From Myxococcota bacterium (GTDB taxonomy: Bacteria > Myxococcota > Kuafuiibacteriia > Kuafuiibacteriales > Kuafuiibacteriaceae): DNA of 64,000 nt. The notes below the pieces were generated by a model. That model saw nothing but the letters and a program-made list of their open reading frames with translations. It did not search any database and was not told the origin of the DNA. The stretch spans positions 1-64,000 of the forward strand of contig JANQQN010000259.1 of NCBI GenBank assembly GCA_028289325.1. The letters run 5' to 3'. Positions 1 to 64,000 of the stretch are shown here, piece after piece. How positions within the stretch are numbered: position 1 is the stretch's first letter; every line of letters starts with the position of its first letter. The translations under genes were made by a program, and so were the position numbers.

Positions 1-2480
1 GCCTTCGGCCGCCGGCGAACGTCCGCTTGACCATCTTCGGGCGGGGACGAAACGATCGGGCTCGGTTCGGCCCTGGTTCGCGGGGCGGCGGTGGGCGTCG
101 AATGAGTCATCAACAGCCCAGCAACGATGACCGCGCACACGCCGAGGGCACCGGCGATGAAGCGGAGAGGTAGCCATGGTGAGGACGCGGCGACGACCCG
201 GGTCGGGGAACAGTAGCCGAGGATATCGCGCGTCGGTTCGAGGCCATGTTGGGCGCTCGCGTGCTGCCCTCCGTCGACCAACGGCGCCGCCACCACCGCC
301 ATCGGCGGAGTCACGGTGTCCGACCGACACTCGGTATGAACGACCTCCGGCTCGGGATCCAGCGCCTCGTCGACGTGTCCTTGGAGGCGGTTCAAGACCT
401 CCGATTCCATCTCGAAGTCGCCAGCGAACCGGCTCATCATCAACGCATGAAGCCGCCGCTGCGGCTCCTTGACCAAAGCGTCGAGCATCGTCGCAAGACC
501 GGCCCCGGGTCCGCGGTCCGAAACTTCCGCCATCCGACGGCGCAACGTCTGCGCGCGCTGGTCGCTCGATTCCTGCAGCATGGCTTGCAACGTGTTGACC
601 AATGCCCTCAGCTCTCGACGACGGGCGCCATCGACCCTCATATGGGTGTCGGGGGCCGAGATCAACCGCTCGGCGGCGGATAACGAATCGAAGTCCGTGA
701 GCAGCACTCGCCCGTCGAAGGTGATGAAGACATGTTCGGGTCCGACCGCGCACGGTACGGAATCGAAGTCGCTGCCCAGCGCATCACGAATATCGCGGGC
801 GGCGGACAGGCCCCGCGCCATCCCCGCGCCGATGGCGGCCACATCCTCAGCCTCCAGCGGCCGGCGGGCGCCGTCGAGCACCTGTTGCAGCGTGCGACCG
901 AGCGTGTACTCCATCTCCACGAACAATCGGTCGTCGCTGACCCCGAGGTCATACACCGCGGGCAGGTGAGGGTTCGGCATCTGCCGGCGAAGGGTGGCCT
1001 CGCGAGTCAGCAACGAAGCAAAGGTGAGGTTCTCGCTCATATCAGGCGGCCAGACCTTGAGCACGATGACCTTTGGCCGACCGGGCATCGACGCTCGGGG
1101 GCGGGCCAAAAGGAGCTGACCGCGACCAGCCGGACGAAGCTCGGCGAGGACAACGTAGCGCCCGAGGTCGTCGGTGGACAGCCACGCGCCGACCTCGGTG
1201 GCGGGCCCCGTGACGGCCTTCCAAGCCAGAGGCGTGGGCAGCGGCGCTCCTTCCACCTCGGTGCACACAAAGTCGATCCCGTCCCCCGCGTTGTCCTCCA
1301 CCGTGGGCAAGGCAGGGTCGGCGCCCGACGACGGCCGATCAACGACCGGAGAAGGAACCGTGCTGATCGCATCGGCCAACCAATCGGCGTTCCGGAACGG
1401 GCTCGTCCCCGGCACCGGCGCAGCCCGGGTCGAGTTGAATCGCTGGAGCCTCGAGTCGGGGTCGAGTCCACTCGGCTCGAGCTCGAACATCTCGATCAGC
1501 CGGTGGGCCGGCGTCGGTGTCCGCCGCGCGTGAACGCGTTCGAGCCACCACACGAGGGCCGTGGCGTCCGCGCTGCCCGAGCGCTGAATCAGGGCGCGCT
1601 CGGCGGCGACGGCGAAGTCGGACGCCGACGGACAACGGCTGGCGGGTGTAGGATGGCACGCCCACTCGACCAGGCCCAGAACGTCGTCGCTCAAGGCGCG
1701 ATCGAACTGGGGGGGTGTCCGGTACGCCACGAGACCCTGAGCGTCTTCGGCCGCGTACGGGCTCGACCCCGTCAACGCGAAGTGCAGGACGCACCCGAGA
1801 CCAAAAACGTCAGCCAGTGGAGAGGCGGGTCCGCCGGCCAAGTATTCCGGCGCGATGAATGAGAGCTTTCCTTTGACGATCCCCGGCTCCGTCACCGCAT
1901 GACGGCCTTCGCACCGCGCGATGCCGAAGTCGACGAGCTTTACGTGGCCGGACCACGACACGAGAACGTTGTGCGGAGTGACGTCGCGATGCACGATCCC
2001 CAGAGGCTTGCCGTCGCCGTCGACGGCGCGATGCGCATACTCCAGGGCCCGGGCAATCTGCCCGACGATGAACAGGGCCGCTTCGACCGGCAGAGGCAAC
2101 GAGCGCAGCTCTCCAAGCTCCTGGAGCTCCTTGAGATCCAGACCGCTGACGAGCTCCATCGCTTGGAACGGCTGGCCATCGATCGTGCCGTGATCGAACA
2201 CCGAGACAATGTTGGGATGGTCGAGCATCGCGGCCAAGCGAGCCTCGTCCGCAAACGCGATCAGATCGTTGGGGCTTTGGCGCTGATGAAGAAGCTTGAG
2301 CGCAACCCTACGGGACACCTGCCCGTCTTTTTGGGCCACCCCTTCGAAGACTTCGGCCATGCCGCCGCGTTTGATGAGCCGCTGGACCCGATAACGGACC
2401 GACGGCGAAACGGCCGCCGTCATAACCGATCTGCCGCGGCGGGCGCCGTCTGGCCGCTGCCATGGACCGAGACGCGACAT
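1..2480 (-). CDS. Serine/threonine protein kinase with N-terminal active kinase domain, second degenerate kinase domain and a TM segment; partial, runs off left edge
   Basis: Manual reverse translation from ATG at 2480: MSRLGPWQRPDGARRGRSVMTAAVSPSVRYRVQRLIKRGGMAEVFEGVAQKDGQVSRRVALKLLHQ...GIVHRDVTPHNVLVSWSGHVKLVDFGIARC...; open to the window edge with no stop, so absent from the ORF track. Confidence 0.9.
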   Translation of the reverse strand, partial: MSRLGPWQRPDGARRGRSVMTAAVSPSVRYRVQRLIKRGGMAEVFEGVAQKDGQVSRRVALKLLHQRQSPNDLIAFADEARLAAMLDHPNIVSVFDHGTIDGQPFQAMELVSGLDLKELQELGELRSLPLPVEAALFIVGQIARALEYAHRAVDGDGKPLGIVHRDVTPHNVLVSWSGHVKLVDFGIARCEGRHAVTEPGIVKGKLSFIAPEYLAGGPASPLADVFGLGCVLHFALTGSSPYAAEDAQGLVAYRTPPQFDRALSDDVLGLVEWACHPTPASRCPSASDFAVAAERALIQRSGSADATALVWWLERVHARRTPTPAHRLIEMFELEPSGLDPDSRLQRFNSTRAAPVPGTSPFRNADWLADAISTVPSPVVDRPSSGADPALPTVEDNAGDGIDFVCTEVEGAPLPTPLAWKAVTGPATEVGAWLSTDDLGRYVVLAELRPAGRGQLLLARPRASMPGRPKVIVLKVWPPDMSENLTFASLLTREATLRRQMPNPHLPAVYDLGVSDDRLFVEMEYTLGRTLQQVLDGARRPLEAEDVAAIGAGMARGLSAARDIRDALGSDFDSVPCAVGPEHVFITFDGRVLLTDFDSLSAAERLISAPDTHMRVDGARRRELRALVNTLQAMLQESSDQRAQTLRRRMAEVSDRGPGAGLATMLDALVKEPQRRLHALMMSRFAGDFEMESEVLNRLQGHVDEALDPEPEVVHTECRSDTVTPPMAVVAAPLVDGGQHASAQHGLEPTRDILGYCSPTRVVAASSPWLPLRFIAGALGVCAVIVAGLLMTHSTPTAAPRTRAEPSPIVSSPPEDGQADVRRRPK

Positions 2481-2860
2481 CGCGCCGTCACGCGGCCGTT
2501 TCGCCTCTCGACTCGAGTCCGCATAGTACGAGATTAGCACTCGTCAGCAGGTCGCCGCCGCCACCGACGATTACCGATGGTTTCAACGAGCGGTGACCGA
2601 TGGTTTTGGTGCGCACGACAAGATGTTGCCGGCAACCGCCGCCCAGCGGCCCCCGCGCTTCCGAAGGCGTGCGACGGACACTGGCACACATCGTGCTCGA
2701 CCCAATCCAGACCCGGGGCGCCGCCCCTGCGCCTGACCCCAAGGCCCATGGGCGCCTCGTGTCGCCTGGGCGTTGCCCCTCAGCCGAATGCAGTATCAGC
2801 GGACGCTCGCCGCATTGGCGCCGGCGGCGGTCGCGCCAGCGCCAACATTGGGGGCGGCCA

Positions 2861-3769
2861 TCAGTCTCGATGATGCCGAGTCACCGGCAGCTGCAGCCGA
2901 AGCTCGAAGTACGTATCGCCGTGGCCGTACGGTCGGCCGTCCCAAGCCTCGAAGCCGGGGTAGTTGGCTGGAAACCAGCCGCTCGTAGGCAACCAACTTT
3001 CGTAAAGCCAATCGATGGCCCGTTGCTCGAGCGCCAACGATCCGCGGACTTCGACTTCGGCCACCGTGACTTCCGGCAGTTCCAGCGCGCTGACCGAGGC
3101 GTCGAGCGTCACGTCGGTGGGGACTTCGACGGCAACGTCGTAACGGCATAGCTCGAGGGGGACAAGATCCGGGTCCTCCCAGGTGTAGCCGTACCAGTCG
3201 CCGTCCGCCACGTGGTGACGCTCGGCCCAATCGACCATTTCGCGCGCCGCCGCTTCCACCACCCCAGGTTCGTACGAGCCGTGTACGCGTCGATACGCGA
3301 GCCGCCGCGGCGGCAGCACTCGGATCTCGGCCCGAAACCCGTCGGGATTGTGGCCCTTGGGCAGCCTCGAGAGGTCGAGCCGAACCTTCTCGTTGAGCGA
3401 CCGGCGCGATTCTTCCTTGAGCGCCGCCAGATCAAAGGCCCGCGGAGGGGCGCCGTAGCGCTGTTTGAAGCTCCGAGTGAAGCTCGAAGGCGAGCTGAAC
3501 CCACTGGCGAGGGCCACGTCAGTGAGGCTTCGGGCCGGGTCGTGAGCCATCAGGTGGACCGCCCGCTGCAAGCGAAGGCGCGACACGAAAGCGTGAACGG
3601 TCTCCCCCATCAGCGCTTTGAACACCCGGTGGAAGTGAAAGCTAGAGAAGTTGGCGACCGCAGCGAGCTGATCCAGTCGATGATCGCGGGCTACGTCGCG
3701 CTGCACATAGTCGATCACTCGGTCGATACGAGCTCGATAGTCGTCGTCGGCCGGCAAGTTCGGGGACAC
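2861..3769 (-). CDS. AraC-family transcriptional regulator with GyrI-like effector-binding C-terminal domain
   Basis: N-terminal AraC HTH (LAAVANFSSFHFHRVFKALMGETVHAFVSRLRLQRAVHLM...VALASGFSSPSSFTRSFKQRYG) followed by a GyrI-like domain. Confidence 0.88.
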   Translation of the reverse strand: MSPNLPADDDYRARIDRVIDYVQRDVARDHRLDQLAAVANFSSFHFHRVFKALMGETVHAFVSRLRLQRAVHLMAHDPARSLTDVALASGFSSPSSFTRSFKQRYGAPPRAFDLAALKEESRRSLNEKVRLDLSRLPKGHNPDGFRAEIRVLPPRRLAYRRVHGSYEPGVVEAAAREMVDWAERHHVADGDWYGYTWEDPDLVPLELCRYDVAVEVPTDVTLDASVSALELPEVTVAEVEVRGSLALEQRAIDWLYESWLPTSGWFPANYPGFEAWDGRPYGHGDTYFELRLQLPVTRHHRD

Positions 3770-3829
3770 CGCCGCAGTTTAGCAAGATCTGCGAAGTCCG
3801 AGAAAAGGCCTCGAGGTAACGAGAACAAC

Positions 3830-4543
3830 ATGGATCTCGGACACTTCTCGACCAGTCTCGCTGTCAAGGACCTGGCGGCGAGTCGAAGATTCTATGAGAC
3901 GATCGGCTTCGCGCGGATCGACGGCGACGGCGAGCGTTGGCTGCTGATGGCCAACGGCAAGGCCCGCATCGGCCTGTTTCAAGGGATGTTCGAACAGAAC
4001 CTGATCACGTTCAATCCGCCCGACGCTCGATCCGTCGAAGAGGCCCTGAAGGCCGCGGGCTATACCATCGATAAGCCCTCGGAAGGTACGGATGGCCCCA
4101 CCCACTTCGCGTTGCGCGACCCGGACGGCAACTCGATTCTCGTCGACCAGCACGACAAGAAAAGCGAGGCGCCGCCGGTCGGAAAAGCGGGCTGGATCGA
4201 CCTGACGGTCGAGGATGCCGAGACGCTCAAGGATTTCTACGCCGACGTGCTCGGGGTCGAAACCACGCCCGTCGACATGGGGGGCTATGCCGACTACTGC
4301 CTGCTCGACGCCACCGGCGCGGCCGGGGCCGGCGTTTGCCATGCGCGCGGCACGAACGAAGGCCTGCCCTCGGTGTGGTTGGTGTACTTCGTCGTCAGCG
4401 ACATCGAAGCCAGCATGGCCCGGGTCGACGCGAAGGGTGGCAAGATTCTGCGGCCCCCGAAGAACGTCGCAGGGGAGAGTCGCTACTGCGTCATCCAAGA
4501 CCCGCAGGGAACGAAGTGCGCCCTGTTCCAAAGCGCGGCGTAA
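3830..4543 (+). CDS. Two-domain glyoxalase/bleomycin-resistance (VOC) family protein
   Basis: MDLGHFSTSLAVKDLAASRRFYETIGF...HFALRDPDGNSILVDQ...GWIDLTVEDAETLKDFYADVLG...VIQDPQGTKCALFQ; two VOC repeats. Confidence 0.9.
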   Translation: MDLGHFSTSLAVKDLAASRRFYETIGFARIDGDGERWLLMANGKARIGLFQGMFEQNLITFNPPDARSVEEALKAAGYTIDKPSEGTDGPTHFALRDPDGNSILVDQHDKKSEAPPVGKAGWIDLTVEDAETLKDFYADVLGVETTPVDMGGYADYCLLDATGAAGAGVCHARGTNEGLPSVWLVYFVVSDIEASMARVDAKGGKILRPPKNVAGESRYCVIQDPQGTKCALFQSAA

Positions 4544-4551
4544 ACACCACC

Positions 4552-4893
4552 GAGACCATTGCGGCGTTGAGCGGTCTGACCCTCGCGTGCGGAGGCGAGG
4601 AAGCCGAAACCGAGTCGCCCGAACCGCCGGCTCCCGGCGGGATCGGAGACCGGCAGCTCGCGAGCATTCTGGAATACGTTCGCGCGTGGCACGGCGTCCT
4701 TGCGCTCGCCACCACGGTAGTGCGGGCCGGCGAGGTAGAGGAGCTCTCGGCGGTCGGGGTGCGCGAGGAAGGCGACCCGGACCCCGTCGGTCTCGACACC
4801 TTGATCGTTGCCGACGCCGCCCACGCGGGGACCGATGACGCGATGGACTCGCTGTCGGTGTTGCTGTTCGAGCGGGTGCTGGCTTCCCGGTAG
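4552..4893 (+). pseudogene. 5'-truncated/decayed remnant of a serine beta-lactamase-family lipoprotein
   Basis: Frame reads LSGLTLACGGEEAETESPEPPAPGG...LASILEYVRAWHGVLALATTVVRAGEVEELSAVGVREEGDPDPVGLDT...: lipobox-like TLAC and beta-lactamase-family N-terminal pattern, but no signal-peptide n-region/start and a stop before the catalytic core. Confidence 0.45.
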
Positions 4894-5069
4894 CCGCGCT
4901 CCGAGCCGTCTCGGCTCTTCTTCGAATCGAAACAAAGCGAGTCCGGGGATCCGTCCCCAGCCCGTGAACTGTTCCCGTCGAGTTACGTCGCGCGGCTCGC
5001 AGCGGAGCGGTTTCGTTGCCAAACCGTTCAGTCCCAGCATCGACAACGCCATCGATTGTTGCGCAGGCC

Positions 5070-5086
5070 TTGGCACGCTTGATGCC
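5070..5086 (+). promoter_or_regulatory. Candidate sigma-54 (-24/-12) promoter upstream of the nos cluster
   Basis: TTGGCACGCTTGATGCC: YTGGCACG-N4-(A/T)TGC with GG and GC separated by 10 nt; about 58 nt upstream of the ATG at 5144. Confidence 0.5.
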
Positions 5087-5143
5087 TGTGGGGGGCCCGT
5101 GTGCCCAGCTGCTCAGATCGTGAGGGTGAGCAAAGGAGTTCTG

Positions 5144-7468
5144 ATGACGAAGCGCAACACGAAGCGAGGGATGGAAGGGGCCGCACTCGTCGGTATTCTT
5201 CTGCTCCTCACCTCATGCTTTCAAGAGAACCGGCGACTGACGCCACAGAAGACCGGGGAAACTGCCCGCGAGGTGTCCGGCGAGCTCTTCCGAAAGCTCG
5301 AGGAACGAGGACTCTCTAGCGCGGACGCCAAGGCCGCCCTCAAGACGTTCGTGCCCACCGGCGGCCACGACACTCATATCGGTATCCTCACCACGGGCGC
5401 CTCTGGCCGAATCGCCATATTTGGTGTGCCGTCCATGCGGATCATCAAGTACGTCGGCCTGTTTACCCCCGAACCGTGGCAGGGCTTCGCTTACGACGAT
5501 GAGTCGAAACTCCTTCTTAGAAAGAGCGCCCGGGAGGATCTCGAATACGCGTTCGGTGATAGCGGGGAGCCCGCCGTGTCCCGAACCCGTGGCCAACAGG
5601 ACGGTCGGGCGTTGTTCGTCGCCGATGCGGCCAACGGCCGGGTAGGCATCATTCATATGGACGACTTCGAAGCGAAGCAGGTCGTCACCAACCCTGTCTT
5701 CAGGACCTCCGGCGGAATGCTCGCCATTACTCCCGATACCGAATATGTCCTGCAGGCAACCGAAGCCCCCGAGATTCCTGGCGGAGGCTGGGTGGATCCG
5801 GATACCGATCTGCAGCAAGCGTTGCGGGGCGGATTGACGTTCTGGCCGTATGAGAAGAAAGAAGGCCACTTCGCAGGGCAGATCGACGCCGATGAAGCCT
5901 TCACAATCGCCTTGCCTCCGTACCTGCAGGGCGAGATCGTCGCGGGGCACGGTGCCTCCGCGGGCCGCGCGCTCGTCATCGGCCGTTGTCGGGGACCCGG
6001 CTTCGTGCCCGGGCAGTCCACTTGCAAGCCTGAACAACCGGGCGTGCTTCACGTCGTCAACGTTGCCACAGCCGAACGGCTGTCGATATCCGGTCGCCTC
6101 ATCGATGGGCACAGCTTCGTTTCGCTGAATGACGCCATCCGCGGCGGCGCGGTTTATCAGCTTGAGCTTCCGGCCGGACCATCGGCGATGGCGCTGTCAC
6201 CGGACGGCCGTCGCGCGCTCGTGGTGCACGAGTCCGGCAACGAAGTCACCGTGGTCGATCTCGAGCGACTGATCGGCGCCGATGGCGTCCCGGCCACGAC
6301 GGACGCTTTCGGGCTTCAGACCCATCCCCTCGACGTGGCCCGAGCCGCGACCATCGATGTGGGCGGCGTCGCCGTCGACGCGGTGTTCGTGACCGCCGAT
6401 GTGGCGTTTGTATCGGTCGCTCAGCCGGGGCGGATCGTTCGCCTGGACCTCAAAGCCAACCAGGTCACGATGACCCAGGACCTCGACGTCCCCGGCGGTC
6501 GCCTGATCATGACCGGCGCCGGAAGCACTCAGCCCGAAGGTCGCTACCTCATAACTCTGAACAAGAAGACCCACGGCCGATACGTCTCGGTTGGCCCTCA
6601 GCGCGCCCTCAATCCCATTCTTTTCGATGTATCCGGCGACGGTATCGTGCCTCTGTTCGACATGGTCGTTCCTCAGGCCACGGACCTCGCGGGCGTCCTC
6701 ATGCCCTCGGAGCGGCTCGACACGATCGTGCGATACGCCCTCGGCACGGACACGAGAAGCGGAGAGCTATCGCCGTTCAGGACCCTGGCCGGCGAGGAAC
6801 GCATCGAACGCAAGGACAACCGGGTCCACGTCTTTGGAACCCTGATCCGAAGCCACATCACCCCCGAAACCGTCGAAGTGGAGGTCGGAGATATCGTGAC
6901 CTTCCATCTCACCAATCTCGAACAGGCCCAAGATCAGACCCACGGGTTCACGGTCGACACCTACAACGTGCACGGCAGCCTCGAACCCGGGAAGGTGGCG
7001 TCGATGACCTTCGTCGCCGACACCCCCGGCGTCTTCCCCTACTACTGCACCGAATTCTGCTCCGCGTTGCACCTGGAGATGATGGGTTACCTCCTGGTTA
7101 AGCCCAAGAACTACCAACCGAGTGCCGAGGACGAGACCGACAAAGCGCAGATCGACCCGGCGGAAGCCAAGCGCCGGTACGAACAAAAGGTCGCGACCAT
7201 CGAGACCACCCAAGGCGTCATCAACAGCGTGGTGAAGTGGCTCAAAGAGAACGACTTCGAATCCGATGAGCGAGCTGCGGCCCTGGTTCAAGACGCCGTC
7301 TACCAGCTCGGCGAAGCCGAGAAGATCCAGCCGAAGATCGACGCGGCCACCCAGAGCCAAGACTGGCCGTCGGCGATGCTCTGGGCCGACCAGCTGTACA
7401 TGTACCAGGTCAAGGCGGCCGACGCCGGCCTGCGCGCCAAGAAGATCCTGGAAGAGAAGGGTGAATAA
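5144..7468 (+). CDS. NosZ-like subunit A: lipoprotein with intact CuA domain, CuZ histidines lost, helical C-terminal extension
   Basis: RBS AAAGGAG; lipobox LLTSC; beta-propeller colinear with NosZ; CuA: THGFT...GVFPYYCTEFCSALHLEMMGYLLVKP; GDSGEPAVS in place of GDTHHPAFS. Confidence 0.92.
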   Translation: MTKRNTKRGMEGAALVGILLLLTSCFQENRRLTPQKTGETAREVSGELFRKLEERGLSSADAKAALKTFVPTGGHDTHIGILTTGASGRIAIFGVPSMRIIKYVGLFTPEPWQGFAYDDESKLLLRKSAREDLEYAFGDSGEPAVSRTRGQQDGRALFVADAANGRVGIIHMDDFEAKQVVTNPVFRTSGGMLAITPDTEYVLQATEAPEIPGGGWVDPDTDLQQALRGGLTFWPYEKKEGHFAGQIDADEAFTIALPPYLQGEIVAGHGASAGRALVIGRCRGPGFVPGQSTCKPEQPGVLHVVNVATAERLSISGRLIDGHSFVSLNDAIRGGAVYQLELPAGPSAMALSPDGRRALVVHESGNEVTVVDLERLIGADGVPATTDAFGLQTHPLDVARAATIDVGGVAVDAVFVTADVAFVSVAQPGRIVRLDLKANQVTMTQDLDVPGGRLIMTGAGSTQPEGRYLITLNKKTHGRYVSVGPQRALNPILFDVSGDGIVPLFDMVVPQATDLAGVLMPSERLDTIVRYALGTDTRSGELSPFRTLAGEERIERKDNRVHVFGTLIRSHITPETVEVEVGDIVTFHLTNLEQAQDQTHGFTVDTYNVHGSLEPGKVASMTFVADTPGVFPYYCTEFCSALHLEMMGYLLVKPKNYQPSAEDETDKAQIDPAEAKRRYEQKVATIETTQGVINSVVKWLKENDFESDERAAALVQDAVYQLGEAEKIQPKIDAATQSQDWPSAMLWADQLYMYQVKAADAGLRAKKILEEKGE

Positions 7469-7469
7469 G

Positions 7470-10109
7470 ATGAAAGCCTCAGCCAAACGACGCGCTTTCA
7501 ATTGGGGGCGATCTATCGCCCTGCTCTTGGTCATCTTCGCTGCGGTGATGTGGACGATGAACGAGCGGCCAACGCACGCGCAAGACAAGCCAGAAAGCGA
7601 CTTGAAAGGTGAGCTTCTGGAGCTCGCCAAGGCCAGGTCGTTGACGTCCGACGACATGATGGCCGCCGTCTCGACCTACACGAACGCAAAACAGAAGGAT
7701 GAATTCGTCTGCCTCAACTCTGGTGGGCAGGCGGCATCGGTCATCGTGTATGCCGTGCCTTCGATGCGGATCCTCAAGTACATCCCGACCTCGGCCCCCG
7801 ATTCGGCGGCGGGTTTCCAGTTCGACGAGCAAAGCCGGGCGACGATGAAAGAGGGCTTCATCGACGGCCGCCCCATAACGTGGGGCGACACCCACCACCC
7901 TGCCTTCTCGGAGACCGACGGCAAGTACGACGGCCGGTATGCATTCATCAACGACAAGGCCAACCCTCGCGTGTTCGTAATGGACCTTCGCGACTTCGAG
8001 ACCAAACAGATCGTCACCAATCCGCTGTTTCGGTCCGACCATGGTGGTGCGTTCGTCACCCCCAACACCGAATACATCGTCGAGGCCTCCCAATACCCGG
8101 CGCCGTTGGACCGCAAGTACCGGCCGATGACCCAAGCCAATTTCAACAAGCATTGGCGTGGCGGCGTCACTTTCCACGCGTTCGATCGCGACAAGGGTCG
8201 AATCGACACCGCGAAGTCGTTTACGGTCGTCGCCCCCCCGTATTGGCAGGACCTGTCCGACGCCGGAAAAGGGGAGAGCATGGGTTTCTCGTTCACCAAC
8301 TCGCTGTGCTCCGAGCGGTACATCGGCGGCATCGAGAAAGGCCGCCCGCCCTACGAAGCGGGCTGTTCGTCGCGAGACATGGACTATCTGCATGTCATCA
8401 ACTGGCAGAAGGCTGAGAAGGTCGTCGCCGCCGGCAAGGCGACCAAGATCAACAGACACACGGTCATCCCGATCGATCTCGCCATCCAAGAGGAACTGCT
8501 TTTCTTGATTCCCGAGGCCAAGTCACCGCACGGGGTCGATGTCTCCCCTGACGGCCGTTTCATCGTCGTCGCCGGCAAGCTGGACACCCATGGCCAGGTC
8601 TTCGACATCCGCAAGATCAAGGACCTCATCGCGAAGAAGGATTACATGGACCGCGACCCCTACGGCGTACCGATCCTCGATCACAAGAAGGCCCTGCACG
8701 GGCAGGTCGTGCTGGGTCTCGGGCCGCTTCACACCCAGTTCTCCAACGAGGAGGGGGTGGCCTACACGTCGGTCTACATCGATTCCGTCGTTGTTAAGTG
8801 GAGCATCACCGACCTCAAGATCCTCGACAAGCAGTCGGTGCACTACAACATCGGGCATCTCGTCTCGATGCAGGGCGACTCGCAAGATCCGCGAGGCAAG
8901 TACGTCATTTCGCTGAACAAGCTCGCGATCGATCGGTTCCGCGGCGTCGGCCCACTGCACCCGCAGAATCACCAGCTGATCGATGTATCGGGGCCGAAGA
9001 TGCGGCTGATCTACGATATGCCGCTCCCGATGGGCGAGCCCCACTACACCGTGTGCATCGACGCCGAGAAACTCGACACGTGGGATGCGTATCCGGTCGG
9101 AACCAACGCGCGCACGATGAACCGGGCGAGCTTCGCCATCGTGGCCGGCGAAGAGCGAATCGACCGGGATGGCACCACCACGGAGGTTTACGGAACCCTC
9201 TCCGAGGCGGGGCTGAGGCCGTCCAAAGTGACCGTCGACCAAGGCGATACGGTCGTACTCCACTTGACGAACGTCGAGACGGACCCCGATCGCACGATCG
9301 AAGTCAGCGTCGGCGGATATGGGGCGCTCGGCATCTACCCGCCGGGCAGAGCCTCTTCGATCCGATTCGTCGCCTCGCAGGCGGGGCTGTATCCCATCCG
9401 TATCGAGGGGGTCGATGACGCCCGCGGTAGCCGCAACTTTGGCCTCCTGTCCGTCAAACCGAAAGCCAGCTTCGAAAAGCAGCGGCTGCAGGAGGTCCGC
9501 CTCGCCCGCGCCACCGAGGCGAAACTCGCATCGTGGACCGTCGCACGCGATACGCGGGAGCTGGCTCCGGGAGAAGCGCAGTTCATCAAGTACGGGTGCG
9601 GCGGCTGCCATCAGAAGGGCAGAGAGCTCGGTGGACCCGACCTCACCGATGTCACCGCCCGGCGCGAAAAGAGCTGGCTCGTATCTTGGATCGTGGATCC
9701 CGAGCCCAAGTACGAAGAACCGTACGTAAAGGGTATGATCGAGCGATACGGCGTCAAAATGCCCAAGCAGGGCGTCTCTACCTCCGACGCGGAGGCGATC
9801 GTCGACTACCTCGATATCTGGCGCTCCACTTCCGCAGACGGCACCGCCGCGAAATCGGATGTGGATACCGGTGCCTACGGAAAGGTCTGCTACGCGTGTC
9901 ACGACAAAGGCGTTGCGGGAGCGCCGGTGCTCGGCGATAGCGCGCTGTGGGCGCCGCGGGTCAAACAAGGACGCGAGACGCTGATGAAGCACATCCACGA
10001 GGGTTACCAAGGAAAGGTCGGGTACATGCCTCCCCGCGGCGGATGCGGCGACTGCACGGACGCCGAGCTGACGACCGCTCTCGACTATATGTTGTCCAAG
10101 GTGAAGTGA
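7470..10109 (+). CDS. NosZ-like subunit B: CuZ-type propeller, degenerate CuA cupredoxin domain, two C-terminal cytochrome c domains
   Basis: GDTHHPAFSETDGKYDGRYAFINDKANPRV, DHGGAFVTPNTEYIVE, SPHGVDVSPDG, LGPLHTQF, YNIGHLVS, GEPHYT; cupredoxin end GLYPIRIEGVDDARGSRNFGLLSVKP lacks Cys/His; haem motifs CGGCH and CYACH. Confidence 0.94.
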   Translation: MKASAKRRAFNWGRSIALLLVIFAAVMWTMNERPTHAQDKPESDLKGELLELAKARSLTSDDMMAAVSTYTNAKQKDEFVCLNSGGQAASVIVYAVPSMRILKYIPTSAPDSAAGFQFDEQSRATMKEGFIDGRPITWGDTHHPAFSETDGKYDGRYAFINDKANPRVFVMDLRDFETKQIVTNPLFRSDHGGAFVTPNTEYIVEASQYPAPLDRKYRPMTQANFNKHWRGGVTFHAFDRDKGRIDTAKSFTVVAPPYWQDLSDAGKGESMGFSFTNSLCSERYIGGIEKGRPPYEAGCSSRDMDYLHVINWQKAEKVVAAGKATKINRHTVIPIDLAIQEELLFLIPEAKSPHGVDVSPDGRFIVVAGKLDTHGQVFDIRKIKDLIAKKDYMDRDPYGVPILDHKKALHGQVVLGLGPLHTQFSNEEGVAYTSVYIDSVVVKWSITDLKILDKQSVHYNIGHLVSMQGDSQDPRGKYVISLNKLAIDRFRGVGPLHPQNHQLIDVSGPKMRLIYDMPLPMGEPHYTVCIDAEKLDTWDAYPVGTNARTMNRASFAIVAGEERIDRDGTTTEVYGTLSEAGLRPSKVTVDQGDTVVLHLTNVETDPDRTIEVSVGGYGALGIYPPGRASSIRFVASQAGLYPIRIEGVDDARGSRNFGLLSVKPKASFEKQRLQEVRLARATEAKLASWTVARDTRELAPGEAQFIKYGCGGCHQKGRELGGPDLTDVTARREKSWLVSWIVDPEPKYEEPYVKGMIERYGVKMPKQGVSTSDAEAIVDYLDIWRSTSADGTAAKSDVDTGAYGKVCYACHDKGVAGAPVLGDSALWAPRVKQGRETLMKHIHEGYQGKVGYMPPRGGCGDCTDAELTTALDYMLSKVK

Positions 10110-10110
10110 G

Positions 10111-11397
10111 ATGCGCCTCTTCGGTCCGGTCCTCGTTTGCAGCGTCGCGTTGAGCCTCAACGCAGCGGCGGAATCGAAGCCCGAACTGACGCCTTGGCGC
10201 CGCGCCGACGCGACGGGTGCGCTGCAGGCGAGGCTGGACCGACTGCTGCCCGGCGAGAGACTCGTTCTCGAAGCCGGGCGGCACGAGGGGCCCATCATCA
10301 TCAAAGTCCCCGGCGTCACCATAGAGGGCGACCACGGAGCGGTCATCGACGGGCGCGGACTGGGGACCGTTGTTTCAATTCAAGCGAACGGCGTCACCCT
10401 TCGTGGCCTGACCATCACCGGCTCGGGTAACTCGAACCCCCTCGTACACGCCGGCGTAACCATCGACACCCAATCCGACGTCCGGCTCGAACGCCTCACC
10501 CTCCGCGATACGTTGTTCGGGATCGAGATCGCCAACAGTCATCACGTTCGGGTGGAGAAGTGCGACATCGCCTCGAAGGCCATCGACGAGACGTTCCGCG
10601 GCGATGCGCTCCGGATCTGGCACTCGAAAGACGTCGATATCGTCGACAATCACTGGCACGACGCTCGCGACGCGGTGGCCTGGTATTCTGACAACGTTCG
10701 CTTCCTCGATAATCGAGCGGAACGGTCGCGGTACAGCATCCACGGGATGTATTCGAAGAACATCCTCATCAAAGGAAACCGGTTCGAGAAGAACGCGGTC
10801 GGTATCTTCCTGATGTACGGAACGGGAAGCACCGTCGTTGACAACGAAATCCGAGAGTCGAACGGGGCCACAGGAATCGGCCTCGGTCTCAAAGAGACTT
10901 CGTTGGTGTACGCGCGAGACAACCGTTTCGTCTACTGCGCCAGCGGCATCCTGGTTGACAACTCCCCCTGGGAGCCCGGGACGCGCAACTGGTTCCACGG
11001 GAACCTCCTCGCATTCAACGACGTGGGGGTGCTCCTGGCCAATGACCGACCCGGAAGCGAATTTAAAGACAATCAGTTCCAGAGTAACCGAATGGATGTC
11101 GACACCGAAGCCCGCCGCACCTCCCCTGGGCGTTGGCTCCGCAATTACTGGGATAGCTACGCCGGCTTCGACCGCGATGGCGACGGTTGGGGCGACACCC
11201 CCCACGCGCCCCGCAAGTTTGGCGACCTCATGACGGGAAGTCATCCATCCTCGCAGTTCTTCCGCGGATCACCGGTGCTCCAGCTCATCAGTCTACTCGA
11301 GCGACTGGTGCCTATGACGGAGCCCTTGCTTCTGCTCGAGGATGCCGAGCCCCGGTTTGTTCCACCCACGCTCACAAAGGGATCGTCCAATGATTGA
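10111..11397 (+). CDS. nosD: NosD periplasmic copper-processing/parallel beta-helix protein
   Basis: Signal peptide and beta-helix repeats (VSIQANGVTLRGLTITGSGNS...HHVRVEKCDIA...), nos-cluster position. Confidence 0.9.
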   Translation: MRLFGPVLVCSVALSLNAAAESKPELTPWRRADATGALQARLDRLLPGERLVLEAGRHEGPIIIKVPGVTIEGDHGAVIDGRGLGTVVSIQANGVTLRGLTITGSGNSNPLVHAGVTIDTQSDVRLERLTLRDTLFGIEIANSHHVRVEKCDIASKAIDETFRGDALRIWHSKDVDIVDNHWHDARDAVAWYSDNVRFLDNRAERSRYSIHGMYSKNILIKGNRFEKNAVGIFLMYGTGSTVVDNEIRESNGATGIGLGLKETSLVYARDNRFVYCASGILVDNSPWEPGTRNWFHGNLLAFNDVGVLLANDRPGSEFKDNQFQSNRMDVDTEARRTSPGRWLRNYWDSYAGFDRDGDGWGDTPHAPRKFGDLMTGSHPSSQFFRGSPVLQLISLLERLVPMTEPLLLLEDAEPRFVPPTLTKGSSND

Positions 11398-12265
11398 AGT
11401 GCAAACGCTCAGCAAGGCGTTCGGCCGGCAGGCGGTTCTCGATTCGCTCGACTTTTCGGCCCGCGCCGGCGAGCGGATCGCCCTCGTCGGGCAGAACGGC
11501 TCCGGCAAGACGACCCTCATGCGATGCCTTCTGGGGTTGTACCGATATCGCGGACGGATCGCCGTCGACGGGTTCGAGCCCCGCACCGACCGGGTTCGAC
11601 TCCTGTCCCGAGTCGCTTTTGTGCCCCAGTCGGCGCCCGGGATACGTCTGCGCGTTCGCGAGTATCTCGACCTCATCGAAGCGACCTGCGACATCGATCG
11701 CTCATCGATCCATCATCACGCCATGGAGCTGGGCCTGGACCTCGACGCGGTCGCCGACCGCCCTTTTCCCGCCCTTTCGGGCGGCATGAAGCAAAAGCTC
11801 CTCATCGGCGCGGCGATCGCTCGACGCCCCCGCTTGCTGCTCATGGACGAACCCGGTGCTAGTCTCGACGCGTCCGCCCGCGCGATCTTCTTTCGACAGC
11901 TCTCGCGACTACCTCCCGAGACAACGATGCTCATCACCTCTCACCGGGTCGACGAGCTCGCCGGCCTCGTCACCCGGGTCGTAGAGCTCGATGCGGGCAA
12001 GAAGGTCCTCGACGACGTCGTCGCCGGTGCGCCCACGGTAGACCTGTCCGACGTGTGCCGGGTTCGCCTCGTTCTTGCCCCGCCCCCCAACACCGTCGTC
12101 GAGAGCCTTCACGAGTGGGGGTTCATCGAACAAAGCGATGGCGCATGGGAAGGCTTGGTGGCCGCGCCAGACCGCTTTCGATTTCTCGCGCTCGTCACCC
12201 GGTGGTCGGGTTTGGTGCGCGTTTTCACCATGGAGGACGAGCCGACCGCTCGTAGTCAGTCATGA
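11390..12265 (+). CDS. nosF: NosF ABC transporter ATP-binding protein
   Basis: Walker A GQNGSGKTT, signature LSGGMKQK, Walker B RLLLMDEPG; overlaps nosD end by 8 nt. Confidence 0.9.
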   Translation: MIEVQTLSKAFGRQAVLDSLDFSARAGERIALVGQNGSGKTTLMRCLLGLYRYRGRIAVDGFEPRTDRVRLLSRVAFVPQSAPGIRLRVREYLDLIEATCDIDRSSIHHHAMELGLDLDAVADRPFPALSGGMKQKLLIGAAIARRPRLLLMDEPGASLDASARAIFFRQLSRLPPETTMLITSHRVDELAGLVTRVVELDAGKKVLDDVVAGAPTVDLSDVCRVRLVLAPPPNTVVESLHEWGFIEQSDGAWEGLVAAPDRFRFLALVTRWSGLVRVFTMEDEPTARSQS

Positions 12266-12678
12266 AAGCGATGGTATCCGCTCTAGGCCTCCTGCTGGTC
12301 ATCGCCGCTTGCCAGCCCGGTGAACTCGAGGTCCGCTCCCCACACTGGGGCAAAGACACTTGCGCGTACTGCCGGATGGCCGTCTCGTCGGCACCGTACG
12401 CCGCTCAGCTCGTGGGCCCGGGTGGCCAAGTCCGTCATTACGACGACCTCGGTTGCCTGATCAAAGACCAACAGCGCCGCCCGGAACTCCTGAAGCTCAG
12501 CGCCTACGTGACGTCGCCCGACGACCACGACCGCTGGCTTTTGTCGACCCAGACGCGCTTCGGAGAGAACCTCCCCACTCCGATGGATTTTGGCTTCGCA
12601 CCCCAAAAAGACGGCGCGATGTCTTTCGCCGACGTCGTCTCGCGAATGAAGCAAAGAGCCCCACCGAGGTCGCCATGA
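12262..12678 (+). CDS. nosL: NosL copper chaperone lipoprotein
   Basis: Lipobox IAAC; DTCAYCRMAVS (CxxCxM) NosL motif; overlaps nosF. Confidence 0.9.
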   Translation: MKAMVSALGLLLVIAACQPGELEVRSPHWGKDTCAYCRMAVSSAPYAAQLVGPGGQVRHYDDLGCLIKDQQRRPELLKLSAYVTSPDDHDRWLLSTQTRFGENLPTPMDFGFAPQKDGAMSFADVVSRMKQRAPPRSP

Positions 12679-13553
12679 CTGAATCTTCAGTGCTCTTCTT
12701 AAAAGAGCGAGCGACAGCGACCAACGCGTCGAAGCTGATCACCGTGGCCTGGCTCGACCTGAAGGAGACCCTGCGGGCTCGCTGGTACGGCCTGTATGTC
12801 CTCGGTTTCCTAGGATTGATGGGAACATTCTTCGTCTTCGGTCTGTCGGAATCCCAGGTCATGGGCTTTCATGGTCTCGGTAGAACGCTGATGACGTTCA
12901 TCCAGATCACGATTGTGGTTCTGCCCCTTTTTGTTCTCATGACCACCGCACGGACCCTGGTCGGGGACCGCGAGGCCGGCGTCTTTGAGTACGTCATGTC
13001 GCTCCCGGTGGGCTTGTCGGCCTACTACTGGGGTCGCCTGCTCGGGCGCGGGGCGGCGATCCTGTCGCCCCTCGTCGTTGCGCTGCTGGGCGGCGCCATC
13101 TTCGAAGCGTTGAGAGGCGGAGACGTGCCGTGGGGCATCGTCTTGTTCTACACCGGGCTCACCGCCTCGATGGTCGCCTGTTTCCTTGGCTTGGCTACGT
13201 TGATCTCGGTGTTGAGTCGCAGCCAAGAAATGGCCGTCGGCGCCGCGTTCACGATCTGGCTCACCATGGAGGCCCTGATCGACGCTCTGCTTCTCGGCCT
13301 CATGGTGCAGCAGCGCCTTCCCGCCACCACAGTGATCGGCGCCGCGCTCATCAATCCTCTGCAGGCGTTCCGAACGGCCGCCATCGCTCTGTTCGATCCC
13401 GAACTCACGATCCTGGGACCAATCTCCTACACCCTGCTCGCCGAACTCGGTACCGAAGGCCTCCTGGCGTGGGCTTTGACGTGGCCAACGGTGGTCGGTG
13501 TGGTCGCCGCCTCCATCGGCGCATGGGTGTTCGTTCGAAGGGATACGGTGTAG
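12675..13553 (+). CDS. nosY: NosY ABC transporter permease
   Basis: Multi-TM permease; RTLVGDREAGVFEYVMSLPV typical of NosY/ABC-2 permeases; overlaps nosL. Confidence 0.88.
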   Translation: MTESSVLFLKERATATNASKLITVAWLDLKETLRARWYGLYVLGFLGLMGTFFVFGLSESQVMGFHGLGRTLMTFIQITIVVLPLFVLMTTARTLVGDREAGVFEYVMSLPVGLSAYYWGRLLGRGAAILSPLVVALLGGAIFEALRGGDVPWGIVLFYTGLTASMVACFLGLATLISVLSRSQEMAVGAAFTIWLTMEALIDALLLGLMVQQRLPATTVIGAALINPLQAFRTAAIALFDPELTILGPISYTLLAELGTEGLLAWALTWPTVVGVVAASIGAWVFVRRDTV

Positions 13554-13555
13554 TC

Positions 13556-14212
13556 ATGTTTCGTCGCTATCTGGTGCTAACATTCGCCGCGTTGGCCGTC
13601 GTCTTCTACGCGATCGCCTACTTCCAGCCGATGTGGGGCTGGTATCTATCCGCGCCGCAGTACCCACAAGGCCTCGTGATGTCGGTCTACCTCGACCGCC
13701 TGACCGGCGACATCACCGAGATCAACATCCTCAATCACTACATCGGTATGGCGCACCTCGACGAGGCCGCGAAGCTCGAACGTAGCCTGGCCATCTACGG
13801 CGTTTGCGGCATCGGCCTGATGAGCATGCTGCTCGTCTTCTTCCCTGGTCGTCGTTACGCCAAGTACTTCACCGTTCCCGCCCTGCTCTTCCCGGTCGTC
13901 TTCTTGGGGATGATGTACTACTGGATGTATCGGTTCGGTCATGAGCTCAGCCCCGATGCTCCGGTGACGGTTCCGCCCTTTACCCCGACCTTGGTCGGCC
14001 AAGGGCAGATCGGCAACTTCCATACGCTGGGTCTACCAGGGGCGGGATTTTATCTGATCCTTGGCTCTGCTCTCGCGGTGGCCGCGGCTTTTCTCCTCCG
14101 GAGCCGAGTTTGCGCGGGGTGTGCGCACGCGGTCCAGTGCGGCGCCGTCTGCCCTCATCTATTCATTGGAAAAACCGCCGATGCGCCGCCGTCGAAGCTG
14201 AAGGTCCTTTGA
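13556..14212 (+). CDS. nos-cluster-associated multi-TM protein with Cys-rich C-terminal tail
   Basis: Several TM segments, INILNHYIGM motif, tail RVCAGCAHAVQCGAVCPHLF; 2 nt downstream of nosY. Confidence 0.75.
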   Translation: MFRRYLVLTFAALAVVFYAIAYFQPMWGWYLSAPQYPQGLVMSVYLDRLTGDITEINILNHYIGMAHLDEAAKLERSLAIYGVCGIGLMSMLLVFFPGRRYAKYFTVPALLFPVVFLGMMYYWMYRFGHELSPDAPVTVPPFTPTLVGQGQIGNFHTLGLPGAGFYLILGSALAVAAAFLLRSRVCAGCAHAVQCGAVCPHLFIGKTADAPPSKLKVL

Positions 14213-14238
14213 CCCGCGAAGCTCAGTCCTTCGTTCCG

Positions 14239-15597
14239 TCACCGACGGCGTTTCTTTACCAAGATCAAGTCGCCAACGTTGGTGCCGGTGGGCCCGCTGT
14301 CGACCGTGTAGCCTGTCGCCGACAGGAAGCGGTGGGAGTCGTTTCGTTCGAGATAATCGGCTGCATCGAGGCCGAGCGCCTGTCCGCGAGCGACGGCGTG
14401 GCCGTCACCGAACGCCCCCGCTGATGGGCTCATTCCGTCGATGCCATCCGTTCCCAGCGACAAGATCGTCAAGTCGTCGCGTCCGGCAAGAGCGATCGCC
14501 GCCGCCAGCGCGAGCTCCTGATTCCTACCGCCCCGGCCATCTCCCTTTACGGTCACCGTCGTCTCCCCTGCGTAGATCCGCGTGTGACCCGGCTCGAGGT
14601 CGTCGGCGGCGCGAACGAGATCGACAGCGACCTCGCGCGCTTCACCCTCCAGATCCGTCCGAACGATCTCCGCGGTGTCGCCGCTGCGCTCGACGGCATC
14701 TTTCGCCGCCGCCGCCGCGGTCTCGCCACTGGCCAACACCTCGATCGTCTGTTGGCCGAAGGCCGAATTGTCCTTGGGCGTGTCGGGAACCAAGCCGCGG
14801 TCGCCGTCTTCGATCCGCTTTCGGACCGATCGAGGAACCTTATCCATGAGGTCATACCGGATCAGCACGTCCATGGCGTCCCGGTAAGTCGACGGGTCGG
14901 GAACCGTGGGGCCCGACGCGATAACGTCGAGGGGCGAGCCGATCACATCCGAAATGATCAACGTGACCACCGCCCCCGCCGACGCCAGCGCTTCGGCCAG
15001 CCGCCCACCCTTGAGCGCCGACAGGTGCTTTCGCACCGCATTGAGCTCGTTGATGGTCGCGCCGGAGCGCAAGAGCAATCGGTTGGTGGTCCGAAGGTCG
15101 TCGAGGGTTATGGTCTTCGCCGGCACCGTTGCCACCGCGGATCCTCCCCCGGAGATCAATACAAAGACGAGGTCCGAAGGTCGCACCGTCGCCGCCGCAT
15201 CGAGAATGCGCTTTCCACCTCGAACGCTCCCTTCATCGGGAACCGGATGCGCGCCGGCCACGACCTCGAGGCCATCGACGGGTGATACGGTCGGGGTCAC
15301 CAAAACGCCCTCGGGGCGCAGGGGCGCCAACAGACGCAGGGTAGCCTGCGCCATGGGGACTGCGGCCTTTCCTAGTCCGAGCACCACCACTCGTTCGTAA
15401 TCCGACAAGACCAGCCGTCGTGTTCCCAACCCCAACGTCTGGCCGTCACGAGCGACAGCGCGAAAGAGCGCTCCGTCGGGCATCACCGAAGACAGAGCGG
15501 CTTCCGCAACGGCGAGCAGACCGAGCCGAGCTTCGAACTCGCGGTGCGGCGCCGGATCGATGTGCACTCCCTTGCGAGCGGTCATGACTCGCACCAC
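14239..15597 (-). CDS. Glycerate 2-kinase / MOFRL-family protein
   Basis: VLGLGKAAVPMAQA...GAHPVPDEGS...VLISGGGSA...AGETTVTVKGDGRGGRNQELALAAA...LGTDGIDG. Confidence 0.92.
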   Translation of the reverse strand: MVRVMTARKGVHIDPAPHREFEARLGLLAVAEAALSSVMPDGALFRAVARDGQTLGLGTRRLVLSDYERVVVLGLGKAAVPMAQATLRLLAPLRPEGVLVTPTVSPVDGLEVVAGAHPVPDEGSVRGGKRILDAAATVRPSDLVFVLISGGGSAVATVPAKTITLDDLRTTNRLLLRSGATINELNAVRKHLSALKGGRLAEALASAGAVVTLIISDVIGSPLDVIASGPTVPDPSTYRDAMDVLIRYDLMDKVPRSVRKRIEDGDRGLVPDTPKDNSAFGQQTIEVLASGETAAAAAKDAVERSGDTAEIVRTDLEGEAREVAVDLVRAADDLEPGHTRIYAGETTVTVKGDGRGGRNQELALAAAIALAGRDDLTILSLGTDGIDGMSPSAGAFGDGHAVARGQALGLDAADYLERNDSHRFLSATGYTVDSGPTGTNVGDLILVKKRRR

Positions 15598-16775
15598 CGC
15601 TTGAACAGGCCGAGCGCTTCTTCGATGTCTGCCGTACCGATGCCCGAATACGCGAATCTGATGTACTTGTTGGATTCACCGGGGGTCGCGCGGCCGAAAT
15701 GAAGTCGAGTGGTGAAGGATACGCCGGTCGCTTCCAGCGCCGCTCTCCGAAAGGACTCGTAGTCCGTGAGACCTTTGCGCTGCATGACCTCGGTGACATT
15801 GGGGAACAGGTAGAACGTGGCGTGGGGAACGACGCAGCGAACCCCATCGATCGACTTGAGACCGGCTGCGGCGACGTCGCGTCGGGCCCGCAGGATCTCC
15901 AGCATCTCTTGAACTTCGGCATGACCGTGCTGAAGCCCCGCGATGGCGCCGTACTGAATGAAGTGATTGGCGCAAGACTCATCGTTGACGTTGAGCTTCG
16001 CGATCACGTCGACGATCTCTGTCGGTCCTACGCTGGCCCCCAGGCGCCAGCCGGTCATCGCAAAGCGTTTCGAGAACGTATACAGCAGCACGGTACGCTC
16101 GGCCATGCCCTTCTCTTCAACGAAGGACGTGCTTCGACCCTCGTAGCGAATATCGAAGTACGCTTCGTCGCACAGAACGTACAGGTCGTGGTCGCGGACC
16201 AACTGGGCCAAGCGCCCACGCTGATCCGGCGAAAGCTCGGCTCCGCTCGGGTTATGAAGGTCGTTGATGATCAGAACGCGTGTCTTTTCAGAGAGGCCGC
16301 GCTCGATGGCCGCGAAATCCAGATCAAAGTTCTCTTCCGTCTCGACGTAGCCGTACGGCACCGCCGTCCCCCCCAGGTATTCGATCTGAGACTCATAGAT
16401 CGGATAGCCGGGATTGGGATAAAGCACTTCGTCGCCCGGATTCATGACCGCCGCCAAGAACTTGCCGATCGTGGGCTTGCCTCCCGGCTGGGCGACGACG
16501 TTGGACGCTTGGTAGGCAGTGCCGTGCGTTGAATTGACGTCGGCCGCGATGGCCTCCCTGAGCTCCGGAATCCCCGCGTTGGGGCAGTAACCCGTCTTGC
16601 CGTCTCGGATCGCCCGTATCGTCGCCTCGACAACGGTATTCGGCGACGGGATGTTCAGATCGCCTAGATGAAACGGAAACACTCGGTTACCGCGAGCGGC
16701 AAACTCCGCTGCTTCGGCGCCAACGGCGAATGCCGTTTCCGTGCCTAATCGTCCAATTCTGTCTGCGATCCGCAT
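15582..16775 (-). CDS. PLP-dependent class I/II aminotransferase
   Basis: Fold-type I aminotransferase; NDLHNPSGAELS, YTFSKRFAMTGWRLG (PLP Lys). Confidence 0.93.
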   Translation of the reverse strand: MRIADRIGRLGTETAFAVGAEAAEFAARGNRVFPFHLGDLNIPSPNTVVEATIRAIRDGKTGYCPNAGIPELREAIAADVNSTHGTAYQASNVVAQPGGKPTIGKFLAAVMNPGDEVLYPNPGYPIYESQIEYLGGTAVPYGYVETEENFDLDFAAIERGLSEKTRVLIINDLHNPSGAELSPDQRGRLAQLVRDHDLYVLCDEAYFDIRYEGRSTSFVEEKGMAERTVLLYTFSKRFAMTGWRLGASVGPTEIVDVIAKLNVNDESCANHFIQYGAIAGLQHGHAEVQEMLEILRARRDVAAAGLKSIDGVRCVVPHATFYLFPNVTEVMQRKGLTDYESFRRAALEATGVSFTTRLHFGRATPGESNKYIRFAYSGIGTADIEEALGLFKRWCES

Positions 16776-16808
16776 GGGTAGCCTCCAGTGGCGTGAGCCA
16801 CGGAGCGA

Positions 16809-17933
16809 TTAGAGCCCCAACTCGACCGCGTTCACAATGCTGGGAACAAACGGAGGGACTTGCCCCTCAAGGAACTCAAGCCACCCGTCGCCGTTCCACA
16901 GAGGATATCCGTTCAGAATACCGGCCACGTTAGCCGCGGCGAGGGTGGCCATGCCCTCGCGGGTCCACACGGTGGCGGACGCGATGTGCGGGACCACCGT
17001 AACGTTATCGAGCTCAGCCAACCCCGGCTTCATACCAGGCTCTTGTTCGAATACGTCGAGCGCGACTCGAAACTTCGGATGGGCTCGACAGTGCGCTACG
17101 AGAGCCTCCTCATCGATAACCGGCCCTCGGCTGGTATTCACGAGAACGGCATCACTCTTCATCAACGCGAGCCGAGATCTATCGATGAGGTGTCGAGTAG
17201 AGCCATCGAGAGCGGTATGGAGGCTCACGACATCAGCGACCTCCAAGACCTGTTCTACGGTTTCGAGTCGCGACACGGAGACCGGGGGCTCGGCGCGATC
17301 CCGTAACAGGGTCGCGTAGGCCTCGACGAACGTCTCGAAGTCCTGATTCGCTCGGGGGTCGTAATAGACAGCGTCCATCTTGAAGCCCTCGACCATCATT
17401 CGGGCGTAAGCGGCACCGATTCGACCACACCCGATGACCCCGACCGTCTTGCCCCGAAGTCGCTGACCCACAAACAGGTTCGGCAGCCATCCGTGATACC
17501 GGCCGGCGCGCATGAACCGGTCCGCCTCTACGACGCGACGCGCCGCGGCCATCGTCAGGGCTACGGCCATTTCGGCCGTCGTCTCCGTCAGTACGCCGGG
17601 CGTATTGCCCACGGGGATCCGAGCCGCCGTCGCCCCCGGGACGTCGACGTTGTCGTAACCGACGGCGTAGTTGCTAAAAGCTCGGCCGCCCGCGGCGGCC
17701 AGTCGGGCGAACAACGCGCCGTTCCATTTTTCGGTCAGCTGACCGATAACCCCGTCGCACGCCTGCCCTATCCGATCCGCGATCTCGTCAGAAGACAGGA
17801 TCTCCGTCGATTCACAGACCTCGACCGAGCAATCCGCGGCGGCCAGGATCTCGAGCCACCGCGTCCCGGGGAGGGACTTCGTCGCGAGCACTCGCCGCGA
17901 GCCGGAACGATTGTAGACGGCCCATTCACTCAT
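16809..17933 (-). CDS. D-isomer-specific 2-hydroxyacid dehydrogenase (hydroxypyruvate reductase-like)
   Basis: Rossmann GVIGCGRIGAAYARM; VNTSRGPVIDEEALV; FEQEPGMKPGLAELDNVTVVPHIASAT; plant HPR1-like pattern. Confidence 0.9.
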   Translation of the reverse strand: MSEWAVYNRSGSRRVLATKSLPGTRWLEILAAADCSVEVCESTEILSSDEIADRIGQACDGVIGQLTEKWNGALFARLAAAGGRAFSNYAVGYDNVDVPGATAARIPVGNTPGVLTETTAEMAVALTMAAARRVVEADRFMRAGRYHGWLPNLFVGQRLRGKTVGVIGCGRIGAAYARMMVEGFKMDAVYYDPRANQDFETFVEAYATLLRDRAEPPVSVSRLETVEQVLEVADVVSLHTALDGSTRHLIDRSRLALMKSDAVLVNTSRGPVIDEEALVAHCRAHPKFRVALDVFEQEPGMKPGLAELDNVTVVPHIASATVWTREGMATLAAANVAGILNGYPLWNGDGWLEFLEGQVPPFVPSIVNAVELGL

Positions 17934-18122
17934 GGCGTCTCACAACATACGCGATCGCGCGAGAACGATAAATCACTCCGAGAGCCGAGGTGGCTAAGGG
18001 TCGGGATGAGGGCGCCGCAACGTCGGTTGTCTCGTCAGCGCTCCGTCTCGGTCACCGCCGATGGCCGAAAAAGAGGGACAGTGGTCATACAGGACACCGT
18101 CGCCGCGTGCCACACTGACGGC

Positions 18123-18444
18123 GTGGCTCGCGTTCGGTCGATTGTATTCGTGGTCTTCGACGGCGCGCAGTCCGTTCCCGCGCTCGCGGCGAAGGTCCAT
18201 ATGAGCGAGCGGCACTTCGCCCGAAGGTTCACCGCCGATGTGGGCGTCTCACCGGCGAGGTTCGTCGCCCGGTGCGGCTGGAAGCGGCACGCTGCAACTG
18301 ACGGCCGAGCTCGTGGGCGAGACCGTCGCCAAATCCATCCAGCTCGGCATCGAGTACGACCCGCAGCCGCCTTTCGACCATGGAAACGTGGACCAGGCGG
18401 ATCCCGAGATTCGCGAACGGCTGTACGCAGTCCTTCGTCGATGA
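18123..18444 (+). pseudogene. Chimeric remnant: GlxA/FtrA-type AraC regulator with internal deletion joined to a DJ-1/PfpI C-terminal fragment
   Basis: Frame 1: VARVRSIVFVVFDGAQ|SVPALAAKVHMSERHFARRFTADVGVSPARFVARC; shifted frame: LQLTAELVGETVAKSIQLGIEYDPQPPFDHG (DJ-1/PfpI C-terminal pattern). Confidence 0.6.
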
Positions 18445-18536
18445 AGCGACCGAGGGCCGCGCCGCCCACAACAACGGAGTCGCTCACGGGGAGAGCGGCC
18501 ACGCCGTGAGCCACCGCCTGTACAATAGACGTCGTC

Positions 18537-19643
18537 ATGCAGGGAACCCCGATGAACATCCCTCCGGTATCGATCGCCGCGGCAAAAGAGGCGCTGCTCG
18601 CCCAGTACGCCGACCCAGTGCTTCGCCGCCGCGCCTCCATGCTGTGGGGCACGCGTGGGGTCGGCAAGTCGTCGATCGTTCATCAGGTCGCTCAAGACCG
18701 CGGCGTACCCCTGGTCGACCTACGATTGACCACCATCGAGCCGGTAGACATTCGAGGGGCGATCTACGCCGATGACGCTCAACGGAAGACGGTGTGGTTC
18801 CCACCCGAGTTTTTACCGACCGACGATCAGCCCGAAGGCGTTCTCTTTCTCGACGAGCTCACCGCCGCCGATCAACGGCTGCAGATCTCGGCCTACTCGT
18901 TGATCCTCGACCGTCGGGTGGGGCATTACCGGCTTCCCGATGGATGGCTGGTGGTCGCGGCGGGCAACGCCGCTTACCATGGCGCCGTCAGTTACGACAT
19001 GGGGACTGCGCTCGCGGATCGCATGTTCCATTTTAACGTGCAGACGGCGATCGGCGCCTTTCTCGATTATGCCATCGCCAACGACTTCGCCCCTGAAGTG
19101 ATGGCCTACCTCAAGATTCGACCCCACAAGCTCGACGACACCCAGGCCCAGCTCGCGAACGACCACCTGATCGGGGCCAGCCCGAGGGGCTGGGAAGACG
19201 TATCGAACGTCGTCAAGTCTCACCTTCCCGACGAAGCCAAGCGGACCTTCATTCAGGGCCGTCTGGGCGCGGCGAACGCCGCCGACTTCTTCGGCGTCCT
19301 GCGCGAGCTTCAGGCCGGGGCGGACATCCTCGTCCTGCTCAAAGCGCGGCGTGGTCCGGAAACCGCGGCTCTACTGCCCCGGACACTCGACGCGCTGTAC
19401 GGCATGACGTACGCCTTGCTCGCTGCGGCAACGGAGCCTGCCATCCTGTCCCGCGCCCTGGAGATCGTCGAACAGCTGCCTGACACGAAGAGCGAGGCGC
19501 CGCTGCCCATTCGCGAGGTGCAAACCTTGGCCATGGAGCTTCTGTTCAAGAAGGCCCTCGAGCTCGGACTGGAAGGCACGGTACTCGAGAGCTCGGTGTA
19601 CCGGCGGTACGTCGCAGACCGGGGAGCCAGCGATGGGCGCTGA
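18537..19643 (+). CDS. MoxR-like AAA+ ATPase
   Basis: WGTRGVGKSSIV Walker A, GVLFLDELTAAD Walker B, MoxR-like layout. Confidence 0.88.
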   Translation: MQGTPMNIPPVSIAAAKEALLAQYADPVLRRRASMLWGTRGVGKSSIVHQVAQDRGVPLVDLRLTTIEPVDIRGAIYADDAQRKTVWFPPEFLPTDDQPEGVLFLDELTAADQRLQISAYSLILDRRVGHYRLPDGWLVVAAGNAAYHGAVSYDMGTALADRMFHFNVQTAIGAFLDYAIANDFAPEVMAYLKIRPHKLDDTQAQLANDHLIGASPRGWEDVSNVVKSHLPDEAKRTFIQGRLGAANAADFFGVLRELQAGADILVLLKARRGPETAALLPRTLDALYGMTYALLAAATEPAILSRALEIVEQLPDTKSEAPLPIREVQTLAMELLFKKALELGLEGTVLESSVYRRYVADRGASDGR

Positions 19644-20988
19644 TGGAACCGAGCCGGCCATGGGCCCTTACGAACACCGCGGAACCCGAGCCGTTCAACA
19701 CATGGTGGAGTATGCGCCCGCCACCGGGAGTCTCGCCCTGTGGGTCCACCACCACGATGACGATCGTGTCCCGGGCGCGGTGCTCGCGTGCAACGACGGC
19801 GCCAGCATTCGCTACGGTCCCGCGTTCGAGGGGTTGTCGCTGGCTCGACAGGCGGGCGTCGTCGCCCACGAGGTGCTCCACGTCGCGCTTCGACACGTCC
19901 CTCGCTACGCCGAGCTACAGCGCCAGCTCGGCGACGTGGATCCCGAGCTCTTCAATATCTGCGCCGACGCGATCGTCAATAGCGCGCTGAGCCACGTCGC
20001 GTGGCTCGAGATCGATGCTCGCGCGGTGCGGCTCGAAGATCTCGTCACGAAGGTGCTCGGATCCGAGACGGATCCGACCGTGGCCCTGCTGGAGTGGGAC
20101 GTCGAACGGCTCTACCGGGCGGTCGACGATCGCGGACCGCCGCGCCGAGAGGTCCGCCGGAGCGACCAGCCGAAGAACAGTCGTCAGCGCAACGTGAAGT
20201 CCCCGCAGCGGACCGCCAAATCGAGCTCCACGTTCGGACGCACCGACGGGCCCCGGGCCCGGCAAACACGGATGATGGGCACCGATAGCCGCCGCGACCT
20301 AATCCTGAGCTCCGAGCCGAGCCGGCCCGAACTGGAGGCCGAGCGGTCCCGCGACTGGCGTGAACGGGTATTGCGCGGGCATGCCGATGACGGGGTCCAT
20401 TCGATGCTCCGCGCCCTGCTCGCGGATCTCCCCAAGGTCTATACTCCGTGGGAGCAGCTGCTTCGCACCCAGCTGACCAGGGGCTTGTCGCTCCGTCCCG
20501 CGCGCTCCTGGTCCCGCCCCTCGCGGTCCTACATCGCCAATCAAGGTCGAACGAGCTCGGGTCGACGAATGCCCTGGGAGCCTGGCTGGTCGTCGGTGAA
20601 GGCGGTCCCGCGCCTCGCGGTCATGGTCGATGTTTCCGGGTCCATCGAAGAGGGCGTCTTGCGGCGGTTCTCCGGTGAAGTCGCAGCGATCACCCGCCGC
20701 CATCAGGCGCGCACCGTGGTGGTCATCGGCGACAACCGCGTGCGGTCGGTCGTCCACTTCGACCCCGGACTCACCGACCTCACCAAAATCGAGTTTCAAG
20801 GCGGAGGAGGGACCAACTTTTCGCCCCTGCTCGAAGAAGCCGATCGCTGGCGACCGGACATCGGCGTCTTCCTCACCGACCTCAAGGGACCGGCGAGCTA
20901 CCGACCGGGCTTCTCGGTGATCTGGGCCGTGCCTCGAAGCCAAGCCGACCGCGAGCATCCGTTCGGAAGGAAGGTGGTGCTCGATTAA
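19633..20988 (+). CDS. VWA-like / putative metallopeptidase (DUF2201-type) protein
   Basis: HEVLHVALRH zinc-peptidase-like motif, C-terminal VWA MVDVSGSIEEGVL; overlaps the MoxR gene. Confidence 0.88.
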   Translation: MGADGTEPAMGPYEHRGTRAVQHMVEYAPATGSLALWVHHHDDDRVPGAVLACNDGASIRYGPAFEGLSLARQAGVVAHEVLHVALRHVPRYAELQRQLGDVDPELFNICADAIVNSALSHVAWLEIDARAVRLEDLVTKVLGSETDPTVALLEWDVERLYRAVDDRGPPRREVRRSDQPKNSRQRNVKSPQRTAKSSSTFGRTDGPRARQTRMMGTDSRRDLILSSEPSRPELEAERSRDWRERVLRGHADDGVHSMLRALLADLPKVYTPWEQLLRTQLTRGLSLRPARSWSRPSRSYIANQGRTSSGRRMPWEPGWSSVKAVPRLAVMVDVSGSIEEGVLRRFSGEVAAITRRHQARTVVVIGDNRVRSVVHFDPGLTDLTKIEFQGGGGTNFSPLLEEADRWRPDIGVFLTDLKGPASYRPGFSVIWAVPRSQADREHPFGRKVVLD

Positions 20989-22076
20989 CGAATCGTCGCT
21001 GTGGGCGCGAACCACTGCGACCGCGTCAACGGGCTCGGGCACGGCGGGATCTCCAACCGGTAGGCCCTATCCATCATCGCCAAGGCAACGATCGCGACGA
21101 TCGAGACGTGGTGCAACAACATCTGGAGCCCCGCGAATCGGGGAAGGTACATCACGGCCAACACGATGCTGGTAGCCGTGCCGAAGACGAACAACAACGG
21201 AAGTAGGCGTTGAAACGCCGCTCGCCAGCGCGCCCTTCGGTGCGAGGGATGAAATCGGGCCGGCGAGGCGGCGAGGGTATCGGCAACATGGGTGACGGCG
21301 GCATCCAGCTGACGCTCCAGGGTTGCGGTGCGATAGGGCTCCCACAGCGGCAGCTTCACGCTTCCCCGCCAGGTTTGTTCGTCCTCGGGACGCAGCGGCC
21401 GCCAGCGCCAACCGATGACGGCCAGAAAGTCCATCGGAACGTCGAGGTCGTAGCCTTTTTCTACGCCCAATCTGACTTCGAACGCCCCGCCATCCGTGTC
21501 GGTGGCCACCAGCCGTACGTGACCAAAATGGGCCTCGGCCTCGGCCAACCAAGGTGCGGAGGCTCTTCTGGACCATGGCCGCCGACCACGACGGGGGGCA
21601 TCGGCAGACCACACTTCGATTCGGTAGCTGCGCGCGACGGTCCCCCCTTCAACGGCATGGAAGTGTCGAGCCGGGTCCACGCGCTCGACCGCTTCGAGCA
21701 GCGCACCGACCTCGTCGCCCACCGCGACCATGGTCGCGGCCAGACCGTCGGCTCGCTCGAGGGTCCGGATCACCCGAACCTTCTCTCGATGTGGTCGCTC
21801 CAACCTCAGCTCACACCGCAGCGCCACACCGCCCCCGGACGCCGGCGGCAAATCGGTCGGCCGAAAGACAAGCACCCCCTGGTCTCGCTTGCTGGCCGCC
21901 AGATCCACCGAGTAGCCCCGCCGACTGAATGGCTCGACCAAGGCCATGATCGCGTGATGCGACAGCATCGTACCTTTGGTGGCCGCGGCGGGAGGGCTGG
22001 AGCGGTGGGTCAGTGGGGTAGCGGTCATGGTTTCTGCGATGACGGCGACAGCACCGTTACAGTCATAGAACACCAC
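20985..22076 (-). CDS. Hypothetical protein with C-terminal TM segments
   Basis: 363-aa ORF, C-terminal hydrophobic helices (LLPLLFVFGTATSIVLAVMYL); convergent with VWA gene. Confidence 0.65.
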   Translation of the reverse strand: MVFYDCNGAVAVIAETMTATPLTHRSSPPAAATKGTMLSHHAIMALVEPFSRRGYSVDLAASKRDQGVLVFRPTDLPPASGGGVALRCELRLERPHREKVRVIRTLERADGLAATMVAVGDEVGALLEAVERVDPARHFHAVEGGTVARSYRIEVWSADAPRRGRRPWSRRASAPWLAEAEAHFGHVRLVATDTDGGAFEVRLGVEKGYDLDVPMDFLAVIGWRWRPLRPEDEQTWRGSVKLPLWEPYRTATLERQLDAAVTHVADTLAASPARFHPSHRRARWRAAFQRLLPLLFVFGTATSIVLAVMYLPRFAGLQMLLHHVSIVAIVALAMMDRAYRLEIPPCPSPLTRSQWFAPTATIR

Positions 22077-22189
22077 TCGGGCATGGCTCGCAAATCAGGC
22101 CGACGACGAGCCTTTGACGCTCCGCAGGCTCCGCTTGCGTACTCGCGCCGGGGTCCGACCTGCGTCGGAGCTCCCGCCGCCGAGGACTT

Positions 22190-22894
22190 CTAGCCGGCGA
22201 GGGCGTACCAGGCCCGAATGAAGCCCAGTTGGTAGAAGCACGTGGGCGAGTCGAAGCCCGCTCGTTTCAAGATGCCCGTCAGCTCCCCTGAAGTTGAGAG
22301 CGCCACGTCGCGGCCGTATGCCTGTAGCATCGCCTCGATCTGCGCCTGATCGAAGCCCGCGTGGGCGAATGCGCGTCGCCAAATCGTACGAACCGCACCG
22401 TCCTCGTCGCCGCTGCCGCTCGATGATAGGTCTGCGTTGACGAGGAGACCGCCGGCCGTGAGACGGGCCCGGATCTCGCGAAAGAAAGAAAGGCGGACCT
22501 CTGGATCCACGAAGAAATGGGACACCAGAAAGCTCGTCGCGGCATCGAACGGCGTTCGATCTTCGAGCGTCGTTAGCGCCCCTGCGTGAAAGACGCAGCG
22601 AGCGGCAAGACCAGCCGCTCGAAGCTTCCGTTCCGCCACCGCGAGCATGGGTCGCGACGTATCCACCGCGGTGAATCGCCAGCCAGGTCGCAGTTGCCCG
22701 AGGGCCAGGATCTCCTGACCTGTCCCCGCTCCCACGACCAGCACCCGTGCGTCGTCGGGCAGCTCGGAGAAGATGAATCCGGTAAAAAGATGAAGAGCGT
22801 CCTTGAGGGGACTCAGTCGCTCGAACGAGCGGTCGTATCGCTCTGCGTCGTCAGCATCGAAAGTGATGGCGTGGTTCGAATCTTGATCGGCCAT
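22190..22894 (-). CDS. Class I SAM-dependent methyltransferase
   Basis: ARVLVVGAGTGQEILALGQLRPGWRFTAVDTS. Confidence 0.88.
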   Translation of the reverse strand: MADQDSNHAITFDADDAERYDRSFERLSPLKDALHLFTGFIFSELPDDARVLVVGAGTGQEILALGQLRPGWRFTAVDTSRPMLAVAERKLRAAGLAARCVFHAGALTTLEDRTPFDAATSFLVSHFFVDPEVRLSFFREIRARLTAGGLLVNADLSSSGSGDEDGAVRTIWRRAFAHAGFDQAQIEAMLQAYGRDVALSTSGELTGILKRAGFDSPTCFYQLGFIRAWYALAG

Positions 22895-22979
22895 ACTTTC
22901 GGTATGGCCTGATGTTCAAGGCGATAGCAGTGCGGATCCTTGGCTTGGATCGGCGGATTTTTCGATCCATAGCTACGCC

Positions 22980-23789
22980 ATGGACCTTCATCCCGACCGC
23001 ATCGTGGTGACTCGGTGGCGCGAAGGCGCCCGAGTTCAATCCGAACTCGTGACCCATACCGAACACGTCTTGGGTTTCGTGGTCGACGGCGACTGCGTCA
23101 TGGAATGTGGCTGCACCGCGAACGCCGCAGCCGGAGACCTGGTGGTCGTACCCGCAGGCGTGCCTCACCGCGGCCACGCGTCGGGGGCGACGGACCTGTG
23201 GACGGTCGGCTTTTGCGCATCGTGTCTGGGCCTCGACGAAACCCAGCGCCTGATGGCCCCGTTCGCCCGCGTCCGCCGCGGTGGCGTGCCGGTGGCTTCG
23301 GTCCCTCCCGGACGACGACGCCGGGTCGTCCGCCTATTCCGAGACCTGGCCGAAGAAGGACGACGCGCGGCGCCGGAATCGCCAGAGCTGACCCGGGCCT
23401 TGCTTCTTCTGCTGCTCGGCGAAGCCATTCGCACCACTGCCGACGACGATCACGCCTCGGCCCCGGGAAGCCTGAGTGCGCTGGCCCTCGAATACATCCA
23501 AAGACACGCGACCGCGGGCATCTCCCTGCGTGACGTGGCAGCTTACGTCCACCGCACGCCCGCCCACGTCGCGGCCAAAGTGAAGGGGGACACCGGCCAC
23601 ACCGTGGGGGAATGGATCACCGCCGCTCGCTTGGCAGAGGCCGCGGCCCGCCTGCGCCACACCGATGCCTCGCTGGCAGAGATCGCCGAACACACCGGCT
23701 ACCAAGATACGACCCACTTCATCCGGCAGTTCAAGAAGGCCTACCGCACGACGCCGATCGCCTGGCGCCGCACGCAGCGCGGCGCGTAG
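22980..23789 (+). CDS. AraC-family transcriptional regulator
   Basis: N-terminal cupin, C-terminal HTH (SLAEIAEHTGYQDTTHFIRQFKKAYRTTPIAWR). Confidence 0.88.
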   Translation: MDLHPDRIVVTRWREGARVQSELVTHTEHVLGFVVDGDCVMECGCTANAAAGDLVVVPAGVPHRGHASGATDLWTVGFCASCLGLDETQRLMAPFARVRRGGVPVASVPPGRRRRVVRLFRDLAEEGRRAAPESPELTRALLLLLLGEAIRTTADDDHASAPGSLSALALEYIQRHATAGISLRDVAAYVHRTPAHVAAKVKGDTGHTVGEWITAARLAEAAARLRHTDASLAEIAEHTGYQDTTHFIRQFKKAYRTTPIAWRRTQRGA

Positions 23790-23845
23790 CCCCTCACCGG
23801 CTCCCAACAGCTCGCCGCCGACCCCGAGACGCCTCGGCACTTGAC

Positions 23846-23898
23846 TTGAACCTCCGGTTCGACCGATGTTTAGACCACTGGTCGAACTAGAGGTTCGA
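23846..23898. promoter_or_regulatory. Inverted repeat (putative TetR operator) overlapping a -35-like TTGACT
   Basis: TTGAACCTCCGGTTCGACC-N15-GGTCGAACTAGAGGTTCGA; 16/19 arm positions complementary; directly upstream of the tetR-type gene. Confidence 0.65.
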
Positions 23899-23919
23899 CG
23901 CGTCATTGGAGACCGGACC

Positions 23920-24567
23920 GTGCCGAGACCCCGATTCCACCGGTTGGATGCCACGAAGCGGAAAAAGATCCTGGACGTCGCCGCGGAGGAGATCGCCGAG
24001 AGCGGATTCGAGCGGGCTTCTTACAACCGGATCATCGAGCGAGCGGGCCTGTCGAAAGGCGCGATGTACTACTACTTCGATGACAAGGGCGATCTTTACG
24101 CCACCGTCCTTCGTTACCTTCTGAACGTCGACGATATCGACCTGAGCTGGGTGGACAAGCTCCCTGACGAGCCCGAACGACTCTGGCTTTGGGTCCTGGA
24201 GTTCTCTCGCCACCAGCTCGCCTTCTCTCTCGAGAACCCGATCGTCGCCGCCGTGGGCCGGGACTTCGCGAAACGGTCCCCCCAGGTCGCCGCCCTGCCC
24301 GCGGTCGCGGGTCTATACGCGGACCTCGACCGGATGCTCGAGGCGGTGCTGGCCCACGGCCAGCGCATCGGGGCCGTCCGAACCGACCTTCCGACGCCGT
24401 TGCTCCTCGCCGTCACCCTCGGCGCCGGAGAAGCGATGGACCGATGGTTCATCGACGCGATGGACGGTCTCGACGAGGAGACCCTCGATCGCTTGCTCGT
24501 GCAGAGCACGGATCTCTTGAGACGAATACTGATGCCTACGCCATTGTGGCCGGCCGAAAAAGGATAG
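23920..24567 (+). CDS. TetR-family transcriptional regulator (ORF extends to ATG 23866; GTG 23920 preferred)
   Basis: TKRKKILDVAAEEIAESGFERASYNRIIERAGLSKGAMYYYFDDKGDLYATVL TetR HTH; the upstream ATG lies inside the inverted repeat. Confidence 0.85.
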   Translation: MPRPRFHRLDATKRKKILDVAAEEIAESGFERASYNRIIERAGLSKGAMYYYFDDKGDLYATVLRYLLNVDDIDLSWVDKLPDEPERLWLWVLEFSRHQLAFSLENPIVAAVGRDFAKRSPQVAALPAVAGLYADLDRMLEAVLAHGQRIGAVRTDLPTPLLLAVTLGAGEAMDRWFIDAMDGLDEETLDRLLVQSTDLLRRILMPTPLWPAEKG

Positions 24568-24580
24568 GAGGAGACGAAGA

Positions 24581-25348
24581 ATGCTCAGACCATGGCTCAA
24601 CGCAGCGCTGGCGACGATGGTCGTTACGGCCGGGATTCTCGCTCCGTCCCCGATCCGGGCCGAAGGCCGGCTGCCGAAACTGATCGGACACATCGACGAC
24701 CTGTGGCGAGGCGAGTCGTCCCACGCCGTCATCCGGATGCGGATAAAGACCGAACACTACTCCCGAACGCTCAAGATGGAGACCTGGTCGCAGGGCAAGG
24801 AGCGGTCTTTGGTCAGAATCAAGTCTCCGGTCAAGGAGCGAGGTGCGGCCACGCTCAAATCCGGTCGCCATATCTATACCTATCTTCCGAAGACCGATCG
24901 GACGATCAGACTGACCTCCGGCATGATGAGCGGCTCGTGGATGGGCTCGCACTTCACGAACGACGATCTGGTCAAGGAGTCCAGGATGCTCGATGACTAT
25001 GTCGCCTCGGCCGGCGAAGAGCGCGAAGTCGATGGCCGCACTCATCTCGACATCGTGCTGACCCCCAAACCCGACGCCGCGGTGGTGTGGGGGCGAGTCA
25101 TCATGACCGCAGAGCTCGAGCGAAAAATACCGATCCGCCAGGTCTACTACGATGAAGACCTCGAGCCTGTGCGCACGATCTACTTCGAAGAAGTCACGAA
25201 GCTCGCGGGCCGAGACGCCCCGAGTATCCTACGGATCGTACCGGAGGATGAGCCCACCGAGAGCACCGAGCTGAAGTATCAATCACTCGAGCTCGGGGTC
25301 GACCTTCCAGCCTCGATGTTCTCCATCGCCCGCCTGAGGAAGAGATGA
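24581..25348 (+). CDS. Outer-membrane lipoprotein-sorting (LolA-like) family protein
   Basis: Signal peptide; LVRIKSPVKERGAATLKSGRHIYTYLPKTDRTIRL...MMSGSWMGSHFTNDDLVKES. Confidence 0.82.
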   Translation: MLRPWLNAALATMVVTAGILAPSPIRAEGRLPKLIGHIDDLWRGESSHAVIRMRIKTEHYSRTLKMETWSQGKERSLVRIKSPVKERGAATLKSGRHIYTYLPKTDRTIRLTSGMMSGSWMGSHFTNDDLVKESRMLDDYVASAGEEREVDGRTHLDIVLTPKPDAAVVWGRVIMTAELERKIPIRQVYYDEDLEPVRTIYFEEVTKLAGRDAPSILRIVPEDEPTESTELKYQSLELGVDLPASMFSIARLRKR

Positions 25349-26565
25349 TCACCTTCAAGATCGGAGTCCGAAGCGTGACAAGAAACCGGCGGCGAACCTT
25401 GGTCACCGTGGCCGCGATGGCGTTCGGAGGTATCATCATGGTCATCTATTCGGCGCTGTTCGAAGGCTTCTTCTACACTTTGGAACGCAACGCGGTGGGG
25501 ATGGATCTCGCCGACGTCCAGGTCCATGCGAAGGGCTATCGGCGCGATCCTGACCTCTACACCCGGATCGATGACGCCGACGCGATCGCGCAAAGACTCC
25601 GAGCGCGCGGCTTGGGAGTGACGACCCGCTTATTCGGGTACGGGCTGGCCGCGGCCGAGGCGTCGGCGGCGGGCGTGACGTTCCGAGGACTCGATCCCGT
25701 TCACGAAGGCGATGCGACCCGATTGCCCACCGCTCTTTCCGCCGGCCGGTGGCTTTCGGCCGACGATCCAAAGGGCGTGGTGCTCGGCCGAAGGCTCACC
25801 CGCACCCTCAACGTCGAGGTCGGCAGCGAAGTCGTGGTCATGAGTCAGGCCGCCGACGGCTCCATGGCCAACGACCTGTACCGGGTTCGCGGCATCCTCA
25901 AGGGCGTCAACGACGCGGTAGACCGAGGCGGCTTCTTGATGACGCAATCCGCCTTTCGCCAGCTGTTGGCGGTCCCCACCGGCGTTCACGAGATCGTCGT
26001 ACGGCGACCGGCGAAGACGATGACCCTCCTGCAGGCGAAAGACACCGTCGCCGCTGCTTCCCCCGAGTACGAGACGGTGACCTGGAAAGAGCTGCAGCCC
26101 GTGTTGGCCCAAAGCCTTCAGACCAGCTTCGCATCCCAGCTTTTTCTCATGATCATCATGTACGTCGCGATCGCGATGCTGGTGCTCAACGCAACGCTGA
26201 TGAGCGTCTTCGAGCGCATTCGCGAGTTCGGTATTATGAAAGCGCTGGGGGTGACGCCGGTCCAGGTCATCAGCGTCATACTCATCGAGGTGTTGGGACA
26301 GGCGGTGCTCGCCTGCGCGGTCGCGGCGGGGGTCGGAATCCCGATTGCGATGTGGCTCGCACAACACGGCATCGACCTCAGCGCGTTCATGGAAGGCACT
26401 TCCGCGTTCGGCGTCGCCCTCGATCCCGTGTGGTACGCGGTGGTGTCGCCACAAAGCATCCTCGTGCCCATCGGTTCCCTCGTGGTCATCGCCGTCGTCG
26501 CGGCCGCGTATCCTGGCCTCAGGGCCGCTTGGATGGGCCCTTTGGATGCCATTCATTACCAGTGA
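25345..26565 (+). CDS. ABC transporter permease (FtsX/MacB/LolCE type)
   Basis: FtsX-like C-terminus ...FERIREFGIMKALGVTPVQVISVIL... Confidence 0.88.
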   Translation: MITFKIGVRSVTRNRRRTLVTVAAMAFGGIIMVIYSALFEGFFYTLERNAVGMDLADVQVHAKGYRRDPDLYTRIDDADAIAQRLRARGLGVTTRLFGYGLAAAEASAAGVTFRGLDPVHEGDATRLPTALSAGRWLSADDPKGVVLGRRLTRTLNVEVGSEVVVMSQAADGSMANDLYRVRGILKGVNDAVDRGGFLMTQSAFRQLLAVPTGVHEIVVRRPAKTMTLLQAKDTVAAASPEYETVTWKELQPVLAQSLQTSFASQLFLMIIMYVAIAMLVLNATLMSVFERIREFGIMKALGVTPVQVISVILIEVLGQAVLACAVAAGVGIPIAMWLAQHGIDLSAFMEGTSAFGVALDPVWYAVVSPQSILVPIGSLVVIAVVAAAYPGLRAAWMGPLDAIHYQ

Positions 26566-26574
26566 AGGGAGCCC

Positions 26575-27816
26575 ATGATGCTCATCCTGCGCATCGCATT
26601 TCGCAACTTGGGGCGCAATCGTCGGCGCACCATCATCACCGTGCTGTCGGTAGCCTTCGGGGTGTGGCTCGCAGTGACGTTCACCGGCGCCGGCGACTAC
26701 GTATACACCAACATGCTGAACGCCGGCGCACGAATGGGATTCGGCCATACCACCATCCAGCCTTTTGGCTATCAGGCGGCCCCGAGCCTGGACCGACGTC
26801 TCGATAACGTCGCATCGCTCCGCAATCGCGCGCTCGAAGCCGAAGGTGTCCAGGACGCGGTCGCCCGAATCACCGGCCAAGCGATGTGGGCGACCGCGAG
26901 CAAAAGCGTGGCCGGCGCGTTCTTTGCCGTCGATCCCCGTCACGAACACCCCGGTCTCAATATTTTCCTGCGGGCGCTGGTGCAGGGAGAGCCACTGAAG
27001 CCCGGGGACCGACGCGGCGTTCTCATCGGCAAGGTGATGGCTGAAAAGCTCGACCTGCGCCTGGGCAAGCGTCTGGTGATGACCCTCGTCGACGTCGACG
27101 GCGAGATCGTGAGCGACGTGGTCAAGGTCCGCGGCGTCTTCGAAACGGGGGTCGACGACGTCGATGGATCCATCGCGGTCTTGCCGATCGACACCGTTCG
27201 AAAAGTTCTGGGCTACGAAGCCGACGAGGCGACTTTGATCGCGATCTTCTTATCCGATCATCGCAAGGCAGCCGAGTTGCAGGACCGATGGCGCGATGAT
27301 TGGGCTGGCTCTCGTGCCGAAATTCTGACGTGGCGAGAAACTCAGGCCGAGCTGGCGAGCATCGTGACCCTCGACCGGGGTATGAATTACCTGTTCCAGG
27401 TTCTCGTTGGTGTGCTCATCGGAGCCGGGGTCCTCAACACTGTTCTCATGAGTGTACTGGAACGAAGGCGAGAGTTCGGGGTCATGATGGCCGTCGGTGT
27501 GACGCCGGGCCAGCTCTTTCGGATGGTCACGGCGGAGTCTCTGTTCCTCGGCGTCCTCGGGCTGTCGGTCGGCGCGGTGATCTGCGTGCCCTGGTTCGTG
27601 TACATGAATCGGATCGGCATCGACTTCTCAAGCGCCTACGGGGGCGACGTCGAGGCGGCGGGGATCGTGATCGATCCTCTCCTCAAGCTCATCATCTTCC
27701 CGGAGAACGTGGCGATCATCGCGTTCGGCGTTATGGCCATCACCATCGCCGCTGGCCTCTACCCCGCGTGGCAAGCGGGCCGAGCGCCTCCGGTGGAAAG
27801 CATCAAAGCGATTTGA
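26575..27816 (+). CDS. ABC transporter permease (FtsX/MacB/LolCE type), second copy
   Basis: LERRREFGVMMAVGVTPGQLFRMVTAESLFLG; paralogous to the preceding permease. Confidence 0.88.
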   Translation: MMLILRIAFRNLGRNRRRTIITVLSVAFGVWLAVTFTGAGDYVYTNMLNAGARMGFGHTTIQPFGYQAAPSLDRRLDNVASLRNRALEAEGVQDAVARITGQAMWATASKSVAGAFFAVDPRHEHPGLNIFLRALVQGEPLKPGDRRGVLIGKVMAEKLDLRLGKRLVMTLVDVDGEIVSDVVKVRGVFETGVDDVDGSIAVLPIDTVRKVLGYEADEATLIAIFLSDHRKAAELQDRWRDDWAGSRAEILTWRETQAELASIVTLDRGMNYLFQVLVGVLIGAGVLNTVLMSVLERRREFGVMMAVGVTPGQLFRMVTAESLFLGVLGLSVGAVICVPWFVYMNRIGIDFSSAYGGDVEAAGIVIDPLLKLIIFPENVAIIAFGVMAITIAAGLYPAWQAGRAPPVESIKAI

Positions 27817-27850
27817 GACGCGCCCGGCGTTCGGCTTCGAGGAGGAGCGT

Positions 27851-28570
27851 GTGATGCAAAACATCGTAGAGCTCGCACAAGTGAGTCGAGACTTCATTCA
27901 AGGGACCACCACCGTTCACGCGGTCCGCGACCTCACACTCTATGTGGCAAGAGGAGAGTTTACGGCGCTCGCCGGACCGTCGGGATCCGGAAAGACGACG
28001 ACCCTAAACATGATCGGTGCCCTCGACGTGCCGACGAGAGGTGCCGTCCGGCTCGAGGGCGTCGACCTCGCTACCCTACCCCGGCACCGGCTCGCCGAGG
28101 TTCGACGGAGCCGAATCGGTTTCGTATTTCAGGCGTACAACCTCATTCCCGTGTTGACCGCCTTCGAGAACGCGGAGTTCGTGCTCGCTCTACAGGGCGT
28201 ACCGCTGGCCGAACGTACTCGCCGGGTGACGGAGATCTTGGCCGCGGTCGGACTCGCAGGAATGGAGAACCGTCGACCCGACGAGCTGTCGGGGGGCCAG
28301 CAGCAGCGCGTGGCCATCGCTCGCGCCATCGCCCCCCGGCCGGCGATCGTGCTCGCGGACGAACCCACCGCCAACGTCGACTCCGAGACCGCCGAGGCGT
28401 TGCTGACCCTGATGGAGGACCTCAACCGAACGCACGGCGTCACCTTTCTGTTCTCCACCCACGATGACCGGGTGTTGGCCCGCGCCCGTCGAATCGTACG
28501 TATGCGCGACGGCCAGATCGAAACGGAAGAATATCGTGAAGCGCCGCGACCGGAAGCGGAGGCCCTGTGA
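27851..28570 (+). CDS. ABC transporter ATP-binding protein (LolD/MacB type)
   Basis: GPSGSGKTT, LSGGQQQRVAIARAIA, IVLADEPTANVDSET. Confidence 0.93.
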   Translation: MMQNIVELAQVSRDFIQGTTTVHAVRDLTLYVARGEFTALAGPSGSGKTTTLNMIGALDVPTRGAVRLEGVDLATLPRHRLAEVRRSRIGFVFQAYNLIPVLTAFENAEFVLALQGVPLAERTRRVTEILAAVGLAGMENRRPDELSGGQQQRVAIARAIAPRPAIVLADEPTANVDSETAEALLTLMEDLNRTHGVTFLFSTHDDRVLARARRIVRMRDGQIETEEYREAPRPEAEAL

Positions 28571-29892
28571 ATCCCGATCTTTCAGATCGCCTCGTCCCCC
28601 GGCTGCAGCTCGGGCACAGGCTCTGGAAGACCCGATCGATAGCCATCATCTGCGCGGCGCTCATCCTGGCCCCCGATCCCGCCGCTGCCTTCTTCGAGCT
28701 GACGACCGAAGGCGGTGATCTCGAAGTGACGGGCAACCTTCGCGTCAACCAGCTCGTCGGGCGCAATCCCGAAGCTTTCGGGATCGAAGACCGAACGCTC
28801 GAAGTGACCAACGCCGTCTTTCGGACCATGGGCCTCGCGGCCATCGCCGACGCCTGGACATTCGAAGTGCACGCCGTGCAGAGCTTCATCGGTGGCGCGT
28901 CGATCGTGCCGACGAGCGGGGTCGCTGACGGGTTCAGCGCGTCGACGTTCAATCGCTGGTCGGGCCTGTCCTGGCGCTGGTACGACCGCTCGCCGACCCA
29001 AGCCGAGCTGAGCATCGACCGACTCAATGCGGCGTGGGCCCGGGGCCGAGCGCAAGTGAAGATCGGCCGTCAGCCCGTGAACTTCGCCACCACGTATTAC
29101 TTCACGCCGAACGATCTTCTCCAGCCGTTCGCTGCGCAAGCCTTCTTTCGACTGTTCAAGCCCGGCGTCGACGCCGCCCGCGTAGAGCTCGGGCTGGGAG
29201 ACTTCACCGACATCACCGTGGTCGGCGTCCTCGGCTACCGGCGCAACGCCGACCGAGCCCGCGTTTCGGACGCAGTGACGTGGAACGAGTCCGCGGTGTT
29301 GCTTCGCGCGCGCACCACGGCGGGGCCCCTCGAGCTGTCGCTGCTGGGCGGAAAAGCGCCCCGACAATACGTGGTCGGCGGCGCCGTGCAGGGCGAGCTC
29401 TTCGAATGGCTCGGCGTTCGCGCCGAAGGCCACTATGCGCGGGGTACGGTCGCCGGCCCCCGCCGAGACCGCGCCCGGCTGTCGGCGGGGTTGGAGCATC
29501 GCTTCGAGAGTTCCCTCTTTCTGAGAGCAGAGTATTTCTACAACGGCGGAGGCGCCAGACAAGCGAACGACTACCTATCGGTCTTGGCCGACCCGCTGTT
29601 TCCGGTGGGCGCTCCGTACTTGGGGCGCCACTACGCAGCCGCGGGCGCCGGCTACGAACTGCATCCTCTGTTGAACCTAGAGACCCTGGCGCTGGTCAAC
29701 TTCGGAGATAGCTCCGGCCAGGTCGCGGCGTATCTGACATTCTCCATGCTCGATGACGTCGACTTGGCGGCGGTGGCTTCGCTGCCGTTCGGCGCCCGCC
29801 CACGGTCGACACTTAGGCCCGAAGACGCAATACGGAGCGAATTCGGCAGCTACCCGGCCGCGGCGAGCCTGGAGTTTCGAGCCTTCTTCTGA
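28567..29892 (+). CDS. Putative outer-membrane beta-barrel protein of the export cluster
   Basis: Signal peptide, alternating beta-strand composition, C-terminal ...AAASLEFRAFF; overlaps the ATPase stop. Confidence 0.65.
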   Translation: MNPDLSDRLVPRLQLGHRLWKTRSIAIICAALILAPDPAAAFFELTTEGGDLEVTGNLRVNQLVGRNPEAFGIEDRTLEVTNAVFRTMGLAAIADAWTFEVHAVQSFIGGASIVPTSGVADGFSASTFNRWSGLSWRWYDRSPTQAELSIDRLNAAWARGRAQVKIGRQPVNFATTYYFTPNDLLQPFAAQAFFRLFKPGVDAARVELGLGDFTDITVVGVLGYRRNADRARVSDAVTWNESAVLLRARTTAGPLELSLLGGKAPRQYVVGGAVQGELFEWLGVRAEGHYARGTVAGPRRDRARLSAGLEHRFESSLFLRAEYFYNGGGARQANDYLSVLADPLFPVGAPYLGRHYAAAGAGYELHPLLNLETLALVNFGDSSGQVAAYLTFSMLDDVDLAAVASLPFGARPRSTLRPEDAIRSEFGSYPAAASLEFRAFF

Positions 29893-29974
29893 GCGCGCTT
29901 CACAGCCAGCGGGCCCTAGTAATCACCATATAGACGAACAGGTCGTCTTGGGGGGTTCGGTAAGGAGTAGCGAA

Positions 29975-30265
29975 TCAGATCGCGTAGGTCTGGCAGGCGG
30001 GAGGCGCGCTGGCGGTCGCGACAATGATCGCGTCGGCTTTGCAGGAAAACTCAGCGTTGAACTTGCAGCCGGCGACCTTGCAAGCGCCCACGCCCGCGGA
30101 TTCGGTCGCGCTCACGCGACCGCTGCCGAGGAAGGTGTCGCAGCCGGGGAACGCACCGTCACCGATGGTGACAGCGCGAGCTCGGCAACCGTTCTCGCTG
30201 TTGTAAGCGCAAACGGAAGCATCACAGCGGCTAACTTCGGGCATCTCGATGGTCTTCGTAATCAT
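29975..30265 (-). CDS. Small Cys-rich protein with two DUF1540-type modules
   Basis: MITKTIEMPEVSRCDASVCAYNSENGCRARAVTIGDGAFPGCDTF...CKVAGCKFNAEFSCKADAIIVATASAPPACQTY. Confidence 0.8.
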   Translation of the reverse strand: MITKTIEMPEVSRCDASVCAYNSENGCRARAVTIGDGAFPGCDTFLGSGRVSATESAGVGACKVAGCKFNAEFSCKADAIIVATASAPPACQTYAI

Positions 30266-30751
30266 TCGGACTTCCTTCTTTCGAGTGGAATAGCGGCCTT
30301 CGCTTTCCATCGACGGTGGCAACAAAGCCTGCAAGGCAAAAACTGTCAACGCCAGCTGCGTAGGCCCGCGCAAATAGGATTGCAATTGATTATCAAGGAA
30401 CCAGCAGCACCATCGAACGAGGGCTGAAATCAAGAATGAGTTTCAACTCGGTCCCGTCGCTGCCGCTCCCAGACGATCGGCCGGCCCGAGGCCCACGACC
30501 CTCGGCAGCCCTCCGCCCCGCCTGCCCCGATTAACTTGCGGCGGACCTGGTGCAACCATGGGGTTCTGACCGACTCAGCCGCCCGGTGGTACGTAGGGCC
30601 GCCGGCTCAAGGGCCACCGATGAGGGTTTCGAACATGTGACATTCACGCAGCCGGTGTAGTCACCGGTTACGGCACTGTACGCCGTATAGACACCGCCGT
30701 AGCCCATGCACGAGACAACGCCGGTGGCCCGCGGATTGCGACAGGCGGAGC

Positions 30752-31813
30752 ATGGTCGCGATGATGAAGCCGACTCGGCCCGTCGGCATTGTCGGCTACG
30801 GCGCATACGTGCCGCGATATCGAGTTCGTGCCTCGGAGATCGCCAGCGTCTGGCGGGGGGGCGATCCCGGTGCCCTGCCCGTCAAAACCAAGAGCGTACC
30901 GGGACCCGACGAAGACGTGGTCACGATGTCCATCGAGGCCGGCCGAAACGCGCTGGATCGGGCCGACATCTCGCCGGCCCGGGTACGGGCGGTCTATGTC
31001 GGTTCCGAAAGTCATCCTTATGCGGTGAAACCGACGGGAACGATCGTCGCCGAGGCGCTGGGCATCGGCGAAAACACGTTGGCCGCAGATTTCGAGTTCG
31101 CGTGCAAGGCGGGAACGGAAGCGATGCAGGCGGCCAGTGCCATCGTGGGATCCGGCATGGCCGACTACGCCCTCGCCATCGGCATGGATACGGCCCAAGG
31201 ACGGCCCGGAGACGTTCTCGAATATACGGCCGGCGCGGGCGGCGCCGCGTTCTTGATGGGGCCGGCGACGGAAAGCCTCGCCACGCTCGAGGGCAGCTAT
31301 TCGGTGGTCAGCGATACGCCGGATTTCTTCCGGCGCGCGTATGCCAAGTACCCCGAACACGCCGGACGCTTCACGGGGGAGCCCGCCTACTTCCGACACG
31401 TCGAGCTCGCCGCCACCACGCTGATGGACGCCCTGGGGCTCAGACCCGACGATTTCGCGGCCATCGTGTGCCACCAACCCAACGCCAAATTCCCACGACG
31501 GGCGGCGCGAGGCTTGGGGTTCACCGATGCGCAGATCGACCGCGGTCTGCTCGCGGCGGTCATCGGCAACACCTACGCCGGCGCCTCGCCCCTCGGGCTG
31601 ACGCGCGTCCTGGACCACGCGCGGCCGGGGGAACGGGTATTGATCGTAAGCTTCGGCTCGGGGGCCGGCTCCGACGCCATGAGCTTCCAGCTGTCGGAGG
31701 AGATCGAAGAGCGACGTGACCGCGCTCCGCGGACCGACGCCTACCTCGAGCGTTCGCAGGTCGTGAACTATGCGACGTATGCCCGATGGCGCAAGAAGGT
31801 CGGCCTGGCCTGA
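30752..31813 (+). CDS. Archaeal-type hydroxymethylglutaryl-CoA synthase
   Basis: VGIVGYGAYVPRYRV...EFACKAGTEAMQ...CHQPNAKFPRRAA...IGNTYAGASPLGL. Confidence 0.9.
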   Translation: MVAMMKPTRPVGIVGYGAYVPRYRVRASEIASVWRGGDPGALPVKTKSVPGPDEDVVTMSIEAGRNALDRADISPARVRAVYVGSESHPYAVKPTGTIVAEALGIGENTLAADFEFACKAGTEAMQAASAIVGSGMADYALAIGMDTAQGRPGDVLEYTAGAGGAAFLMGPATESLATLEGSYSVVSDTPDFFRRAYAKYPEHAGRFTGEPAYFRHVELAATTLMDALGLRPDDFAAIVCHQPNAKFPRRAARGLGFTDAQIDRGLLAAVIGNTYAGASPLGLTRVLDHARPGERVLIVSFGSGAGSDAMSFQLSEEIEERRDRAPRTDAYLERSQVVNYATYARWRKKVGLA

Positions 31814-31822
31814 GGTGATGGG

Positions 31823-32983
31823 ATGAGAGAAGTAGCAATCGCCGGAGTCGGCGTAGTCCCCGTCCGGGAACACTGGGAGCGAAGCCTGCGCAGCTTGGGC
31901 GTCGAAGCGCTTCGATCGGCGTTGATCGATGCCGAGGCCGATTCTGCGGACACCCTATACGTGGGCAACATGTGCGGCGGCATGCTCAGCGGCCAGACCC
32001 ACCTTGGCGCCCTCATCGCCGACTACGCCGGCCTGCACGGCATCGAGACCGTGCGGGTCGAAGCCGCCTGCGGATCGGCGGCCGCCGCGCTTCGCCAAGC
32101 GGTACTCGCGGTGGCCAGCGGCGCGGTCGAAGTCGCGGTCGCCCTGGGCGTCGAAAAGCTCACCGAGCTGAGCGGAGAAGCGGTCACCCACGCGTTGGCC
32201 ACCGCTGGCGATGCCGACTACGAGGGGCAGATGGGGCTCAGCTTCGTGGCGCTGAACGCGCTGGTGATGCAGCGCTATATTCACGAGTACGGGGTACCGA
32301 AGGATGCCTTCGGCGCCTTCGCCGTCCTCGCTCACGACAACGCCACCCGTAACCCCCACGCGATGTTCAATGACATGCGGGTCACCAGCGAGCAGTACGC
32401 CAGGGCGCGGATGGTCGCGAGCCCCATCAATCTGCTCGATTCCTCACCGATCGCCGATGGCGCAGCGGCAGTGGTGGTCACGAGCAAGGACTACGCACGA
32501 CGCCACACCCCGCGCCCGGTCTCTCTTCTCTCATGCGAGATCGGAACCGATACCCTCTCCCTACACGACCGAGAGTCGCTGCTGTGGCTGAAAGGCGTGG
32601 AACGGTCTACGAAGCGCGCACTGGACCGAGCAGGCAAGAGCCACGGAGATATCGATCTATTCGAGCTACACGACGCATTTAGCATCATGGCCGCGCTGTC
32701 TTTGGAGTCGTCGGGCTTCGCAGACTCTGGCCACGGCGTCCAGATGGCCCAAGACGGCGAGCTGTCGATCCGGGGACGACTTCCGATCAGTACCTTCGGA
32801 GGCCTGAAGGGCCGCGGCCATCCCGTGGGAGCCACCGGCCTGTACCAGGTCGTAGAAGCGGTTCAGCAGCTGCGAGGCGACGCCCCTAGCGATATCCAGG
32901 TCGACGGGGCTCGGGTCGCGATGACCCAGAATATCGGTGGCAGCGGAGCGACCGTGGTGTCCACGGTTCTGGAGCGCAGTTAG
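31823..32983 (+). CDS. Thiolase-family (acetyl-CoA acetyltransferase-like) protein
   Basis: VRVEAACGSAAAALRQA; ELHDAFSIMAALSLE; GGLKGRGHPVGATGLYQ. Confidence 0.9.
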   Translation: MREVAIAGVGVVPVREHWERSLRSLGVEALRSALIDAEADSADTLYVGNMCGGMLSGQTHLGALIADYAGLHGIETVRVEAACGSAAAALRQAVLAVASGAVEVAVALGVEKLTELSGEAVTHALATAGDADYEGQMGLSFVALNALVMQRYIHEYGVPKDAFGAFAVLAHDNATRNPHAMFNDMRVTSEQYARARMVASPINLLDSSPIADGAAAVVVTSKDYARRHTPRPVSLLSCEIGTDTLSLHDRESLLWLKGVERSTKRALDRAGKSHGDIDLFELHDAFSIMAALSLESSGFADSGHGVQMAQDGELSIRGRLPISTFGGLKGRGHPVGATGLYQVVEAVQQLRGDAPSDIQVDGARVAMTQNIGGSGATVVSTVLERS

Positions 32984-32992
32984 GAGCAACAG

Positions 32993-33394
32993 ATGGATAT
33001 TTCTCGCAACTGGCGGCTGCGTGCTCAGCGCTATCGACTCGAAGGCTCCGTGTGTCAAGACTGTCAACAACTGTCGTTCCCTCCGCGGGACGTATGTCGA
33101 GCGTGTGGCTCGACAGAACAGTGGCCACACCGTCTGATCGGGCGGGGCAAGGTCTATTCGTTCACGGTTCTGTACCAAGGGCCCGAGAGTTTCGACGGCG
33201 GCGTCCCATACGCGGTCGGGCTCATCGACCTCGAGGAGGGTCCTCGAGTCACCGCGATGCTCACCGACATCGATCCCGAACAAGTTACGATCGGCATGCC
33301 GGTGGAAATGGTCATTCGCGTGACGAACACGGAGGGTGAGCGGGGGCCCATCAACTACAGCTACAAGTTTCGGCCTCGGTTGATGGATGGATAG
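32993..33394 (+). CDS. Zn-ribbon/OB-fold (DUF35) acyl-CoA-associated protein
   Basis: CQDCQQLSFPPRDVCRACGS zinc ribbon; GRGKVYSFTVLYQGPESF OB-fold. Confidence 0.9.
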   Translation: MDISRNWRLRAQRYRLEGSVCQDCQQLSFPPRDVCRACGSTEQWPHRLIGRGKVYSFTVLYQGPESFDGGVPYAVGLIDLEEGPRVTAMLTDIDPEQVTIGMPVEMVIRVTNTEGERGPINYSYKFRPRLMDG

Positions 33395-33701
33395 AGTATC
33401 CTGCCTCCCGCGGTCGCTCGCTTGCTGGCGGCGGATCCTTTGCCCATCGGCCAAAGTCATGCCTGTCGACGTCGACCGAACGCCGCGCCCTCGCCTGCAG
33501 TTCATCGCGGCCGTCGAGGACGCGGAGCTCGCGGGCCGAAAACCGGCCGCTTCGTCGAAGCCCCAGCCGGCCGACGCTGCCGACGAATGTCGCTTAAACG
33601 TCCAACTACACCCCCATATCGCATGAATACATCACGAATATGATCAAAAGATAAGCACACGGGTATGTGTCCGTTGCGCAAATCGTGGTAATCCCCATGC
33701 G

Positions 33702-35015
33702 ATGTACAAGCTCGCTTGCCTGTTGGCTGGACTGCTTCTCACTAGCGCCGTCGCGACCGAGGCCTACGCCCGCGACTGGTACGTTTCGGCCGCGCGGGGC
33801 AAAGGCAAAAAGGGAACCCAAAAGAAGCCGGCCAAAGACCTCGGAAACATCGCGAAACGACTCGAGCCGGGCGACGTCGTTCACATCGCAGAAGGCGTGT
33901 ATTTCGGTCGCGGCAAGCGCGGCTCGACGACGATCAAGGTGCCGGTGAGCATCATCGGCGGATACTCGGACGACTTCTCCAAGCGCGACCCGTGGGGCGC
34001 GCACCGCACGGTGTTCGGGGGCGCTAACCCCAGTCGAAACTACACCGCGGAGCCTTCGCTCTTCATCGATCTCATGAAGTACTCGGGCCCCAACCACCCC
34101 GTCGTCGTCGACGGTCTCATCATCGACATGGGGTACCGAAATCGCTACAAGACCGCTGAGCAAGCCAAGTTGCTCCCGAAAGCCAACCCCAAGACGGGAG
34201 AGAATCCGAGCCCGTCCATGGGCGCCCTGGTGGTCCGCGTGAGCAAGAGTGAGAAGTTCGACCGCGGTCCGCGGTGGAACATCGCGGTGAAGAACAACAT
34301 CGTCATCAACACCTACACCAACACCGGAGCGCTATCGGTGTCGGCGTACAAAGGAAGCAAGGTCACGATCCACAACAACCTCGTCGCACAGCACTCCGGT
34401 CACGGCATCTTCGTCGGCTCGAAATACGCGGGCGCCGACGCGCTGCCCGAGTTCGATATCGCCCACAATACGGTCGTGTTCTCCTGGAATTCGGGCTTCA
34501 GTCAGGGCTTCAACATCGGCTTCGACCGCGCGACCACGGCCAAGGTCCGCAACAACCTCTTCGCGTTCTCCGACATCTATGCGGTGTGGAACGGCTACAA
34601 GTCCAAAGGCATTACACTCGTCGACAATCTGATCACCGCCGGCCGGAAGGGCGACTTGCTCGAGTTCGACACCGTCATCGCCGTCGACGAAATCGAAGAC
34701 GAGGCCGAGTATCTGGGTGACGACACGGAAGGCAACGTATCTGCCAAGATCAAGCTGCCGGTGAGCAAGGCGTTCGCCACCGTGTACGGCTCCCGGGTGG
34801 TGGTCGATCGAGAGAAGCTCGAAGCCGATATCAAGGCGACCAACAGCGACGCGAACGCCCTGCGCTCGATGCTCGGCCTGCCCGTGCGGGCGGGGTCGGT
34901 GAAATGGCCGAAGATCGAGGTGTTCCTGAATCGCCTTTCGATCGACGACGCGGTCGCGATCGCCGCCCAACCGTACGACGGCCAATACGGATGCGGAGCG
35001 GGCCGAATACAGTAG
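33702..35015 (+). CDS. Secreted right-handed parallel beta-helix protein
   Basis: Signal peptide; repeated beta-helix rungs (NIAVKNNIVINTYTNTGALSVSAYKGSKVTIHNNLVAQHSGHGIFV). Confidence 0.75.
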   Translation: MYKLACLLAGLLLTSAVATEAYARDWYVSAARGKGKKGTQKKPAKDLGNIAKRLEPGDVVHIAEGVYFGRGKRGSTTIKVPVSIIGGYSDDFSKRDPWGAHRTVFGGANPSRNYTAEPSLFIDLMKYSGPNHPVVVDGLIIDMGYRNRYKTAEQAKLLPKANPKTGENPSPSMGALVVRVSKSEKFDRGPRWNIAVKNNIVINTYTNTGALSVSAYKGSKVTIHNNLVAQHSGHGIFVGSKYAGADALPEFDIAHNTVVFSWNSGFSQGFNIGFDRATTAKVRNNLFAFSDIYAVWNGYKSKGITLVDNLITAGRKGDLLEFDTVIAVDEIEDEAEYLGDDTEGNVSAKIKLPVSKAFATVYGSRVVVDREKLEADIKATNSDANALRSMLGLPVRAGSVKWPKIEVFLNRLSIDDAVAIAAQPYDGQYGCGAGRIQ

Positions 35016-35296
35016 CCACCTCCGCGACCGTCGTCCTAAGGCTTCGAAAGCGCGCTGGCCAAGCGCCCACTTCGAGAGCCGGACCTGAGTACCGGATGGC
35101 GTGTGCGCCTTCAGGATCTCCACGTCGTCCGAGGATGGGGCCCCCGGAACCACGTGCTCGAAGGTCGCAAGCTCGGCGCGGTGGATAGTTGTGGGCGGGA
35201 GGAACGGCAAAGGCGGAGTCGACGGCCTTGGAGCGACCAGAAGAAGACAACGGCGCGGGCCGCGCCCGGGGAGGGCGAGCGCGACCCGCGTCGATG

Positions 35297-37348
35297 TTAT
35301 TCGTCGCTCGGAGGAGCCAAGGCCTCACTGATCACGTGAATGACGCCGTTGGTCGTCTCGAGATCCGCGAAGATGACCGTCGCCGAACCGTTGAGCGTAA
35401 CGCCGGTGTCGACCGCGACATCGATGCTGAGCGCGCCGGTGTCGCCATTTTCGTCGAGGGTCAGCGTCGGCACCATCATCCCGTCCATCAGATCGCCCGA
35501 TAGAACGGTTCCAAACGCCACATGATAGGGGATGACGTCCCCGCTCACGTCCTCGGGCAGCGACGCATCGAGGGGCACGAACGCCGTCGTCGGGTCGATG
35601 CTGAGATTCGCGTCCGGCGTCTCGTCGGCGTCGGTGTCGACCGCGAACGGCGCGATGAGCTCCCCGGTGAAGTTCGCATCCGCGGCGTCCACCAGCAGGG
35701 CCGGATCGCCGTCGACGAACCGGAAGATGTCACCGATCGTCCCCGCGAAGGGCGCCGTAGTCATGCTGTCGGCGACCGTGGCGTTGAATGTAAGGCTCGT
35801 TTCCCCCGCCGCATCACTGAACCCGCTGAAGGCCGTGAAGTACGCGAGCGCCACCGACGTCGGCCCAGGGAAGGTGCTCTGCGGCCGCTCGGGCACGACC
35901 TCGAACTCCACCTCGGGAATGAGCACGTTGCCGAGCTCGTACACGACGGTCGTATTGCCCATGGTGCTGGTCTCGGTACCGTCGCCGATGACCTCGATGA
36001 GGTCGTTGAGGACGGTCAACGTGCCGAGGGTACCGATGGTGACATCCTCGCCGAGCGCGGTGGTGGTCGCGGTTCCCGTCAGGTCCACCGTCCCCGCTAC
36101 GACGTGATACAGAAGTACCGCGCCCGTGCTGGACGTTTCGGCCAGGATCTCGTCGACAAAGGTCGTCGCCGGGTCGCTGTCGGTGTCGTAGTCCAGCGTG
36201 GCCAACCCATCGAAGGCCGCGTTGTTGGGCGCGAAGATCGTGAACGTATCCTCATCACTGCGCAGGGTGTCGAGCAGAGTGTCCGACCCCTCCACGGCCG
36301 GCCCGACGCCGTCGGCGTCGATCATGTTGAGCACCGCGCCCAGGGTGCCGAAGCTCCGGTTGGTGGTGATGAGATCCGCCGCCGACTGGTCCGGCGTGGG
36401 AATGACCCCTGCGACCAGGTGCAGGACCCCGTTGCTGGCCGCGATGTCCGTGGCCAACAGATTGACCCCCTCGACGGCGCCGTCGGCCACGGAAACCCGC
36501 GCAAACGCGGCGTTCTCCGCGAAGCCGGTCGTGGTGAGGTCCGCCGCCGTCTCCGCTCCGGGGAGCACGTGCACGTCGAAGAACGTCGCCGAAGCATCGG
36601 CGACGCCGGTGGCGGGGATGAACACGGTCTGCGTGGTGTCGGCGTCATCGAGGTCGGCGAGCTGACCGCTCTCTCCGTTGCCCTGCAGAGATTCGAGAAC
36701 CTGCCGGTACAGCGGGGTGGCCTCCATGAGGTCGAACAGCGTACCGGGGAACGCGTCGGCATCGATCTCGCCGGCGGCGGCCAGCTGCGTGGTGGGCACG
36801 AACACCGCGTCGATCACGTGCACCGTTCCGTTCTGCAGGTTCACGTCGGCCTCGAGGATCTGGGCCCGAGCGTTGAGAATCACCCCGTCGCCCATCAGTA
36901 CCGAGATCGGCGCCCCGGACAACAGGGTATCGATCGACGTCGCTCCGGCCACGTCCGTCGACGACAGATTCTGACCGGACACATGGGCTTGAAGCAGGCT
37001 CGTCAATCCGGCGGCGGAGATCGATGACGTGATGTCGTCGGGGTCTCCGGCGCTGGAGAAGTTCTGGGTCACCAGGAACTCGTCGGGCAGAGAATTGAAC
37101 GCGGCGTCGGTCGGCGCGAACACCGTGATGCCGCTGGAGGTGTCCAGCGTGTTGAGCAGCCCGGTCAGGTCCGCGACCTGGCTGAGCACCGTAAAGCGCG
37201 GGTCACCGGCCAAGAAGTTGGCGACGCTGCCGGGGGTCGTCTGATCCACCAGCGTCGGCGCTGCATCATCGTCGTCGCTACATGCGGTGAGACCACTCAG
37301 CGCAAGGGCGAGGACGAGCGAAGACTTAAACAACGTGTTGCTATTCAT
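35297..37348 (-). CDS. Fasciclin (FAS1) repeat lipoprotein, about four FAS1 modules
   Basis: Lipobox LTAC; repeated ITVFAPTDAAFNSLP, FTIFAPNNAAFDGL, NGTVHVIDAVFVP, NGVIHVISEALAPP. Confidence 0.88.
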   Translation of the reverse strand: MNSNTLFKSSLVLALALSGLTACSDDDDAAPTLVDQTTPGSVANFLAGDPRFTVLSQVADLTGLLNTLDTSSGITVFAPTDAAFNSLPDEFLVTQNFSSAGDPDDITSSISAAGLTSLLQAHVSGQNLSSTDVAGATSIDTLLSGAPISVLMGDGVILNARAQILEADVNLQNGTVHVIDAVFVPTTQLAAAGEIDADAFPGTLFDLMEATPLYRQVLESLQGNGESGQLADLDDADTTQTVFIPATGVADASATFFDVHVLPGAETAADLTTTGFAENAAFARVSVADGAVEGVNLLATDIAASNGVLHLVAGVIPTPDQSAADLITTNRSFGTLGAVLNMIDADGVGPAVEGSDTLLDTLRSDEDTFTIFAPNNAAFDGLATLDYDTDSDPATTFVDEILAETSSTGAVLLYHVVAGTVDLTGTATTTALGEDVTIGTLGTLTVLNDLIEVIGDGTETSTMGNTTVVYELGNVLIPEVEFEVVPERPQSTFPGPTSVALAYFTAFSGFSDAAGETSLTFNATVADSMTTAPFAGTIGDIFRFVDGDPALLVDAADANFTGELIAPFAVDTDADETPDANLSIDPTTAFVPLDASLPEDVSGDVIPYHVAFGTVLSGDLMDGMMVPTLTLDENGDTGALSIDVAVDTGVTLNGSATVIFADLETTNGVIHVISEALAPPSDE

Positions 37349-37367
37349 GTCGTATTCCTCGCCGTTC

Positions 37368-40300
37368 TCAGTTCAGGTCCCAGCGAACGCCCATGTAGAA
37401 GCTTCGACCGATGTTGTCGTAGAAGCCGGACGCGGCGCCGGTGCCATTGAAGCCGAACGGCGGGATGCCGTTGAACAGGTTGTCGACGCCCGCGTAGGCG
37501 GTGAACTGGTCCAGGAACCGATACCGGGCCTGGATATAGTGGAAGCCTTTGTCGGGCACGTTGGCGGGGGCCAGGAAGTCCGGGTTGCGCTCGAACGCCT
37601 GGCTGTTGTCGGCGCGGGTGAAGCCGTCGAGCCACTGCACGCGCCACGTAAACGTGAAGTCGTCGAACAGGAAGTTGCTGGTCAGGTTGATCCGCCACTG
37701 CGGCAAACCACCGAACGGACCACCATCGAAGCCAGCGACGTCTTGGCGCTCAGTCTGATTCGTCTGGTCGGGGAAGTTCGTCCACCGGAACACGTGGTTG
37801 GCGTTGAACACGAAGAAAAACGACCCGAAGTCCACGTTGTCGACCCCGAATAGCTCCAGCGCGTCTTCGACCTTGAAGCGGTACTGGGCACTGAAGTCGA
37901 TGCCGCTGGTCTCGAGGGAGGCCAGGTTCACCTGGACCGACCGAATGAGGTCGATGTCGAACGTCGCCGGGTTACGGGTGATCAGATCGCAGAACTGGTT
38001 GTCGATGCTGGGCAGGTCAACGCAGTTGTCGAGGATGCGCTGGGCGCCGGGGGCGGCGATCGCGTCGTCGATCACGAAGTTGTAGTAGTCCGCGGTCAGG
38101 ATGAGGTTCGGGATCCACCGAGGCGTCAAGACGCCACCGATCGTCCAGCTCGTGGACGTCTCTTCCTGCAGGTCCGGGTTGCCACCGCTGAGGCCTTCCC
38201 GGGTCGACCCGTCGTCGAGGTCGGTCACACCCGGGTTGAAAGGCACACCCAGCCGCTCGGCGAGCGCCACGCAGTTGTCGATACGGGTTTGATCGCCGTC
38301 GTTGATGCTGTCTTCGTCGCAGGGATCCTGCACGTTGAAGAAGTTCTGGCCGAGGGCTGAGAACGCGTCACCGACGTTCGGCGACCGAATCGCGCGCGAC
38401 CACGAACCACGAACCGTGATGTCATCCGTGGGGCGGTACACGCCATTCACCTGGGCGGTGAGCACCGTGCCGACCTGGTCCAGGTTGTAGCTCGAGATAC
38501 GGCCGCCGCCGCTGACCGAGAGCTCCTCGATGGCCGGCAAGCCGCGCAGGACGGGGACATTGATCTCGCCGAACACCTCGCCCACCTCGATTTCGCCTTG
38601 GCTGTTCGCGAGCGCGTTGAAGAACGTCAGGTCCAGGTTGTCGCCGAGGTCGGCGCGCTGGCTCGCCTCGTCGATCCGGTACTCGGCGCCGACGACCAAT
38701 GCGATTGGCCCGCCGGGTAGCTCGAACACGCCTTTGCTGTTCGCGCTCACGAAACCCATGACCTGCAGCTGCTCCAGCGTATCGCGCAGAGCGGTGGTCT
38801 GATTGACGAACCGAGCCGCCTCGGCCGAAACTGCCCCGTTACCGAAGACGGAGGTCGGGACGCAGTTGCCTAAACTGTCGCTGAGCGCGAAATCGGGCGC
38901 CGGCGAACCGTCGGGCAAGGTGGGCGTTTCGCCTCGTGCCTGCTGCAGGTTCACGCGACACACGATCTGGCCGGGGAGTCCGTTGACCTCACCGTTGACG
39001 TCAACGACGGCGTCGGTGGCGGCATAGAACCGCGCGTTGAGGCGGTTGTTACCGGTCTGGGTGGTAGCTGTATTTCGGCCCCAAGTCAGGCCGACGTCAT
39101 ACGACACGTTCTCGCTCAGGTCGCCTTTGAAGCCCACCGCGGTCCGCACGGTGATCCGCTCGATCTCCGTGAGGCGCTCGCCGAGGTCGACGTGGAAGCG
39201 GCGCATGACCGTGGAACCGATGCCCTGGCTATCGAACGTCGACGCGAGACCGCTGGGCAAGAACGCGTTGTCGCGGAAGATGGTCAGGTCGGGGACGCCA
39301 TTGTCGAAGGCCGGCTGGCCGGAGCCGATACGGCCTTCGGTCACGGTGTAAACGAACTTGCCTTCGCTGTAGAAGCGGACCTTCTCGTGCAGGTCGAAGC
39401 TGAGCAGCGTGGTGGCCATGATCCGTTCCTGCCTCGGAACGAGGTCGTCGAGGCCCTGTAGGTTCAGGAAGTCGCCGCCCACCTGTTCGAAGCCGTTCGG
39501 GGCCGGATCACCAAAGTCGGTGGGTCGCATCGAGCCGTCGTCGTTGAAAGTCTGCTGAGTATCGGAGGGACCGAAACTCGGAAACACGACACCTCGCGTG
39601 TTGATGAAGTTGATGCCCGCGTTCCCGGTCAGGATTTCGTCAGGGACGCCGTCATCGAAGTCGGCGGTATCCATATCGGCGGGGTTGACCAGGGTTCGCG
39701 TGCCCTGGGAGGAGTAGAAGCGTTCAGACGACTTCAGCTGGTCACGCTGGGTGTACTCGAAATTGATGACCGCGTTGCCTCGCCCATCGGCGAAGTCGGT
39801 GCCCGCGGTCGCGCTCACGAACCAGGTCTGCGCGTCGCCGCGCTCCGAAACATTGTACTGCGAGCGAGCAATGAAGCCGTCAAAGTCGTCGCGGAGGATA
39901 ACGTTGACCACACCGGCCACCGCGTCCGCGCCGTAGGTCGCCGACGCGCCACCGGTGAGGACCTCGAAGCGCTCGATCAGATCGACCGGGATCGTGTTCA
40001 GGTCGACGGCGGGAGACAGCGACGAGCCACCGATATGGCGACGGCCGTTTACGAGCAGAACCGTCCGGTCGATACCCAGGTTACGCAAGTCGACACCACC
40101 GAAGCCGGCGGTGCCGATGTTTCGCGTCGAGTTAGCGGAGTTGAACGTCGGCTGTAGCTGCGGCGTCTGGGCAAGGATGTCCGCAAGAAAGACCGAACCC
40201 GCGTTCTCCAGAAAACCCGAGTCGACAATGGTGACGGGCACAGGCGAGCTGAGGTTCGACCTCGCGATGCGAGAACCCGTGATGAGGATCGTCTCCACCT

Positions 40301-40517
40301 GGGGACCGCTCTGTGGGGCAGCAGCGATCTGCGGTGAATCTGCGGCCGCGGCGGCCGCTGGCGTGGATGTTTGCGCGTACAGTTCGGAGCCAGCCCCTTC
40401 GGCCGCCTCCTCACTCGCGATAGATTCCCCTGGTTGCGCCGATACCGTCGACGCCCAACCGATGACGAACAGAGCACACAGCAGGCTCAGGCGTGTATCT
40501 TTTGTATTTGTTGGCAT
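37368..40517 (-). CDS. TonB-dependent receptor
   Basis: ETILITGSRIARSNLSSPVPVTIVDS plug; GGASATYGADAVAGVVNVILRDDFDG; barrel C-terminus GRSFYMGVRWDLN. Confidence 0.95.
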   Translation of the reverse strand: MPTNTKDTRLSLLCALFVIGWASTVSAQPGESIASEEAAEGAGSELYAQTSTPAAAAAADSPQIAAAPQSGPQVETILITGSRIARSNLSSPVPVTIVDSGFLENAGSVFLADILAQTPQLQPTFNSANSTRNIGTAGFGGVDLRNLGIDRTVLLVNGRRHIGGSSLSPAVDLNTIPVDLIERFEVLTGGASATYGADAVAGVVNVILRDDFDGFIARSQYNVSERGDAQTWFVSATAGTDFADGRGNAVINFEYTQRDQLKSSERFYSSQGTRTLVNPADMDTADFDDGVPDEILTGNAGINFINTRGVVFPSFGPSDTQQTFNDDGSMRPTDFGDPAPNGFEQVGGDFLNLQGLDDLVPRQERIMATTLLSFDLHEKVRFYSEGKFVYTVTEGRIGSGQPAFDNGVPDLTIFRDNAFLPSGLASTFDSQGIGSTVMRRFHVDLGERLTEIERITVRTAVGFKGDLSENVSYDVGLTWGRNTATTQTGNNRLNARFYAATDAVVDVNGEVNGLPGQIVCRVNLQQARGETPTLPDGSPAPDFALSDSLGNCVPTSVFGNGAVSAEAARFVNQTTALRDTLEQLQVMGFVSANSKGVFELPGGPIALVVGAEYRIDEASQRADLGDNLDLTFFNALANSQGEIEVGEVFGEINVPVLRGLPAIEELSVSGGGRISSYNLDQVGTVLTAQVNGVYRPTDDITVRGSWSRAIRSPNVGDAFSALGQNFFNVQDPCDEDSINDGDQTRIDNCVALAERLGVPFNPGVTDLDDGSTREGLSGGNPDLQEETSTSWTIGGVLTPRWIPNLILTADYYNFVIDDAIAAPGAQRILDNCVDLPSIDNQFCDLITRNPATFDIDLIRSVQVNLASLETSGIDFSAQYRFKVEDALELFGVDNVDFGSFFFVFNANHVFRWTNFPDQTNQTERQDVAGFDGGPFGGLPQWRINLTSNFLFDDFTFTWRVQWLDGFTRADNSQAFERNPDFLAPANVPDKGFHYIQARYRFLDQFTAYAGVDNLFNGIPPFGFNGTGAASGFYDNIGRSFYMGVRWDLN

Positions 40518-41071
40518 TCAGTTCTCCCCGGTGTGGAAGTTGTACACGTGCACTGTGACAAACTCCACTCCGACAACGTCCGACCCCCTTCCGTCAAGGG
40601 CACGGCATTGCGCTGCGCAAGGGCCCCTGCGGCGCGAATCAACTGCGTAAGCCGACGGATTTGCTCGGGCGTCGATCGTTTTTACGCACGATTCTGTTAA
40701 CGACGACTTCTCGAGATTTTACTCTTGTTGCACTATTTACACGGAACCCCTCAGCTGATGGATTCGCGTCTGCCGGGGCCGCCATTCTGCGGGCGCGTTC
40801 CGGCGGGGGTACGACTTGCTGATCGCAAGCGCATTCAACTTACCGAATGCGTCGATCATCCCGTTGCGTACTTTTGCGCTTAAGCAAAGCTCAGGAAAGG
40901 GTTCCACGACCCGGCTGTCGTATCCGGACGCAGGTAAGCCTGCACGGCGGCAAGCCCTCTTCCCTCGTTCGTCGTCGACACCGAAATTCGGGTATCTCTG
41001 GACCGGTATCACCGTTTACAAAGCGCGGCCCAATCGCCGAACCGACCAAGGGGTCGCGGCGCCGCCCGCGG

Positions 41072-42616
41072 CTACCATCGAATGGCCGACGGCGGGAGCG
41101 GCGATCGGGTTCGAAAGATGGTCCACGGCCCGTAGGTGACGGTCGCTTCGTGGATCGGGCTCGGCAGGCGCGGATGGTCGCCATGTACCACGAGATAGTC
41201 GTACATTCGGCCATGGGATCGGGGATCGAAACCGTCCCAGCTAGGATTGTACGGCGTGCCCGAGCGATTGCTTCGATGGACCGGCATCTCCTCCGGCACG
41301 TTCCCTACCGGTACGTACGCCGCGCCATCGACGAGGTGATAGAAGCCGAGCGTGTCTTGAGGCCGGGGCGCGCGGGACAACGGAAGGATGCGATGACCGG
41401 GAGGGACCGCGGCCCGCACGTCGTCGTACGCCCTGACCTGCTCGCTGTACTTCGCCACGACGGCGGCGTTCACCGCCGCGTTGTGCGCGACGACCGCCAC
41501 CGACGCGGTGGCCAGTATCGCCCCGCTGCGGCTGTGCAGCGCGGTCCGCGGCATCATCAGCCAGAACAGCGCGGCGACCGTCCCCGCGCGCTGGTAGACG
41601 ACCCAAAACGTCACCGGCCACCCGATCCACACCGGGCCCAGCAGAAAGATTGCGGAGGCCGTCGCCGCGTACACCATGAGCCCGTCGCCGGCCCCGGATG
41701 GTCGCGGCGCCGCGTGTCGACCCCACCACCGCACGGCGACCGAGACCGAGACCCCCCACAGCAAGGCGCCGATCATCGTCCATTCGTGGCCATCGCCGCC
41801 GCGATCGAGCATATCGCCGGCGAACGTCCGGAGGTGATCCTCGACCGACGCCCAGCCCGCGGGGGCCGGCCCTCCGGGTCGGACGAACTCCGGGGATACG
41901 TATCGTCGTTCGATGCGGCGCAGGATGGCGGGCATCCCTAGCGTCAGAACGACGATGCCTCCGGCTGCGAAGGCGAACCCCACCGGCGACCACGAGCGCG
42001 GGGGGCGCGAAAGGTGTTGAACGCATCGGGCGCCGATGAGCAGCGCCGCGAATACGAACACCAACCCGTGGCCGAGAAAGCACAACGCCAAAAAGATGGT
42101 CAGCCGCCCCGCGCTCGACCATCGCCGAGCGGGATCGGCCATCAAACGCTCGGTCTCCGCCAGCGCATGCAACAACCAGGGCAGGCCCGTGACGAACGAT
42201 GCGAAACCTAGCCCGAGCGAAACACCGAACATCATCAGCGCCGCGAGACCCGACAGTCGCGGGCTGCGTCCGGTGGCTTGCGCCAGACGGGCAGCGCCGG
42301 TGACGGCCACGACGGTCGCGATGACCAGATTGAGTTTGGCCGCGACCTCGATAGGTATGATTCGCCCGAGCAGCGCGGTACAAACGTAGAACGTGAAGTA
42401 GGGCGTCGGCGCAAAGCTGCGGACCAGATACGCGTCGGCGCCGGTTTCGTGGCCCATCGCGAGGACCGCCGACAGTCCGACGTGGCCGGCCCAGTCTTGG
42501 TAAGGCAGATACCGCCCTGCGAAGAGGACCACGGCCATCGCCGTCGCCCCCACGAGGACGAATAGACCGACGATGGGGTCCCGGTGCCACGACGGCGGTC
42601 GCACGGGCTCGGTCAA
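41072..42616 (-). CDS. Multi-TM integral membrane protein (glycosyltransferase-like topology), TTG/GTG start
   Basis: Hydrophobic helices; TTG at 42616 overlaps the upstream gene's stop (TTGA); ORF-track version to 43156 runs out of frame through the upstream gene. Confidence 0.7.
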   Translation of the reverse strand: MTEPVRPPSWHRDPIVGLFVLVGATAMAVVLFAGRYLPYQDWAGHVGLSAVLAMGHETGADAYLVRSFAPTPYFTFYVCTALLGRIIPIEVAAKLNLVIATVVAVTGAARLAQATGRSPRLSGLAALMMFGVSLGLGFASFVTGLPWLLHALAETERLMADPARRWSSAGRLTIFLALCFLGHGLVFVFAALLIGARCVQHLSRPPRSWSPVGFAFAAGGIVVLTLGMPAILRRIERRYVSPEFVRPGGPAPAGWASVEDHLRTFAGDMLDRGGDGHEWTMIGALLWGVSVSVAVRWWGRHAAPRPSGAGDGLMVYAATASAIFLLGPVWIGWPVTFWVVYQRAGTVAALFWLMMPRTALHSRSGAILATASVAVVAHNAAVNAAVVAKYSEQVRAYDDVRAAVPPGHRILPLSRAPRPQDTLGFYHLVDGAAYVPVGNVPEEMPVHRSNRSGTPYNPSWDGFDPRSHGRMYDYLVVHGDHPRLPSPIHEATVTYGPWTIFRTRSPLPPSAIRW

Positions 42617-43146
42617 GGGTTCGGAGTCTCGAAGCGGCCGGCCTTCACCGCCGACGCGACCGACTGAAACATCGAATTGGGAATGGGCAGGCTCAGGCTG
42701 TACTGCGCGACGCGCCATCCTCCGTCCCGATACACCAAAACCCCGGTGCCCCGGCAACGTCCGTACTTCTCGCTGGTCACCACCTCGTCGAACCACGCTG
42801 TATCGCCGTCGGCGGCCACGGTGATCGTTCGGTCTGAAGGGCGATAGGCCCAGCCCCGCCCATTGTCGAAGTGGGGCTTGGCGTAGGCACGAAACGCCTC
42901 CAGGGACCATCGTTCCCCGGGATCCGTGCCGAGAAACACGGCGTTGGGGGCGAACTGTGCGAAATAGGTCGCCTCGTCGGCCCGGGCGGCCGCAGCGTGC
43001 AAGGTATCGAGAACCTGTTCGATCTGCGGCCGGGCCGCGCTCGGGTCGATCCTGGCCCCGGCCCCCTTCGACGCCACGCATCCGGGGCCACTGGCGGCGA
43101 CCAGGAGCCCGGCGGTGATGAGGGCAGTGAAAGTCCGACTCGGCAT
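42613..43146 (-). CDS. Secreted/lipoprotein SnoaL-like (NTF2-fold, DUF4440-like) protein
   Basis: LVAASGPGC lipobox; VLDTLHAAAARADEATYFAQFAPNAVFLGTDPGERWSLEAFRAYAKPHF. Confidence 0.8.
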   Translation of the reverse strand: MPSRTFTALITAGLLVAASGPGCVASKGAGARIDPSAARPQIEQVLDTLHAAAARADEATYFAQFAPNAVFLGTDPGERWSLEAFRAYAKPHFDNGRGWAYRPSDRTITVAADGDTAWFDEVVTSEKYGRCRGTGVLVYRDGGWRVAQYSLSLPIPNSMFQSVASAVKAGRFETPNP

Positions 43147-43262
43147 GCGAGAACACTGAACACGTAGTCAGTCAAAATCAAGTACCTGCTCCGTCACGCT
43201 TGGCCCGTCTGGCGCCTAGACGAAACACCAGCGGCCAACCCAGCGGCCGCGAGAGGAGCGAC

Positions 43263-43394
43263 ATGATGAAGTTGATTCGATGGGTTCTGTTGAGCAGTGT
43301 TCTAGGAATGTCCGCTTTGGCTTACGCCGGCACGACCGCCAGCTGCGAGTGCCCGAGTTGCGAGTGCGACCGGTCGTGCGACTGCGGGCGCTGA
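43263..43394 (+). CDS. 43-aa exported Cys-rich micro-protein with three CxC motifs
   Basis: MMKLIRWVLLSSVLGMSALAYAGTTASCECPSCECDRSCDCGR; RBS GAGAGG upstream. Confidence 0.65.
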   Translation: MMKLIRWVLLSSVLGMSALAYAGTTASCECPSCECDRSCDCGR

Positions 43395-43398
43395 AGCG

Positions 43399-43914
43399 TT
43401 GACGCCGTCCGAGCGGCAACAGCTGCGGGCGCAGCTCATTCGATTGAAGAGCGGTGACCGCGCCGCCTTCACCCCCGTGTATGACGCGCTCAGCCCCGTC
43501 TTGATCGGGTTCGCGCGGCGACTGGTGGGGCCCGAGGAGGCGGAAGATGCCGCACAGCAGGCGTTGATCAAGCTATTTGGGCAGGCGAGCGCCTACGACG
43601 AAACGAAAGACGTCGCGGCGTGGGCGCTCAGTCTCACCGCGTGGGAGTGCCGGACGATCCGGACCCGTGCGCGGCGACGAAGAGAGGTTCCGATAGACGA
43701 CGAGATCGATACACAGGCTTTCGATCCGACGTCCGCGCTCCTCGAGCGCAAGGTGTTGCAGGAGGCCGAAGCGGTGCTGCAGACCTTGAGCGAGCGGGAT
43801 CAAGAAGTTTTGCGCAGCGCCTTCGCCGACGAAGGCCGAGGCGCGACCTTCCGCAAGCGCAAGCAGCGAGCGCTGGCTCGACTGCTCGCGGCCTGGAGGA
43901 CGAACCATGGATAA
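43399..43914 (+). CDS. ECF-type RNA polymerase sigma factor-like protein
   Basis: SGDRAAFTPVYDALSPVLIGFARRLVGPEEAEDAAQQALIKLFGQASAYD region 2; SERDQEVLRSAF...TFRKRKQRALARL region 4-like. Confidence 0.8.
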   Translation: MTPSERQQLRAQLIRLKSGDRAAFTPVYDALSPVLIGFARRLVGPEEAEDAAQQALIKLFGQASAYDETKDVAAWALSLTAWECRTIRTRARRRREVPIDDEIDTQAFDPTSALLERKVLQEAEAVLQTLSERDQEVLRSAFADEGRGATFRKRKQRALARLLAAWRTNHG

Positions 43915-44443
43915 CGCGCGAAGAGCGGCCCGCTGGGCCTACGAGAAGGGGCGGATCGCCGACGCCGTGGTGCGGGCAGGGGCGAGCGTGCCCGTAGCGT
44001 TGGCCCTGTATCTCACCGGGGCCACCGCCGGCCTCGCCGCGCAGAGCGCAGTCGCCATGTTCGGCTTTGTCGCCGTGGGCGGCTGGTGGCGAACCGACCT
44101 CGGCCGGGGTGCGGTCGCGGGCGCGGCCACGGTCATGATTCCGATGCTGCTCAGCGTGTATATGGAGACGCTGGGGTGCGCGATGTCGCCGACCGAGTGC
44201 GCGACGTTCTGCCTGTACGGCTCTGCGACCCTGGGCTGCGTGGCCGGATACCTCCTCGGACAAGCGGCGGCCTTACGCAGTCGCAAGGACGGATTCTGGT
44301 TCCTGGGCGCCACGGTCACCACCGCGACCCTCGCGGTTACCGTCGGCTGTGGGATCTTGGGTTTCGGGAGCACCTTCGGCCTCGCCATCGGTCTGCTGCT
44401 CGTCGGCGTGCCCACCTTCGCTTGGGTGCGAGCGACGAGCTGA
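43907..44443 (+). CDS. Hypothetical multi-TM protein overlapping the sigma factor gene
   Basis: Several hydrophobic segments; 8-nt overlap with sigma gene. Confidence 0.7.
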   Translation: MDNARRAARWAYEKGRIADAVVRAGASVPVALALYLTGATAGLAAQSAVAMFGFVAVGGWWRTDLGRGAVAGAATVMIPMLLSVYMETLGCAMSPTECATFCLYGSATLGCVAGYLLGQAAALRSRKDGFWFLGATVTTATLAVTVGCGILGFGSTFGLAIGLLLVGVPTFAWVRATS

Positions 44444-44775
44444 TCAGCCGCGGTCAGCGACCGCCGATCGCCGCCGCAGCGGAGGTCACGCCGACCGGGG
44501 CGGAGGCGTGGGACGGGGCCCCGGCGGGGCCAGCTTCCATGGCCCCGAGGGGCACCGTCGCGCTCAGCTGAGCCAGGAGTCCCAGCACGACCATGGCCAC
44601 GAACGCGGCCCCGATCCATTGGCCGATCACCACCGCCGCATCTCCCTGCGGAGCATCGAAAGAATCGTACATGAGCAAAGGTGCCCGCGGAGCCCGCACC
44701 GTGAGGCCCCGGATCGATAGGGACGAACCATGGCCCCCATTCGAAAAAACGAACAGCGGGCGTACACGGCGTCGC

Positions 44776-47238
44776 TCACAGATCGAGGACAACGTTGGTG
44801 CGGGGGCGGGCCACGCAAATGAGGGCGTAACCGTCGTCGGGCGGCTGGACGGGGTCTTCGTCGTAGGTCACCGAGCCCTCCACCACCCGGCACGCACAGG
44901 TCTGACAGACGCCCGAACGACAGCTGAATGGCGGGCTCAGACCTTCCGCCTCCGCGAGCTCGAGTAACGACCCGGCGTCCCAGGTCGCCTCGAGGTCCGC
45001 GCGGGCGAACCGGACCGGGAGGCCCCCGCCCGACGACGTATCGATGGCCGGCTTCGCGGCGTCGACGAGAGGGCTCGAGGGCCCGAAGAACTCGTAGTGC
45101 ATCCGAGACCCGTCGATACCGAGGTCGACGAGCCCTCCATACACGTCGCGCATGAAGGGGGGAGGGCCCACCAGGTAGAAGTCATAACTGTCGAAGGGAA
45201 GAATCGATTTGATCAGGGCGACATTCACCCGTCCTACGCTGTCGTGGGTCACGCCGAGCTGGTCGCCGGCCTCCGGCGCGCTGTACCGCACATGAACATT
45301 GACGTTGGAATGCTCGGCGGCGAGGCGGCGGACATGATCGCCGAACGCGTGTTCGCGGCCGTTTCGCGCACCATGGATGAACCACACCGGGCGCGACGAG
45401 CCGGCAAGACGGTTCAGCATGCTGATCATCGGCGTGAGTCCGACCCCCGCGCTCAGCAGAACGACCCCGCGGGTCGGATGTTCGGTGAGCGAAAATCGCC
45501 CTCGCGGAGTGAGAACCGCGAGCCGGTCGCCGACACGTATCCGGTCGTGAAAGTATGTAGAGGCGACCCCCGGCGGCGACACCCCGTCAAAAGACGCCTC
45601 TCGCTTGATGCTCAACCGATAGTACGAGGCGCCGGGCCGGTCGGATAACGAGTACGTACGGACGACCGTTCCGTCGGGCCCCGGCACGTAAACGGTCAAG
45701 AACTGGCCGGGTCGAAACTCGGGCAGGGGCACATCACCGGTAGGCTCCAGGTAGAAGGAAGTAATGACGTCGCTCTCGCGCACGATTTTGCTGACCTCTA
45801 CTTCTCGCAGACCCTTCGACGCGGTTTTGGCGTTGCGAAGCCGCTCTTCGAACGATTCCTTCCAACCGTGACTGAGGGCCGCGATGGACAACGCGCGTCG
45901 GGTTCCGGCGAGATCGGAAGTGCTAAAGTAAAGCAGATCGTTCACCGCGCGCACGCTCATGCCGTTCGGGTCGCGGCCGAGGAGCTCGAACCGGTCTCCT
46001 GCGCCGACCTCGCCTTGCTGCCGAACCCGAAGGTAAAAGCCGACGCGTCCGCTGCGACGGAAGCGGTCCTGAAAGCCGTCGATGCCCATCTTGAGCGCGA
46101 GCTTGAAGCAGGGAACCCGAGGCTGCGAGACCTCGACCACCGCCGTCCCCAGCCGATAGACATCGCCGACAAAGACCTCGTTGTCGCTCATTCCGCTTAC
46201 GGTCAGGTTCTCGCCGAACTGGCCGGGCGAAAGGTCGTCGCGACCCAGCGCCTCCTGCCAGTAGAAGTAATGGTCGTTTGAATAGACATAGACGGCGCGA
46301 AAAGCGCCACCATGGCCCCACAGATCCGCTTGACCGTCAGCGTCGAAGTTCAGCCAGCGAAGCCGGGCCTGGGACGGGACCGGACGCTTGAAGATCCCGG
46401 TGGACACCGTCTGACCGTCTCGCGTCGTCTCTCGCGGCAAGGATACGTTGACCGACAGGATCTCTCCTCCGACGGGGGGGGATGCAGCGACGAGGCTCGC
46501 CGGCGCCACAAAATCGGAGTGCGCCCCCACCCGATCGAAACGAGGACCGAATCCGTCCAGCTGGCTCGCCCGGTTGACGGTCAGCGAAAGCACCGCCCTC
46601 GCGCCGAAGAAGCGGCTGACGTGATGGGAGTCGACGAGGCGGGTGGCCGCGCCTTCGAAACCAACCGCGACCCCTTCCCGAAGGTTGAGTCCGATCCCCG
46701 TCACTGGCCACTCGGCCGAATCCTCCGCTTCGCTTCGGTCGACGAGCAAGACGTTGGTTTCGTGAGCGACCAGCGCCGTGCCGCTGAAGGTCACCGAGAG
46801 TACGAGCTCGCCGGCCACCGCACGAACGACCACGAACAGGTCGGCGTCGGCGAGCAGGGCACCTTGCGCCCGGTCGAGCGCGGTTGTGATTCGATGCGCC
46901 GGTTCAGAAGCGTCCGAGCGAAACGCCCAGCGATCGTTCGCTGTCGATACGCGGACATCGTCGCTCGTCACGTCGAGCTGAGGTCCGTCGGAACCGGTCT
47001 CCGTATAGCGGCCGGCGACGCGCAACAGGGTCCCGGTCTGCGGCACGAACCCGATCGCGACGCCGGCGGTTCCTTCCTGGATCTCGGCGCCGCGGGCAAG
47101 AACGGCACGAAGGCCGTTCGATACCGTCGACTCGAACGCGGCAACCGCAGACAGCTGCGGTCGACCTCCCGCGCCCACCCAGCCGAGAAGGCGAAACGGT
47201 GCTTCCGCGATACGACTTACGTTGTCCGCCGAGATCAT
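44776..47238 (-). CDS. PNPOx-like / MOSC / ferredoxin-NADP reductase-type / 2Fe-2S ferredoxin fusion oxidoreductase
   Basis: MOSC: LWGHGGAFRAVYVYSNDHYFYWQEALGRDDLSPGQFGENLTVSG; FNR: RTYSLSDRPG, LLSAGVGLTPMISML; 2Fe-2S: PFSCRSGVCQTCACRVVEG. Confidence 0.9.
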   Translation of the reverse strand: MISADNVSRIAEAPFRLLGWVGAGGRPQLSAVAAFESTVSNGLRAVLARGAEIQEGTAGVAIGFVPQTGTLLRVAGRYTETGSDGPQLDVTSDDVRVSTANDRWAFRSDASEPAHRITTALDRAQGALLADADLFVVVRAVAGELVLSVTFSGTALVAHETNVLLVDRSEAEDSAEWPVTGIGLNLREGVAVGFEGAATRLVDSHHVSRFFGARAVLSLTVNRASQLDGFGPRFDRVGAHSDFVAPASLVAASPPVGGEILSVNVSLPRETTRDGQTVSTGIFKRPVPSQARLRWLNFDADGQADLWGHGGAFRAVYVYSNDHYFYWQEALGRDDLSPGQFGENLTVSGMSDNEVFVGDVYRLGTAVVEVSQPRVPCFKLALKMGIDGFQDRFRRSGRVGFYLRVRQQGEVGAGDRFELLGRDPNGMSVRAVNDLLYFSTSDLAGTRRALSIAALSHGWKESFEERLRNAKTASKGLREVEVSKIVRESDVITSFYLEPTGDVPLPEFRPGQFLTVYVPGPDGTVVRTYSLSDRPGASYYRLSIKREASFDGVSPPGVASTYFHDRIRVGDRLAVLTPRGRFSLTEHPTRGVVLLSAGVGLTPMISMLNRLAGSSRPVWFIHGARNGREHAFGDHVRRLAAEHSNVNVHVRYSAPEAGDQLGVTHDSVGRVNVALIKSILPFDSYDFYLVGPPPFMRDVYGGLVDLGIDGSRMHYEFFGPSSPLVDAAKPAIDTSSGGGLPVRFARADLEATWDAGSLLELAEAEGLSPPFSCRSGVCQTCACRVVEGSVTYDEDPVQPPDDGYALICVARPRTNVVLDL

Positions 47239-47567
47239 GTCGGCAGTATGGCCGGCGCCACGACGTTAGGGATAGGACAATTGTCCCGCAGGGCGATGCT
47301 GACCGAGGTCAAGGCGCTCATGCACAGCTCCTTGTGGGTGAAGTCGCCGGCCAGCGTCTGAACCTTACACAACACACCTTTGTCGCAGACCCTCGACGAC
47401 TCTCCATCGACGGTGCGAACGGTTTCGACGAGCTTCTGTTCGAAGTCTTTTCTCTCCCGATCGGCTTGTCGTCGGTTCTCTTGGCCTGCGCGCAGCGTCC
47501 GGGCCAAGATCATCGCTTGCTCATGGCGAAGGCAGGCGGAGGGGATCGCCTCTAATCGTTCCGCCAC
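47235..47567 (-). CDS. Hypothetical protein, ATGA-overlapping with the MOSC/FNR fusion gene
   Basis: 110-aa ORF; stop overlaps downstream ATG (4 nt). Confidence 0.6.
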   Translation of the reverse strand: MAERLEAIPSACLRHEQAMILARTLRAGQENRRQADRERKDFEQKLVETVRTVDGESSRVCDKGVLCKVQTLAGDFTHKELCMSALTSVSIALRDNCPIPNVVAPAILPT

Positions 47568-47801
47568 TCGCGCGAATGCCGGGTCCCTGAACAGACACCA
47601 ACAAGCAGCGCCGTCGCCACTCGAACCCCGCTCTTCGTTTCGAAGCGCACGGGGTTACGTTACATGGGACATCTCGGGGTGTCATCGGCCCGGTTCAGGC
47701 CCCGACCCAGGGGTCGGACAATCGGCTACGCGAGGGATAATCCCGCGGTTGTCGATCGCTGCGCTCTAGCGCCCACGAGCGCCGGCGGTTACTCCCAAGG
47801 C

Positions 47802-50300
47802 ATGGTTCGGATCGGCTCGATCCTTGCGGCCGCAGTGACGTTGGTCGCGTGCGGTCCTTCGGCCAGCACGCCCAACGAATGGCGGTCGACGCAAAGCGGG
47901 GTGACCGTCGAAGTCACCACCGCTCCGTTCTCGCTGGTGATTCGCGGCCAAGACGGCCAGGAGGTTCTTCGCCTGTTCGATGGTGTGGGCGCCTATGGGC
48001 CCCTGGCGGCCACCGTCGACGAGCCGAGGTTCTTCGATCAGGTCGTTCCCGGCTGGGACGGATATGAGGCCAACGAGGGCGAGTCCATCGCCGCCGCGGA
48101 TCCTCAGCTGGAAGGCGTGAGCAGCGATGAAGTCACGGTTCGGTTTCGCAAGCCCCTCGATGCCACGTTGCGCGTCATCCATCGCGGCGACCGTGTCCGC
48201 TTCGAAGCGCAGACGGAGTCCCTCGTTCCCCATGCGCCCGAGGGACCACGAACCAGAGCCAGCGTCGCGTTTCACCTGCGGGACGACGAGCAGTTCTTCG
48301 GGCTCGGAGAACGGACGGCCACCGTGAATCACCGCGGTTGGTCGCTGTATAACTGGTGTGAGGAAGGCGGCCTCGGCGCCGGCGAGGGTGAGCCGCCTGG
48401 CCCTTCCAACCCCTATCCGAACGGGGTCTCCATGACCAACTTCCCCATCCCTCTCGTTCACTCCAGCGCCGGCTACGCCCTACACCTCGATACGACCTAT
48501 CGCAGCGAGTTCCACCTCGGCAGCGAGGTCGACGACGCATGGCGGATCACCGTCGACCGCAACGCGTTCGCGTTCACGGTGTACTCGGACCCGAGCCCTC
48601 TCCGCAACCTCGACCTTTACACTCAAGATACAGGTCGACCGATCCTCCCTGCACCGTGGGTGTTCGGCCCTCGACGACGTCTTAGTCTGGGCGACACGGC
48701 GTTCGGTGAGCCGGAGTGGCAGGTCCTGCGGCGCCGCGGCGTGCCGACCACCAGCCTCGACGACAACGTGCACTTCTTACCCGCGCTGTCCCACGTCGGC
48801 CGGGAGGCCGAGCTGCGCGACTGGGTCGACACCCTTCACGCCCATGGCTTCAAAGTGATGGCGTACAACAATCCCTATGTATCGACGCTGTCGGAACGAG
48901 CCCGGGCCGACGTACAAGCGGGCATCGAGCGAGGCGTTCTGCTTCGGGACGAAGCCGGCCTGATCGCCGAGACGTTCTTGATCTCGGGATCCCCGGAGAC
49001 GATCGCGACCATCGATCTGACCCTGGCCGAAGGTAAAGCCTGGTTTCAATCGTTGCTGAGGCGAACCCTGGACCTCGGCTACGACGGCTGGATGCACGAC
49101 TTCGGCGAGTACGTGAAGCGGGGCTGGCGAGCGGGCGACGGCCGCCGAGGCGACGAGCTACACAACGCGTTTCCGGTCTTATCCGCGCAAGCCGCGTACG
49201 AACTGCTCGAGCGTGAGCGCCCCGGTAACTTTCACTTCCACGTCCGCGCAGGGTACAGCGGCAGTCAGAAGTACGTACCCGCGGTGTGGAACGGCGACCC
49301 GGAAGCGACCTTCGATCCGACCCAAGGCCTGCCCGCCTCGCTGTTTGCCGGCGTCAACATTTCGATGTCCGGCATCGCCTACTGGGGTAGCGACATCAGC
49401 GGCTTCAAGTGCTACACCGACGACCCCCGCGACAAAGAAATGTACCTGCGCTGGGCTCAGCTAGGGGCGGTATCACCGATCATGCAGAGCCAGAGCGCGT
49501 GTGCGAACGTCGCTGGTCGACGGCAGAAATGGACGCTGTGGAGCGACGACGAGACGGTCGACGTCTACGGCCGGATGGCTCGCCTCCACACGCGCCTGCA
49601 GCCCTACTTCTCGCTGCTGGCCCGCACCGCCCACGAGACCGGTGCGCCCCTGATGCGCCATCCCTTCCTGCTCTTCCCTCGGATGCCCGAGGCCTGGTCA
49701 GTGCGAGAAGCGTTCTTTCTCGGCGACGCCCTGTACGCTGCGCCCGTCGTGAGGCGCGGACAACGCGAAAAGACGGTGTGGCTGCCCCCCGGCCGCTACG
49801 TCGAATGGAACGAACAGCGCGCTTTCGACGGCGACCAGGTGATCACCGTCCCCGCGCCCCTAACCCGACTCCCGTTGTTTCTGGTCGAGAATCGGATCGT
49901 CCCTCTGCTCGATCAATCGATCGAGACCCTCGCCGAAGCGACGGTGTCCGACGTGGTGACGCCGTCGAAGGTCGACGACCGGCTCGACGCGGTGGTGTTC
50001 ATGACCGAAGGAACGACGACCCGGACCCTGGAAGACGGAATCGAGCTCACGATCGAGCGGCAGGCCGAAGCCGGGGCCAACGCGACCGCCGACCTCACCG
50101 CGGTCGAAGCCGGCGCGCTGGCGGACTGCTCGTCGTGCTTCAACGACGCTCCGGTCACCGACCGGGCCGGCGGCGCCGTTGGCCGCCTTCGCATCAATAC
50201 CGACACCGCCGACTCATCGGATCTGCGCTTTGGGCGTTTCCGCCTTCGGCACCGGGCTAACCGGCCGGTGCGCATTCGATGGGACGTCTATTATCCGTAG
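47802..50300 (+). CDS. GH31-family glycoside hydrolase lipoprotein (alpha-glucosidase/sulfoquinovosidase-like)
   Basis: Lipobox LVAC; FFGLGERT; YDGWMHDFGEYVKRGW nucleophile; AYWGSDISGF; ATG at 47802 with signal peptide. Confidence 0.9.
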   Translation: MVRIGSILAAAVTLVACGPSASTPNEWRSTQSGVTVEVTTAPFSLVIRGQDGQEVLRLFDGVGAYGPLAATVDEPRFFDQVVPGWDGYEANEGESIAAADPQLEGVSSDEVTVRFRKPLDATLRVIHRGDRVRFEAQTESLVPHAPEGPRTRASVAFHLRDDEQFFGLGERTATVNHRGWSLYNWCEEGGLGAGEGEPPGPSNPYPNGVSMTNFPIPLVHSSAGYALHLDTTYRSEFHLGSEVDDAWRITVDRNAFAFTVYSDPSPLRNLDLYTQDTGRPILPAPWVFGPRRRLSLGDTAFGEPEWQVLRRRGVPTTSLDDNVHFLPALSHVGREAELRDWVDTLHAHGFKVMAYNNPYVSTLSERARADVQAGIERGVLLRDEAGLIAETFLISGSPETIATIDLTLAEGKAWFQSLLRRTLDLGYDGWMHDFGEYVKRGWRAGDGRRGDELHNAFPVLSAQAAYELLERERPGNFHFHVRAGYSGSQKYVPAVWNGDPEATFDPTQGLPASLFAGVNISMSGIAYWGSDISGFKCYTDDPRDKEMYLRWAQLGAVSPIMQSQSACANVAGRRQKWTLWSDDETVDVYGRMARLHTRLQPYFSLLARTAHETGAPLMRHPFLLFPRMPEAWSVREAFFLGDALYAAPVVRRGQREKTVWLPPGRYVEWNEQRAFDGDQVITVPAPLTRLPLFLVENRIVPLLDQSIETLAEATVSDVVTPSKVDDRLDAVVFMTEGTTTRTLEDGIELTIERQAEAGANATADLTAVEAGALADCSSCFNDAPVTDRAGGAVGRLRINTDTADSSDLRFGRFRLRHRANRPVRIRWDVYYP

Positions 50301-50313
50301 CCGCGGCCGGCGT

Positions 50314-52020
50314 TCAGTCGGATACCGCCGGCTCGTCCTGCAAGGAGCGATGAACAAACTGAATGCACACCGAGCCTTCGCCGACCGCCGACGCCACCCG
50401 CTTCACGGATCCGGATCGAACGTCGCCCACGGCAAAGACGCGAGGCAACGACGTTTCGTGGAAGTATGGGCGGCGAGGCAGGGGCCAGCCGGCGTCTGTC
50501 AGCGCCTGTTCATCGATGTCAGCGCCGGTCTTGATAAAACCTTTGGCGTCCAGCGCGATCGCCGCGCCCTCGGTAAAAGACGTCGAAGGCGACGCGCCAA
50601 CGAAGACGAACAGGTGGTCGACCTCCTCCTCGCGCGCCTCGGCCGTCCGATTGTCGACCACCTGCATCCGCTCCAAGTGCCGCTCACCGAAAAGCGCCTT
50701 GACCTCCGAATGGCCGACGACCTCGATGTTGGGCGTCTTCTCGATCCGCCGTACGAGGTAGTTCGACATGCTCGAAGAAAGATCGTCGCGGCGAATGATG
50801 ATGGAGACCTTGTCGGCGGCCGTCGAAAGATAGATCGCCGCCTGTCCAGCCGAATTGCCCCCACCGATGATCGCGACTCGCTTGTGGCGGCAGTGCATGT
50901 GCTCGATGTGTCCAGCGCCATAGTGAACGGACACCGATGCAAACCGATCGATGTTCTCGATGGGAAGCTGACGGTAGGTCGCCCCAGTGGCGATGACCAC
51001 GGACCGAGCGCGGATCGCTTCGCCGGAGTCGAGGTCGATCCGGTAGTGGGACCCGTCGGCGCGCACCCCACAGACGTCCTTGGCCAAGACCATGCGGGCG
51101 CCGAACTTCTGTGCTTGCACGTAGCCGCGACCGGTGAGCGCCTGGCCTGAGATTCCCGTCGGAAACCCCAGGTAGTTTTCGATCCGAGAAGAAGAGCCGG
51201 CCTGACCGCCGAACGCGAATCGCTCGATGACTGCGGTCGACAGCCCCTCGGACGCCGCGTACACCCCCGCCGCGAGGCCAGCCGGCCCGCCGCCGATGAC
51301 CGCCACATCGAGCAACGGAAGCCGTTCGGTCTTGGCGCCGATGCCCAAGCAGTCGGCGAGCTCGGTGATCGTTGGCGTCTCGAGAACGCGATCCCCGGAC
51401 ACCACGACCGGGTACTCGATGCCGTCGGCCAGCTGTAGTTGGCGGATATGGACGGCCGCCGAGGGATCATCGACGTCGACATGGCGGTGGGGCACGCCGT
51501 TACGCGACATGAACGCGCGCAGATCGACGGTGCGGCGGTCATCCTCCGGTCCGACGAGGACCACCGCCCCCGCTCGAACCGCATGTAGCCGCATCCGGCG
51601 CAGGATGAAGCTGAGCAGGATCTTCTCGCCCAGCTCCGGTTCGAGGGCGATCAGATCCCGGGTCCGTTCGGGACTGACGGCGATGGTCTCGAGGCGCCCC
51701 TTGGCCCGGCCGGACACCAGCGCACCTTCGCCGGCCATGGTGACCAGTTCGCCCCCATAGTTCCCCGCGCCGTGGGTGACGAGGCTCCGCTCCTCCCCCT
51801 CTTCCATCAAATAGATTTCGAGCTCACCCGAGACGACGAGGTGAAAGTCGACGCCGCGCGCCCCGACCGTCCACAGCACATCACCATCCGCAAAGGACCG
51901 GCGCTGGCCGTAACGAGCGACCGTCTCTCGCTCCGCGACCGACAAGATCGGATAAAGCTCGTGTGTTCGTTGCTCCGTTCCCGCGGCCCATATCGGCGTC
52001 GGGGGCGTTGACGATGCCAT
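50314..52020 (-). CDS. cNMP-binding domain fused to thioredoxin-reductase-like FAD oxidoreductase
   Basis: cNMP fold (SFADGDVLWTVGARGVDFHLVVSGELEIYL), LLDVAVIGGGPAGLAAGVYAASEG, IIGGGNSAGQAAIYL; no CxxC. Confidence 0.9.
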   Translation of the reverse strand: MASSTPPTPIWAAGTEQRTHELYPILSVAERETVARYGQRRSFADGDVLWTVGARGVDFHLVVSGELEIYLMEEGEERSLVTHGAGNYGGELVTMAGEGALVSGRAKGRLETIAVSPERTRDLIALEPELGEKILLSFILRRMRLHAVRAGAVVLVGPEDDRRTVDLRAFMSRNGVPHRHVDVDDPSAAVHIRQLQLADGIEYPVVVSGDRVLETPTITELADCLGIGAKTERLPLLDVAVIGGGPAGLAAGVYAASEGLSTAVIERFAFGGQAGSSSRIENYLGFPTGISGQALTGRGYVQAQKFGARMVLAKDVCGVRADGSHYRIDLDSGEAIRARSVVIATGATYRQLPIENIDRFASVSVHYGAGHIEHMHCRHKRVAIIGGGNSAGQAAIYLSTAADKVSIIIRRDDLSSSMSNYLVRRIEKTPNIEVVGHSEVKALFGERHLERMQVVDNRTAEAREEEVDHLFVFVGASPSTSFTEGAAIALDAKGFIKTGADIDEQALTDAGWPLPRRPYFHETSLPRVFAVGDVRSGSVKRVASAVGEGSVCIQFVHRSLQDEPAVSD

Positions 52021-52820
52021 CAGGTAGACTTCCTCGGCTCGGCGTTCACTAGGTCCCACGTGTCCCAGTTCTGCCGGAGATGGGCAATCGACGTCGTCCC
52101 CGGAATGGCTACGATGTTATCGGCGCGCCTAAGGAGCCACGCAAGCGCGTCCTGCGCGGATAGCTCGGCGCCCGGACGCATCGGATGCGCCCCGAGGGGA
52201 CCGTAGGGAATGAAGGCGATCCCCAGGCTCGCCGTATAGTCGACCAGGGCCTCATCTTCGCGCTCTACGAGGTTCAGCCGATTCTGAACACTGGCCACCG
52301 ACGCGACGGACCGCGCCTGGTCGAGCTGGGCCCGAGTCACGTTCGACAAGCCGATGTGCGCAATCCACCCGCGAGCCTGCGCTTCGGCCAGCGCTTCGAC
52401 CGACCGCTCGATCCCGACTTCGGCGTCCACCCGGTGGAGCTGAAACAGGTCGATTCGATCCCGCCGAAGATTGGACCGGGCTTGGTCGATCTGACGCAGG
52501 AGCGTCTGCGGGCGCCCGTCGACGACGATCTGACCCGGTCCGCTCTTGTCGACCCCGCCCTTCGTGGCCACGAAGGCATCCCGGCCCTCGAGGGCCTCCC
52601 CGAGAAGCTGGTCGACGGTCTGCGGTCCGTAGGCCCAGGCGCTATCGAAGAACCGCACCCCGAGCGCGTGGGCAGTACGCACCAGCTCGATGCCTCCCTT
52701 CGGGTCGCGGTAGGGCCCGAAGTTGCCGGGCTGCCCGCTGAGCCGCATGGCCCCGTAACCCAAGCGGTCAACGTCTTGGGTGCCGAATCTGAACGTGCGC
52801 GAGATGTGTTTGTCGTGCAT
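52020..52820 (-). CDS. Aldo/keto reductase
   Basis: GVRFFDSAWAYGPQTVDQLLGEAL; IDLFQLHRVD; WIAHIGLSNV; ATGA overlap with downstream gene. Confidence 0.9.
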   Translation of the reverse strand: MHDKHISRTFRFGTQDVDRLGYGAMRLSGQPGNFGPYRDPKGGIELVRTAHALGVRFFDSAWAYGPQTVDQLLGEALEGRDAFVATKGGVDKSGPGQIVVDGRPQTLLRQIDQARSNLRRDRIDLFQLHRVDAEVGIERSVEALAEAQARGWIAHIGLSNVTRAQLDQARSVASVASVQNRLNLVEREDEALVDYTASLGIAFIPYGPLGAHPMRPGAELSAQDALAWLLRRADNIVAIPGTTSIAHLRQNWDTWDLVNAEPRKST

Positions 52821-52892
52821 GGAGGCCACCTTGCCCCGGGGAGCCGTCATCCGGTAGACGAATGAAAAGAGGTACAGTTATACGTTCTGCGC

Positions 52893-53816
52893 ATGAGCAA
52901 ACGCCTGGATCGACTCGCCCTGTTGGAGACGTTCGCCCGCATCGCGCGGCGGGGCTCCATCAGCGCCGCCGCTCGCGACCTGGGGCTTTCGCAAGCATCG
53001 GCCAGTCGGCAGCTGGCGGAGCTGGAGACCCGGCTCGGTGTGCAGCTGATCCGGCGATCGACGCACGAGCTGTCGCTGACCAGCGAAGGCCACCAATGCC
53101 TGGCCGACGCCGACGCCATTCGCGGCGCGTGGGACGCCCTCGAGGAGCGCTTCCGAGAGGACCAACCCGGCGCCCTTCGCGGCGCCATCCGGGCCGTGGT
53201 CCCGGTTGCGCTCGGGCAGCTTCACTTGACCGCGGCCGCCGTCGACTTTCAGCGTCGACACCCCGAGGTTTCCGTAACGTGGACGCTCGACGACGAAGAG
53301 ATCCGCTTCACGGAGATCGGCTGCGACATCTGGATCAAGATCGGCCGCCCGAAAGATGAGCGCCTCATCGTGCGGTCGATCGCGACCATCGAGAGGATGG
53401 TGGTCGCATCGCCGACCTTGCTCGCGTCCGGTCGAATCGGTCGGCCTCAGCAGCTCGCGTCGATCCCGTGTGTAGCGTTGGCCCCGTTCGAAGGTCACCG
53501 CATGACCCTGACCTCCAAACGGGGGGCCAAGGCGATGGTGGCGGCCACCGCCTCCTTCGTGACCGACAACATCTTCGCGGCCCACCAAGCCGCGGTGCAG
53601 GGTATCGGCTTCGCCGTCATGCCCCGCTGGTTCATCGCCGAGGACCTCCAACACGGACGGCTGGTTGACCTGCTGCCGACGTGGCGCGCGCCGAAGTTGA
53701 CGTTGTCCGCGGCCCTATCCCCCGCCGGACGACGGTCGAAGCGGCGGCAACTGTTCCTCGCCCATCTGTTGGATGCCCTGCGCCAGGTAGACGGCATGGA
53801 TCCGCAGCACAAGTGA
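52893..53816 (+). CDS. LysR-family transcriptional regulator
   Basis: ALLETFARIARRGSISAAARDLGLSQASASRQLAELETRLGVQLIRRSTHELSLT; divergent from the aldo/keto reductase. Confidence 0.93.
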   Translation: MSKRLDRLALLETFARIARRGSISAAARDLGLSQASASRQLAELETRLGVQLIRRSTHELSLTSEGHQCLADADAIRGAWDALEERFREDQPGALRGAIRAVVPVALGQLHLTAAAVDFQRRHPEVSVTWTLDDEEIRFTEIGCDIWIKIGRPKDERLIVRSIATIERMVVASPTLLASGRIGRPQQLASIPCVALAPFEGHRMTLTSKRGAKAMVAATASFVTDNIFAAHQAAVQGIGFAVMPRWFIAEDLQHGRLVDLLPTWRAPKLTLSAALSPAGRRSKRRQLFLAHLLDALRQVDGMDPQHK

Positions 53817-53863
53817 TCCCGTTTCAGCGTCACAGTGCTCCGCGCGCGAAGCACTGACGATGC

Positions 53864-54409
53864 ATGAGAGCTCCCTTTATTTCTTTTTGCCTATTGTCTT
53901 CCTTGGCTGTCGGCGCGCTCACTTCGAGCGCATCTGCCCAACCACCGACCGTGGGCAACACCGGCGTATTCGTCAACCGACAGCAGCTCCCTCGAGCGAC
54001 CCTCGACCTACTCAAGCGACAGCTGGGTATCACCATGACCCCTGGTCACCATTGGTACGACCGGATGACCGGCGCCTGGGGCTTCGTCGGCGGCCCCGCG
54101 GCCGGATTCATCCCGCCTCGCCTGAACCTGGGCGGCCCGCTGTGGCGTCAAGCTTCGAAGGGCAACACCGGCGTGATCGTCAACGGGCGCGAGCTGCATT
54201 GGCTCGATGTCGCCGCCCTGCGGGGCTACGGCATCCCCGTGCGCCGCGGCCGCTACTGGCTCAATGCAATGGGCGTCGGCGGTTACGAAGGCGGACCGCC
54301 GCTGTTCAACCTGGCCCAGCTCGCGCGCCGACGGCCACCGGCGCGACAGGGCGGACGTCGCCGCAGCGCGCTTTCGTCCTGGGACCTCACCGGAGTCAAG
54401 GTCTACTGA
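53864..54409 (+). CDS. Secreted protein with two internal NTGVxVN...WYxxxxGxWG-type repeats
   Basis: Signal peptide; GNTGVFVNRQQL...GHHWYDRMTGAWGFVGGPAAG and GNTGVIVNGRELHWLDVAALRGYGIPVRRGRYWLNAMGVGGYEGGPP. Confidence 0.75.
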   Translation: MRAPFISFCLLSSLAVGALTSSASAQPPTVGNTGVFVNRQQLPRATLDLLKRQLGITMTPGHHWYDRMTGAWGFVGGPAAGFIPPRLNLGGPLWRQASKGNTGVIVNGRELHWLDVAALRGYGIPVRRGRYWLNAMGVGGYEGGPPLFNLAQLARRRPPARQGGRRRSALSSWDLTGVKVY

Positions 54410-55437
54410 ATACCGGGCGGGCGCGCTCGCCGAACCTCGCCGGGGGTGCTTCCCGTCCATCCCTTGAACGCGCGCTGAAACGCGCTGGCCTCGGAGAATC
54501 CCAGCCCCTCCGCGACTTCGGCCACCGAATGCCCCTGCGACAACAGGTTCACCGCCCGGTCTCGGCGCAGCTCGTCGCGAAGCTGTCGAAACGACGTTCC
54601 GTCGGCTCGAAGGTGGCGAGCCAACGTCGCGCGGGCCATGCCCAGCGCTTCGGCAACGTCGGCGAGTCCCAGCCGCCAGGTGGGGTCTTGGGACAAGGCG
54701 AGTCGAACCCGGGACTCGAGCGACCGGCGCGGCGGCTGGGCCAGCAACGACGGATAGCTCGCCGTGCGGACCCATTCGTCGGCCTCATCTCGGCTTCGCC
54801 GCAGCGGCAGCTCCAGCTCGGCGCGGTCGAACCGCAGATAGGATCGACCCGCGACCAGCCGTGGCGAAACGCCGAACAGATACCGCGCTTCGGACGTGAA
54901 CGCCCCGAACCGACGATCGAGACCAACCTCCAGCAAGGACAGCGACTCGCCGCACAGCCACGCCGACGTTCGCCACGGAGACAACAGCATGGTGAGGGTG
55001 AACAGAAGAGATTCGGTCTGGGGGCCACGTCGGGCGGCGAGGCCGAGAACCACATCGCTCTGCCCGGTCTCGACAGTCCACGGCGCCCCCCGGTCGAAGA
55101 GCCCGTAGATCTCGTTTCCTGCGATGAGAAGGCTTCGAACGGTCGGTAGCTGGGTCGCTAGGCGAACGAAGGACGCAAATGTGCCCCGCGGCACCGGGCG
55201 GCGGAGGAGCCCATGAACCTCGTCGTCTCGTGCGCGCACCACGAAGTGATGGAGTCGCTCGAACTGGGCCGGGCTGACCCGCAGTCCCTGCGCGGCCAGA
55301 ATCGCGGGTCCGATGTCCGCGTGGTCGAGCGCCTGCTCTCGCTCGTCCTCGGCCAGGGGCCTCACCATCTCGGCCACCAATCGCCCAGGAATCGTGGCGT
55401 GAGCGATTTGGTCAGGTGGGTCGAGTCGAGTCGTCAT
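54403..55437 (-). CDS. AraC-family transcriptional regulator (Arabinose_bd-type N-terminus)
   Basis: C-terminal HTH LADVAEALGMARATLARHLRADGTSFRQLRDELRRDRAVNLLSQGHSVAEVAEGLGFSEASAFQRAFKGWTG. Confidence 0.9.
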   Translation of the reverse strand: MTTRLDPPDQIAHATIPGRLVAEMVRPLAEDEREQALDHADIGPAILAAQGLRVSPAQFERLHHFVVRARDDEVHGLLRRPVPRGTFASFVRLATQLPTVRSLLIAGNEIYGLFDRGAPWTVETGQSDVVLGLAARRGPQTESLLFTLTMLLSPWRTSAWLCGESLSLLEVGLDRRFGAFTSEARYLFGVSPRLVAGRSYLRFDRAELELPLRRSRDEADEWVRTASYPSLLAQPPRRSLESRVRLALSQDPTWRLGLADVAEALGMARATLARHLRADGTSFRQLRDELRRDRAVNLLSQGHSVAEVAEGLGFSEASAFQRAFKGWTGSTPGEVRRARPPGIQ

Positions 55438-55472
55438 GTCTTCACTGGCGCCGATGAGCGACGTTGTCGGCG

Positions 55473-56339
55473 ATGAGTGACAAGATCTTCGCCGATGTCG
55501 GGACGTACGGCAAAACGGACCTCGCCGCTCGATATCGGTCCACGGCGGGCAGCCAGACCGCCGTCAACGCCGACCTCCTCGCCGAGCTGCGCCACCAGCT
55601 GGACCGCGACGGCTACGTCGTCGTCGAGGGGGCCATTTCGGATGAACAGATCCACACCATCAAGACCGCGGTCGAGCCGCTGTTCGACCACCCGGGCGGC
55701 CGAAACAACTTCGAAGGGTTCAAGACCCGGAGGCTGTACGCGGTGCCGGAGAAGACCGACGTTTGCGACCCCCTCGCCGAACACCCGCTCGCGCTCGGGT
55801 TACTCGACGGACTCTTCCGCCCCAACTATCTGCTGTCGCAGCTTCAGGTCATCGACATCCGCCCTGGCGAGGCCGCTCAGCCTCTGCACTGTGATGACAG
55901 CTTCTATCCGTTCGCGCGCCCTCGACCGCCCCTCGGCGCAGCGACGATCTTTGCCCTCGATGACTTCACCGCCGACAACGGCGCCACGGACATCATCCCT
56001 CGCAGTCATCTTTGGGATGATCGGATTCCCAGTCCTGACGATCGCCGGCAGCCTTGCGTGATGCCCGCCGGGTCGATGCTGTTCTTCCTCGGCACGCTGT
56101 GGCACGGCGGCGGCGAGAATCGCACCCCCGCCCCGCGGATGTGCGTCACCGCGCAGTATTGCGAGCCATTCCTTCGCCCCCAGGAGAACTTCGGGCTGAG
56201 CGTGTCCAGAGCGCGGGCGGCGACGAAGAGCGAGCACATGCTCCGACTGTTGGGGTACAGCATCCATCCCCCGTTTGTCGGCATGGTGGACGGCAAACAC
56301 CCCAAGCGGCGGCTCGAGGAACACGAGCCCTCGCGTTGA
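55473..56339 (+). CDS. Phytanoyl-CoA dioxygenase (PhyH)-family Fe(II)/2OG oxygenase
   Basis: RDGYVVVEGAISDEQI; PLHCDDSFYPF (HxD); GGGENRTPAPRMCVTAQY. Confidence 0.88.
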   Translation: MSDKIFADVGTYGKTDLAARYRSTAGSQTAVNADLLAELRHQLDRDGYVVVEGAISDEQIHTIKTAVEPLFDHPGGRNNFEGFKTRRLYAVPEKTDVCDPLAEHPLALGLLDGLFRPNYLLSQLQVIDIRPGEAAQPLHCDDSFYPFARPRPPLGAATIFALDDFTADNGATDIIPRSHLWDDRIPSPDDRRQPCVMPAGSMLFFLGTLWHGGGENRTPAPRMCVTAQYCEPFLRPQENFGLSVSRARAATKSEHMLRLLGYSIHPPFVGMVDGKHPKRRLEEHEPSR

Positions 56340-56372
56340 CCCACTCTCTGACGCCCTCGCCTCCATAGGGGT

Positions 56373-57155
56373 ATGAACAGGCCCCTGATCGCGGTGCTTA
56401 CCGCACTGTTCGGCAGTATGGCGGGGTGCGGTGGCGCCGAATCCAACCCCGACGCCTCGCTCAATATCGCGCTCGACCTCGGCGGCCACCGCGTATTCCA
56501 AGGCGGCGCTATCGTGGCCACCTCCACCGAGACCTGTCCCGTCCCCGCCTGCCGCCGATGCCCCGACGATTCGTTCGCCGACGTCATCTATCCGGCCGAC
56601 ACATCCACCGCGGTCGCGGTCATCTGTTACCCGACGCGGGCCCGAACCCTCGTCGTGACCGACGACGGCAACCTCAATATCAACGCGCGCGGGGCAACGA
56701 TCACCATCGACCTGTCTCAGGTCGCGAACGACACCTTTCGCGGGGACGTCAGCGTCAACGACGTCGCGTCGGCGACCATCTACGGGGGCACGTCGACCCG
56801 GACCCTCGTGCGAGGAAACCTCAATCTTCACGCGGGAGATGTCCGGGTGGTGAACCTCGATATTGCCGGCGATGTCAGCTTCAACCACAACCGTCACCAA
56901 TCCGCGCTCGTGGACTCCGTGGTCCGGGGCAACCTCAACGTCCACGTTCCGGAGTTCGTGGCCGTCAACGTCGACGTATTCGGCGATCTGAACGTGAACC
57001 GAGCCGACTCGGTCCTGTCGTCGGTGGGATTTGCCAAGAACGTCAATATCCACGGCCGACCGCGTTTTTGCGAACGTCTGGGTCCATTCGACGACCTCGA
57101 TGCCGACGGTGTGGTCGACCCCGATGAGCGGGCGCCGGGATCGTGGTGTCCGTGA
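56373..57155 (+). CDS. Lipoprotein with short solenoid (beta-helix-like) repeats
   Basis: Lipobox SMAGC; rungs DGNLNINARG, RGDVSVNDV, RGNLNLHAGD, GDVSFNHN, RGNLNVHVPEF, GDLNVNRADS, KNVNIHG. Confidence 0.75.
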   Translation: MNRPLIAVLTALFGSMAGCGGAESNPDASLNIALDLGGHRVFQGGAIVATSTETCPVPACRRCPDDSFADVIYPADTSTAVAVICYPTRARTLVVTDDGNLNINARGATITIDLSQVANDTFRGDVSVNDVASATIYGGTSTRTLVRGNLNLHAGDVRVVNLDIAGDVSFNHNRHQSALVDSVVRGNLNVHVPEFVAVNVDVFGDLNVNRADSVLSSVGFAKNVNIHGRPRFCERLGPFDDLDADGVVDPDERAPGSWCP

Positions 57156-57165
57156 GGACCGGTCT

Positions 57166-57930
57166 TTACTCGCGCCGCCGCCCGACCAGGAGCCCACGTC
57201 GAGCGCCGATCCCTTCCTCACGCCAGTCGCACGCGAAGCCCGCGGCCTCGAAGGTCGCGGCGATGGTTTCGTGTGGACACAGCCACAGCTCGTGGCGGTC
57301 GATGAAGTATCGAACGCCTTCCTGACGGCGGGTCACCAGCCAGTGAAAGTCGATCACCGCCATGTCGTCCCGTCGCTGGGGGACAGCGGCCCGACATAGC
57401 TTCAGTGCGTCGGATTCATATGTATCCTGAGCCGTTCGGCCAGGTTCGAAATCGTCGGGGCTGACCCAGGGCTCGACGAGGAGAACACCACCGGGCGCCA
57501 CCGCGCGGGCGAAGCACTCGGCCGCCTTCGCCAAGACTTCGGGGCCGTGAAGATATCCGAGCGACGAGAACAGGCACAACACGGCGTCGTAGGGCGTCGA
57601 CACCGAGAAATCTGCCATGTCCGCGATGAACAGGTCGGCGCCGGGCACCCGGGCTCGGGCCCGGGCGAGCATGGCCTCGCTGCGGTCGAACCCCGCAACC
57701 GCGTACCACGGCTGAAGGTGCGCGAGGTGCGCGCCGGTTCCGCAGGCCGCATCGAGCACCCGGGCGCCGTCGGGCACCCCGAGCTCCTGGAGAATGGTCC
57801 GCAGCTTCGCCGCCTGCTCCGGGTAGCCGAAAGACGCATAGATCAGGTCGTAGAACTCCGCCCACGCGGCGTACGGGTCCGACGCGGGACGCCTGCCGTC
57901 CGATCCGCTCATTCCGCTGTCGGTGCTCAT
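57166..57930 (-). CDS. Class I SAM-dependent methyltransferase
   Basis: ARVLDAACGTGAHLAHLQPWYAVAGFDRSEAMLARAR. Confidence 0.9.
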   Translation of the reverse strand: MSTDSGMSGSDGRRPASDPYAAWAEFYDLIYASFGYPEQAAKLRTILQELGVPDGARVLDAACGTGAHLAHLQPWYAVAGFDRSEAMLARARARVPGADLFIADMADFSVSTPYDAVLCLFSSLGYLHGPEVLAKAAECFARAVAPGGVLLVEPWVSPDDFEPGRTAQDTYESDALKLCRAAVPQRRDDMAVIDFHWLVTRRQEGVRYFIDRHELWLCPHETIAATFEAAGFACDWREEGIGARRGLLVGRRRE

Positions 57931-58029
57931 TCGCGATATGTACCGCGTCGACAGGCGCGCGAGCAATCCGAACCGCCGTCGCGCGAGGCCGCTCGGCAGG
58001 CTATGCTGTCCGGGTCGAGAGGAGTCGCC

Positions 58030-59058
58030 GTGCCACACTCATTCACCCAGGGACTGCACGAAGTCGCGGAGGGAACCTTCGCTTATCTCCAACCGTCGGG
58101 GGCGTGGGGGCTATCCAACGCCGGGTTGATCGTGGATGGCGATCAGAGCCTGCTCGTCGACACCCTCTTCGATCGCCGACACACCGAGGTCATGCTGGAC
58201 GAGATGCGCCGGGTCGTCGGCCGTCCGGCCGAACGCATCGATACCGTTCTCAACACCCACGCCAACGGGGATCACTGTTGGGGCAACGAGCTGGTGCGCG
58301 AGGCCCGCATCGTCGCCTCCACCGCGTGCAAAGAAGAAATGGCCGCCTTTCCGCCCAGGCGCCTGGCGCTGTTGATGACCGTGGCCCGTACGATCTCCGC
58401 CCTCGGTCCCCTCGGCACGGGCATCGGCCGCATCGCCGCCGCGGTGGGGCTCAAGACCGCGGCCGACCTCGTCAAGGCGGCCCCTTTCGTCGCCGAGGCC
58501 TTCGCGGACTTCGACTTCTCGGGCATCGAGCTGGTTCTTCCCAACGAGGTCTTCGACGGCCACACCACGGTCACCGTCGGGGATACGACGGTCGAGCTGT
58601 ACGAGGTCGGGCCCGCCCACACCCGCGGCGACGTGATCGCCTATGTTCCCTCGAAGCGGATCGTGTTCACCGGCGACATCCTGTTCGCCAACGCACACCC
58701 GATCATGTGGGAAGGGCCGTCGGACAACTGGGTGGACGCCTGTCATCGAATATGCGCGCTCGACGTTGACGCGGTGGTCCCCGGTCACGGCCCGATCACC
58801 GACACCCAAGCCGTCGCCGACACCGGCCGATACCTGGAACGACTTCGGGCCGAAGCCAAGCTGCGCTGGCAAGCGGGCATGAGCCCCCAAGACGCCGCCC
58901 GGGACATCGACCTCGGTGAGTTCGCGGAGTGGACGGAGAGCGAACGCGTGGTGGCCAACGTTCACGCGTTGTATCGCGAACTCAAGTCCGAACCGCGCGG
59001 TGACGACACCATCGCCTTGTTCAGCGAGATGGCCCAGCTCGCCGCGACACGATCGTAG
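58030..59058 (+). CDS. MBL-fold metallo-hydrolase
   Basis: GTG start; NTHANGDHCWGNE (HxHxDH-type variant), GPAHTRGDVIAYVPSKRIVFTGDILF, PGHGPITD. Confidence 0.88.
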   Translation: MPHSFTQGLHEVAEGTFAYLQPSGAWGLSNAGLIVDGDQSLLVDTLFDRRHTEVMLDEMRRVVGRPAERIDTVLNTHANGDHCWGNELVREARIVASTACKEEMAAFPPRRLALLMTVARTISALGPLGTGIGRIAAAVGLKTAADLVKAAPFVAEAFADFDFSGIELVLPNEVFDGHTTVTVGDTTVELYEVGPAHTRGDVIAYVPSKRIVFTGDILFANAHPIMWEGPSDNWVDACHRICALDVDAVVPGHGPITDTQAVADTGRYLERLRAEAKLRWQAGMSPQDAARDIDLGEFAEWTESERVVANVHALYRELKSEPRGDDTIALFSEMAQLAATRS

Positions 59059-59069
59059 GCGGCCGGAAC

Positions 59070-60233
59070 GTGGAGCAGCTGACCATCACGTTGACCACGC
59101 GTGCGGACCGCGTCGTCGGTGCCCAGCTCGCGTCGACCCGCCGCACGAGCTTGACCCACGGCTTTCGCGGGCAGCGACTCGCCGCGGCGCTCGAGGCCGT
59201 GCCCAAGCTATTCCCGCTGTGCGGTCGCGCCCAGCAGCTGTCGGCGACGCGGGCCGTCGAACGGTCTGCGGGCTGGCGCCCGGCCGAGGGACACATCCAC
59301 GCGCGTCGGCTGCTCCTCGAGGCCGAGGCTCTGGAGACCCACGGCCGCACCCTCTGGGTGGACGCCGCGCCTCTCCTGGGGCGGACGCCGGACGTCCAAC
59401 GGTGGGCGGATTGCCGCCGAGCCAATGCCCGGCTCGCGGCGGCGCTCTATCCGGGCCTCGATGGGCTCCGTCCAGGGGCGGGCCCCCTTCGCCCCGAGCG
59501 AGCGGCGGTCCTGGAGAGCCTGGAGATGATGCGAAACGCCTGGGTTCTCGACCTGCCGCCGCTCGACCTGGCCGACCCGAGCGAGGTCGCGGCGTGGGCC
59601 CAACGTCGCGACGGCGTCGGCCCCGGCCTCCTTGCCCACCTCACCGCGCGGAACTGGACGGGGCTCAGCATCGAGTCGAAATGGGCTCCGCACCTCGAGC
59701 CAGACCGGATCGCTCAGGCCCTCGCCGCGAACCCCGGTCGCTTCGCACGCGTGCCCACCCTCGACGGCCAGCCGGTCCAGGTTGGCCCGCTGGCCCAGCT
59801 CGACGGCCATCCCCAGGTGGGGCCGATCGTGCACGCATGGGGCCGCGGTCTGGGCGCGCGGTGTTGGGCGCGCCTGATCGCGGCCCGCGAACACTTCGAT
59901 GCCGCCATCCGCGCCATCGAACAGCTCGTCCCCGCCGAGCCGTTCGGAGGCCCGGCGCCGGAGGCCGGCGCCGCCATAGGTACGGCCGCCACTGCCCGTG
60001 GCCCGCTGTTTCATTATCTTCAATGGTCGGACCATCGGGTGGACACCTGGTACCGAATTGCACCCACCGAATGGAACCTTCACCCCGATGGCGTCGCGAC
60101 CAAAGGCCCCGCAGGATGGCCGGCCGACGAGGCCGAGCTTCGGTGCCGTCATCATCTGATCGCGCTGGATCCTTGTGTTCCAGCTCAGGTCGTCGTGAAG
60201 GACGAGATGTCGTCCGACGAAGGACTCGCCTGA
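59070..60233 (+). CDS. HupK-like degenerate NiFe-hydrogenase large-subunit homologue
   Basis: LFPLCGRAQQLSATRAVERSAGW (CGxC counterpart with one Cys), [27 protein letters not shown] (DPCxxC counterpart with one Cys). Confidence 0.75.
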   Translation: MEQLTITLTTRADRVVGAQLASTRRTSLTHGFRGQRLAAALEAVPKLFPLCGRAQQLSATRAVERSAGWRPAEGHIHARRLLLEAEALETHGRTLWVDAAPLLGRTPDVQRWADCRRANARLAAALYPGLDGLRPGAGPLRPERAAVLESLEMMRNAWVLDLPPLDLADPSEVAAWAQRRDGVGPGLLAHLTARNWTGLSIESKWAPHLEPDRIAQALAANPGRFARVPTLDGQPVQVGPLAQLDGHPQVGPIVHAWGRGLGARCWARLIAAREHFDAAIRAIEQLVPAEPFGGPAPEAGAAIGTAATARGPLFHYLQWSDHRVDTWYRIAPTEWNLHPDGVATKGPAGWPADEAELRCRHHLIALDPCVPAQVVVKDEMSSDEGLA

Positions 60234-63200
60234 ACCCCGCCCGCGCCTCGACGGAGCGCCCGTCCCACCGCGGCGAGAAGGTCGTCGCGGCTCAGCGGCT
60301 TCGGAAGGACCTCGAAGAACAGGTCTTCGCTCGATGGAGGCACGTCGGCGCGGTATCCGGTCAGGAGCAAGATCGGCAGCGTCGGCCGTAGCCGCCGCGA
60401 TTGTTCGGCGAGCTGAACCCCCGACAGCTGGGGCATCGTGAGGTCCGTCAACAGCAGGTCGAAGGTGGACCCCGGGTCCTCGAGCAGAGCCCGGGCGCGC
60501 GGCGACTCGGTCACCGCGGTGACCCGATAGCCGTGTCGCTCGAGGATCGCTCGACACACGTTGGCCAGCGCCGGTTCGTCGTCGACGACCAAAATCGATT
60601 GGCCGATCCCGGTCTCGATGTCGTCTCGGCGGCGAGCCGCCGCCGTCGGGGCATCGACGACCGGCAATACGACGTCGAATCTCGCTCCGCCCATGGCCCC
60701 CGCCTTCGTGTCGATGTGTCCTTGGTGGGCCCGCACGACGCCGTGCACGATCGACAGCCCGAGCCCCGTTCCTTTTCCTCGGGGCTTGGTGGTGAAGAAC
60801 GGATCGAAGATCTGATGCTGAATCGCAGGGTCGATCCCCGGCCCTGAATCGCTGACCGCGAGCCGAGCGAATCGGTCGCCCGCCGCGAAGGCCCGGAGCC
60901 AAGCCGGCGGTTCCGCGCCGACGTCGAGGGTCACGGTCACCGTCCCCTCTTCGTTCATCGCATCCACGGCATTGTTGACGAGATTGACGACCACTTGGGT
61001 CAGCTGGGTATGGTCACCGCGGACCCAGACCGGCGATGGTGACACCACCACATCCAGGGTCACCGTCGACGGCACCGATGCGCGGACCAGGCTGAGGGCC
61101 TCGACCACACACCGGTCCAACCGCAGAACCTCGTACGACTGGGAAGTACACCGGCTGAACGTCAGCAGCTGCCGTACCAGGTCTCGAGATTTCGCCGACG
61201 CGTTCAATACCTGTTCCATGCTCTTTCGAGCCGGATGATCCGAGGCCAGATCGAGCAGCGCGAGCTCGGTGTAGCCGATGCTGGCCGCCAGCATATTGTT
61301 GAAGTCGTGGGCAATACCGCCGGCGAGGCGGCCGATCGCGTCTTGTTTCTGGAGGTGGAGGACCTGCTGCTCGAGCTCCTTCTTGTGCGCCTCTCGGGCC
61401 CGCTCGGAAGTGACGTTGCGGACGGTACCGGTCATCACGCCTCGTTGGCCGTCGACGGTCTGCGGCGGCGCGAGCTCGTATGTGAAGACCTGCGGGGGCT
61501 CACCGTTGACCTCGACGTCGATTCGAACGCTGGCCGAAGACGTCTTCGCCGCATCCAGCGTGGCCCGGACGCGCTCGGGCGCGGCGAACAGCCGAAGATG
61601 GTCCTCGAGGGATTGAACCTCGGTCGTCGGATCGACCCCCAACAGCCGCGCCGTTTCGCCGTCGAGATACACGCGTTCGTACGGCGGTCGAAGCTCCACG
61701 CTGCCGATCCCCGACAGTAGTTGCGCCCGTCGCAGGGCGCGCTCTCGCTGCCGTACAGTTCGGTGCTCCCGGCCCAGGCGCCGAGCCAGCCACACGATGC
61801 CCAACCCGAGCACCACGGTCACCGCGATCAGCGCCCCCGTAAACCATCGCCCGCGCGGCGGAGGAGGGCGCCGCAGCGCCCAGCTGGCCGTGATCCGCCG
61901 TAGTTCCTCATCACTGGTGTTTCGGATCGATCGGTCGATCAGGGGAACGACCGGCGCCCACGCCGGCTGGAGCGCGGTCACCGCGCCGCGAGGCCCTCCG
62001 AGGCGAAAAGCGAGCTTCACGTCGGTCGCGCCCACTGCGGAGATCGCGGCCCGCGCGATGGGCAGGTATTCGAGCCACGCATCGGCCCGCCCCGACCGGA
62101 CGCGCTCCAGCGCCGCCCCGGCGTCGACTTCGGGAATGAACGTGACGTCGGCATTACGCGACAGGAGCGCGTTCACTTCGCCGTACTGCGGGTGGCCGAC
62201 GAGCCGCTGCCCAACCACGTCGTCCGCGCTTGCCCAAAACTCGGCGTCACTGCGGGCCACGGCCACCATCGGCAGATCGATCATCGCTCGGGTGAAGATC
62301 AGCGGCTCGATCTGGCTCGGGGGGCGGAAAAGAATGAAGCCCAGACCGTCGTATACGCCCCGCTGGGCGTCTCGCTTGACCTTGGGCCAATCGTCTTCGC
62401 CCTCGAAGATCGGCGTGAGGCCCGCGCGCTGCAGATGGTGGCGGACGATGCGCAGCGCGAGACCATCGAAGCGGCCGCCCGTCTGAACGGCCAGGGGCTC
62501 CCAGTGAGACGCGCCGAGCCGGATGGTCGGATGATCGGCGATAAATGCGAGCTGGGCGCGATCCACGACCGGCCGCGCGCCCGCGTCCAGCAGCAACTCG
62601 TCGGCCCCCACCGACCGCTCAGCCCCCGCGATGCGAGCCGAGCTGGGCTGCAGCCGGTCGATGGCGCGATCCAGCCGATCGAGAGACGCGGCATGCTCGG
62701 CGCGGGCGTAGACGTGCTGCCATCGGAACCACAGCCGCCGTCGAGCGAGATTCTCCCTCGAGCGCCCCCCGAGGCTGCGGTTCGTCACCACCACGTCGAC
62801 CTTGCCCGACGCCAACCAGGTCGGCGCGTCGCGGGAGGGGACGATCGCCGCCGACGAAGGCTGCCACGACCGAATCGCGGACAGCTCATCCCCGACGTCC
62901 GTGACGATGCCCACCCGGCGACCCGCCAGCGCCCGAGCATCGTCGATCGGCGACCGGGCCAGCGATACCGCGACCACATAGCGGCGGTTCACGGGACGGG
63001 TGAACCGCAGCCCGAGGTCGTCATAAAACGGCGCCGGCCCCACGAAATCGACGTCGCTGCGCTTCAGCCGCTCGATGCAGTCCAGGTTGTCGGCGCAGGG
63101 CAAGAACGTGATCCCGCGCCCTGCCGTGCGGCCCAGCTCCCGCCACCAGTCGACGTAGAGCCCCTGGACCGTGGAGCCGGTGGCGGTCGTCGTCGACAAC

Positions 63201-63355
63201 GCCACTCGCGAAAACGGCAGGTCGTCAGCCAAGACCCCTACTCGCCAAGAGGACTCGGCGAACGCCGGCGTGGCTACGGACAGGCCATGCCATCCGCACA
63301 CGAGTCCGAGCACGACGCTCACTCGGGCCCCCCACTCACCGCGCTCCGATCGCAC
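60185..63355 (-). CDS. Hybrid sensor histidine kinase with two periplasmic SBP_bac_3-like domains, TM, PAS, HisKA/HATPase and REC
   Basis: Periplasmic repeats ([18 protein letters not shown]..., [17 protein letters not shown]...), [56 protein letters not shown]. Confidence 0.93.
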
Positions 63356-63605
63356 CCAAATGGTGGATTATCACGTTCTCCGTGAATGACTCACTGCCGT
63401 GAACACTTCCTTGCGGCGGGTTGGCGCCCCAGCGTCCCAAGCGCGGACGAAGGGGATGTCTCCGCGACTTGACCTGGTTTTTGTCCTACCGCAAAGGCAA
63501 CCTTGCGGATTGTTTGTCATATCTTGATCTTGATACGATGCTCGCATCCGCTCGCCGTACGCACGAAGCGCGGCGGCGCCGACGACGAGCCGGAGGAACT
63601 GATTC

Positions 63606-64000
63606 ATGTCTCGCTACTTTTGTGTTCTCGCCTGTACCACCGTCCTGAGCTTGGCCGCCGCATGCCGAAGTGGCGGCGCGCCCGAACCAGCCCCAGTGAA
63701 ATCCCGCTATCCCGACTGGGTGATGCGCGGCGGCGGCGCCGTCGGCGGACAAAAAAACGTCATCCAGGCCGTCGGCGCGGCGTCGGGGATCAAGAACCGT
63801 GCGCTCAGAATGAATGTGGCCCGCAATCGCGCCCGGGCCGAGCTGCAAAAGACTTTCGAGGTCTACACCGCGTCTTTGATGAAAGACTACGCCAGCAGCA
63901 CCGCGACCGGCGACCTCAGCAACTCGTCCGAGGAGCAAATGGTGACCAGCGTGGTCAAGACATTCTCGGCCGGTGTGTTGCGCGGCGTGCAGATCACCAA
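63606..64000 (+). CDS. LPP20-like lipoprotein, partial at right edge
   Basis: MSRYFCVLACTTVLSLAAACRSGG...PDWVMRGGGAVGGQKNVIQAVGAASGIKNRALRMNVARNRARAELQKTFEVY; open to window end. Confidence 0.75.
   Translation, partial: MSRYFCVLACTTVLSLAAACRSGGAPEPAPVKSRYPDWVMRGGGAVGGQKNVIQAVGAASGIKNRALRMNVARNRARAELQKTFEVYTASLMKDYASSTATGDLSNSSEEQMVTSVVKTFSAGVLRGVQIT

Follow-up and report, generated by a model that had tools for sequence, protein, structure and literature searches.

The whole 64,000-nucleotide stretch of Myxococcota DNA analysed here, hereafter called the window, carries what is probably a self-regulated metal-stress operon, in which a secreted peptide chelator is produced together with a membrane anti-sigma factor and a sigma factor that activates its own transcription. 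We would put the probability of this reading at roughly two in three. The peptide most likely serves as a secreted metal trap that is made in place of an efflux pump. If this is right, the copper defences of bacteria would include a peptide chelator that is secreted, apparently unmodified and exchangeable with efflux pumps. Judged by sequence comparison, the operon occurs in many myxobacteria and relatives.

The features of the operon are as follows.

43193..43218, + strand: predicted self-regulated promoter, a conserved motif found at 42 of 46 loci
43254..43258, + strand: ribosome-binding site AGGAG of the micro-ORF, read directly in the sequence
43263..43394, + strand: ORF for an exported Cys-rich micro-protein, 43 amino acids by translation, six cysteines arranged as three CxC motifs
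43263-43328, + strand: signal peptide of the micro-protein, predicted Sec type, ending in AYA before a G
43329-43391, + strand: mature peptide GTTASCECPSCECDRSCDCGR, 21 amino acids, three CxC motifs
43399..43914, + strand: ECF sigma factor, 171 amino acids, TTG start, helix-turn-helix of region 4 incomplete
43907..44443, + strand: six-helix membrane protein, 178 amino acids, cysteines at 98, 102 and 148

An exported cysteine-rich micro-protein

Translation of the micro-ORF (43263-43394, + strand) yields MMKLIRWVLLSSVLGMSALAYAGTTASCECPSCECDRSCDCGR, and thereby bears out the original prediction of a 43-residue product with a signal peptide and three CxC motifs. The predicted gap of four nucleotides to the sigma gene is likewise exact, as evident by the TTG start codon at 43399. 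Export of the micro-protein would proceed by the Sec pathway. Clustered CxC motifs are typical of thiolate metal sites, and the mature peptide may bind metal.

The micro-protein matched no Pfam family above cut-off, and its sole NCBIfam match is weak, sub-threshold and located over the signal peptide; no known metallothionein profile in either collection was matched. A search for second copies in the same genome returned two weak matches (E 0.15 and 1.9), neither of which is credible; the one that was read (L002) is a frame within another gene. Similarity searches of 97 relatives also gave nothing convincing, so the corresponding peptides of relatives are identified by position and character rather than by sequence. 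Across loci these peptides carry from 3 to 26 cysteines, and their other residues are not conserved. Between close relatives, the pN/pS ratio of the micro-ORF is about 0.14-0.6, with synonymous changes outnumbering amino-acid changes, which indicates that the micro-ORF is under purifying selection.

Conservation across Myxococcota

Sigma homologues were examined in the same 97 relatives, and a search with a profile of the membrane protein, which covered 195 genomes of the phylum, gave matches in 52. Screening of 84,980 genomes contributed at least nine further Myxococcota loci, two of which repeat genomes already covered, and a tblastn search of plasmids with P0002 gave no match. Removal of duplicates, of one truncated locus and of one locus lacking a sigma match left 46 loci for analysis. 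Genes in the relatives were called by a simple script, with flanks mostly of 1.5-6 kb.

With one fixed criterion for short, exported Cys-rich ORFs, 23 of the 46 sigma homologues were found to have such an ORF just upstream, compared with none of 206 other genes of the same loci and 7 of 1840 random positions. One of these 23 passes (L176) proved to be a frame inside a MerT-like gene, which leaves 22 short micro-ORFs, and a locus whose ORF is too long for the criterion (L165) supplies the 23rd exported Cys-rich ORF. A lack of conservation of the micro-ORF upstream of orthologous sigma genes had been fixed beforehand as the result that would refute the original prediction, and the ORF is in fact conserved (23/46 versus 0/206). 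The order peptide, sigma factor, membrane protein recurs in highly diverged genomes, with sigma identity as low as 28% and the micro-ORF located 4-60 nucleotides 5′ of the sigma gene; examples are the peptides of Sorangium So0157-2 (MRRWLKVTLFAAVLGIPAMAYAGTQLAGGCPCADCPCPDCPCG) and Polyangium sp. 6x1 (MKTIRNTFVRAVTVLSLMAMPVGALADAGPCPCGTSCPCGAGCPCGH). The loci are phylogenetically clustered. Mapped onto the sigma tree, the peptide trait needs six changes compared with a mean of 15.5 for shuffled labels, which indicates that the trait is old and was lost or gained a few times, and that the counts given here are not independent.

Some loci depart from the usual form. In L165, the place of the micro-protein is taken by a 186-residue exported protein with 26 cysteines and EGKC repeats, encoded 583 nucleotides upstream of the sigma gene. 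The MerT-like product of L176 (assigned by eye; no Pfam match) is a small membrane protein of 89 residues with a Cys-rich tail, encoded at the usual position of the micro-ORF. One genome (G004) holds both forms of the system, with a sigma gene accompanied by a peptide (L174) and another beside a P-type ATPase gene without a peptide (L173).

The position of a short ORF directly 5′ of the sigma gene, and nearly touching it, would also suit a leader peptide that regulates the sigma gene through its own translation (for example of its Cys codons), with a product of no importance in itself. We consider this very unlikely, because pN/pS is below 1 and a signal peptide with an AxA-like site is kept across members. 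Moreover, the spacing between the micro-ORF and the sigma gene ranges from an overlap to about 60 nucleotides, and the large 26-cysteine protein of L165 sits in the same place.

A conserved promoter upstream of the operon

The motif GTCAC-N15/16-GCC[T/C]A is present upstream of the operon at 42 of the 46 loci, compared with 11 of 9200 shuffled upstream regions, and precedes the micro-ORF at loci that have one. In the window, the -35 element GTCAC(G) occupies 43193-43198 and the -10 element GCCTA occupies 43214-43218, with a spacer of 16 nucleotides between GTCAC and GCCTA. The promoter ends 44 nucleotides 5′ of the start codon of the micro-ORF, so that the operon begins with this ORF; the original prediction did not include this promoter. 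The GTCAC and GCC[T/C]A letters are fixed by the search pattern itself; beyond them, 36 of the 42 loci have G and the other 6 have A directly after GTCAC, and C is the favoured base at the next position (31/42). For the form GTCACG-N14/15-SGCCTA, the window holds this single match (43193-43218) where 0.05 are expected. Since the motif is common to the promoters of diverged loci, it is most likely the sequence that the sigma factor recognises.

When the whole genome of the window was searched, five matches were obtained, the same number as in a backwards control, so the operon itself is the only credible target at this chance level. Three of the other four matches fall in or beside unrelated frames, two of which resemble formylglycine/sulfatase-modifying proteins by eye, and the fourth (L182) precedes an unidentified frame. 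If the promoter has been read correctly, it provides a handle for reading the regulon off genomes. The intergenic region that carries the promoter is shared with a divergent gene (42613-43146, - strand) for a protein of the SnoaL_3 family that may carry a lipoprotein signal.

An ECF sigma factor with a reduced region 4

Both alignment and structural modelling indicate that the protein encoded at 43399..43914 is an ECF sigma factor with a reduced, non-canonical region 4. Region 2 matches the Pfam family Sigma70_r2 (PF04542) above cut-off (7.6e-9), and the protein also matches the NCBIfam model TIGR02937 (sigma70-ECF). For region 4, PF04545 covers only positions 1-23 of 50 and stays below cut-off. 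The distance from the conserved Leu130 to an R-K-R motif is 22-27 residues in the 46 homologues versus 33 in three ordinary ECF sigma factors, such that about 6-11 residues are missing; these correspond to the helix just ahead of the recognition helix. An AlphaFold2 model (pLDDT 87.6, region 2 confident) has three region-4 helices where the family usually has four, and its region 2 superposes on that of SigC in the PDB (rmsd 1.0) and on SigmaE region 2. The shortening of region 4 that was originally suspected is thus real by the partial Pfam match, the alignment and the model alike. The C-terminus (...AWRTNHG) follows directly after region 4 with no Cys-rich tail, and the single cysteine of the protein lies within W-E-C-R-T. 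This architecture poses the structural question of how the unusual -35 element GTCAC is recognised by a sigma factor whose region 4 is incomplete.

A membrane protein as putative anti-sigma factor

The sigma gene and the gene for the membrane protein overlap by eight nucleotides, as had been noted in less detail in the original prediction, and this overlap suggests that the two are translationally coupled. The membrane-protein gene lies directly 3′ of the sigma gene in all 46 loci analysed. AlphaFold2 predicts six long helices (residues 2-36, 41-61, 63-88, 101-123, 126-151 and 153-177; pLDDT 75, pTM 0.56). Cys 98 and Cys 102, located before helix 4, and Cys 148, at the end of helix 5, are each conserved in 41 of the 46 loci, and cysteines at positions 93 and 106 occur in 39 of 46 and are absent from the protein of the window.

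The membrane protein belongs to no known family in Pfam, NCBIfam or the PDB, and a Foldseek search of the PDB yielded no significant match. Its layout, with six membrane helices and cysteines in these two places, is nevertheless that of NrsF, and by this analogy we infer that it may act as a metal-sensing anti-sigma factor that works like NrsF. Common descent with NrsF is unsupported by HMMER and hhalign for the NrsF sequences used. The NrsF profile (PF06532) matched none of 14 members of the membrane-protein family and returned no match in a search of the window's genome, and hhalign gave probabilities of 0.2-0.9% when the NrsF side was represented by 14 divergent Myxococcota sequences, several of which fall below the curated cut-off. 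If our reading is true, the membrane protein would be a metal-sensing anti-sigma factor of a new type.

The original prediction left open whether the exported peptide captures metal or senses it. Its tight linkage to the sigma factor and membrane protein, its placement inside a self-activated operon, and a size too small to hold much metal would all fit a signalling part rather than a sink. The apo or metal-loaded peptide would then contact the membrane protein from outside and set sigma activity, either as feedback or by presenting metal. However, roughly half of the loci do without a peptide altogether, the cysteines of the membrane protein are kept whether or not a peptide is present, and the non-cysteine sequence of the peptide is not conserved, unlike that of a receptor-binding partner. 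These facts make a signalling role unlikely, though less so than the other alternatives considered here. The membrane protein is the better candidate for the sensor, given its conserved cysteines and its co-occurrence with the sigma factor with or without the peptide. Metal capture is the best reading of the peptide itself, because the micro-ORF is conserved behind the promoter of the sigma factor and because, in sister lineages, the sigma-membrane pair is flanked by Cu/Ag genes and CusC-type efflux genes follow the same promoter.

Two further arrangements of such proteins were observed. Second copies of the membrane protein that lack a sigma gene of their own are present in three cases (L139/L214, L147/L216 and L169/L217); each has its own GTCAC promoter about 8 nucleotides before the start codon, and these copies adjoin Cus genes or are fused to them. 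In L227-L228 (Myxococcota), NrsF-like six-helix domains are fused behind a zinc-finger-like anti-sigma segment, beside ordinary ECF sigma factors.

Linkage to metal-resistance genes

In a clade without peptides, CusC/TolC-type genes (L144, L149, L151 and L215) carry the same promoter 7 nucleotides before the start codon, which implies leaderless transcripts. Another genome (G134) contains five copies of the promoter within 15 kb around the sigma gene, in a copper island that also carries CusA-, CusB- and multicopper-oxidase-like genes, and one of these copies lies 10 nucleotides before a CusC-type gene. Pfam searches of genes neighbouring the sigma-membrane pair identified CusB with a heavy-metal-binding domain, CusA-type RND proteins, cupredoxins, and a P-type ATPase with YHS and HMBD domains. 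Such metal genes are present in the fetched flanks of 12 of the 23 peptide-less loci, and the linkage extends beyond the Cus clade to other families, as evident by the P-type ATPase genes of L163 and L173.

By contrast, most peptide-bearing loci have no adjacent copper gene within the fetched flanks, and a distant RND gene is all that one of them (L158) offers. Peptide-bearing loci generally lack pump genes, which suggests that peptide and pump replace one another, although the relatedness of the loci limits this comparison. No copper gene is tied to the sigma factor by the promoter motif in the organism of the window. The identity of the metal is suggested by the peptide-less relatives, whose gene content makes Cu(I) probably the likeliest ion. 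At the Polyangium sp. 6x1 locus (L078), positions -2485 to -419 relative to the sigma gene hold what appears by eye to be an arsenic-type operon, divergent from the sigma operon, with ACR3-like pump, ArsC-like and ArsR-like genes.

The linkage of the same sigma factor and promoter to Cus efflux, cupredoxin, HMBD/YHS and P-type ATPase genes also bears on whether a metal is the signal at all. Thiol or oxidative stress could be sensed instead, with the peptide acting as an exported redox buffer, but both this linkage and the clustering of CxC motifs count against such a system, and we regard it as improbable. In its favour are the conservation of cysteine alone among the peptide residues, and a Brucella ECF sigma/anti-sigma pair with a DUF1109-type partner that answers hypochlorous acid (PMC8315932).

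Proposed mechanism

In the metal-stress reading that we favour, the six-helix membrane protein would hold the sigma factor off RNA polymerase at rest. The signal would be a thiophilic metal ion in the periplasm (Cu(I) is the best candidate, with Ag(I) or a similar ion as a less likely one), which the membrane protein would sense via its conserved cysteines and answer by releasing the sigma factor. Once free, the sigma factor is expected to act at GTCAC-N15/16-GCC[T/C]A and to drive transcription of its own operon. The first product would be the micro-protein, which, after Sec export and trimming to the 21-residue, six-cysteine peptide, may chelate the metal outside the cytoplasm in the manner of a secreted miniature metallothionein. 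In sister lineages without a peptide gene, the same promoter would drive Cus-type pumps, such that peptide and pump could be alternative outputs of one regulator.

Our literature searches found no description of this promoter, of an ECF sigma factor with such a partner, or of an exported metallothionein-like peptide under sigma control; a numbered ECF group may exist for these sigma factors. We see an evenly balanced case for a larger proposal, namely that these loci form an undescribed metal-responsive ECF family of Myxococcota. Such a family would combine a sigma factor that has a trimmed helix-turn-helix and keeps a strict GTCAC -35 element, a new six-helix, cysteine-based, metal-gated anti-sigma factor, and an unmodified exported mini-metallothionein that is evolutionarily interchangeable with Cus pumps.

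Comparison with known systems

The system is a relative in kind of ECF metal-stress systems such as sigmaF-NrsF or CorE, and differs from each. Bacterial metallothioneins, which resemble the peptide in being short and Cys-rich, are cytoplasmic as a rule. NrsF of Caulobacter crescentus (PF06532/DUF1109) has six transmembrane segments with C131 and C181 and is a proven negative regulator of the heavy-metal ECF factor sigmaF, whose regulon includes small predicted membrane or exported proteins of the DUF2282 type (PMC3511200). Both systems place an ECF sigma factor before a membrane protein of six helices, in which conserved cysteines occupy two positions about 50 residues apart, and the heavy-metal response of the Caulobacter system is probably shared by the present one. 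However, the membrane proteins have no detectable homology, the peptide of the window is unrelated to DUF2282, and no MNIO partner is present in the genome. The sigma factor of the window also has an incomplete helix-turn-helix in region 4, and its operon has a conserved GTCAC promoter of its own.

Within the same phylum, CorE and CorE2 of Myxococcus xanthus (formerly ECF44, now ECF238) are metal-dependent ECF sigma factors that control copper efflux genes (PMC3107203, PMC8999054), and thus share the link to copper efflux. In CorE, metal is sensed by a Cys-rich domain at the C-terminus of the sigma factor itself together with a CxC motif in the linker, and no anti-sigma factor is known, whereas the sigma factor of the window has neither that domain nor the linker CxC and is coupled to a membrane protein. 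The copper-responsive ECF factor SigAb of Acinetobacter is encoded in an operon with overlapping genes for membrane and periplasmic anti-sigma proteins, and its direct regulon is very small and includes itself (mBio 2025, PMC12153292). In that system, unlike the one described here, AabA is a transmembrane protein of 107 residues and AabB is its periplasmic partner, and neither a Cys-rich exported peptide nor a six-helix membrane protein has been described.

Bufferins are likewise short, Cys-rich and Sec-exported, and require modification by an MNIO enzyme. Precursors that bear a signal peptide and are rich in cysteine, under the control of an ECF sigma factor and NrsF, are typical of bufferins (PMC3511200, PMC12452194), and MNIO genes occur in 12 of the 14 genomes that we tested. 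That the micro-protein is a bufferin-like RiPP precursor is nonetheless the least probable alternative of all, because the genome of the window (92% complete and 5.9% contaminated by tool estimate) has no MNIO gene (PF05114), which leaves the link unsupported there. No MNIO gene was seen in the annotated flanks, and the ten MNIO loci examined lack the GTCAC promoter and mostly have a different Cys-rich precursor of their own. The peptide of the window also has no EGKCG motif and matches neither DUF2282 nor any other Pfam family above cut-off.

Elsewhere in the window, a gene at 44776-47238 (- strand) encodes an 820-residue protein in which a MOSC-type domain, a flavin reductase and a plant-type 2Fe-2S ferredoxin can be discerned by eye.
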